DNA of 35,497 bases from Bacillota bacterium (GTDB lineage: Bacteria > Bacillota > Sulfobacillia > JAJYWN01 > JAJZPE01), in the NCBI GenBank assembly GCA_036504675.1, contig DASXUT010000198.1:1-35497 (forward strand). Reading direction: 5' to 3'. Under the pieces are notes generated by a model that saw only the letters and a list, made by a program, of their open reading frames with translations, was not told the origin of the DNA and did not search any database. Both the position numbers and the translations under genes were made by a program. Shown piece by piece: positions 1 to 35,497 of this stretch. Each line of letters starts with the position of its first letter. Positions within the stretch are counted from its first letter, which is position 1.

Positions 1-330
1 GAGGTCCCAGCCGCCGCCGAGGGGACCGTCGCCCACGTCGGGTGGGACCCGGGCGGGTTCGGCCGGTACCTCCTCCTCGCCCACGGCCCCGACGTCTACA
101 CCATCTACGCCCACCTGTCGATGGTCCAGCCGGGGACCGCCTTCGCCCTGGGGGCCGTCGTCGGCCGGGTGGGGAAGACCGGCCACGTCACCGGGCCTCA
201 CCTGCACTTCGGGATCTACGTCACAGACCCCGCGACCCTGCTCCTCGTGGAGAAGGGCGGCGTCCGGAAGTTCAACAAGGATGCCGCCGTTGACCCGCTC
301 CAAATGCTCGGAAGGGAGACGAGAGCGTGA
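1..330 (+). CDS. M23-family metallopeptidase (LytM-like), 5' truncated by window edge
   Basis: Zinc peptidase domain that cleaves peptide cross-bridges of peptidoglycan. The frame is open from base 1, so the N-terminus is missing; 109 residues are visible. The conserved core is present: YAHLS (His38 of the visible part, catalytic position) and the HxH motif in GPHLHFG (His67, His69), with the usual GxTGxxTGPHLHF context. The first zinc ligands (HxxxD) would lie upstream of the window. Its stop overlaps the GTG start of the next gene by four bases, so the two are translationally coupled. Beside a small membrane protein, in a region bounded by an att-like tRNA fragment, it may be a phage endolysin. 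An ordinary host cell-wall hydrolase is the alternative. Confidence 0.85.
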   Translation, partial: EVPAAAEGTVAHVGWDPGGFGRYLLLAHGPDVYTIYAHLSMVQPGTAFALGAVVGRVGKTGHVTGPHLHFGIYVTDPATLLLVEKGGVRKFNKDAAVDPLQMLGRETRA

Positions 331-755
331 CCTTTGCCCTGTCGTCCGTGGTGTTCGTGATGCTCGGGCTCACCCTGCTCCTGATCCTGGTCAACCTCTT
401 CGTTCGGGTCCTGGTGATCCTGAAGGTGGCCGGGTTCGCGGGAATCGACCCGAAGAAGTTGCCCGACTGGATCAGGACGGACCTCGTGATGTTCTGCGGC
501 CTTGTCCTCGTCGGGCTGGTTTCCGGGGTTAAGGTGGATTGGGAGGCCCTCGGAGGCTTCCTCGCCGGCGTACCCCCGCAAACCTTGGAGACGATCCGGA
601 ACCTACTTACAGGTACCGCCTTTGGAGCCGCATGGGTGACAGTAACAGGGCCGCTGGCCGTACAGATCGGGTTGAAACTCGCGCAGTTGTTCACGACCCA
701 GCCTACGCCGACACCAGCGCAAGTTGTGCAGACCTCGCCGCCTCAGGGCCCGTAA
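327..755 (+). CDS. Small membrane protein, holin-like
   Basis: A protein of 142 residues starting at GTG, which overlaps the TGA of the peptidase gene. Residues about 5-30 form a strongly hydrophobic segment, a second covers about 50-70, and a weaker third covers about 93-115. The C-terminus is a Pro/Thr/Gln-rich tail. Size, two or three membrane segments and direct coupling to a peptidoglycan hydrolase fit a holin partnered with an endolysin, but I recognise no specific family. Function is inference from context. A hairpin terminator follows at 782-810. Confidence 0.55.
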   Translation: MTFALSSVVFVMLGLTLLLILVNLFVRVLVILKVAGFAGIDPKKLPDWIRTDLVMFCGLVLVGLVSGVKVDWEALGGFLAGVPPQTLETIRNLLTGTAFGAAWVTVTGPLAVQIGLKLAQLFTTQPTPTPAQVVQTSPPQGP

Positions 756-781
756 CCTCCCCGGGCCCTCTCACCTCCCGC

Positions 782-810
782 AAGGGGACCGGCCGATAGC
801 TGGTCCCCTT
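782..810 (+). terminator. Hairpin terminator after the peptidase/holin pair
   Basis: A perfect 9-bp stem pairs 782-790 (AAGGGGACC) with 802-810 (GGTCCCCTT) around an 11-nt loop. The downstream strand is only moderately T-rich. It lies 27 bases after the stop of the small membrane protein and before the next unit. Confidence 0.55.
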
Positions 811-923
811 CGCATCTTTCGCTGTCCCATCCGGAAGCCGAGGGCGACTAGGAGGAAATCTCGAATCGGGGAAGAATTTCCCAAGCCGGGGTCCCTGATG
901 CTTTTGGGGGGAGGGGTATCCAG

Positions 924-1598
924 GTGAGTGGCTCATCCGACATCACCAATTCCAAGCCCTGGCACGATCGGATGTACCTCCCGGTGTATTCGGTTGTTGA
1001 CGCGGCCCGTTATGCTCAGACCCACCGCTCTACCGTATGGCGCTGGTACCACTCAAGACGGGCCGAGAACGTTCTCAGAGGGAAGGCCGATGGTGAGCGG
1101 CTGTCCTATCTTCAACTCATCGAAGTGGCCTTGGTCTCCCAGTTCCGTAGGTGCGGCATATCCCTCAGACGAATTCGGGAAGCGCATGGGTATCTATCGG
1201 ACCTAATTGGGACGGAATACCCCTTCGCTCAGACGCGGCTAAAGACCGACCGTGTTCACCTGTTTCTCGAGCTGCCCGAAGAGCATCCCAGGGCCGATGT
1301 CGGCAAGTTCATTGTCACGGATGACCACGGTCAACTGGCGTGGGCTAACATGTACGATGCGCTTGACTATGAGGACTTCCTAGCTGTCAGATGGTTTGTG
1401 CGAGGCAGGGAAGTCCCCATCTCCATCGATCCGCGGGTGGCTTTCGGCAGTCCTACCGTTAACGGAGTACCGACCTGGGCCCTCAAGGAGAGCTTCAATG
1501 CAGGGGAGTCCTTGGAGGAAATCCAGGCGAACTATGAGATCCCGATGAAGGACCTTCGGTTCGCACTCCAGTTTGAGAAGGTCCCGGTCGCCGCTTAG
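924..1598 (+). CDS. HTH/DUF433 protein, putative antitoxin
   Basis: A protein of 224 residues. Residues about 20-90 look like a MerR-type helix-turn-helix (VYSVVDAARYAQTHRSTVWRW, then a leucine-rich helix), so it should bind DNA. Residues about 163-218 match the DUF433 pattern (ISIDPRVAFGSPTVNGVPTW, then a GESLEEI helix), a domain common in antitoxins paired with PIN-like toxins. GTG at 924 follows the purine run GGGGGGAGGGG at 906-916; ATG at 972 is an alternative start. Its stop abuts the start of the next gene with no gap, typical of a toxin-antitoxin operon. It probably represses its own operon. Base composition is less GC-rich than in the catabolic genes downstream, in keeping with transfer. 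Confidence 0.7.
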   Translation: MSGSSDITNSKPWHDRMYLPVYSVVDAARYAQTHRSTVWRWYHSRRAENVLRGKADGERLSYLQLIEVALVSQFRRCGISLRRIREAHGYLSDLIGTEYPFAQTRLKTDRVHLFLELPEEHPRADVGKFIVTDDHGQLAWANMYDALDYEDFLAVRWFVRGREVPISIDPRVAFGSPTVNGVPTWALKESFNAGESLEEIQANYEIPMKDLRFALQFEKVPVAA

Positions 1599-2024
1599 AT
1601 GACCTACCTCTTTGACTGCAGCTTGAGCCCGCGGGTCCCGCGGGAACTGCGGGCGGCAGGCATCGATGCTAAGATAAACAAGGATCTCTTCCTGGAGGGC
1701 TTGGCTGATGACCTCTGGCTTCCAGTAGCTGGCAAGGAGGGCTGGATCGTGGTCGGAAGAGACCGCTCCTACCACAGGAATCCGAGCGAACTCGCTGCCC
1801 TCAGGCAGTACAAGATCGGGTGCATTTACCTTGGAGGCGCGAGGGCTCGTCAGGACGTCTTGGCCGCCCTATTCATCGCTCATCAAGGGAGGATCGAGGA
1901 CCTAATCCAGACCACGGAGAAGCCGTTCATCTACAGGCTTCCGCTCAACGGCCGCATCACGAGGGTTCCGGTGGGCGAAGAAGAGAGAGCCCTTTTTGGG
2001 GCCAAGATCATAGCCATCCCTTGA
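1599..2024 (+). CDS. PIN-like domain protein, putative toxin (VapC45/DUF5615-like)
   Basis: A protein of 141 residues, probably an RNase-type toxin neutralised by the preceding DUF433 protein. The start YLFDCSLSPRVPREL with Asp6 resembles PIN-like proteins whose first acidic residue sits after strand 1. Further acidic candidates are Asp37/Asp38 and Asp55 (VVGRDRSYHRN, placed like the Asp in the middle strand of Mut7-C/DUF5615 proteins). The ATG immediately follows the antitoxin stop. The C-terminal third carries no recognised motif. Family assignment is from pattern only. A strong terminator follows at 2071-2096. Confidence 0.6.
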   Translation: MTYLFDCSLSPRVPRELRAAGIDAKINKDLFLEGLADDLWLPVAGKEGWIVVGRDRSYHRNPSELAALRQYKIGCIYLGGARARQDVLAALFIAHQGRIEDLIQTTEKPFIYRLPLNGRITRVPVGEEERALFGAKIIAIP

Positions 2025-2070
2025 GTGCGCCGGAGTCAGGTAGATCGAAGGGAAGCCGAGGATCATCACG

Positions 2071-2096
2071 GGGACCGGCTTCGGCCGGTCCCTTTT
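2071..2096 (+). terminator. Intrinsic terminator of the toxin-antitoxin operon
   Basis: GGGACCGGC (2071-2079) pairs perfectly with GCCGGTCCC (2084-2092) across a TTCG tetraloop, followed by TTTT (2093-2096). A textbook rho-independent terminator 46 bases after the toxin stop codon. Confidence 0.85.
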
Positions 2097-2307
2097 GCGT
2101 GGGCGGGGTAGGACAACTCGCCAGGACGCCCCGGCTCTCGGCGGAACTGGGGCGGTTTTGCGCCCTAGGGGCTCGAGGGTAGGTCTTTCCCCAAAACGGG
2201 GGTCCGCTCGTCCTGGGGCATCCTGGGGCCTCAGGATGGCATCGAGGGCGTCGGGTTCGGCGAAGGGTACCTCGCTAGCGCCCCGTGGCTCGGGTTAAGG
2301 CAAGCTG
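2097..2307. other. Gene-free stretch
   Basis: I see no supportable gene on either strand. Short GC-rich repeats such as TCCTGGGG appear twice near 2212-2227. It lies between the toxin-antitoxin terminator and the putative att region. Confidence 0.4.
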
Positions 2308-2331
2308 AGTTGCTAATCAAGTTGCTAATCA
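2308..2331 (+). repeat. 12-bp perfect tandem repeat near the att site
   Basis: AGTTGCTAATCA occurs twice head to tail (2308-2319 and 2320-2331). It is AT-rich against a GC-rich background and lies about 115 bp inside the putative element end. Short direct repeats in this position are typical arm-type binding sites of tyrosine integrases. The role is inference. Confidence 0.5.
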
Positions 2332-2442
2332 TTTACCCGATACAGGCCGTTACTGGGCGACATAAGCAGGTGAGCCAAAACCGAAAGGACCAGCGTAGCG
2401 CGACTAGTGGGGTCTGCCTTGTACCCTCGCAACCCCGCCTCC

Positions 2443-2489
2443 CGTGAATGGGGTTCAGGAGGCCGTGAGTTCGAATCTCACCACTCCGA
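2443..2489 (+). other. 3' fragment of tRNA-Pro(GGG), putative att site
   Basis: The fragment reads as the 3' half of a class I tRNA. The anticodon stem 2443-2447/2455-2459 has four of five pairs. The anticodon loop ATGGGGT (2448-2454) has U33, GGG at 2450-2452 and G37. The variable loop AGGCC is at 2460-2464. The T arm GTGAG-TTCGAAT-CTCAC spans 2465-2481, the acceptor 3' strand CACTCCG 2482-2488, and discriminator A is at 2489. A CxGxGTG/CACxCCG acceptor with A73 is characteristic of tRNA-Pro. The matching 5' strand CGGAGTG and D arm are absent upstream, so this is not a functional tRNA gene. No CCA is encoded. It looks like the target-site copy left by integration. Confidence 0.75.
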
Positions 2490-2493
2490 CGGG

Positions 2494-2537
2494 AAAAAGC
2501 CAGGTACGACGCGGGTTTGCGGCGGCCTGGCTTTTTT
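2494..2537 (+). terminator. Intrinsic terminator of the original tRNA-Pro gene
   Basis: AAAAAGCCAGG (2494-2504) pairs perfectly with CCTGGCTTTTT (2526-2536) around a 21-nt loop and ends in six T residues (2532-2537). It begins five bases after the tRNA discriminator base, as expected for the tRNA's own terminator, and could act in both directions. Confidence 0.8.
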
Positions 2538-2616
2538 GTTGTCTCTATGGACAAAATCGGTCCGGAAGTGGCAGCGAAAGTCGCGGCTCGACAGTCTAAT
2601 GGTCAGAGGTGCACCG

Positions 2617-3168
2617 ATGACTGGATCAGCAGCAAACGCCGAAGGATGGCCGATCGATCCTCGGGAAGCGGTGGAGCGGCTGATGGCCGAATATGGCTCG
2701 GTCGTCTTGAAGACGGCGGTTTTCGCGACCGGCGACCGCAAGTTGGCCGAGGACGTGAGCCAGGAGGTGTTCGTCCGGGCCTTCAAGTCATGGCCGAACT
2801 TCCGCCGTGAGAGCTCGGCCAAGACCTGGCTGACCAGGATCACCCTTAATGTCGGCCGAGATTTGTCCGCCTCCCGGGTCCGTGAGCGGCCGACCGACCC
2901 GGCGCTGTTGGCGACGGCCCAGGCGAGGGGCCCCGATCAAGTGGCTGGACGACTTGATCACATGGGCGTCTTGCCACACTTGATGGCCCTTCCGGCGGCC
3001 TATCGCCAGGCCCTTTTTCTTCACTACTATTTGGATCTGGACACCAAAGAGATCGCTCGGGCGACCCGGGTGGCCGAAGGAACGGCTCGGGCCCGGTTGC
3101 ACCGGGGCCGCCGGCGACTGAGGGAGTCCTTGCTCAAGGGAGGGTGGAACGGTGAGGCGACGCGGTGA
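2617..3168 (+). CDS. ECF-type RNA polymerase sigma factor
   Basis: A protein of 183 residues of the sigma-70 family, extracytoplasmic-function group. Region 2 (about residues 15-85) has the typical GDRKLAEDVSQEVFVRAFK and AKTWLTRITLNVGRDL segments that bind core polymerase and the -10 element. Region 4 (about 120-170) has LPAAYRQALFLHYY, the helix-turn-helix TKEIARATRVAEGTARARL, and a terminal RGRRRLR. ATG at 2617 is preferred because AGAGGTG lies seven bases upstream. Longer versions of this frame would translate through the tRNA fragment and its terminator. Its 3' end overlaps the next gene by 17 bases, the usual arrangement for a sigma factor and its regulator. The target regulon is unknown. 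Confidence 0.9.
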   Translation: MTGSAANAEGWPIDPREAVERLMAEYGSVVLKTAVFATGDRKLAEDVSQEVFVRAFKSWPNFRRESSAKTWLTRITLNVGRDLSASRVRERPTDPALLATAQARGPDQVAGRLDHMGVLPHLMALPAAYRQALFLHYYLDLDTKEIARATRVAEGTARARLHRGRRRLRESLLKGGWNGEATR

Positions 3169-4258
3169 TCGTGGCGAAGTCGCCCTCGAAGACTTCGACG
3201 CCGAAGTCCGGCGGCAATTGAAGGATGAAGCCGATGGTTCCCTATTTGACGATGTCTTGTTCAGTCAGGTGATGGCGGCGGCGGTCCGCAGCCGTCTGGT
3301 TGCCCCTGACCGCCATCTGGAGCGGCTGGGCCGCGGGCGGCCTCGGTCCCCGGCCGGGCCGTTGCGCCGGTGCCTGGTTGTCGCCGTCGTCGGCGCCATA
3401 CTGGCCACCGGCTCCGCGGTGGCCTGGCCGCGGGTGGCCGGCGAGGTGGGACTGGGCGACTACCCGCCCGGGGTGACCCTGGTCGCCGAGGGCAAGGAGC
3501 CGCAGCCCGGGGAGCCAAGGCCGGGAAGACCCGCGCCGATGCCGTTCCCGCACGACCTGCGGATCGCGGCGGACCCCTACCCGGTCGCCACCGGACAGGC
3601 GCTGACCATCGAGTCCGATGCCGGTTGGCCCGGCCAGCGGGTCTGGGTCTACGCCGCCCCGGGGCGGGACCAGGGTGTCCTGTTCTACCAGAAGCAGCTG
3701 CCGCGCGACGTGATCCTGCTCGGACGGGCGGGGATCGACGCCGACGGGCGCTGGTCGCTCGATTGGGTCGTCCCGGATAGACTGGAGCGCGGGGAAGAAA
3801 GTCTTCTCATCGGGGGCGCCGAGTCGCTGGTCTACGTGGTGGGGGTGACCGACTCGGGCTACCTGGCGGCCACCGGTCTACCGGTCGGGCCGGCCCGGAC
3901 CCTGAGCGTATCGCCGGACCCGGTCGCCGTCGGGCGGGAGATGGTCCTCGAGGGAGCGGGTTACCCAGCCGGCCTCAAGCTGCGAATCGACCTCCTCCAC
4001 GACCGGCCGGAGGGCGGGACCGACCTGCAGGTGATCATCGGCTGGGTGGTGACCGACCAGGACGGACGGTTCACCTTCCGGTACACCCTGCCCGACCGGT
4101 TGAACTGGCCGTATGCCGACAATAAGGGAACGATGGCCGATCACTGGCTGGACGTCGGCCAGGGCGGACGATACTACCTCCAGGTCCTCGAGAATCACCC
4201 CGGCCTCGGGCCGGGGCCGCACCTGTTCAAGCGGGTGAACGTGACCGTCGGGTCATAG
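3152..4258 (+). CDS. Single-pass membrane protein, putative anti-sigma partner
   Basis: A protein of 368 residues starting at GTG, preceded by AGGGAGGGTGG and overlapping the sigma gene by 17 bases. Residues 1-72 are charged and cytoplasmic, residues about 74-92 form one membrane helix, and the rest is probably outside the cell. The outer part begins with a Pro-rich linker and then has two related beta-rich segments. They start near residues 135 (AADPYPVATGQALTIES) and 250 (SPDPVAVGREMVLEG) and read like repeated immunoglobulin-type folds. The cytoplasmic part has no zinc-binding HxxxCxxC anti-sigma motif, so the anti-sigma role rests on gene overlap and topology only. A membrane stress or envelope sensor is the likely alternative. 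Confidence 0.6.
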   Translation: MRRRGDRGEVALEDFDAEVRRQLKDEADGSLFDDVLFSQVMAAAVRSRLVAPDRHLERLGRGRPRSPAGPLRRCLVVAVVGAILATGSAVAWPRVAGEVGLGDYPPGVTLVAEGKEPQPGEPRPGRPAPMPFPHDLRIAADPYPVATGQALTIESDAGWPGQRVWVYAAPGRDQGVLFYQKQLPRDVILLGRAGIDADGRWSLDWVVPDRLERGEESLLIGGAESLVYVVGVTDSGYLAATGLPVGPARTLSVSPDPVAVGREMVLEGAGYPAGLKLRIDLLHDRPEGGTDLQVIIGWVVTDQDGRFTFRYTLPDRLNWPYADNKGTMADHWLDVGQGGRYYLQVLENHPGLGPGPHLFKRVNVTVGS

Positions 4259-4548
4259 AGGGCCCTTTGGATTCGCCGAGCACCTCGGTGGACGACCTCT
4301 TGGAGCCCGGAAACGAGCCAGGGCGCGGCTTCTTGCGCGGCCTGGCTCGCCGCATTCATCCGGATCGCGGCTGGCTGCCGAGGCCCCTGTCGGACACTGG
4401 CAGGAGAGCCAAGATGATGCCGTCAGACGTCTGGCAGGTCATCATCACCGGCCGTCGAATCGTCTCATTCAGGCTTTATTCGGCACCTCGTCGACCCGTC
4501 GCCACGCAGCCACACCATCAGATCAGGCCGGAGAGGGAGCAATTGATT
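4259..4548. other. Gene-free stretch with a hairpin and a palindrome
   Basis: No supportable gene. GAGCCAGG (4315-4322) pairs with CCTGGCTC (4341-4348), with a further GCGCGG inner repeat; it lacks a T-tract, so it is only a possible terminator for the sigma unit. A 10-bp palindrome CAGACGTCTG lies at 4424-4433 and resembles the one at the start of the catabolic operon (6965-6974). Confidence 0.4.
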
Positions 4549-5184
4549 TTGGAACAGGTGGATCTTCTCATCGAGCACGGGTACGTGATCACCCTCGACG
4601 CCGAAGGTCGGCGGATCCCCGACGGGACCATCGCCATTCGGAATGGCCTCATCGATTCGCCCGGTGGCCCCGCGGCTCGACGAGGAAGCGGCCTACCTGG
4701 CCGCCCCCGTGGCCTGTGTCGAAAGCGTCCGGTCGGGGACGACGACCGTCCTCGATTACAACTATGCCCACCCGCGGCCCGGCCTGACCGACGTGATCAT
4801 CGAAGCCTTCTCCGACGTGGGCGTCCGGGGGGTCGTGGCCCGCAGTTTCTCGGACCGCGTCTTCGGCGAGGGCAGATGGCCACCAGGGGCGGGGCCCGGG
4901 CCCTGGGGGCGGAAGACCGGATCGGTTCTCTGGAGACCGGCCGGGCGGCCGATCTCTTCATCTTCGACCCTTGGCGGGCAAAGTCCAGCCCCGTCCACGA
5001 CCCGGTGGCCGCGCTGGTCTACGCATCGGGTGAAGACAACGTCGGCACGACCGTGGTCAATGGAAGGGTGGTCCTGGACCGCGGGGCGGTCGTCGGCGTG
5101 GATGAGGCCGACATCTTGAAGCGGGCCCAGCGGATGGCGGCCGATCTGGTTCGCCGCTCGCTGTCCGGCCCGGCGGTGGGGTGA
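4549..5184 (+). pseudogene. Decayed amidohydrolase (AtzA/SsnA-type)
   Basis: Three fragments of an amidohydrolase lie in two reading frames. The first (from TTG 4549, after GGAGAGGGAG) gives the N-terminal beta segment EHGYVITLDAEGRR. Near 4655 the frame changes to one encoding LDEEAAYLAAPVACVESVRS and GTTTVLDYNYAHPRPGL, which aligns with residues about 100-140 of the intact paralogue at 14753. Near 4880 the frame returns to the C-terminal part GSLETGRAADLFIFDP. Two deletions, together over half of the usual length of about 460 residues, remove the HxH motif, the later histidines and the aspartate, so no metal site remains. It is a relic of a duplicate of the downstream enzyme and suggests the catabolic region once extended further left. 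Confidence 0.8.
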
Positions 5185-5200
5185 CCAAGGAGCCATGACC

Positions 5201-6184
5201 ATGAACGGGAAAGCCGCGCGCTATTCGACCATCCGCCGCCCCGACGACCTGGCCGAGCTGTTCGCCGAAGGGAGGGTGGGCGGCGATCACTTCCTGATCA
5301 AACCGAACTGGTTCGATCCCCGGCCCGGGAGCTACACCGACGCCCGCGTCCTCGACCTCGTGCTGTCGATCCTGCCGGGTGAAAAGACGGTCATCGAAGG
5401 GCACTCCCACGCCAGGAATGACCGGTCGATGAAGATCACTCCCGAAAACGAAGTCCCCCAGCGGGACTGGATCCGCCTCCAGGATCGGCAGTACCTGGCC
5501 CGCCTGGGGCTGGACCAGGTGATGGCCAGACACGGGGTCGAGTACGTGAACATCAGCGAAGAGGTCTGGGCCGGTAGGACGGCGCCGGCCGACGCGGTCC
5601 GCGCTCTGGTAGAGGGACGATACGGGCCCGTGGCCCACCGCGAGTTCTATGGCTTCGTCCCGCAGCGGCTCTTCGACCTCCGCGGCCACACCCTGATCGA
5701 CCTGGCCAGAGTGAAGATGACCTCGCCGACGACCCGCGACTTCAGCCTGACGATGAAGAACCTCTTCGGGCTGGTCCCGCCGGCCTCACGGATGCCCTAC
5801 CATGACGACTTGCCGCGAAGCATCGTCGACATTGATATGGTCTACAGCGCCCTGTTTGACGTGGTCGGCCTATGCGAGGGGATCTACCGCAGCGTGGTCT
5901 TCTGGGCCGGGGGTCGCTTCGCCACGCCGTGGAGCCATTTCGACGTGATTAAGGACCTCGGCCCGGCCGTCCTGGGCCGGCACCTGCCGACGGTCGATGT
6001 CCTGGTCGGCCGGCTCTTCGGCCAGGACCTGACCCAACGGGCGGTGGTCAAGCTGGGCATGGACGTCTTCGGCCCGGTCCGGGAAGAAGACCTTGGCGGC
6101 CCGCCGCTCCTCGTCGACGTGTCGACGGACTGGGCGGCAGAGATGGCCGCCCGCGGCCGCCTTCTGCTGGACGATGACAAATGA
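5201..6184 (+). CDS. DUF362 domain protein
   Basis: A protein of 327 residues resembling the DUF362 family: an early LIKPNWFDP segment (about residues 32-40) and a later TMKNLFGLVPP segment (about 185-195) are characteristic. Biochemical function of the family is not settled; members often occur with iron-sulfur proteins in anaerobes, but this one has no ferredoxin domain. ATG at 5201 is preferred over ATG 5195, because AAGGAG (5187-5192) is eight bases from the former and two from the latter. It follows the decayed amidohydrolase by 16 bases and overlaps the next gene. Its role in the neighbouring pathway is unknown. Confidence 0.7.
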   Translation: MNGKAARYSTIRRPDDLAELFAEGRVGGDHFLIKPNWFDPRPGSYTDARVLDLVLSILPGEKTVIEGHSHARNDRSMKITPENEVPQRDWIRLQDRQYLARLGLDQVMARHGVEYVNISEEVWAGRTAPADAVRALVEGRYGPVAHREFYGFVPQRLFDLRGHTLIDLARVKMTSPTTRDFSLTMKNLFGLVPPASRMPYHDDLPRSIVDIDMVYSALFDVVGLCEGIYRSVVFWAGGRFATPWSHFDVIKDLGPAVLGRHLPTVDVLVGRLFGQDLTQRAVVKLGMDVFGPVREEDLGGPPLLVDVSTDWAAEMAARGRLLLDDDK

Positions 6185-6782
6185 GAAAGGCGTGGTCGAG
6201 ATAGCCGCCAAGCGGATCCTGATGGTTGTCGGTGATTTCGTCGAGGATTACGAGGCTTTCTTCTCCTTCCAGGCCCTGGAGATGGTCGGCCATACGGTTC
6301 ACGCGGCCAGCCCGGGCAAGCGGGCGGGGGAGAAGGTCAAGACGGCCGTCCATGACTCCGAGGGCGACCAGTCGTTCAGCGAGAAGCCGGGCCACAACTT
6401 CACCCTCAACGCCACCTTCGAGGGGTTGCGCCCGGAAGACTACGACGCCCTGGTCATCCCGGGCGGGCGGAGCCCGGAGTACCTCCGCCTCAACCCGGCC
6501 GTCCTGAAGGCCGTCAGGCACTTCGCCGAGGCCGGCAAGCCGATCGCCGCCATCTGCCACGCGGCCCAGATTTTGGCCACCGCCGGCGTCCTGGCCGGCC
6601 GGAGCTGCACCTGTTATCCATCCGTCGGACCAGACATCGAGCTGGTCGGGGCCAACTACGTCGAGATGCCCTGGGACCGGGCGATGGTCGACGGCAACCT
6701 TGTCACCGCCCCCGGTTGGGGCGCCCTTGGGGAGTGGATCAGCAAGTTCCTGGCCATCCTGGGGACCAGGATCTCGGCCTGA
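6174..6782 (+). CDS. DJ-1/PfpI family protein
   Basis: A protein of 202 residues of the class I glutamine amidotransferase-like fold. The nucleophile elbow is AAICHAAQ with Cys128, and YDALVIPGGRSPEYL precedes it, both standard for PfpI-type intracellular proteins. Relatives act as glyoxalases, deglycases, amidases or chaperones, and sequence alone does not separate these. The start is ambiguous: ATG 6174 overlaps the DUF362 gene by 11 bases but lacks a clear ribosome site, and GTG 6192 is an alternative. It is the last gene before the strong promoter at 6927. In an aldehyde-rich pathway a role in aldehyde damage repair is plausible, as inference. Confidence 0.8.
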   Translation: MTNEKGVVEIAAKRILMVVGDFVEDYEAFFSFQALEMVGHTVHAASPGKRAGEKVKTAVHDSEGDQSFSEKPGHNFTLNATFEGLRPEDYDALVIPGGRSPEYLRLNPAVLKAVRHFAEAGKPIAAICHAAQILATAGVLAGRSCTCYPSVGPDIELVGANYVEMPWDRAMVDGNLVTAPGWGALGEWISKFLAILGTRISA

Positions 6783-6926
6783 GCCGAGCGACGGCGGCAG
6801 TGGGCACAAGCCGGCCCGTGCCGGCCGTCCTGGAGAAGCTGCGACGCCGGACGCAAGCCAGCCAAGAGACAGTTCTTGGGCGGGTTGGCAACCGGGTCGG
6901 GCAGAAATTTTTTCGTCCTCAGGTAG
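6783..6926. other. Intergenic stretch upstream of the catabolic promoter
   Basis: No gene seen. A small hairpin GGCAC/GTGCC lies about 6801-6818, which may end the preceding unit, although no T-tract follows it directly. Confidence 0.3.
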
Positions 6927-6955
6927 TTGTCAACGGGGGGCTCATCCCATATAAT
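6927..6955 (+). promoter_or_regulatory. Sigma-A-type promoter of the catabolic operon
   Basis: A -35 element TTGTCA (6927-6932) and a perfect -10 element TATAAT (6950-6955) are separated by exactly 17 bases. Transcription should start near 6962. This is the clearest promoter in the window and stands upstream of about 12.8 kb of same-strand genes. Confidence 0.85.
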
Positions 6956-6961
6956 TGTACT

Positions 6962-6977
6962 CGTAAGACGTCTGACG
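6962..6977 (+). promoter_or_regulatory. Palindromic operator candidate at the transcription start
   Basis: AAGACGTCTGAC contains the perfect palindrome AGACGTCT (6966-6973), located at the predicted +1 of the promoter, where a repressor would block transcription. The reverse strand reads CCGTCAGACGTCT, a 13-base string also found on the plus strand at 4420-4432. The cognate regulator is not known; the GntR protein encoded at 20686 is a candidate by proximity only. Confidence 0.45.
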
Positions 6978-7000
6978 GGCCGGCGCGATTTCCAACCGCT

Positions 7001-7046
7001 GGCCATGCCACTGGGCGCTCTTTTCGCGCCCGGTGGAAAGGCCACC
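7001..7046 (+). promoter_or_regulatory. Structured leader with two mutually exclusive hairpins
   Basis: CCACTGGGCGC (7008-7018) pairs with GCGCCCGGTGG (7026-7036) over 11 bp with one T-G pair and a TCTTTTC loop. The same GGTGG (7032-7036) can instead pair with CCACC (7042-7046). Flanking GGCC at 7001-7004 and 7040-7043 could add an outer helix. This lies in the roughly 115-nt leader of an operon for molybdopterin/tungstopterin enzymes, so a cofactor- or metal-sensing RNA is possible. I could not confirm a match to a known riboswitch class. Confidence 0.4.
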
Positions 7047-7076
7047 AAGACTGCCTTGCGAGGGGGACAATCGGCC

Positions 7077-7370
7077 ATGTCCCAGCAAGTCAAGGTCACC
7101 CTCAAGTACTACAACCTGGTACGAGAGACGACCCACCAGGTCTCGGAAAGCTTGGCCGTCGAGGCCGGCAGCACCTGGATGGAGGTCATCGAGGGCCTGT
7201 GCCGAAGGTACGGGCCTCAATTCGGGCTGCTCGTGATGCCGCAGCCTGGCCGACTCAACCCTCAGCTCCGTGTGTTCAGCGATGGTCATATACTCCTTGA
7301 CGACCGGCTCAAGGAACCCGTCACTGAAGGCGCGGAGCTTAGCTTTTTTTCGGCCATCTCGGGCGGCTGA
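7077..7370 (+). CDS. MoaD/ThiS-type ubiquitin-like sulfur carrier
   Basis: A protein of 97 residues with the ubiquitin-like beta-grasp pattern and a C-terminal Gly-Gly (residues 96-97), the site that is adenylated and thiocarboxylated in MoaD-type carriers. MoaD supplies sulfur for the dithiolene of molybdopterin, the ligand of Mo or W in aldehyde oxidoreductases. It is the first gene after the strong promoter and lies just upstream of an AOR set, so it is probably a dedicated carrier for that enzyme's pterin. ATG 7077 is chosen for the AGGGGG run 10 bases upstream. No MoaE, MoaA or MoeB partner is in the window, so those must be encoded elsewhere. Confidence 0.8.
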   Translation: MSQQVKVTLKYYNLVRETTHQVSESLAVEAGSTWMEVIEGLCRRYGPQFGLLVMPQPGRLNPQLRVFSDGHILLDDRLKEPVTEGAELSFFSAISGG

Positions 7371-7481
7371 AGCGGGACCCGACGGGCTTGCGCAATTGGC
7401 CCGTAATTGATCACCCGCCGGCACCGGTCGGGTTCAAGCTGACAAGCCGGCCAAGTCAGGGGTAGGGGGAACGGACAGGCG
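7371..7481 (+). promoter_or_regulatory. Intergenic region with a branched inverted repeat
   Basis: ACCCGAC (7377-7383) pairs with GTCGGGT (7427-7433), enclosing GGGC...GCCC at 7384-7402. No T-run follows. It could adjust expression between the MoaD-like carrier and the AOR subunits or act as an RNA processing site; this is inference from base pairing alone. Confidence 0.3.
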
Positions 7482-7958
7482 ATGAGGATCCAGCTGAATC
7501 CGGAGAAGTGCACTGGCTGCCAGATCTGCGAGGCATTCTGCTCCTTCAAGAAGGAGCGGGCGGTCTGGCCGGCGAGGTCGAGGATTTCCGTTCTGAAGTG
7601 GGAAAAGGAAGGCGTCTTCATCCCTTTCGTCTGCCAGCAGTGTGAGCGGGCGGCCTGTTATGAGGTGTGCCCGGTGGGGGCCATCGCCCGCAACGAGGAG
7701 ACCGGGGCGATGGAGGTCGACGAATCGCGCTGCCTGGGCTGCAAGATGTGCGTGACGGCCTGTCCCTTCGGCGGAGTGGCCTACGACCCCGACCGGGGTC
7801 GGGCGATCAAGTGCGACCTTTGCGGGGGCCAGCCGGAGTGCGTCAAGATGTGCCCCACCGGGGCGCTGAGCTTCGAGCGTGAAGAGAAGAACGCCCTTGC
7901 CCGGAAGCGTCAGGGCGCCGAGAGACTGGCCAAGTATATCGATGCCATCGGGAGGTGA
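7482..7958 (+). CDS. aorA: Polyferredoxin subunit of aldehyde oxidoreductase (AorA-like)
   Basis: A protein of 158 residues with 16 cysteines in four groups of four, enough for four [4Fe-4S] clusters: Cys10/13/16/20, Cys51/54/59/63, Cys84/87/90/94 and Cys111/114/120/124. The pattern is that of the HycB/DmsB-type electron-transfer subunits. Size, cluster number and position before an AOR and an FAD/NAD-binding protein match AorA of the AorABC aldehyde oxidoreductase described in Aromatoleum aromaticum, which passes electrons between the tungsten subunit and the flavin subunit in the cytoplasm. No signal peptide is seen. Its stop lies within the ribosome binding site of the next gene, so the two are coupled. 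Confidence 0.85.
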   Translation: MRIQLNPEKCTGCQICEAFCSFKKERAVWPARSRISVLKWEKEGVFIPFVCQQCERAACYEVCPVGAIARNEETGAMEVDESRCLGCKMCVTACPFGGVAYDPDRGRAIKCDLCGGQPECVKMCPTGALSFEREEKNALARKRQGAERLAKYIDAIGR

Positions 7959-7963
7959 GAGGG

Positions 7964-9871
7964 ATGCGCTATCAGGGTTACACCGGCAAGTACCTGGAGG
8001 TCGACCTGACCACCGGGCGGATCGAGACCCGGCCGGTCGAGGACAAGCTGGCCGAGACCTACCTTGGGGCCAACGGCTTCGGCACGAGGCTCCTGTGGGA
8101 GCGGGTCGGCCCGGAGGTCGATCCCCTCTCGCCCGAGAATATCATCGTCTTCGCCACCGGCCCGCTGAATGGGACGCTGATGCCCAACAGCGGTCGGATG
8201 GAGGTCATCACCAAGTCTCCTCTGACGGGCATCTACGGCGACTCCAACGCCGGCGGGTTCCTCGGTCCCGAGCTGAAGTTCGCCGGGGTCGACTTCGTCG
8301 TCTTCAGCGGTCGGGCCGCCGCCCCGGTCTACCTGAGGATCGAGGACGGGCGGGCGGAGTTGCGCGACGCGCGTCACCTCTGGGGCAAAGACACCTTTGA
8401 GACTGAAGAGCTAATCCAGAAGGAACTCCGCGACCCGGGGATCAAGGTGGCCTGCATCGGGCCGGCCGGGGAGAATCTGGTCCGCTACGCCTGCATCCAG
8501 GCGACCATGTCGCGGTCCTTCGGCCGCGTAGGCGGCGGCGCCGTGATGGGCTCAAAGAACCTCAAGGCCCTGGCCGTCCGCGGTTTCGGGCCGGTCCGCA
8601 TCGCCGACCCCGAGAAGTTCTACGAGGTGGCCACGAGGTCCCATTTCGGCATCCGGGGCAACGACATCTACCCGGCCGTCAGCCGCTACGGGACGCCGGG
8701 CATCGTCTCGATCATGAACGGGATCGGTCGCTTCCCGACCAAGAACTTCCAGCTCGGCGGGTATGATCAGGCCGACAAGATCAACGCCGAGGCCCTCCGC
8801 GAGCAGTACTTCGTCAAGGACGTCGCCTGCTACGGCTGTCCGGTGGCCTGTGACAAGATCTACCGGGTGGACGAGGGTCCCTATGCCGGGACCGAGGTCC
8901 GCAGCTTCGAGTACGAGACCCTGGGCGGGTACGGGGCTTCCATTCTGAACCCGCGCCTCGATTCGATCATCAAGGCCGGCGACCTGTGCGACCGATTGGG
9001 GCTCGACGTCATCTCGGTCAGCCGGGCCATCTCCTTCGCCATGGAGTTGTATGACCGAGGCATCCTCAAGAAGGAAGCCTTCGACGGGCTGAATCCGGTC
9101 TGGGGGAACATCGAAGACGCCCTGGAGTTGACCAGACGGATCGCCTACAAGCAAGGCATCGGAGCGCTCCTCTCGCAGGGCGTCCGCCGGGCGGCGGCGG
9201 AGATCGGCCACGGGGCCGACCACTATGCCATGGAGGTCAAGGGACAGGAGATTGCCTCGCAGGACGGCCGGGCGCAGCAGTCGATGGGCCTCGCCCACGT
9301 CACCTCGAGCCGCGGAGCCGACCACCTCAAGGGCTTCCCGACCATCGATGAGACCGGCTATCCGACCGAGGCCAGGCGGCGCTACGGCGAGCAGTACCTG
9401 CCGGACATGGCCGATCCCCGGTCGACCAAGTTCAAGGGCTTCTTGATCAAGGACGGCGAGGACTACGCCGCCGTCGTCGACGCCGTCGGCACCTGCAAGT
9501 CCGGGGGCAACTTCGTCCTCGCGCAGCTCTACTGGGACGACGTGGCCGGGGCGGTGCGCTACGCCACCGGGATGGAGCTGGACGCCGACGGGTTGAAGGT
9601 CATCGGCGAACGGATCGTCAACCTCCAGCGGGCCTACAACGCGCTGCACGGGATCAGCCGGAAGGACGACCGCCTGCCCAAACGGCTCCTCACCGAGCCC
9701 AATTACCAGTCGACGAAAGAGGGGAGCGTCTGCCGGCTCGAGGAGATGCTGCCCGAATACTACAACCTGCGCGGTTGGGACGCCGAGAACGGTCTGCCCA
9801 CCGTCGCCCGCCTGCGCCAGTTGGCTCTGGACGACGTGGTCGAGCGCCTCGGCCCCAAGCTGAAGCCTTGA
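7964..9871 (+). CDS. aorB: Tungsten aldehyde:ferredoxin oxidoreductase, catalytic subunit (AorB-like)
   Basis: A protein of 635 residues, the usual AOR length. The enzyme interconverts aldehydes and carboxylic acids with a bis-pterin tungsten (or molybdenum) centre. The [4Fe-4S] ligands are Cys289, Cys292 and Cys296 (ACYGCPVAC, almost the same positions as in the Pyrococcus enzyme) and Cys511 in DAVGTCKSGG. Pterin-binding DxxGL(D/C) motifs appear at DRLGLDV and DAVGTCK. N-terminal GYTGKYLEVDLTTG is typical. ATG 7964 is preferred over GTG 7955 because GGAGGTGA (7951-7958) is well spaced for it. It is flanked by polyferredoxin and FAD/NAD subunits, suggesting a three-subunit NAD-coupled complex. 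The substrate is not predictable. It differs clearly from the two other AORs in this window. Confidence 0.9.
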   Translation: MRYQGYTGKYLEVDLTTGRIETRPVEDKLAETYLGANGFGTRLLWERVGPEVDPLSPENIIVFATGPLNGTLMPNSGRMEVITKSPLTGIYGDSNAGGFLGPELKFAGVDFVVFSGRAAAPVYLRIEDGRAELRDARHLWGKDTFETEELIQKELRDPGIKVACIGPAGENLVRYACIQATMSRSFGRVGGGAVMGSKNLKALAVRGFGPVRIADPEKFYEVATRSHFGIRGNDIYPAVSRYGTPGIVSIMNGIGRFPTKNFQLGGYDQADKINAEALREQYFVKDVACYGCPVACDKIYRVDEGPYAGTEVRSFEYETLGGYGASILNPRLDSIIKAGDLCDRLGLDVISVSRAISFAMELYDRGILKKEAFDGLNPVWGNIEDALELTRRIAYKQGIGALLSQGVRRAAAEIGHGADHYAMEVKGQEIASQDGRAQQSMGLAHVTSSRGADHLKGFPTIDETGYPTEARRRYGEQYLPDMADPRSTKFKGFLIKDGEDYAAVVDAVGTCKSGGNFVLAQLYWDDVAGAVRYATGMELDADGLKVIGERIVNLQRAYNALHGISRKDDRLPKRLLTEPNYQSTKEGSVCRLEEMLPEYYNLRGWDAENGLPTVARLRQLALDDVVERLGPKLKP

Positions 9872-9876
9872 CCTCG

Positions 9877-11151
9877 ATGAGCACAGCCGATATGCGTTAT
9901 CTGATCATCGGCAACAGCGCGGCCGGTCTCAGCGCGGCCGAGGCCGTCCGCGAGGCCGACCCGCGGGGCGAGATCACCGTCCTCTCGGACGAAGCCCGCC
10001 CGGCCTACTCCCGCATCTTCCTGCCCGACCTGATCGCCGGCAAGATCGGCTTTGACCGGATGGCCATGCGCCGGCCGGATTTCTACCCTCGCGTCGGCAT
10101 CGACCTTCGGCTCGGCCAGGCCGCGGTGGGCCTCGACGTCCGCGAGCGCCAGGTCGAACTGGCCGACGGGCGGAGCCTGCCTTATGACCGCCTGCTCCTG
10201 GCGACCGGCGCCTTGCCGGTGCCCCTGGATGTCCCCGGCAGCGACCTGCCCGGGGTCACCGGGCTGCATTCCTTCGAAGACGCCATGGTCCTCCTGGACC
10301 GGGCCAGACGGGGCGAGGACAACCACCGTCAAGCGGTCGTGGTCGGCGGTGGTCCGGTCAGCGTCAAGACCGCCGAGGCTCTGACCAAGCTCGGTCTGAA
10401 GGTGGTCATGGTGGTCTCCTCACCGGCCATCCTTTCCCGGACGGCCGACGCCGTCGCCGCCGGCCTTCTGGCCAAGCGGATGGACGAGGCCGGGGTCCGG
10501 CTTCTGACCGGTCGGAGCGTGGCCGAGGTGCGGGGGAACCTGGATTCCGGGGTCGAGGCCGTGGTCCTCGACGACGGTGAGGTCCTTGCGGCGACCATGG
10601 TCGTCGTCGGCAAGGGCGTTCGGCCCAACCTCTTCCTGGCCGCCGATGGCGGCCTGGTCTGCGGCCGGGGGATCATGGTGGATACCCGCTTGGCGACCGA
10701 GGCTCCCGGGGTCTATGCCGCCGGCGATGTGGCGGAAACCCCGGTCGGCGGCCGGACGGTGGTCAACACGATGTGGCCCAACGCCGTGGCCCAGGGCCGG
10801 ACGGCCGGCCACAACATGGCCGGGGCCGCCGAGGAGAGCCCGATCAGCGTTCGTTCCAACGCCGGGACCTTCTTCGGGCTGACCGTCGCCACCGTCGGCC
10901 AGACCGAGACGAGGCCCGGCCAGACCGAAGTCATCCGGGCCGGCCTCGGCAGCGGCCACTATGAAAAGGTCATCCTGGAAGCGAGCGGGGCGGTGGCCGG
11001 GGCGATTCTGGTCGGCGAGGTCGACCCCATCGGATTCCTGCGGTGGTGCCTGTCGCATGGCCTTCCCACCGAGGACCTGGGCCCGCACCTGATGGAGCGC
11101 GGCCTCCGGTATTCCGCCGTACTGGCCCAGGCGCCGTCGACCAAACCTTGA
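9877..11151 (+). CDS. aorC: FAD/NAD-dependent oxidoreductase subunit (AorC-like)
   Basis: A protein of 424 residues of the pyridine nucleotide-disulfide oxidoreductase fold. The FAD-binding start YLIIGNSAAGLSAAE is at about residues 8-22, the NAD-binding VVVGGGPVSVK at about 154-164, and the second FAD motif AGDVAE near 281. There is no redox-active CxxxxC pair, so it is not a thiol reductase. Directly after aorA- and aorB-like genes it fits the role of AorC, which carries electrons between the polyferredoxin subunit and NAD(H). ATG 9877 begins five bases after the AOR stop without a strong ribosome site; ATG 9892 is an alternative. A general NADH:rubredoxin-type reductase is the other possibility. 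Confidence 0.8.
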   Translation: MSTADMRYLIIGNSAAGLSAAEAVREADPRGEITVLSDEARPAYSRIFLPDLIAGKIGFDRMAMRRPDFYPRVGIDLRLGQAAVGLDVRERQVELADGRSLPYDRLLLATGALPVPLDVPGSDLPGVTGLHSFEDAMVLLDRARRGEDNHRQAVVVGGGPVSVKTAEALTKLGLKVVMVVSSPAILSRTADAVAAGLLAKRMDEAGVRLLTGRSVAEVRGNLDSGVEAVVLDDGEVLAATMVVVGKGVRPNLFLAADGGLVCGRGIMVDTRLATEAPGVYAAGDVAETPVGGRTVVNTMWPNAVAQGRTAGHNMAGAAEESPISVRSNAGTFFGLTVATVGQTETRPGQTEVIRAGLGSGHYEKVILEASGAVAGAILVGEVDPIGFLRWCLSHGLPTEDLGPHLMERGLRYSAVLAQAPSTKP

Positions 11152-11168
11152 TGGAGGGAAGCGTCCAA

Positions 11169-11774
11169 ATGGTCAAGATCCTCGGCATCAGCGGGAGCCC
11201 CCGCCAAGCAGCCACCTACTTCGCGGTCCAAGAGGCCCTCAAGGCGGCCGCCGAGGTCGGCGGCGTGGAGACCGAGTTCATCAGCCTCAAGGGCAAGAAG
11301 ATCAATTTCTGCCTCCACTGTGACTACTGCGTCCGGAACAAGTCACACTGCCTGCAGAAGGACGACATGTCCGAGATCCTCGACAAGATGGCCGCGGCCG
11401 ATGGGTTCATTCTCGGCTCGCCGGTCTACGAGGGGTCGATGTCCGGCCAGTTGAAGACGATGCTGGACCGGCTGCGCCCGACCTACCTGGTCTATGACAA
11501 CGGCTTTCGGAACAAGGTCGGCGGGGCCATCGCCGTCGGCGGCGACCGCAATGGGGGCGTCGAGAGCACGATCAAGGGGATCCTCGACTTCTACCACATC
11601 TTCGAGGTCATCACCGTCGGCGGGATCGCCCCCGGCGGCAACTACGGCGGCACGGTCTGGTCGCAGGACCGTCGGGCCGAGGGGGCCAAGGCCGACGAGA
11701 ACGGCATGGAGACCGTCCGGAAGCTCGGCCGGCGGGTGGCCCAGGTGACCAAGCTGGTGAACGCGCGGGACTGA
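11169..11774 (+). CDS. Iron-sulfur flavoprotein (Isf-like), copy 1
   Basis: A protein of 201 residues of the NADPH-dependent FMN reductase/flavodoxin-like fold. FMN phosphate-binding loop GISGSPRQ is at residues 6-13 and the second flavin segment GSPVYEGSMSGQ follows later. Cysteines 48, 51, 54 and 61 form CX2CX2CX6C, the compact motif that binds [4Fe-4S] in archaeal and clostridial iron-sulfur flavoproteins. It probably shuttles electrons between ferredoxin and another acceptor. GGAGGGAA lies eight bases before ATG 11169. A paralogue with the same motif is encoded at 19960, also next to an AOR gene, so the two may serve different AORs. Confidence 0.8.
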   Translation: MVKILGISGSPRQAATYFAVQEALKAAAEVGGVETEFISLKGKKINFCLHCDYCVRNKSHCLQKDDMSEILDKMAAADGFILGSPVYEGSMSGQLKTMLDRLRPTYLVYDNGFRNKVGGAIAVGGDRNGGVESTIKGILDFYHIFEVITVGGIAPGGNYGGTVWSQDRRAEGAKADENGMETVRKLGRRVAQVTKLVNARD

Positions 11775-11859
11775 GAGCGAGCGGGGTTGTCGAAACTCTC
11801 AGGCCATCCGGGTTTAGATAGCGGGAACCAATCGGCGAAACGAGGTGCGATGATTAGCC

Positions 11860-13026
11860 ATGCAGCAGCCCAACTTCTCCTTCCACTTTCCAACCAGGGT
11901 GCGGTTCGGGGCGGGTGTCCTGGGCCAATTGCCGGATGAACTCCGTGGCCTCGGCGCGCGCCGGATCTTCCTGCTCACCGACTCCGGCCTGGTCAAGGTC
12001 GGCCTGGCCGACCGGATCGAAATCTTGATCCGCGGGGTCGGCCTGGAGGTCCGGGTCTTCTCGGACATCGAGACAAACCCCACGGCGGCCACCGTGGCCA
12101 GGGCGCTCGAGGCGGCCCGGGCCTTCGGACCGGAGGCCATCGTCGCGGTCGGCGGCGGCAGCCCGATCGACGTCGGCAAGGTCGTCGCCTTCCTCCTGAC
12201 CAACCCCGGCTCGCTCGCCGAGTACCAGTGGGAGGGGCGCAAGATTGCGACCGCTCCGGTGCCCCTGATCGCCGTCTCGACGACCTCCGGCACCGGCAGC
12301 GAGGTCACCCGGACGGCGGTCATCCTCGATCGGAACACCAAGAAGGGGATCGTCTCCGACCACCTCTTCCCGCGGACGGCCCTGGTCGACCCGGAACTGA
12401 CCCGGTCGATGCCGCCCAAGCTGACGGCGGCGACCGGCGTCGACGCCCTGTCCCACGCCCTCGAGGCCTACGTGGGGAAGGGGATCCACCCCCTGACCGA
12501 AAGCTGGGCGCTGTGGGCGGTCGAGCTGATCATGGCCGCCCTCCCCAGGGCTTACGCCGACGGAGACGACCTCGCCGCCCGCGCCGACATGGCCCTGGCC
12601 AGCTCGATGGCGGGGGTGGCGATGGACCAGAGCGGCTTGGGGATCATCCACTCGATGGCCAGCCCACTCTCCGGGCTCTTCAACGTCCACCACGGCCTGG
12701 CCAACGCCGTCCTCCTGGCCGCCGGGATGCGCTTCAATCTGCCGGTGGTCCCCGAGCGGCACGCCCGCCTGGCCCGGGCCCTGGGCGTCGGCCTCGCCGG
12801 CCTCGGCCCGGCCGAAGCCAGTGAAGCCATGGCCAAGCGGCTCGACGACTTCGTCACCGGTCTGGGCATCGACTGCAACCTGGCCCTCCTCGGGGTCAAG
12901 GAATCCGACCTCGAGCCGATGGGCCGGGAGACCACGGGCATCTTCCTCCTTCGCAACAACCCCAGGCCGGCCAACGCCGAAGAGTGCACGGCCATCTTCA
13001 GAAGCCTGTGGCGGCGGGTGTCATGA
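11860..13026 (+). CDS. Iron-containing alcohol dehydrogenase
   Basis: A protein of 388 residues, the usual length of group III alcohol dehydrogenases, which interconvert alcohols and aldehydes with NAD(P)H. The nucleotide-binding GGGSPIDVGK starts at residue 98 and the STTSGTGSE segment is typical. The metal ligands match those of FucO in spacing: Asp195, His199 (DALSHALE), His264 (GIIHSM) and His278 (VHHG). GAGGTG at 11842-11847 precedes ATG 11860. Its stop overlaps the start of the second AOR (ATGA), so the two are coupled: the dehydrogenase could supply or consume the aldehyde handled by that AOR, giving acid-alcohol interconversion. Substrate unknown. Confidence 0.9.
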   Translation: MQQPNFSFHFPTRVRFGAGVLGQLPDELRGLGARRIFLLTDSGLVKVGLADRIEILIRGVGLEVRVFSDIETNPTAATVARALEAARAFGPEAIVAVGGGSPIDVGKVVAFLLTNPGSLAEYQWEGRKIATAPVPLIAVSTTSGTGSEVTRTAVILDRNTKKGIVSDHLFPRTALVDPELTRSMPPKLTAATGVDALSHALEAYVGKGIHPLTESWALWAVELIMAALPRAYADGDDLAARADMALASSMAGVAMDQSGLGIIHSMASPLSGLFNVHHGLANAVLLAAGMRFNLPVVPERHARLARALGVGLAGLGPAEASEAMAKRLDDFVTGLGIDCNLALLGVKESDLEPMGRETTGIFLLRNNPRPANAEECTAIFRSLWRRVS

Positions 13027-14756
13027 GGATCCTCCGGGTCGACCTCAGCAAGCGGTCGTGGCGGGATCAGGACTTGACCGGCGAAGCGGCGATCCTGGGC
13101 GGGCGAGGGCTGTGCGCGGCCATCGTCAGCCGGGAGATCCCGGCCGGCTGCGACCCATTGGGCTATCAGAACCACCTGGTCATCGCCGGCGGCGCTCTGG
13201 CCGGGTTCAACCTGTCGAGTGCCGGGAGGGCCTCCTTCGGGGCCAAGAGCCCGCTCACCGGCGGGATCAAAGAAGCCAACGCCGGCGGCACGGCCGCCGA
13301 GGCCTTGGCCGGCTTGGGACTGAGGGGCGTGGTCCTGGAAGGGCTCCTGCCGGCCGGACCGATGGCCGTGCTGGTCATCGACGGTGACGGCTGCCGCTTC
13401 GTCGATGCCTCGCCCTACTGCGGACTTGGCAATTTCGCGCTGGCGGGGAGGCTATTTGCCGACTTCGGCCGGGATTACAGTCTAATTACCATCGGTCAGG
13501 CCGGGGAACGCCGGTCCAAGGCGGCGGCCCTGGCCGTCAGCGACGCCGAGGGCCGGCCGAGCAGGATGGCGGCCCGTGGCGGCCTCGGAGCGGTACTGGG
13601 GGCCAAAGGCCTGAAGGCCGTGATGATCGCCAGGAAGACCGGCCAAAAGCCGGTGCCGGCGGACCGGGAAGCCTTCGCCGAGGCCCGGAAAGCCTATCAT
13701 CAAACGGTGGCCAGTAGTGATCGGATCCAGGTCCTGGCCAAGTACGGCACCGCCTCGACGATGATGGTGACCAACTCCATCGGCGCCCTGCCGACGAGGA
13801 ACTTCAGCGCCGGGGTGTTCGCCGGGGCTGAGAACCTCAGCGGGGAGAGACTCTACGAAGTGATCACCGCCCGCGGCGGCCAGGGGACACCCACCCACGC
13901 CTGCATGGAAGGGTGCGTCATCCGCTGCTCCAATTGCTTCGCCGGGCCCGACGGCCGCGAGGTGGTCGCCCCCATCGAATACGAAACTCTCGGGATGATG
14001 GGCTCTAACCTGGGCCTCGATTCCCTCGACGACGTGGCTCAGCTCAACTTCAGGTGCAATGACTATGGCCTCGACACCATCGAGACCGGCGCCGCCCTGG
14101 GGGTCTTGGCCGAATGCGGCCAAGTGGCTTTCGGCGACGGGGCCGGGTTCATCGCCCTCCTTGAGGAGGTGGCCGCCGACACCAAGCGCGGCCGACTCAT
14201 CGCCGACGGCGCCGAGGCCGTCGGGCGGGCTTTCGGGGCGAAACGGGTGCCGGTGGCCAAGGGGCAGGCCGTCTCGGCCTATGACCCGCGCGGGGTCAAG
14301 GGAACCGGGGTGACCTACGCCACCTCGCCGATGGGCGGCGACCATACCGCCGGGCTGACCGTCTTTGCCAACGTCGACCATCACGCCACCGCGGGACAGG
14401 CCGCCCTGTCCGCGCAGATGCAGGTCGGACGGGCCTACTACGATGCCCTCGGCCTGTGCACCTTCCTGCAGAGCGCCATCGGAGGCCGGCCGGGTCTGAT
14501 CCTTGACCTGCTGAACAAGGCCTATGGCCTGAATCTGAAGGACGATTACCTGTCGACCCTCGGCCGCCGGGTCATCTCCACCGAACTGGCCTACAACGAC
14601 CGGATCGGGCTCAGCCGGCCCGGACTGCCCGACTTCTTCACCCAGGAGAAGCTGGGCCCGGACGGCCTGACCTTCGACGTGCCGCAGGAGGAGATGGAGC
14701 GGATCATCGCCGATTTTCGCACCGCTGAGCCCCTCAAGCTGGAGGGATCGAAGTGA
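13023..14756 (+). CDS. Aldehyde ferredoxin oxidoreductase family protein, copy 2 (short form)
   Basis: A protein of 577 residues, about 60 shorter than the other two AORs here, with a trimmed N-terminus (MRILRVDLSKRSWRD). The cluster region is Cys294, Cys298, Cys302, Cys305 in ACMEGCVIRCSNC, so the standard CX2CX3C spacing is altered and an extra cysteine is present; the distal cysteine is in DALGLCTFLQ. GLDTIE is a pterin-contact motif. ATG 13023 overlaps the alcohol dehydrogenase stop, and its own TGA overlaps the next GTG start. It may act with the alcohol dehydrogenase. Substrate is unknown; the motif change suggests a subfamily of its own. Confidence 0.85.
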   Translation: MRILRVDLSKRSWRDQDLTGEAAILGGRGLCAAIVSREIPAGCDPLGYQNHLVIAGGALAGFNLSSAGRASFGAKSPLTGGIKEANAGGTAAEALAGLGLRGVVLEGLLPAGPMAVLVIDGDGCRFVDASPYCGLGNFALAGRLFADFGRDYSLITIGQAGERRSKAAALAVSDAEGRPSRMAARGGLGAVLGAKGLKAVMIARKTGQKPVPADREAFAEARKAYHQTVASSDRIQVLAKYGTASTMMVTNSIGALPTRNFSAGVFAGAENLSGERLYEVITARGGQGTPTHACMEGCVIRCSNCFAGPDGREVVAPIEYETLGMMGSNLGLDSLDDVAQLNFRCNDYGLDTIETGAALGVLAECGQVAFGDGAGFIALLEEVAADTKRGRLIADGAEAVGRAFGAKRVPVAKGQAVSAYDPRGVKGTGVTYATSPMGGDHTAGLTVFANVDHHATAGQAALSAQMQVGRAYYDALGLCTFLQSAIGGRPGLILDLLNKAYGLNLKDDYLSTLGRRVISTELAYNDRIGLSRPGLPDFFTQEKLGPDGLTFDVPQEEMERIIADFRTAEPLKLEGSK

Positions 14757-16153
14757 CCAGGCTCCTGATCAAGAACGCCACCGTCGTCACCGTCGACCCC
14801 GAGCGGCGGGTCCTTCGGGACGGCGCCGTCGCCATCGAGGGCGACCGGATCATCGCCGTGGGGCCCACCGACGACGTGGCCGCCCGGCATCCGGCCGAGC
14901 GGACCATCGACGGGCGGGGCAGAGTCGTCTTCCCGGGCCTCGTCAACACCCACAACCACCTCTTCCAGACGATGCTCAAGGGTCTCGGGGACGACCGGGT
15001 CCTGTCGGACTGGTTCGCCAACATGACCGCGCCGTCGGCCGTCTCCCTCGACGAGGAGACCGTCTACTATGCGGGGATGATCGGCTGCCTGGACGGCCTG
15101 CGCAGCGGGACGACGACGATGCTCGATTACTTCTACCCGCATCCGAAGGCCGGTCTGGACGACCAGATCATCGCCGCTTTTCGGGACACCGGGATCCGCG
15201 GGATCTTCGGCCGCGGGATGATGGATACCGGGGCGGAGTTCGGTGTGCCCAAGGGGATCATGCAGGACACCGAGACGATCCTGGCCGATTGCCGCCGGGT
15301 CTTCGAAACTTACAACGACTCGGCCAACGGCCGGATCAAGGTCTGGTTCGCCCCGGCCGCCCTCTGGTCGGGAAGCCGGGAGCTCTTCGTAGGAGTCAGC
15401 CGATTGGCCAAGGACTACGGGACCGGGGTCACCATCCACGTCTCGGAGACCCCCTTCGACCGGGAATCGGCCTTCAAACTGCACGGGGCGACGGAGATGG
15501 ACTTCCTGGAGTCGGTCGGTCTCCTGGGGCCGCGGCTGATCATGGTCCACTGCGTCTACCTGACCCCCAGAGAGATCCGGATGGCCAAGCACTACGACGT
15601 GAAGATCTCCCACAACCCGGTCTCCAACCTCTACCTGAGTTCCGGCGTGGCCCCGATCACCGAAGCGATGGCCTCCGGCGTCACCGTCGGCCTGGCCACC
15701 GACGGGGCCGCCTCCAACAACACCAACGACATGATCGAGGTCCTCAAGTTCACCGCCCTCATGCACAAGGGGCACTACCTCGACCCGACGATCATCACCG
15801 CCGAGAAGGTCCTGGAGATGGCGACCATCGATGGAGCCAGGGCGGTGGGTCTGGACAAGGAGATCGGTTCCGTGGAGCCCGGGAAGAAGGCCGACCTGTT
15901 CATCTTCAACCCGAGGCGGTCTCCCAAGTCGATGCCCTACCACCATCCCGTCTCGACGCTGGTCTACTCGGCCGGCGAGGAGGGCGTGGAGACGGTCGTC
16001 GTCGACGGCCGGGTGGTTCTGGCCGACGGCCGGTTCACCGAACTCGACGAGGACGGCATCCTCGCCCGCAGCCAGGAGCTGGCCGACCGGCTGGTTGAAC
16101 GAGCCGGCACCGGAGCCCTCCGGGTCCGGCCGTGGCGCAGCCTGTCATACTGA
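14753..16153 (+). CDS. Amidohydrolase of the AtzA/TrzN/SsnA group
   Basis: A protein of 466 residues, a cytosolic metal-dependent hydrolase or deaminase acting on N-heterocycles. All active-site positions are present with AtzA-like spacing: His67 and His69 (NTHNHLF), His229 (TIHVSET), His266 (MVHCVYL) and Asp317 (ATDGAASNN). Relatives remove amino or other groups from triazines, purines, adenosine derivatives and ureido compounds; SsnA belongs to the group. GTG 14753 overlaps the preceding AOR stop and follows GGAGGG. The relic at 4549 is a degraded paralogue. Between an AOR and UbiD, a ring deamination or ring-opening step is a reasonable guess, not proven. Substrate cannot be read from sequence. 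Confidence 0.85.
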   Translation: MTRLLIKNATVVTVDPERRVLRDGAVAIEGDRIIAVGPTDDVAARHPAERTIDGRGRVVFPGLVNTHNHLFQTMLKGLGDDRVLSDWFANMTAPSAVSLDEETVYYAGMIGCLDGLRSGTTTMLDYFYPHPKAGLDDQIIAAFRDTGIRGIFGRGMMDTGAEFGVPKGIMQDTETILADCRRVFETYNDSANGRIKVWFAPAALWSGSRELFVGVSRLAKDYGTGVTIHVSETPFDRESAFKLHGATEMDFLESVGLLGPRLIMVHCVYLTPREIRMAKHYDVKISHNPVSNLYLSSGVAPITEAMASGVTVGLATDGAASNNTNDMIEVLKFTALMHKGHYLDPTIITAEKVLEMATIDGARAVGLDKEIGSVEPGKKADLFIFNPRRSPKSMPYHHPVSTLVYSAGEEGVETVVVDGRVVLADGRFTELDEDGILARSQELADRLVERAGTGALRVRPWRSLSY

Positions 16154-16170
16154 GTGGGGAGGGACGTTCA

Positions 16171-17517
16171 TTGACCGCTGAGATCCATGACCTCCGGTCC
16201 TTCCTGAAGGTCCTTGAGGACGTCGGACAACTGACCCGGATCGACCGTGAGGTCGACCTCCACGACGAGCTCGGTGCCGTCCTGCAGGCCCTGGAGCGGG
16301 CCGGGCTGGGGGCCGGCTACTTCAGCCGGGTCAAGGACCGCTCGATGCCGGTCGTCGGCGGCCTTCTGGGCTCCGTCGACCGGATCGCCCTGGCCCTCGG
16401 GTGTGCCAAGCCGGAGATCGTCGACCGCATGGGGGCCGCCCTCGACCCGAGGAACGCGATCGAGCCGACCCTCGTCGACTCGGCCCCCTTCCAGACCAAC
16501 GTCATGCGGAAGGACGTCGACCTCGGGCGCCTGTCCATCCCGAAGCACGCTCCGGGCGACGCCGGTCCGTTCATCACCGGCGGGGTGGTCGTCTCGCGCG
16601 ACCCCGACGGGACCCGCCAGAATCTGTCCTATCAGAGGATGCAGGTCAAGGGCCCGGATAAGCTCGGACTGATGATCAACGAATGGCGGCACCTCAAGGG
16701 GTTCGTCGAGAAGACCGAGGCCCGGGGCCAGGCCCTGCCCTTCGCCGTGGCCATCGGTCTTGACCCGGCCATTTCCATCGCCGCCGGGTGCCGCTACGAC
16801 GACGATGAGCTGGCCGTCGCCGGGGCCATCCGGGGCCGCCCGGTGCCCGTCGTCAAGGGCCTGACCAGTGACATCCTCGTCCCCGCCGAGGCGGAGATAA
16901 TCATCGAAGCCGAGATCCCGCCCGGGGTGCGCGAGGATGAGGGCCCGCTGGCCGAGTTCACCGGGCACTACGGGGCCCCCTGGCCGAGTTGGGTCGCCCG
17001 GGTCAAGGCCATCCAGTACCGTGACGGGGCCATCTTCCAGACCATCGCCGGGGCCTCCTTCGAGCACGTCAACCTGGGCAACGTCCTACCCCGCGAACCC
17101 CTGATCAAGCGGTTCGTCAGCCATGTGGCCAAGAATGTCCGGGCCGTCCACATTCCTCCGTACGGCAGCGGTTTCATGGCCCTGGTGGCGATCGACAAGG
17201 TCAATCCCGGGGAGCCCAAGAACGTCGCCCTGGCGGCGATGACCGCCCATGTCAACCTGAAGAACGTGGTCGTCTTCGACGGCGACGTGAACATCTTCGA
17301 CCCGGCCGACGTCCTCTGGGCCCTGAACACGAGGGTCAAGGCGGACCGCGACGTCTTCGTCGTCCCCTTCGCCCAGGGGCACGAACTCGACCCGACCTCC
17401 GACAAGCGCGGCGTCCAGACCAAGCTCGGGATCGACGCCACCCAGAAAGACGAGCGTGGTGAGATTCTCCAGCGAGCCCGCTATCCCGAGATAGACCTGA
17501 GCCGTTACCTCAAGTGA
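16171..17517 (+). CDS. UbiD-family prenylated-FMN-dependent decarboxylase
   Basis: A protein of 448 residues that (de)carboxylates unsaturated or aromatic acids using prenylated FMN. The signature positions known from Aspergillus Fdc1 are conserved in identity and spacing: Asn151 and Arg156 (NLSYQRMQ; N168/R173), His174 (WRHLKG; H191, Mn ligand), and Glu257/Glu262 (EDEGPLAEFTGHYG; E277/E282). It should therefore be active, given a UbiX prenyltransferase, which is not in the window. The start is TTG 16171, seven bases after GGGGAGGG (16156-16163); GTG 16132 would overlap the upstream gene and lacks a site. Its stop overlaps the next gene's GTG. In this context a heterocyclic carboxylate is the likely substrate type, as inference. 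Confidence 0.88.
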   Translation: MTAEIHDLRSFLKVLEDVGQLTRIDREVDLHDELGAVLQALERAGLGAGYFSRVKDRSMPVVGGLLGSVDRIALALGCAKPEIVDRMGAALDPRNAIEPTLVDSAPFQTNVMRKDVDLGRLSIPKHAPGDAGPFITGGVVVSRDPDGTRQNLSYQRMQVKGPDKLGLMINEWRHLKGFVEKTEARGQALPFAVAIGLDPAISIAAGCRYDDDELAVAGAIRGRPVPVVKGLTSDILVPAEAEIIIEAEIPPGVREDEGPLAEFTGHYGAPWPSWVARVKAIQYRDGAIFQTIAGASFEHVNLGNVLPREPLIKRFVSHVAKNVRAVHIPPYGSGFMALVAIDKVNPGEPKNVALAAMTAHVNLKNVVVFDGDVNIFDPADVLWALNTRVKADRDVFVVPFAQGHELDPTSDKRGVQTKLGIDATQKDERGEILQRARYPEIDLSRYLK

Positions 17518-18758
17518 CCACATCAAAGACTTCCGGGGTGATCAGCGAGATGCCGGTTGAGATCGTTTCCACGGTAAAGCAGTACCTCGGCGCCAGGCGG
17601 GGAGACCTGCTCTCCTTCCTCCGCCAGATCATCGCCATCCCCAGCCCGACCGGGAGCGAGGGAGACGTCGCCAAACGGGTCGGCGAAGAGATGACCCGCC
17701 TTGGCTACGACGAGGTCTTCGTCGACCAGATTGGGAACGCCGTCGGCCGGATCGGGCACGGACCGATCAAGGTCCTCTTCGACGCTCACATGGACACGGT
17801 CGGGGCCGACCAGCCGGGCTGGACGGTCGATCCGTACGCCGGGGTGATCGACGGGGACACCCTCTACGGGCTCGGCTCGTGCGATGACAAGGGGAGCCTG
17901 TCCGGGATGGTCTATGGGGCGGCCGCCCTCAAGGCCGCCGGGTTCCCGACCGACCAGGCGTCGATCTACATCGTCGGCGCCGTCGGTGAGGAGAGCTGCG
18001 AAGGCCTGGGGGTCGGCCATCTGATCACCAAGGGAGGGATCCGCCCGGACTTCGTCGTCATCGGGGAGTCCTCCAGCTTGGGCGTCCGCCATGGGCACCG
18101 GGGCCGGGCCCTGCTTTCCGTGACCTATCAGGGCAAGCCTTGCCACGCCAGCGTCCCGCACCTGGGCGACAACCCACTCGACAAGATCATCCCGCTTCTG
18201 GCCGGGGTCAAGCCGCTCAACCAGCGCTTCCTGGAGGACCCGTTCCTCGGCCGGGGCAGCGCCGTGGTCACCAGCGTCGAGGTCAGCTCGGCCTCCCTGA
18301 ACAGCGTTCCGGCGGCGGCCAGGGTCTATATCGACCGTCGGATGACCATCGGGGAGACGAGGGAGCGGATCCTCGACGAGATCAAGAGCGTCCTGGGCGG
18401 CTATGAGGCGACGATCGAGGTCGTCAAGGTCGACCAGCCGAGTTACACCGGCTACCCGCGGGGCGGCGAGGAGTTCTTCCCGCCGTGGGCCCTGCCGGTG
18501 GAGCACCCGCTGGTCCAGGCCGGGATCGAGGCTGCCCGGGCGGCCCTCGGCCGGGAGCCGGACGTCGGCCGATGGGATTTCAGCACCGACGGCACCTTCA
18601 CCGCCGGCGCCGCCAAGATCCCAACCATCGGCTTCGGTCCGGGGGACGGCAAGTGGTGTCATTCCCCGAACGAACAAGTGCCCATCAGCCAGCTCATCAC
18701 GGCCGCCGGTTTCTATGCCCTGGTACCCTGGGCCCTGGCCCAGTCCCGCCGGGCTTGA
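17514..18758 (+). CDS. ygeY: M20-family hydrolase, YgeY-like
   Basis: A protein of 414 residues of the M20 metallohydrolase family (ArgE/DapE/YgeY). Di-zinc site residues are visible: His92 and Asp94 (FDAHMDTV), Asp124/Asp125 (CDDKG), catalytic Glu159 and metal Glu160 (GEESCEG), and a late HSPNEQ segment. M20 enzymes cleave N-acyl or N-carbamoyl amino acids and dipeptides. YgeY lies beside ygeW, ygeX and hyuA in the enterobacterial purine-related cluster, and this gene is directly followed by a YgeW-like one, which is why I use the symbol. GTG 17514 overlaps the ubiD stop. The exact substrate, perhaps a carbamoylated or acylated amino acid from ring opening, is inferred. A second M20 gene lies at 27683. 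Confidence 0.8.
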   Translation: MTTSKTSGVISEMPVEIVSTVKQYLGARRGDLLSFLRQIIAIPSPTGSEGDVAKRVGEEMTRLGYDEVFVDQIGNAVGRIGHGPIKVLFDAHMDTVGADQPGWTVDPYAGVIDGDTLYGLGSCDDKGSLSGMVYGAAALKAAGFPTDQASIYIVGAVGEESCEGLGVGHLITKGGIRPDFVVIGESSSLGVRHGHRGRALLSVTYQGKPCHASVPHLGDNPLDKIIPLLAGVKPLNQRFLEDPFLGRGSAVVTSVEVSSASLNSVPAAARVYIDRRMTIGETRERILDEIKSVLGGYEATIEVVKVDQPSYTGYPRGGEEFFPPWALPVEHPLVQAGIEAARAALGREPDVGRWDFSTDGTFTAGAAKIPTIGFGPGDGKWCHSPNEQVPISQLITAAGFYALVPWALAQSRRA

Positions 18759-18813
18759 TCGAGACACTTTGGTCGACGGAAGCGGACAGACCGAGCGAAA
18801 AGGAGAGCGACAA

Positions 18814-19794
18814 ATGAAGACGACCCTCACGGGCAAGCACCTCATCCGCCTGCAAGACTGGAGCAACGAAGACATCGAGACGCTGATGCAGATCGCCCTG
18901 GAACTGAAGATGAAGAAGGCCCTGAACATCCCGCACCACGTCCTCCGGGACAAGACCCTGTTCATGCTGTTCTTCGAGGAATCGACCCGGACCCGCAACG
19001 CCTTCGAGTCGGGGATGACCCAGCTCGGCGGGCACGCCATCTACCTCACCCCGAAGGCCACCCAGATCGACCACGGCGAGACCCCGAAGGACACCATCAA
19101 GGTCCTCAGCCGGATGGGTCACGGCATCGGCATCCGCTGGTGCGACCTGGGCAAGGGCAACAAGTACATCTCGGAGATCGCCAAGTGGTCCGACATGCCC
19201 GTCTTCAACATGCAGGATGATATGTGGCACCCGACCCAGGGCCTGGCCGACCTGCTGACGATCAAGGAGAAGTTCGGGAACAACCTTCGCGGCCTGAAGT
19301 TCGTCTGCTCCTGGACCTTCGCCCCGAAATACGTCCGTCCGCTGTCGATGCCGCAGGAACTGGTCACCCTGATGCCGCGCTTCGGCATGGACGTCACCCT
19401 GGCCATCCCGCCGGAGTTCAAGATGCTGCCCGAGGTCATGAAGATGGCCGAGGAGAACGCCAAGAAGGCCGGGGCCAAGTTCGAAGTCGTCAACGACATG
19501 GACGAGGCCTTCAAGGACGCCGACATCGTCTACCCGAAGAGCTGGGGCCCGCTGGCCTATACCCGGGACGAGAAAGAGGGCCTGGCCCTCATCGACAAGT
19601 ACCCGAGCTGGGTGGTCAACGAGAAGCGGATGGAGCTGACCAAGCCGAGCTCGATCTACATGCACTGCATGCCGGCCGACCGCGGGATCGAAGTCACCGA
19701 CGGGGTCATGGACGGCCCGCATTCGGTCATCTACGACGAAGCCGAGAACCGCCTGCACGCCCACAAGGCGCTGATGGCGGCGACGATGGCCTGA
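18814..19794 (+). CDS. ygeW: Carbamoyltransferase, YgeW/ornithine carbamoyltransferase-like
   Basis: A protein of 326 residues of the aspartate/ornithine carbamoyltransferase superfamily. The carbamoyl-phosphate site is present: STRTR (residues 57-61), HPTQ in MWHPTQGLAD, and HCMPADRG (from His284, matching HCLP). The ornithine-binding SMG motif of true OTCs is replaced by a KSWGPLAYTRDE segment, which argues for a YgeW-like enzyme with another acceptor, although it is shorter than E. coli YgeW. Run in reverse it would split a carbamoyl-amino compound to carbamoyl phosphate, which carbamate kinase (33114) converts to ATP, ammonia and CO2. AAGGAG is well placed before ATG 18814. It is the last gene before a hairpin terminator. 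Anabolic ArgF is the alternative. Confidence 0.8.
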   Translation: MKTTLTGKHLIRLQDWSNEDIETLMQIALELKMKKALNIPHHVLRDKTLFMLFFEESTRTRNAFESGMTQLGGHAIYLTPKATQIDHGETPKDTIKVLSRMGHGIGIRWCDLGKGNKYISEIAKWSDMPVFNMQDDMWHPTQGLADLLTIKEKFGNNLRGLKFVCSWTFAPKYVRPLSMPQELVTLMPRFGMDVTLAIPPEFKMLPEVMKMAEENAKKAGAKFEVVNDMDEAFKDADIVYPKSWGPLAYTRDEKEGLALIDKYPSWVVNEKRMELTKPSSIYMHCMPADRGIEVTDGVMDGPHSVIYDEAENRLHAHKALMAATMA

Positions 19795-19804
19795 AGCTGA
19801 TCGG

Positions 19805-19839
19805 AGAAGGGGCCGCGACTTCTCGCCGCGGCCCCTTCT
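19805..19839 (+). terminator. Hairpin terminator after the carbamoyltransferase
   Basis: A perfect 13-bp stem pairs 19805-19817 (AGAAGGGGCCGCG) with 19827-19839 (CGCGGCCCCTTCT) around a 9-nt loop, 11 bases after the stop. The T-tract is poor (TCTCTCTG), so termination may be partial. It probably ends the first catabolic block. Confidence 0.65.
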
Positions 19840-19851
19840 CTCTGACCCTGA

Positions 19852-19866
19852 TGTCTGGTGGAGACA
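19852..19866 (+). promoter_or_regulatory. Inverted repeat upstream of the second catabolic block
   Basis: TGTCT-GGTGG-AGACA is a 5-bp inverted repeat with a 5-base spacer, just after the terminator and about 95 bases before the next gene. It shares the TCT/AGA half-site flavour of the 6966 palindrome. No clear -35/-10 pair accompanies it. Candidate regulator site only. Confidence 0.25.
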
Positions 19867-19959
19867 ACATCTGAAGCGGAGAACCGTGCGCGAGGCCTTG
19901 AAGGCGGCCGGGTGTCAGGGAGGACGGAGTCGGGCGCAAACCGGAGGGAAGTAACGTCA

Positions 19960-20607
19960 ATGGTCAAGATACTCGGGGTTAGCGGCAGCCCACGGAAGTC
20001 CGGAACCGAGTACATGGTCAAGGAAGGCCTCAAAGCGGCCGAAAAGATCGCTGGGGTGACCACCGAGTTCATCGCCCTGAGGGGGAAGAAGATCGGCTTC
20101 TGTCTCCATTGTGACCGCTGCCTCCGGAAGGAAGTCCTGTGGTGCCCGGCCCATGAGGAAGACGACATGAAGGAACTCTATCCCAAGATCGCCGAGGCCG
20201 ACGGGTACATCCTCGGCTCCCCGGTCTACCAGATGAACATGAGCGGGCAGATGCTGACCTTCCTCAACCGCTGGCGCCCGCTCTGGCCGCTGATCAAGGA
20301 TGGCCACCTGAAGACGCGGGTCGGCGGCGCGCTGGTGGTCGGGGGAACCCGGCACGGCGGTCAGGAGAACGCCCTCGAGGCGATCAACAACTTCTTCATG
20401 TGCTTTGGGATGCTCCCGGTCACCGGCGGCCCCTGGGCTTACAACGGGGGCGCCGTCTGGTCCCAGGACAAGAAGGAACAGGGCGTCCGCGACGATGAGG
20501 TCGGCCTGGCCACCGTGCGCGCGCTCGGCCGCCGGGTGGGCGAGGTCGCCAGCTTGATCGCCGCCGGCAAGACGATTTACAAGATGTCTCCGACCCTTCA
20601 AGGCTGA
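19960..20607 (+). CDS. Iron-sulfur flavoprotein (Isf-like), copy 2
   Basis: A protein of 215 residues, closely similar in layout to the one at 11169: GVSGSPRKS flavin loop at residues 6-14, then Cys48, Cys51, Cys54 and Cys62 forming CX2CX2CX7C, and GSPVYQMNMSGQ. It should bind FMN and a [4Fe-4S] cluster and move electrons in the cytoplasm. GGAGGG lies 11 bases before ATG 19960. It opens the second block and precedes the GntR regulator and the third AOR. The pairing of one such protein with each AOR neighbourhood suggests a duplicated redox module. Confidence 0.8.
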   Translation: MVKILGVSGSPRKSGTEYMVKEGLKAAEKIAGVTTEFIALRGKKIGFCLHCDRCLRKEVLWCPAHEEDDMKELYPKIAEADGYILGSPVYQMNMSGQMLTFLNRWRPLWPLIKDGHLKTRVGGALVVGGTRHGGQENALEAINNFFMCFGMLPVTGGPWAYNGGAVWSQDKKEQGVRDDEVGLATVRALGRRVGEVASLIAAGKTIYKMSPTLQG

Positions 20608-20685
20608 AGGATCGATCCCGACGCCGTCTCGGGGTGCGTCGATGACTGACGCGCCTCGAGGAGCGCCTGATGGGAGCGGTGGAGG

Positions 20686-21414
20686 ATGTATTCCCTCAAA
20701 TCCAAGCCCCTGTATTCAAAGGTCCTTGACAGCATCGTGGCGATGATCAACGACGGCGCCTTCTCGCAAGACCTGCTGCCCTCGGAAGACCAGCTCTCCA
20801 AGACGCTGGAGGTCAGCCGGGCGACGGTCAGGGAGGCCCTGGCCCGCCTGACCCGGGAAGGGGTCATCACCAAGAAGCAGGGCATCGGGAACTTCATCCA
20901 CCGGAGCGCCCTGCGGGCCAAAATGCGGACCGACATCTACGCCGACTTCGTCGACCTGCTCGAGAGCGCCGGCCACGTGGTCGAGGTTATCGCCAGCAAG
21001 CCCCGGTCGGTCGAGGCCGACCGGGAGACGAGACAGCGCCTGGCGACCGAGGCCGACTTCCCCCTGTGGTCCTTCGACCGCCTCTACCTGGCCGACGGAA
21101 AGCCGGCCATCTGGGCGCGCCTCAGCCTGCGGGCCGACCGGGTGAACGACGACCTCAAGGCAGTGGTCAACGAGAGGCGGTTGCGCGACCTGTTGACCGC
21201 CGTGGTCGATGGCGGAGTGGCCCACTCGGTCCTCCTCTTCGCGCCGGCCGTCGCCGATCCGGCCATCAATGAGAGACTTCAGGTCCCCCCGGGGACCCCC
21301 ATGGTCACCTGGGACGAGACTTTCTACGATACCAACGATCGCTGTTTCGGCTTCAGCGTGACGACCTTCAACCCGGCCATCGTCCGCTTGGGGATGTTGC
21401 GCAAGTGGGACTGA
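20686..21414 (+). CDS. GntR-family regulator, HutC subfamily (UTRA domain)
   Basis: A protein of 242 residues. The winged helix-turn-helix covers about residues 5-70, with the signature LPSEDQLSKTLEVSRATVRE followed by ALARLTREGVITKKQG. Residues about 85-240 form the UTRA ligand-sensing domain typical of HutC-type repressors that respond to pathway metabolites. It is encoded inside the catabolic region between the two blocks, so it is the best local candidate for controlling them. The only in-frame start is ATG 20686, because a TGA lies at 20668-20670; GGAGG directly abuts this ATG with no spacer, which predicts inefficient initiation and low protein levels. Its operator and inducer are unknown. 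Confidence 0.88.
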   Translation: MYSLKSKPLYSKVLDSIVAMINDGAFSQDLLPSEDQLSKTLEVSRATVREALARLTREGVITKKQGIGNFIHRSALRAKMRTDIYADFVDLLESAGHVVEVIASKPRSVEADRETRQRLATEADFPLWSFDRLYLADGKPAIWARLSLRADRVNDDLKAVVNERRLRDLLTAVVDGGVAHSVLLFAPAVADPAINERLQVPPGTPMVTWDETFYDTNDRCFGFSVTTFNPAIVRLGMLRKWD

Positions 21415-21485
21415 CCCCCGGTGGAGGCCGATCCCGGCCGCCGACGGAGACAAGGCAGACCGAGAAGCGGGAAAGGTGGACAACG

Positions 21486-23399
21486 ATGGGACTCACCGCC
21501 TTCATCAACCTGACCACGGGGGTCGTCGACGTCAGGACGAGCGACCCCAAGACCCTCCACGATTTCGTCGGAAGTCGCGGTTACGCCGCGAGACTCCTCT
21601 ATGACCTGGTCCCGCCGGAGGTCGAGGCTCTCGACCCCCGGAACCACCTGGTCTTCTCGGTCGGGCCGCTGACCGGCACCGCCTGGCCGACTTCGTCGCG
21701 CTACACGGTGACCGCCAGGTCGCCCTTGACCAACGGCTACGGTTACGCCAACGGGGCCGGTTTCTTCGGGCCGGAGCTGCGGATGGCCGGCTTCGACGCC
21801 CTGGTCGTCACGGGTCGGGCCGACCGGCCCGTTTATCTGCTGGCCGAGGCCGGCCGGGTGGAGATCAGGCCGGCCGGCGACTTATGGGGCCGGACCACCG
21901 ACGAGGCCGAGAAGATCCTCCGGGAGCGCCATCAGGGCTCACGGGTGGCCTCCATCGGGCCGGCCGGCGAGAACCTGGTCCGCTTCGCCGCGGTGATCAA
22001 CGACTACGGGCGGGCGGCCGCCCGGTCGGGGATGGGCGCGGTGATGGGGTCCAAGAAGCTCAAGGCGGTCGTCGCCAAGGCGGCCGGGAAGGTCGACGTG
22101 CCCAAGGACTTCGCCGTCGTCGCCCGCGAGAAGATGGAGCAGGTCCGCAACCACCCCGGCTCGGACTTCCTCCGGCAGTGGGGGACGGCCGCGCTCATCC
22201 GGGGCAAGAACCTCAAGGGCGACCTGCCCTCCCGCAACCATCAGCAGGTCCAATTCCCGGAGGCCTTCCGGGTCGATGCCGAGAGCCTGGCCAAGTTCGT
22301 CGTCAAGACGCGCGGCTGCTTCGCCTGCCCGATCCGGTGCGCCCGGGTCAGCCGGGTGGGCGAGGGAGAGACCGCCGTCGAGGTCGAGGGGCCAGAGTAT
22401 GAGACCATCGACGCTTTCGGGCCGCTGGTCGGCAACGCCGACCTGGAGACGATCATCCGGGCCAACGCCCTCTGCAATTCGCTCGGGCTGGACACGATCT
22501 CGACCGGGGTGGTCATCGCCTTCGCCATGGAGTGCCACGAACACGGCCTCCTCGATGATCCCGCCGGGAGCCTCGAGTGGGGCGACAAGACGGCCATCCT
22601 GCCCTTGGTCGAGAGGATCGCCCGCCGGCAGGGCCTGGGCGACCTTCTCGCCGAAGGGGTGAAGCGGGCCGCCGAGCGCCTCGGCCACGGCGCCGAACAA
22701 TACGCCATGCACGTCAAGGGGATGGAGATCCCGCGCCAGGAGCCGCGGGTGGCCAAGGCCTTCGGGCTCGGCCACGCCACCTCCAATCGCGGCGCCGACC
22801 ATCTCTACGCTATACCGACCATCGACATCGCCGGGTTGCGCGAGACGGCTGAGCGGCTATTCCCGCCGGAATACCTCCCGGAGATCATGAACCTGACGGG
22901 GGAGAAGTACAAGGCGGAGATGGTCGTCTTCACCGAAGCCTTTGCGGCCATCGTCGACTCGGTCGGGGTCTGCAAGTTCTCGACCAGCGAGACCTACGCC
23001 CTGTATCCCGAGGACCTGGCCGAGGGGCTGTCGGCTCTGGGGCAGGAGTACACCCCGAAGGAACTGGTCGAGGCCGGTGAGCGGATCGTCAACCTGGAAC
23101 GGATGTTCAACGTTCGGGTCGGCTTCAGCCGGGCCGACGACCGGTTACCAGACCGCTTCACCAAGACCGCGGCCACGGTCTATATCTACCCCGACGGCCG
23201 GCAGCTCGAGGCGGATGGGAAACCGGTCGACATGAAGCCCACCGGGGTGGCCAAGGACGGGCTGACCATCGGCCTCGACGCCATGCTCGACCGCTACTAC
23301 GACCGGCGGGGTTGGACCCGGGACGGGATCCCGACGCCGGACCGGCTGCGGTCCCTCGGCCTGGACGACCTGATCGGCGACCTGCCCCGGGTAAGCTGA
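21486..23399 (+). CDS. Aldehyde ferredoxin oxidoreductase family protein, copy 3
   Basis: A protein of 637 residues. [4Fe-4S] ligands are Cys278, Cys281 and Cys285 (GCFACPIRC) plus Cys496 in DSVGVCKFS. Pterin motifs SLGLDTIS and DSVGVCK are present, as is IGPAGENLVR. Compared with aorB the N-terminus is short, starting directly at the first strand (MGLTAFINLTTG). AAGGTGG precedes ATG 21486. It follows the GntR regulator by 71 bases and is tightly followed by an amidohydrolase, the same AOR-amidohydrolase order as at 13023-16153, so that pair looks duplicated. Substrate is not predictable; oxidation of a heterocycle-derived aldehyde or reductive activation of an acid are both open. Confidence 0.88.
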   Translation: MGLTAFINLTTGVVDVRTSDPKTLHDFVGSRGYAARLLYDLVPPEVEALDPRNHLVFSVGPLTGTAWPTSSRYTVTARSPLTNGYGYANGAGFFGPELRMAGFDALVVTGRADRPVYLLAEAGRVEIRPAGDLWGRTTDEAEKILRERHQGSRVASIGPAGENLVRFAAVINDYGRAAARSGMGAVMGSKKLKAVVAKAAGKVDVPKDFAVVAREKMEQVRNHPGSDFLRQWGTAALIRGKNLKGDLPSRNHQQVQFPEAFRVDAESLAKFVVKTRGCFACPIRCARVSRVGEGETAVEVEGPEYETIDAFGPLVGNADLETIIRANALCNSLGLDTISTGVVIAFAMECHEHGLLDDPAGSLEWGDKTAILPLVERIARRQGLGDLLAEGVKRAAERLGHGAEQYAMHVKGMEIPRQEPRVAKAFGLGHATSNRGADHLYAIPTIDIAGLRETAERLFPPEYLPEIMNLTGEKYKAEMVVFTEAFAAIVDSVGVCKFSTSETYALYPEDLAEGLSALGQEYTPKELVEAGERIVNLERMFNVRVGFSRADDRLPDRFTKTAATVYIYPDGRQLEADGKPVDMKPTGVAKDGLTIGLDAMLDRYYDRRGWTRDGIPTPDRLRSLGLDDLIGDLPRVS

Positions 23400-23409
23400 A
23401 GGAGGGGGC

Positions 23410-24744
23410 GTGGACTTGACCGAACTGACCATTTTGGGCGGCTACCTGGTGCCCTCGGCGGCCGCCGGACCGAAGAAGGACTGGGGCCTTCACCTTAGCG
23501 ACGGGGTCATCACCGAAGTCGGCCCCAACGCGACCGTCGAAAGCGCCCACCCGGGCAGCCCCGTCCTGGACGAGCGGGACAAGATCGTCCTCCCGGGCTT
23601 CGTCAACACCCACATGCACATGTACGGGCTCCTCTCCCACGGCATCAGCGTGCCCGTGGCCCCGCGGGGGTTCTACCCGTTCCTCGAGGAGTTCTGGTGG
23701 CCGTACGTCGAGGACCAGCTCGACCGAGAGTTGATCCGGGATGCCGCCGCACTGGCCTGTGTGGAGATGGTCCGGAGCGGGGTGACCAGCTTCGCCGACA
23801 TCCTCGAGGCTCCCAACGCCATCCCGGGGGCCCTCGAGGCCGAGCGGGAAGCGGTCGCAGCGGCGGGCCTAAGGGGCATCCTCTCCTTCGAGGCCACCGA
23901 GCGGATGGGGGCCGAGAACGGCCGGCTGGGTCTGGCCGAGAACGCCGACTTCGTCCGGCGCCACAACCGCGCCGGGGCGGGCTCGCTGGTCACCGGGATG
24001 ATCTGCATCCACACCACCTTCACCTGTTCGGTCGACTTCCTGAAGGCGGCCCGCCGCCTGGCCGACGAGCTCAGCTCGGGGATCCAGTTCCACCTGTCGG
24101 AGAGCCCCTACGAACCCAGCTGGTGCCTGGAGCATCATGGCCAGCGCCCGGCCGAGCTCTATTCGGAAATCGGCTTCCTCGGCCCGGATGTCCTGGCCTC
24201 CCAGTGCGTCCAGCTGAGCGAGGACGAGATGGACCTCCTGGCCAGGCACGGGACGCGGGCTTCGCACATGCCCCTCTCCAACTGTGAGGTCGGCGGGGGA
24301 GTCGCCCCCGTGCCCGACCTGCTGGCCCGGGGCGTGACGGTGGGTCTGGGGAGCGACGGGTACATCAACAACTTCTTCGAGGTCATGCGGGGGGCGTTCC
24401 TGATCCACAAGGCCTACCGCCGCGACCCGCAGGTCATGCCGGCCGGGACCGTCTTCGACCTGGCCACCGGGCAGGGAGCGCGGGCCCTGGGTCTGGCCGA
24501 CACGGGGACCCTCGAGGCCGGTAAGGCGGCCGACATTGTCGTGGTTAAAGCCGACCTGCCCAGCCCGGTGAACGCCGGCAACCTCTTCGACCAGCTGGTG
24601 CTTTATCGCAATCCGCAGGACGTCGAACTGGTGATGGTCCGCGGCCGGGTGCTCCTGCAGGACGGCCGGTTGACGACGGTCGACGAGGAACGCGTGCGGG
24701 CGAGAGGCAGGGAAGCGGCGGCCAGCCTCTGGCGCAAGAAGTGA
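23410..24744 (+). CDS. SsnA-like amidohydrolase with an altered catalytic histidine
   Basis: A protein of 444 residues of the AtzA/TrzN/SsnA amidohydrolase group, close to the length of E. coli SsnA. His68 and His70 (NTHMHMY), His228 (FHLSES) and Asp316 (GSDGYIN) are in place. The position equal to His266 of the paralogue at 14753 is Gln265 (ASQCVQLS), so a residue that binds metal or the attacking water in relatives is changed. The enzyme may have altered chemistry or substrate rather than be dead, since the rest is well kept. GTG 23410 is used, with GGAGG four bases away; TTG 23416 is equally possible. It follows the third AOR by ten bases, repeating the AOR-amidohydrolase order of the first block. 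Confidence 0.8.
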   Translation: MDLTELTILGGYLVPSAAAGPKKDWGLHLSDGVITEVGPNATVESAHPGSPVLDERDKIVLPGFVNTHMHMYGLLSHGISVPVAPRGFYPFLEEFWWPYVEDQLDRELIRDAAALACVEMVRSGVTSFADILEAPNAIPGALEAEREAVAAAGLRGILSFEATERMGAENGRLGLAENADFVRRHNRAGAGSLVTGMICIHTTFTCSVDFLKAARRLADELSSGIQFHLSESPYEPSWCLEHHGQRPAELYSEIGFLGPDVLASQCVQLSEDEMDLLARHGTRASHMPLSNCEVGGGVAPVPDLLARGVTVGLGSDGYINNFFEVMRGAFLIHKAYRRDPQVMPAGTVFDLATGQGARALGLADTGTLEAGKAADIVVVKADLPSPVNAGNLFDQLVLYRNPQDVELVMVRGRVLLQDGRLTTVDEERVRARGREAAASLWRKK

Positions 24745-24827
24745 GTCGGCCCGAGCCGACGAGACGCGAAAGGCAAGCCCATCGCGGCAGAAGACAAACC
24801 CGCTGGGGTCGGAGGGAGAGCAACGAG

Positions 24828-25910
24828 ATGGCCGAACTGAGCGTCAACCTGTTGGGAGTCAAGCTGAAGAGTCCATTCATCCTGTCCTCGGGGCCGATGT
24901 CCTATTCGGGGGAGGCCCTGATCCGGTCGACCAAGGCTGGTGCCGGCGCGGTCGTCACCAAGACCATCCGCCTGAAGAAGGCCGACAACCCATATCCCCA
25001 CATGGTCCGGATCGCTCCGGGCACCCTGTTGAACGCCGAGAAGTGGTCAGACATCGAGGCTGATGAATGGATCATGACCGAGATCCCCAAGGCCAAAGCG
25101 GCCGGCGTGGTCGTCATCGGCAGCGTCGGGCATACCAAGGAAGAGGCCGAGGCCCTGGTCGGACCGGTGGCCGAGGCCGGCTGCGACCTGATCGAGCTGG
25201 TCGCCTACGACGAGGCCTCGATGATCCCGATGATCGAGGCGGCCCGCTCGAAGACGACCCTGCCGATCCTGGCCAAGGTCAGCCCGAACTGGCGGGAACT
25301 GCCGAGGGTGGCCGCCGATTGCCGGCGGGCCGGGGCCGACGGGGTCACCGCCGGCGATTCCTTCGGACCGACCCTGCGGTTGGACCTCGACACCGGGCGA
25401 CCGCTGCTCGGCAGCGACTTCGGCTTCGGCTGGCTGTCCGGGTCGGCCATCCTGCCCATCGCCCTCCGGATGGTGGCCGAGATCGCCCTCGGCCCGGGCG
25501 GCCCCATCGTCGGGGTCGGCGGCGTGACCAAGGCCGAAGAGGCCCTGGAGATGCTCTACGCCGGAGCGACGGCGGTCGGCGTGTGCACGGCGGCCATCCT
25601 CTTCGGTAACGAGGTCTTCGGTAAGCTCAATGACGGTCTGGCCAAGCTCCTCGACGCGCGCGGACTGGCGGATCCGGCCGCGGCCAGCGGCTTTTCGTTG
25701 AAACATCTGAGCCCCGGCGAGCGCCTGCGGAAGCTGGCCTTCTCCTATGACCCCGAGACCTGCACCGATTGTGGCCGTTGCCAGGACTACTGCCCCTACG
25801 GCGCGCGGACGGTCAAGCGGCCGAACATGTCCCTCGACGAAGAAGTCTGTCGCCACTGTGGATACTGCGTCTCGATCTGCCCGCCGAAGGCCCTCAAGGC
25901 CACCTGGTGA
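24828..25910 (+). CDS. PreA/dihydroorotate dehydrogenase-like flavoprotein with two [4Fe-4S] clusters
   Basis: A protein of 360 residues. Residues 1-300 form an FMN-binding TIM barrel like dihydroorotate dehydrogenase and PreA (GVKLKSPFILSSGPMSYSG at the start, GPIVGVGGVTKAEEAL near the phosphate site). Residues about 305-360 are a ferredoxin domain with Cys312/315/318/322 and Cys341/344/347/351, as in dihydropyrimidine dehydrogenase. The usual NxSCP catalytic loop is missing: that stretch reads LIELVAYDEASM. It may therefore reduce or oxidise a ring other than a normal pyrimidine. No PreT-type partner is adjacent; electrons could come from ferredoxin or the Isf proteins. GGAGGGAGAG precedes ATG 24828. 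It sits before a hydantoinase, the same order of chemistry as reductive pyrimidine breakdown. Confidence 0.82.
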   Translation: MAELSVNLLGVKLKSPFILSSGPMSYSGEALIRSTKAGAGAVVTKTIRLKKADNPYPHMVRIAPGTLLNAEKWSDIEADEWIMTEIPKAKAAGVVVIGSVGHTKEEAEALVGPVAEAGCDLIELVAYDEASMIPMIEAARSKTTLPILAKVSPNWRELPRVAADCRRAGADGVTAGDSFGPTLRLDLDTGRPLLGSDFGFGWLSGSAILPIALRMVAEIALGPGGPIVGVGGVTKAEEALEMLYAGATAVGVCTAAILFGNEVFGKLNDGLAKLLDARGLADPAAASGFSLKHLSPGERLRKLAFSYDPETCTDCGRCQDYCPYGARTVKRPNMSLDEEVCRHCGYCVSICPPKALKATW

Positions 25911-25971
25911 TAGTGCGCCTGGGGTGGGCCGGCGCGGCCGGGGCGGCGGGGACCGCACCCGCCCGGGGGTG

Positions 25972-27390
25972 ATGACGGTGGGGGGTGACCACTTGGATCT
26001 CGTGATCAAGAGCGGGACCGTGGTGACGGCCGCGGAGATGTTCCGGGCCGACATCGGCATCGCCGACGGGCGCGTCGCCTGCCTGGGCGAGATCTCTTGC
26101 CCTCCCGGGGTCCGCGCCATCGACGCGGCTGGGAAGCTGGTCATGCCCGTGGTCATCGACGCCCACGTGCACCTGGAGGACGTCGGGGACAACGGCACCC
26201 GCACGGCCGACGACTTCACCAGCGGCACTCGGGCCGCGGCCGCCGGGGGGACGACGACGGTCATCGACTTCGTCAGCCCCGCTCCCGGGGACTCACCATC
26301 GGAGGCGGCGGTGCTCCGGCGCCGGCAGGCCGAAGGGAAGGCCGTCATCGATTATGCGCTTCACTGCTGCATCCCCGAGGCCGCCCTGTTCACCCCCGCG
26401 GAAGCCATGGCGCTGCTGGCGGAGGGGATCTCCTCAGTCAAGCTCTTCACCGTCTATTCCGGCCTGGCCCTCGATACTCTCTCCCTATACCAGGTCATGC
26501 TGCGGGCGGCCGAAGCCGGCCTGACCATCTCGCTCCACGCCGAGACCGGTGAGATCATCGAGCACTACCGGCGGCAGTTCGCCGCCGATGGGAAGAAAGA
26601 CCCCCAGTATCACGCCTGGAGCCGGCCGTGGTTCTGCGAGCTCGAGGCGGTCGAACGGGCATTGGCCCTCAACGCGGCCGTCGGCGGCCGCCTCTACTTC
26701 GTCCACGTGACCACCCGGGCCGCCCTGGAGGCGATCATCCGGGCACGGCGCGAAGGCCAGGCCGTCTGGGCCGAGACCTGCCCGCACTACCTATTCCTGA
26801 ACGAGTCCGCACTGCGCGCCCCGGACGGCGGCAGGTACGTGATGGCGCCGCCGCTCCGCCGGGCCGACGACTCCGCGGCCCTCTGGTCGGGGCTGGCCGA
26901 CGGGACTGTCCAGGTGGTTGCCACCGACCACTGCCCGTTCCCGCTCAAGACCAAGGTGGGACGGCCATTCTACGAGGTGCCGAGCGGGGTCGGGTCGATC
27001 GAGCTGCTGTTCAACCTGATCCTCTCCGAGGGCGTCCTGGCCCCGGGCGGGCCGCGCCTGACCCCCAGCCGGGTGGCCGCCGTGCTGTCGACCAACCCGG
27101 CCCGCTTCTTCGGCCTCTACCCGAGGAAGGGCCACATCGCCCCGGGGGCCGACGCCGACCTGATCGTCGTCGACCCCTTGCGGACCCGGACCGTCCGCGC
27201 GGCGGACCTCCACGGTGGGGAGGATCACTCGATCTATGAGGGGGAGACCCTTCGGGGGGCGGTGGGAATGACGATCTCCCGAGGCGAAGTGGTCTACGAC
27301 CGCGGCAAGATCCTCGGAGAGGCCGGCCGCGGCCGCTATATCCATCGCCCGGTCGCGGGATGGGACCGGGCGGGGGGGGCCAGGACCTGA
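25972..27390 (+). CDS. hyuA: Hydantoinase/dihydropyrimidinase
   Basis: A protein of 472 residues, the family's usual length. It opens cyclic amides such as dihydropyrimidines and hydantoins to N-carbamoyl amino acids. The two-metal site is complete: His65 and His67 (DAHVHLED), carboxylated Lys157 (SSVKLFTVY), His189 (SLHAETGE), His245 (FVHVTT) and Asp319 (VATDHCPF). ATG 25972 is used; GTG 25978 and TTG 25993 (after GGGGGTG) are alternatives. Its TGA overlaps the next ATG. HyuA also belongs to the enterobacterial ygeW-ygeX-ygeY cluster. Its product type, an N-carbamoyl compound, suits the M20 hydrolases and carbamoyltransferase encoded here. Confidence 0.88.
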   Translation: MTVGGDHLDLVIKSGTVVTAAEMFRADIGIADGRVACLGEISCPPGVRAIDAAGKLVMPVVIDAHVHLEDVGDNGTRTADDFTSGTRAAAAGGTTTVIDFVSPAPGDSPSEAAVLRRRQAEGKAVIDYALHCCIPEAALFTPAEAMALLAEGISSVKLFTVYSGLALDTLSLYQVMLRAAEAGLTISLHAETGEIIEHYRRQFAADGKKDPQYHAWSRPWFCELEAVERALALNAAVGGRLYFVHVTTRAALEAIIRARREGQAVWAETCPHYLFLNESALRAPDGGRYVMAPPLRRADDSAALWSGLADGTVQVVATDHCPFPLKTKVGRPFYEVPSGVGSIELLFNLILSEGVLAPGGPRLTPSRVAAVLSTNPARFFGLYPRKGHIAPGADADLIVVDPLRTRTVRAADLHGGEDHSIYEGETLRGAVGMTISRGEVVYDRGKILGEAGRGRYIHRPVAGWDRAGGART

Positions 27391-27686
27391 TGCGCATCAC
27401 CGTCCGCTACTACGGCTTCCTTCAGGTCCTGACCGGATTGACGGAAGAGGTCTTCGACCAACCGTCCCTCGGCCCGACGAACAGCTTGGGTGAGTTGATC
27501 GAGACGATCGCCGAACGTCGCCCGACCCTGCGCGAGGTGTGCCCGGTGGGACCGGCCATCGACCGGAACCTCCTGGTCTTCCGGAACCGCGGGCGAGTGG
27601 CGGGCAGCGATTTACGCGGAGTGACCGTGGCCGACGGGGACGTGATCGACCTTGTGCCTCCGTTGGGAGGGGGCTGCGCCGAATGA
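27390..27686 (+). CDS. MoaD/ThiS-type ubiquitin-like protein with a C-terminal tail
   Basis: A protein of 98 residues with a beta-grasp pattern (MRITVRYYGFLQVLTG, then DGDVIDLVPP). Its end is PLGGGCAE: the diglycine at 93-95 is followed by Cys-Ala-Glu, whereas MoaD normally ends at Gly-Gly. It must be trimmed to act as a thiocarboxylate carrier, as described for some ThiS/MoaD relatives processed by JAMM peptidases, or it no longer acts as one. No JAMM gene is in the window. The tail codons overlap the start of the next gene (ATGA), so the extension may have arisen through operon compaction. It lies between hydantoinase and M20 hydrolase and probably serves the third AOR. Confidence 0.78.
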   Translation: MRITVRYYGFLQVLTGLTEEVFDQPSLGPTNSLGELIETIAERRPTLREVCPVGPAIDRNLLVFRNRGRVAGSDLRGVTVADGDVIDLVPPLGGGCAE

Positions 27687-28867
27687 AGGAAAAGGTTGTG
27701 GAGCTGGCTAAGGAGCTCGTGCGGGCGCCCAGTCCGAGCGGTGGAGAGGGTCGCGCGGCCGAGGTGGTCGCCGGGGCCATGCGGTCCCTGGGCTATGACC
27801 AGGTCGACTTGGATGACATGGGCAATGTCGTCGGGCGGGTCTTCGGCACGGCCGGGCTCCGGGAGGGCGCCGTCCTCTTCGACGGCCACCTCGACACGGT
27901 CGGCGTGGCCGAACCCCAGGCCTGGAGGTACCCGCCCTTCGCGGGGGCCGTCGACGGTGGCCGGCTCTACGGCCGGGGGGCCGCCGACATGAAGGGGGCC
28001 ATCGCCGCCATGGTCGTGGCGGCGGGGGCCGTGGCCGCCGGCGGGCGTCCCCCGGCCGATATTGTCGTCTGCGCGACGGTGGCCGAGGAGGTCATCGAAG
28101 GTCCTGCCCTGGAGTATGTAGCCGCCCGCGTGAGACCGGCCGTGGTCGTCGTCGGCGAGGCCACCGACCTCCAGCTGAGCATCGGGGGCCGCGGGCGGGG
28201 CGAGATCGTCGTCGAGACCATCGGCGTCCCGGCCCACTCGTCGACCCCGACGGTCGGGGTGAACGCGATCGGCGAGATGATGGCGGTCCTGGCCGAGGTC
28301 CGCCGGATGGCGTTGCCCACCGACGACTGGTTGGGACCGGCGATCATGGAGCCGACGGACATCGTTTCCGACCCGTACCCGGGGATGTCGGTGATCCCGT
28401 CGCGCTGCCGGGTGACCTTCGACCGGCGGCTGATGGTCGGGGAGACCCCCGAGGGGGTCCTGGCTTCGCTCGAGGCGGTCTTCGAGGCCATCCGCCGGCG
28501 GGAGCCCAACTTTGCGGGCCGGGCCAGGGTGGCCGAGGCCGAGTTCACGACCTACGGGGGACGGACCATCAGGGCCCCGAAGTTCGCCCCGGCCTGGATA
28601 CGGCCGTTCGACGACGCTTGGGTGGTCGCCGCTCGCAGGGGGCTGCGTTCGGCCAGGTTGGAAGCGCCCCTGGGCAGGTACGCCTTTTGCACTAACGGCA
28701 GCGGCACGGCCGGCCGGATGGGCCTTCCCACCCTGGGCTTCGGGCCGGGCCAGGAGAAGTCGGCCCACACCATCGACGAGAGCATCACCCTGGCCGAGCT
28801 GACGGCGGCCGTCGAGGGATACTACGGAATGGCCTTGGCCCTGTCGGCCAAGGCTGGTCCGGGGTAG
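27683..28867 (+). CDS. M20-family hydrolase, second copy (YgeY/ArgE-like)
   Basis: A protein of 394 residues of the M20 metallohydrolase family. Key residues are His69 and Asp71 (FDGHLDTV), Asp102 (GRGAADMKG), Glu135 and Glu136 (VAEEVIEG), and a late SAHTIDE segment with a metal-binding histidine. It overlaps the MoaD-like gene by four bases. It is clearly homologous to the YgeY-like protein at 17514 but diverged; both share the LGFGPGxxK/IGFGPGDGK stretch and the GRY/GRWxFxTxG segment before it. Downstream of a hydantoinase, hydrolysis of an N-carbamoyl amino acid is the simplest role. ArgE/DapE-type activity on another amide remains possible. Confidence 0.82.
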   Translation: MKEKVVELAKELVRAPSPSGGEGRAAEVVAGAMRSLGYDQVDLDDMGNVVGRVFGTAGLREGAVLFDGHLDTVGVAEPQAWRYPPFAGAVDGGRLYGRGAADMKGAIAAMVVAAGAVAAGGRPPADIVVCATVAEEVIEGPALEYVAARVRPAVVVVGEATDLQLSIGGRGRGEIVVETIGVPAHSSTPTVGVNAIGEMMAVLAEVRRMALPTDDWLGPAIMEPTDIVSDPYPGMSVIPSRCRVTFDRRLMVGETPEGVLASLEAVFEAIRRREPNFAGRARVAEAEFTTYGGRTIRAPKFAPAWIRPFDDAWVVAARRGLRSARLEAPLGRYAFCTNGSGTAGRMGLPTLGFGPGQEKSAHTIDESITLAELTAAVEGYYGMALALSAKAGPG

Positions 28868-28964
28868 CCTTGGGCCCCCCAGGGAAGGAAATCCAAAACC
28901 CTTTGTAGAAAGCAAATAATCGACCAATTAGCGACAAGCTTCAGATGAACCGGAGGACGTCATC
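28868..28964 (+). promoter_or_regulatory. AT-rich intergenic region, weak promoter candidate
   Basis: Bases about 28888-28940 are much richer in A and T than the surroundings. TTGTAG (28903-28908) and AATTAG (28926-28931) are 17 bases apart, each matching the consensus in three of six positions. It may start an internal transcript for the amino-acid genes that follow. GGAGG at 28952-28956 is the ribosome site of the next gene. Confidence 0.3.
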
Positions 28965-30194
28965 GTGGAACTGGTTTGCACCCTCTGCGGCCGGACCTAT
29001 GAGGCCGCGCCCGACGCCAAGACCTGCCCCGAGTGCGGGGTTGAGGGCATCCTCGACGTGGTCTACGACTACGAGCAGGTCCGCCGGGAGCTGACCCGTG
29101 AATCCCTGGCCCGAAACCCCGAGCGCACGATGTGGCGCTACCTGCCACTGTTGCCGGTCGATCCGGCGACCCGCCGGCCGAACCTCAGGCTCGGTTGGAG
29201 CCCGCTCTACCGGGAGGATCGCTACGCCAGGGCCATCGGTCTCGAGAACGTCTACGTCAAGGATGACGGCCAGAACCCGACGGCCTCCCTGAAGGACCGG
29301 GCCTCGGCCGTGGGCGTGGTCATGGCGATCGAGGCCGGGGCCGAGGTCATCGCCTGCTCGTCGACGGGCAACGCCGGTTCATCCCTGGCCGGCAACGCCA
29401 CGGCGGCCGGGCTCAAGAGCGTCATCTTCGTCCCGGAGCGGGCCCCCCAGGGGAAGCTGGCCCAACTCCTCCTGTTCGGGGCGACGGTGGTCATGGTCAA
29501 GGGCGATTACGAGGCCGCCTTCAGGCTGTCGGCCGAGGCCATCGCCAAGTGGGGCTGGTACAACCGGAACGCCGCCCTCAACCCATACCTGGTCGAGGGG
29601 AAGAAGACGGTCTCCCTGGAGATCGCCGAGCAATTGGGCTGGGAGGCCCCCGACTGGGTGGCGGTCTCCGTCGGCGACGGCTGCACGGTGGCCGGGGTCG
29701 GCAAGGGCTTCGTGGAGCTGCACCGGATCGGCCTGATCGACCGCGTCCCCAGGATCCTGGGGGTCCAGGCCGAGGGCTGCGCCCCCTTGTACCGAGCCTA
29801 CCGGGCGGGGGGCGAGCGCTTCGCCCCGGAGCCCGAGAACACCCTGGCCGACAGCATTGCCGTGGGCGTGCCGCGCAATCCGGTCAAAGCCCTCAGGGCC
29901 GTGCGCCAGGCGCGGGGCGAGATGATCACGGTGACCGATGAAGAGATCCTGGCGGCCATGCGGACGCTCGGCCGCCATGCTGGAGTGCTGGCCGAACCGG
30001 CGGCCGCGGCGTCTTTCGCCGGCCTGGCCAAGGCGGCCGCCGTGGGGATGGTAAAGCCCAGTGAAATCGCCGTTGGCATCGTTACCGGAAACGGCCTCAA
30101 GGATGTGGCCAACAGCCTCAAGGCGGCCGGCGAGCCGATCCACATCGAACCCGACCTGGCTCAGCTGGAGCGAGCCCTGGCGAGGCGGGCATGA
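28965..30194 (+). CDS. Threonine synthase-like PLP enzyme with zinc ribbon
   Basis: A protein of 409 residues of fold-type II PLP enzymes. Residues 1-30 hold Cys5, Cys8, Cys21 and Cys24, a zinc-ribbon-like N-terminus frequent in threonine synthase-family proteins. The PLP lysine is Lys110 (NPTASLKDRA) and the phosphate loop is SSTGNAGSSLAG. Threonine synthase makes threonine from O-phosphohomoserine, but relatives do beta- or gamma-eliminations on other amino acids. In a catabolic island without other threonine genes, an elimination such as that of diaminopropionate or a threonine/serine-like substrate is equally plausible. GTG 28965 is eight bases after GGAGG. Exact activity is undetermined. 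Confidence 0.8.
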   Translation: MELVCTLCGRTYEAAPDAKTCPECGVEGILDVVYDYEQVRRELTRESLARNPERTMWRYLPLLPVDPATRRPNLRLGWSPLYREDRYARAIGLENVYVKDDGQNPTASLKDRASAVGVVMAIEAGAEVIACSSTGNAGSSLAGNATAAGLKSVIFVPERAPQGKLAQLLLFGATVVMVKGDYEAAFRLSAEAIAKWGWYNRNAALNPYLVEGKKTVSLEIAEQLGWEAPDWVAVSVGDGCTVAGVGKGFVELHRIGLIDRVPRILGVQAEGCAPLYRAYRAGGERFAPEPENTLADSIAVGVPRNPVKALRAVRQARGEMITVTDEEILAAMRTLGRHAGVLAEPAAAASFAGLAKAAAVGMVKPSEIAVGIVTGNGLKDVANSLKAAGEPIHIEPDLAQLERALARRA

Positions 30195-30308
30195 AGCGAG
30201 ACAAGGGGTCGCCCCGCCGGCGCGGTTGGCAGCGACCTTAGCGGACTTCTTATCGATCTTGGCCCACAGTCTTGAAACCTAGCGTCGACTCTCGAGGAGG
30301 CAGCGAAA

Positions 30309-31694
30309 ATGGCAAAGTACGTCTACGGTCCAACCTTCGACGAAATGCTCCATCCCGAGCGGATCCCGGGGGACATCCGGAAGAAAGCCCAGAAAGCCCT
30401 CAGGGAAGACCCCCTCGACCCGATCAACCTCTTCAACATCACCTGGAAGGACCCCGAGAACAAGGCCCGCTGCATCGTCCTTGAGAAGGCCTTGACCGGC
30501 GTAGACGCCAACATCGTCGTTCTTTATGGCAAGGAGTTCCCCACCGGCAGCCACAAGGTCGGTCCGACCTACTCGGTGGCCATGGAGAAGCAACTCCACA
30601 AGGAGATCGTGCCGGGGGCCCACACCCTCGTCTGGCCTTCCACGGGCAACTACGGCATCGGCGGGGCTTGGGTCGGTCCCAGGCTAGGCTACAAGTCCGT
30701 CGTCGTCCTCCCCGAGATGATGAGCCAGGAGCGGTTTGACCGGATCAAATCGTATGGGGCGACGTACATCGCCACGCCGGGCTGCGAGTCGAACGTCAAG
30801 GAGATCTACGACGCCTGCAAAGAGCTGGCCAAGCAGGGTGAGATCAGGGTCCTCAACCAGTTCGAGGCGATGGCCAACTACCGCTTCCACTACTACGTCA
30901 CCGGGAACAGCGTGGCCGAAGCCCTCGAAGACCTGAAGGCCCAAGGTGTCGGCGACGGTCGGCCGGCTGCCTTCGTCTCGGCGATGGGCTCGGCCGGGAC
31001 GATCGCCGCCGGTGATCGCTTGAAGCAGATCAACAGCGACTGCAAGATCGTCGGCCTGGAGCCGGTGCAGTGCCCGACCCTCTTCGAGAACGGCTATGGG
31101 GGGCACGACATCCAGGGGATCGGCGACAAGCACGTCACCTGGATTCACAACGTCCTCAACATGGACGCCGTGATGTGCATCGACGACCTCGAGTCGAAGA
31201 AGGGGCTGCAACTGTTCACCGAGCCGGCCGGCCGGGAGTACCTTGTGGATCAGGCCGGCGTAACCCCGGAGCAGGCTTCCAAGCTGTCGACCTACTTTGG
31301 CATCTCGGGCATCTGCAACGTCCTGGGGGCCATCAAGACGGCCAAGTACTACGCGCTTGGACCCGACGACAACGTGGTCACTATCGCCACTGACAGCATC
31401 GACCGCTACCCATCGGTGATGGCCGAGATGGCCAAGAACTACGGGGCGATCACCCGGCCGCGGGCGGCCGCCTATTTCGAGTCGATCTTCCATGGGGCCA
31501 AGCTCGATTGGATTCAGGAAGGTGACCGGTTGAACCGGCAGCGCTGGTTCAACCTGAAGTACTACACCTGGGTCGAACAGCAGGGCAAGACGGTCGACGA
31601 GTTGAATGCTCAGCGGAGCCAGGAGTGGTGGCGCGACCACCAGGAGCGGGTGACCGTCTTCGACCAGCTCCTCCGAGAGGCTCGGGGCTTCTGA
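30309..31694 (+). CDS. Fold-type II PLP-dependent enzyme, TrpB/cysteine synthase-like
   Basis: A protein of 461 residues. The PLP lysine is Lys83 in [12 protein letters not shown], and [12 protein letters not shown] is the phosphate-binding loop, so it belongs to the tryptophan synthase beta/cysteine synthase superfamily. I do not recognise a specific characterised member. Length exceeds that of cysteine synthases; the C-terminal 80 residues are rich in Trp, Arg and Glu. It occupies the place of the diaminopropionate ammonia-lyase YgeX in yge-type clusters, and could carry out a similar beta-elimination giving pyruvate and ammonia, but its active-site motif differs from that lyase, so this is only a hypothesis. 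GAGGAGG is well placed before ATG 30309. Confidence 0.75.
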
Positions 31695-31758
31695 CTCTAA
31701 TCGCGGCAGCAATCCCGGCCTCCCGAGAGAGACCGGAGATGGGGAGGAATTTCACCAG

Positions 31759-33012
31759 ATGGATCGCTACAGTCAAAAAGGTCTTCGGGCCGTCGACCCT
31801 GAGGTCGCCCTGGCCATCGAGAACGAGCTTACCCGGCAACGCGAGGGGCTTGAACTGATTGCCTCGGAGAACTACGCCCCGGCCGAAGTGATGTGGGCTC
31901 AGGGCTCGGTGATGACCAACAAGTACGCCGAGGGTCTGCCGGCCGCCCGCTATTACGGCGGCTGCGAGTATGTCGACGTCGTCGAGAACCTCGCCCGTGA
32001 CCGGGCCAAGAAGCTCTTCGGGGCCGACCATGCCAACGTTCAGCCGCACTCAGGGGCTCAGGCCAACACCTCGGTCTACTTCGCCATGCTGAAGCCGGGG
32101 GATACGGTCCTGGGCATGGACCTCTCCCATGGCGGGCACCTGACCCACGGCCATCCGCTCAACCTGTCGGGCAAGTACTTCAACTTCATCCCTTACGGGG
32201 TCCGGCGGGACACCGAGACCATCGACTATGAGCAGCTGGCCAGACTGGCTGCGGAGCACCGCCCGAAGCTGATCGTCGCCGGGGCCAGCGCCTATCCGCG
32301 GGTCATCGAATTTGCCCGGATCGCCGAGATCGCCAAGGGTGTCGGGGCCCTGTTCATGGTGGACATGGCCCACATCGCCGGCTTGGTGGCGACCGGGGTT
32401 CATCCCTCGCCGGTGCCGTACGCCGACTTCGTCACCACGACCACTCACAAGACCCTGCGCGGACCGCGCGGCGGGCTCATCCTCTGCCGGGCGCAGTACG
32501 CCGAGGCCATCGACAAGGCCGTCTTCCCAGGCATCCAGGGCGGCCCGCTGATGCATGTCATCGCCGCCAAGGCCGTCTCCTTCGGCCTCGATCTCCGGGC
32601 CGACTTCGTGGATTACCAGAAACAGGTGGTCAAGAACGCCCAGGCGATGGCCGCGACGATGGTCGAGGAAGGCTTCCGGCTGGTCTCCGGCGGTACCGAC
32701 AACCACCTCATCCTGGTCGACGTGGGCGTCCGCGACCTTACCGGCAAGAAGGCCGAGACGATGCTGGGGGAAGCGGCGATCACGGTGAACAAGAACACCA
32801 TCCCCTACGACACCAGGGGAGCCAAGTCGGCCAGCGGCATCCGAGTCGGGACGCCGGCCGTGACCACCCGCGGGATGAAGGAGAAAGAGATGAAGGCCAT
32901 CGGCCGGCTGATGGGCGACGTGCTCCTGCGCGGGGCCGCGCCGGCGGAAGTCCGCCAGAAGGTCCTCGAGCTATGCCAAGCCTTCCCGCTATACGAGGGG
33001 CTGCCGGTCTGA
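31759..33012 (+). CDS. glyA: Serine hydroxymethyltransferase
   Basis: A protein of 417 residues, the normal GlyA length. It interconverts glycine and serine with tetrahydrofolate in the cytoplasm. Conserved features are LIASENYAP near the start, [19 protein letters not shown], the PLP lysine Lys231 in [13 protein letters not shown], and the C-terminal [19 protein letters not shown] lies upstream of ATG 31759. The position between a PLP lyase-like gene and carbamate kinase suggests it serves catabolism here: classical clostridial purine breakdown ends in glycine, which SHMT carries on to serine and pyruvate. It could also be the cell's only housekeeping copy. Confidence 0.95.
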
Positions 33013-33031
33013 CGCGACCGGGCTCGGGCGG

Positions 33032-33060
33032 CCGGCCTGAGGTTGACGACCTGAGGCCGG
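33032..33060 (+). terminator. Hairpin after glyA, possible attenuator
   Basis: CCGGCCTGAGGT (33032-33043) pairs with ACCTGAGGCCGG (33049-33060) over 12 positions with one G-G mismatch and a TGACG loop. No T-run follows, so it is a weak terminator, an attenuator or an RNA-stability element before the carbamate kinase gene. Confidence 0.4.
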
Positions 33061-33113
33061 GGCCACGATCGGGTCCGGCCACCAACAAGACATAGAACCG
33101 GAGGTTACAACTC

Positions 33114-34103
33114 GTGGTCGACCTTCACCAAAGCCGCAACGAGACGATAGTCGTCGCCTTGGGTGGCAATGCTATTCTCCAGCCCGGTCAGGCCGGCTCG
33201 GCCGAAGAGCAGTTGGCCAACGTCGATCGGACCTGCCGGCAGATCGCCAGGATGATCCAGGCCGGCTACCGGGTGGTCGTCACCCATGGGAACGGCCCGC
33301 AGGTCGGCAACATCCTGATCCAGAACGCCGAAGCCGCCAAGATGGTCCCGGCCCTGCCGATGGACATGTGCGGCGCCGAGAGTCAGGGGCTCATCGGGTA
33401 CATGATGCAGAACCGGCTTCAGGCGGCCATGGCCGACCTCGGGCTGACCACGCCGGTGGCGACCATCGTCACCCAGACGGTGGTCGCCCCGAGCGACCCG
33501 GCCTTTCAGAAACCGACGAAGCCGGTCGGTCCCTTCTACACCGAGGCCAAAGCCAGGAAGGCCATGGCGGAGAAGGGGGAGACCTGGATCGAAGACGCCG
33601 GGCGCGGGTGGCGTCGGGTCGTGCCGTCGCCCGACCCGGTTCGCATCGTCGAAGAGCCGGCCATCAAGACGATGAGCGAGGCCGGGATGGTCGTCATCTG
33701 CGTGGGCGGGGGCGGCATCCCGGTGATCGAGGAAGGGTCGCACTATCGCGGGGTCGAGGCGGTTATCGACAAGGACCTCGGTGGTGCCCGGCTGGGCCTA
33801 AATGTCAGGGCCGACATCTTCATGATCCTGACCGACGTCCGCAAGGTGGCCATCAACTACAAGACGCCGCAGCAGGCTAACCTGGACCGGCTGACGGTCA
33901 AGGAATTGCGCCGGTACCAGGCCGAGGGGCACTTCAAGGCCGGCAGCATGGGCCCGAAGGTCGAAGCCTGCCGGCGGTTCGTCGCCGGCGGCGGCCGGCG
34001 GGCGGTCATCGCCTCGCTGGACGAGGCCCTCGAGGCCTTGAACGGCGGGGCCGGGACGCAGATCGTCGAATCCACGGAGGCCAGTCTGGCGGGGTCGACC
34101 TAG
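33114..34103 (+). CDS. arcC: Carbamate kinase
   Basis: A protein of 329 residues of the amino acid kinase fold, the family's usual size. It converts carbamoyl phosphate and ADP to ATP, ammonia and CO2. Typical segments are ALGGNAILQPGQ at the N-terminus, VVTHGNGPQVGN, VVICVGGGGIPVIEE and GSMGPKVEACRRFV. GTG 33114 follows GGAGG by nine bases. With a carbamoyltransferase (18814) in the same region it provides substrate-level phosphorylation, as in arginine, agmatine or allantoin fermentation; no arginine deiminase or oxamate-type enzyme is present. The equivalent yqeA lies in the E. coli yge region. It is the last gene of the island and is followed by a strong terminator. Confidence 0.93.
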   Translation: MVDLHQSRNETIVVALGGNAILQPGQAGSAEEQLANVDRTCRQIARMIQAGYRVVVTHGNGPQVGNILIQNAEAAKMVPALPMDMCGAESQGLIGYMMQNRLQAAMADLGLTTPVATIVTQTVVAPSDPAFQKPTKPVGPFYTEAKARKAMAEKGETWIEDAGRGWRRVVPSPDPVRIVEEPAIKTMSEAGMVVICVGGGGIPVIEEGSHYRGVEAVIDKDLGGARLGLNVRADIFMILTDVRKVAINYKTPQQANLDRLTVKELRRYQAEGHFKAGSMGPKVEACRRFVAGGGRRAVIASLDEALEALNGGAGTQIVESTEASLAGST

Positions 34104-34149
34104 GCCTCATGAGCAGTTCACCGGAATCGGATCCTTCAGAAGGAAAGGA

Positions 34150-34187
34150 AACGAGGCCGATCGCCGTCAGGCGGTCGGCCTCGTTTT
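34150..34187. terminator. Strong intrinsic terminator ending the catabolic island
   Basis: A 16-bp stem pairs 34150-34165 with 34170-34185 (one T-G pair) around a GTCA loop and continues into TTTT (34184-34187). The upstream arm begins with an A-rich run, so it may also terminate transcription arriving on the minus strand. Confidence 0.88.
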
Positions 34188-34601
34188 GATTGTCGCTGTG
34201 ACGTCAACCCGCGGGGTGGGGGATGATGACGACATGACCGCGGCGGTGGCGAACACCCCGACGGCGGTAAGCCAGAGGGGCAGTTGGCGACGATAGCGCC
34301 AGACCAAGGCCCCGAAATCGGCATAGTTGAGGCCGGCCAGGACGCCGAAGATGAAGGAGGGCAGATATGAGGGGAAGAGCCTAGAAGACCATCAGGGCCG
34401 GATAGCCCAGACTGATGGCGGCCACCGACCAGGCCAGGCGCTTGCCCTGGGGGACGGAACCGGCCGGGTCGAGGTCGCGGAAGTAACCGACGGTGTGAAG
34501 GAGGACCACGGCCATGGCCGTCAACGCCCGGATGAGGCCGATCTCGTCCAGACGACCGCGCCGTCTCTCTTTCGCGCGGCGTCGGTCGGCGTTGTCGTCA
34601 T
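34167..34601 (-). pseudogene. Decayed acyltransferase-3 family membrane protein
   Basis: Reading the minus strand from ATG at 34601, after AAGAAAGGAGG, gives a short N-terminus that shifts frame after about 20 codons into DEIGLIRALTAMAVVLLHTV, the hallmark start of acyltransferase-3 proteins (first membrane helix and catalytic-type His). That frame stops at a TAG after GYPALMVF. A third stretch, LPSFIFGVLAGLNYADFG followed by a hydrophobic helix, resembles a late part of the same family and ends at 34167. More than half of the usual length of about 350 residues is missing. It is therefore a deletion- and frameshift-ridden relic. No conserved gene is seen on the plus strand over it. Confidence 0.65.
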
Positions 34602-34831
34602 GGCTATCGTGCCTCCTTTCTTGGAGAATGCTTCGGGTAACGTACCAACGAGGCCATTATGGGCCGTTGGCCGGAAACGTTGGGTTAACTGGCGATTAAC
34701 AAACCTGATTGACGGCTAGCCAAATTCTGGTCCAGACGAGACCGGCCCAACGACCGCAAGGATGACCGGGGCAACCGCGGGGCGTCCAGGCCGTCCGGCG
34801 GGGCAGCCCCCGCCAGCCTGCAGGAGCCGGT
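34602..34831. other. Gene-free stretch
   Basis: No supportable gene. Bases about 34675-34735 are relatively AT-rich and could hold promoters for the minus-strand relic or for the transporter gene, but no convincing -35/-10 pair is visible. Confidence 0.35.
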
Positions 34832-34904
34832 CAGAGGAGCGTAGAAACATGCTTGGCCGGGACTCCTCTGCGGGGGGGCCCGCAGCCGGTCACAACTGAG
34901 GTGA
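34832..34904 (+). promoter_or_regulatory. Foldable leader upstream of the CorA-like gene
   Basis: AGAGGAG near 34832 can pair with CTCCTCT (34863-34869), and CTGCGGG (34868-34874) pairs with CCCGCAG (34879-34885) around GGGG. The two helices share bases 34868-34869 and compete at their junction. GAGGTGA (34898-34904) is the ribosome site. A metal-responsive leader is possible, but it does not resemble the M-box consensus I know. Confidence 0.3.
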
Positions 34905-34908
34905 GCTG

Positions 34909-35497
34909 ATGGTGCGTTTCCTGGCCTTGGACCAAGGGCAGGTAGTCATGGGAGCCGATTGGCAAGCCCTGTCGGATGTCCGTCAGGCTGGGGCCGAGGC
35001 CCTCTGGGTAGATCTTGTGTCCCCCTCGGAAGAGGATCTCGAGACGATAGGGGCGGCCTTCGGGTTCCACCCCCTGACCCTGGACGACTGCCGTGACCGG
35101 CAGCACCGGGCCAAGGTCCGGGAGTTCGAGGGCCACTTCTTCGCCATCCTCAACGCGGTCGGCCGCCGGCAGAACGGGGAGCGGTTGGTCATCTCGGCCA
35201 CCGAGATCGACTTCTTTGTCGGTCAAAACTACGTCGTCTCGGTCCACCGGGACCAAGTCGGGGCCATCGACACCTTCTGGGGGCAGGCCAAGCGGGCCGA
35301 GGTCTTGCGGCAAGGGGCCGATTTCCTCTTCTACTACCTCTGCGACCTTATCGTCGACGAGCATTTCCCGATCCTCGACCGGATCGATGGGCTCCTAGAC
35401 AAGCTGGAGGCGCGCGCCTTCAGCCAACCAGATCAGGCGGTCCTGAAGGAACTGTTCCACCTGAAGCGGCAACTGATCCACCTTCGCCGGATCCTCG
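34909..35497 (+). CDS. corA: CorA-family divalent metal transporter, 3' truncated by window edge
   Basis: The first 196 residues of a CorA/MIT-type magnesium or cobalt channel are visible. The frame is open to the end of the window. They match the cytoplasmic N-terminal domain: ALWVDLVSPSEEDLETIG, then FHPLTLDDC, EFEGHFFAILNAV and FFVGQNYVVSVHRD, followed by the long stalk helix that starts FYYLCDLIVDEHFPILDRID and continues LFHLKRQLIHLRRIL. The two membrane helices and the GMN pore motif would lie beyond the window. ATG 34909 follows GAGGTGA by four bases. It is not obviously linked to the catabolic island and starts a new unit. Ion specificity cannot be told from this part. Confidence 0.9.
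   Translation, partial: MVRFLALDQGQVVMGADWQALSDVRQAGAEALWVDLVSPSEEDLETIGAAFGFHPLTLDDCRDRQHRAKVREFEGHFFAILNAVGRRQNGERLVISATEIDFFVGQNYVVSVHRDQVGAIDTFWGQAKRAEVLRQGADFLFYYLCDLIVDEHFPILDRIDGLLDKLEARAFSQPDQAVLKELFHLKRQLIHLRRIL

Follow-up and report, generated by a model that had tools for sequence, protein, structure and literature searches.

An orphan tRNA-Pro(GGG) 3' half as the probable attR of a temperate-phage-like element in an uncultured bacterium

Integration by a tyrosine integrase at a tRNA gene splits the gene, which is then restored by the element itself, and the regenerated gene and the displaced fragment mark the endpoints of the element, as described in the Islander work, which catalogues prophages and islands (PMC4383910). 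In elements of the Islander type, as described there, an intact regenerated tRNA gene lies beside the integrase and the displaced 3' fragment at the opposite end, and the same arrangement is found here. The mechanism is no different from the one described there; what differs is the setting, with tRNA-Pro(GGG) as the target, an uncultured bacterium as the host and an element split over contigs. The locus is also comparable to temperate phages with a lysis module and accessory genes at the right end. Here too lysis-type genes followed by an accessory gene pair lie beside attR, and the integrase and repressors lie at the opposite end (as seen in the contig of a relative). In contrast to such phages, structural genes were not seen here, the body of the element being unassembled. 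The integration is of the standard, already well known kind and leaves the general understanding unchanged, the element itself being a new instance.

The window (the whole stretch of DNA that was analysed, 35,497 nucleotides) is the entire contig C198 of genome G000, an assembly of 3.28 Mb in 199 contigs. Its features, from left to right, are the following.

1 to 330, + strand: endolysin-like M23-family peptidase, C-terminal part, running off the contig end (PF01551, 1.4e-18)
327 to 755, + strand: hydrophobic protein of 142 aa (open reading frame)
763 to 813, + strand: inverted repeat resembling a terminator, downstream of the lysis genes (80% identity to L035:1-50, the start of the attP contig of relative G002)
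924 to 1598, + strand: DUF433 protein with an N-terminal HTH (PF04255, 1.3e-8)
1599 to 2024, + strand: PIN-like DUF5615/PIN_10 protein (PF18478, 5.6e-13; PF18480, 7.4e-7)
2309 to 2332, + strand: tandem arm-type repeats TTGCTAATCA, copies at 2310 and 2322 (matching copy on the integrase side, C102:810)
2445 to 2490, + strand: probable attR core, orphan tRNA-Pro(GGG) 3' half (45/46 identical to the intact gene of the genome)
2491 to 2537, + strand: intrinsic terminator flanking attR on the chromosomal side (fold and terminator scan)
2538 to 34900, no strand assigned: chromosomal flank, an ECF sigma factor and then a purine/pyrimidine-catabolism cluster, no integrase
34909 to 35497, + strand: CorA-like gene, running off the contig end (73% DNA identity over 439 bases to the G001 gene, L037:3887-3452)

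Read from the sequence, the orphan half comprises the anticodon loop ATGGGGT (2448-2454) with the anticodon GGG (2450-2452), the 3' anticodon strand TCAGG (2455-2459), a five-base variable loop, the T-arm GTGAG-TTCGAAT-CTCAC (2465-2481), the acceptor 3' strand CACTCCG (2482-2488) and the discriminator A (2489), CCA not being encoded. The acceptor 5' strand and the D arm are absent upstream of 2445, and ARAGORN found no complete tRNA in the window. The hairpin and T run that follow (2494-2537) fold at -26.2 kcal/mol and were recovered by the terminator scan too. The initial annotation had described a tRNA-Pro(GGG) 3' half running from the anticodon arm to the discriminator base and followed by its terminator, a description confirmed by the 45/46 match, the fold and the scan; its statement that the gene lacks the acceptor 5' strand and D arm likewise holds. 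It had also taken the 5' anticodon strand at 2443-2447 as tRNA, which stands for the last three bases and fails for the first two, since these derive from the element (CGTGA here, CCTGA in the intact gene). A non-tRNA RNA at this site was considered and rejected, an Rfam scan of the window having given nothing.

The whole-genome search with positions 2400-2540 of the window gave one related tRNA site, C102:857-945 on the minus strand, with 83% identity including the terminator (E ~1e-18), a likeness far beyond chance. ARAGORN places an intact tRNA-Pro(GGG) there (C102:900-974, minus strand), and the core common to both contigs, TGAATGGGG...CTCCGAC, has the same base at all but one of its 46 positions (45/46). 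The single difference falls in the T-loop, and this one-base mismatch between the core copies speaks against the explanation that we favour below. An integrase gene lies directly past the terminator of the C102 tRNA, with its 3' end towards the tRNA and its other end cut by the contig end. That is how an attL is classically laid out. The initial annotation had anticipated, upstream on the same contig, an intact tRNA-Pro(GGG) with a shared segment of at least 45 bp and an integrase beside it; both were found, but on C102, the window being a complete contig whose end falls within the element. A further point against the favoured explanation is that the fragmented assembly leaves C102 and the window unjoined, so that attL and attR have no physical link here and gene order alone ties them.

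Two relatives, G001 and G002 (the latter of the same family as G000), were compared at this site. On C102, as in both relatives, thrC-thrB lie directly upstream of the tRNA-Pro, with 68-74% DNA identity, and in G001 and G002 the tRNA-Pro(GGG) after thrC-thrB is intact and the element of G000 is not there. The comparison with relatives proposed in the initial annotation thus came out in favour of its reading of an element boundary, with a complete tRNA gene at the orthologous locus and the element absent. On the other side, a CorA-like gene (the name being our reading of the protein) lies downstream of the tRNA-Pro in G000 and G001 in equal orientation. Since thrC-thrB upstream and the CorA-like gene downstream are ordered as in G001, C102 and the window in all likelihood flank one locus, and neither chance nor misassembly would be expected to yield such agreement in gene order. 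As a separate observation, in G001 and G002 TTTGGCGTTCRCTT-type direct repeats follow the tRNA-Pro terminator (L018/L036, L009/L037); these may be the arm sites of some other element and would then mark an integration hot spot.

Besides its intact tRNA-Pro(GGG) on C209, which serves as attB for that genome, G002 carries another, partial copy on C162, an orphan 3' half. The order there is a lysis-end-like terminator, paired arm repeats, the orphan tRNA half with a terminator almost identical to the C102 one behind it, a further set of paired arm repeats and the integrase, after which come IrrE-like, Xre-type and HTH_17 genes. Since right arm, tRNA half, phage terminator and integrase follow one another uninterrupted, C162 is the phage-side junction, attP. 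When the flanks of the G000 element were joined in silico (the 5' part of the C102 tRNA with the window from 2445 onwards), an intact tRNA-Pro(GGG) of 75 bases resulted; joining the ends of the element (the window up to 2444 with the core and integrase side of C102) gave a sequence holding no tRNA and matching the attP of G002 at 79% over 418 bases. In both joins the restored site, attB or attP, falls precisely at the core common to the two contigs.

The integrase itself (C102:1-816) is a tyrosine integrase (PF00589, 7e-24), and its counterpart on C162, which is full length at 378 aa, is 83% identical over the shared part. In other genomes of the class, genes for tRNA-Thr, -Val, -Gln, -Ser, -Trp, -SeC and further tRNAs adjoin related integrases; proximity to a tRNA gene is thus usual in this integrase family. 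Matches in public phages were all distant, below 60% identity; the best match was 39% among viral contigs and about 40% among genome contigs. Arm repeats stand on both sides of the element in G000 and G002 alike, those in the attP of G002 being paired repeats TTGTCAATCA and TTGCCAATCA at equivalent places (277, 289 and 527, 538). They are presumably arm-binding sites of the integrase.

Crossovers at tRNA genes often fall in the anticodon loop. Taken together, the observations above make it almost certain that window 2445-2490 is the attR of a temperate-phage-like element inserted by a tyrosine integrase into the host tRNA-Pro(GGG). The element would have brought along a tRNA 3' half of its own, and strand exchange inside the shared segment, most likely in the loop ATGGGGT between the CCTGA and TCAGG arms, would have joined the host 5' half to the 3' half of the element. 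A functional chimeric tRNA-Pro would thereby have been kept at attL on C102, beside the integrase gene, and the original 3' half of the host left stranded at attR. The element would then occupy the window from 1 to ~2444 and continue on contigs that the assembly leaves unjoined, with the chromosome resuming at ~2490. The attL and attR, the attP and attB of a relative, the integrase and the common gene order are seen directly; the exact crossover point, a tailed-phage body and current activity of the element are what we infer. The right boundary of a phage-like element is thus fixed in an uncultured bacterium, and attL, attR, attP and attB are now given for this integrase family.

The chromosomal flank to the right of attR contains, between 7482 and 34103, a long co-oriented nucleobase-catabolism cluster that resembles anaerobic purine/pyrimidine degradation clusters. 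Its members include a YgeY-type hydrolase, a dihydropyrimidinase/hydantoinase, SsnA-like amidohydrolases, a YgeW-related carbamoyltransferase, a carbamate kinase, a PreA-like dehydrogenase and aldehyde ferredoxin oxidoreductase-like proteins. An amidohydrolase-like frame at 4267-5184 matches its family at the C-terminal part only and is probably a decayed or frameshifted gene.

The terminator on the chromosomal side of the core (2491-2537) resembles the own terminator of the element, and this bears on another reading of the flank, that of stacked integration: an element that had entered this tRNA gene before would have left its remnant on the right side of the orphan half, and the stretch 2490-2545 would be an old terminator of phage type rather than the chromosome's original. 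The BLAST similarity to the terminator of the element extends to ~2545, the genome has no more than three terminators of this style (GGTTTGC...GCTTTTT), of which this att pair accounts for two, and the terminators that follow tRNA-Pro differ in G001 and G002. The distance from tRNA-Pro to the CorA-like gene is also suggestive, being 32 kb in G000 versus ~4.6 kb in G001. However, the region right of the core holds neither a second integrase nor arm repeats, and we therefore do not claim a second element; moreover, the third copy of the terminator style sits between ordinary genes. On balance such stacking is unlikely. The likeness of the terminators may mean either that the phage lineage at one time acquired a host terminator along with the tRNA half, or that the one in the window was left behind by an earlier element. 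A more far-reaching version, to which we give little credence, would have one phage after another dock at tRNA-Pro(GGG) in this lineage, stacking there and leaving terminators as traces, the 32-kb nucleobase cluster having come with an earlier, now integrase-less element. The third terminator copy, of the GGGTTTGC-loop style, is found at L005 (G000:C190) 4137-4184; as an att site it was ruled out, having no tRNA part and no integrase.

Returning to the integration of a temperate-phage-like element, its phage nature is suggested by a lysis gene, the M23 peptidase, in the window and by a lysogeny module in G002. The lysis-like genes and the toxin-antitoxin pair had been placed on the side of the missing tRNA half, and the element does lie on that side; the peptidase, the hydrophobic membrane protein and the pair (1-2024) make up its right end. 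The best PHROG match of the peptidase is a lysis endolysin family, its other matches being tail tape-measure families. By position and composition the 142-aa protein next to it would be holin-like; it gave no Pfam or PHROG match and had no relatives in the viral contigs or in G001 and G002, with one weak match elsewhere in its own genome. No capsid, portal or terminase gene could be tied to the element, and a single portal gene sits on an unlinked contig, C108; like the tentative status of the holin-like protein, this weighs against the favoured explanation. It is the fragmentation of the assembly that kept capsid and tail genes from being connected with the element. Searching the own genome with the IrrE-like gene for the left part of the element gave only a 43% match, on C191, which probably belongs to another element.

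This lack of head or tail genes tied to the element, with the portal gene on an unlinked contig, would also fit an integrative island, a satellite or a conjugative element using the same tRNA-directed tyrosine integrase, and M23 peptidases occur outside phages too. Against this stand the matches of the lysis-type peptidase to phage endolysin and tape-measure families and the attP contig of the relative, where an integrase and IrrE-like, Xre repressor and HTH_17 genes form a module of lysogeny type, and we regard an element of this sort as quite improbable. Finally, truncation of the tRNA gene by misassembly or local rearrangement without site-specific integration, which the initial annotation had named as the alternative and which the fragmentation into 199 contigs and the single-contig window could invite, is excluded for practical purposes by the attP contig of an independent genome, which shows the phage-side junction on its own account, by the joined ends, which recreate both of these sites, attB and attP, precisely where the cores coincide, and by a gene order on both sides like that of the relatives.

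The accessory genes that stand between the lysis genes and attR in the temperate-phage-like element are two neighbours, one with an antitoxin domain and the other with a PIN-like toxin domain, the DUF433 protein likely being the antitoxin and the PIN-like protein the toxin. Toxin-antitoxin pairs of the DUF433/DUF5615 (PIN-like) type have the same Pfam domains in directly adjacent genes; the antitoxin here differs in an extra N-terminal HTH region, and PADLOC left the pair unmatched. G002 carries a second attP, on C245 (L134 1431-4065), next to the same pair in the same order, and the DUF433 protein of the window is 55% identical to its homologue there. The C245 integrase shares 58% identity with its C162 counterpart, and the att core on C245 is read as the 3' half of a tRNA-Val(CAC). 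C162, in turn, lacks the pair. Among the 31 genomes searched, the PIN-like protein was found in the window and beside the C245 attP only. Since the pair recurs beside a second attP and its PIN-like protein is in no other of these genomes, the putative toxin-antitoxin pair beside attR is cargo of the phage family. Two lysis-end terminators of the GGGGACCGG...CCGGTCCC type (~790-812 and 2071-2098) bracket the pair in the window, and C162 of G002 has one copy and no pair, a pattern that may point to insertion of the pair as a cassette.
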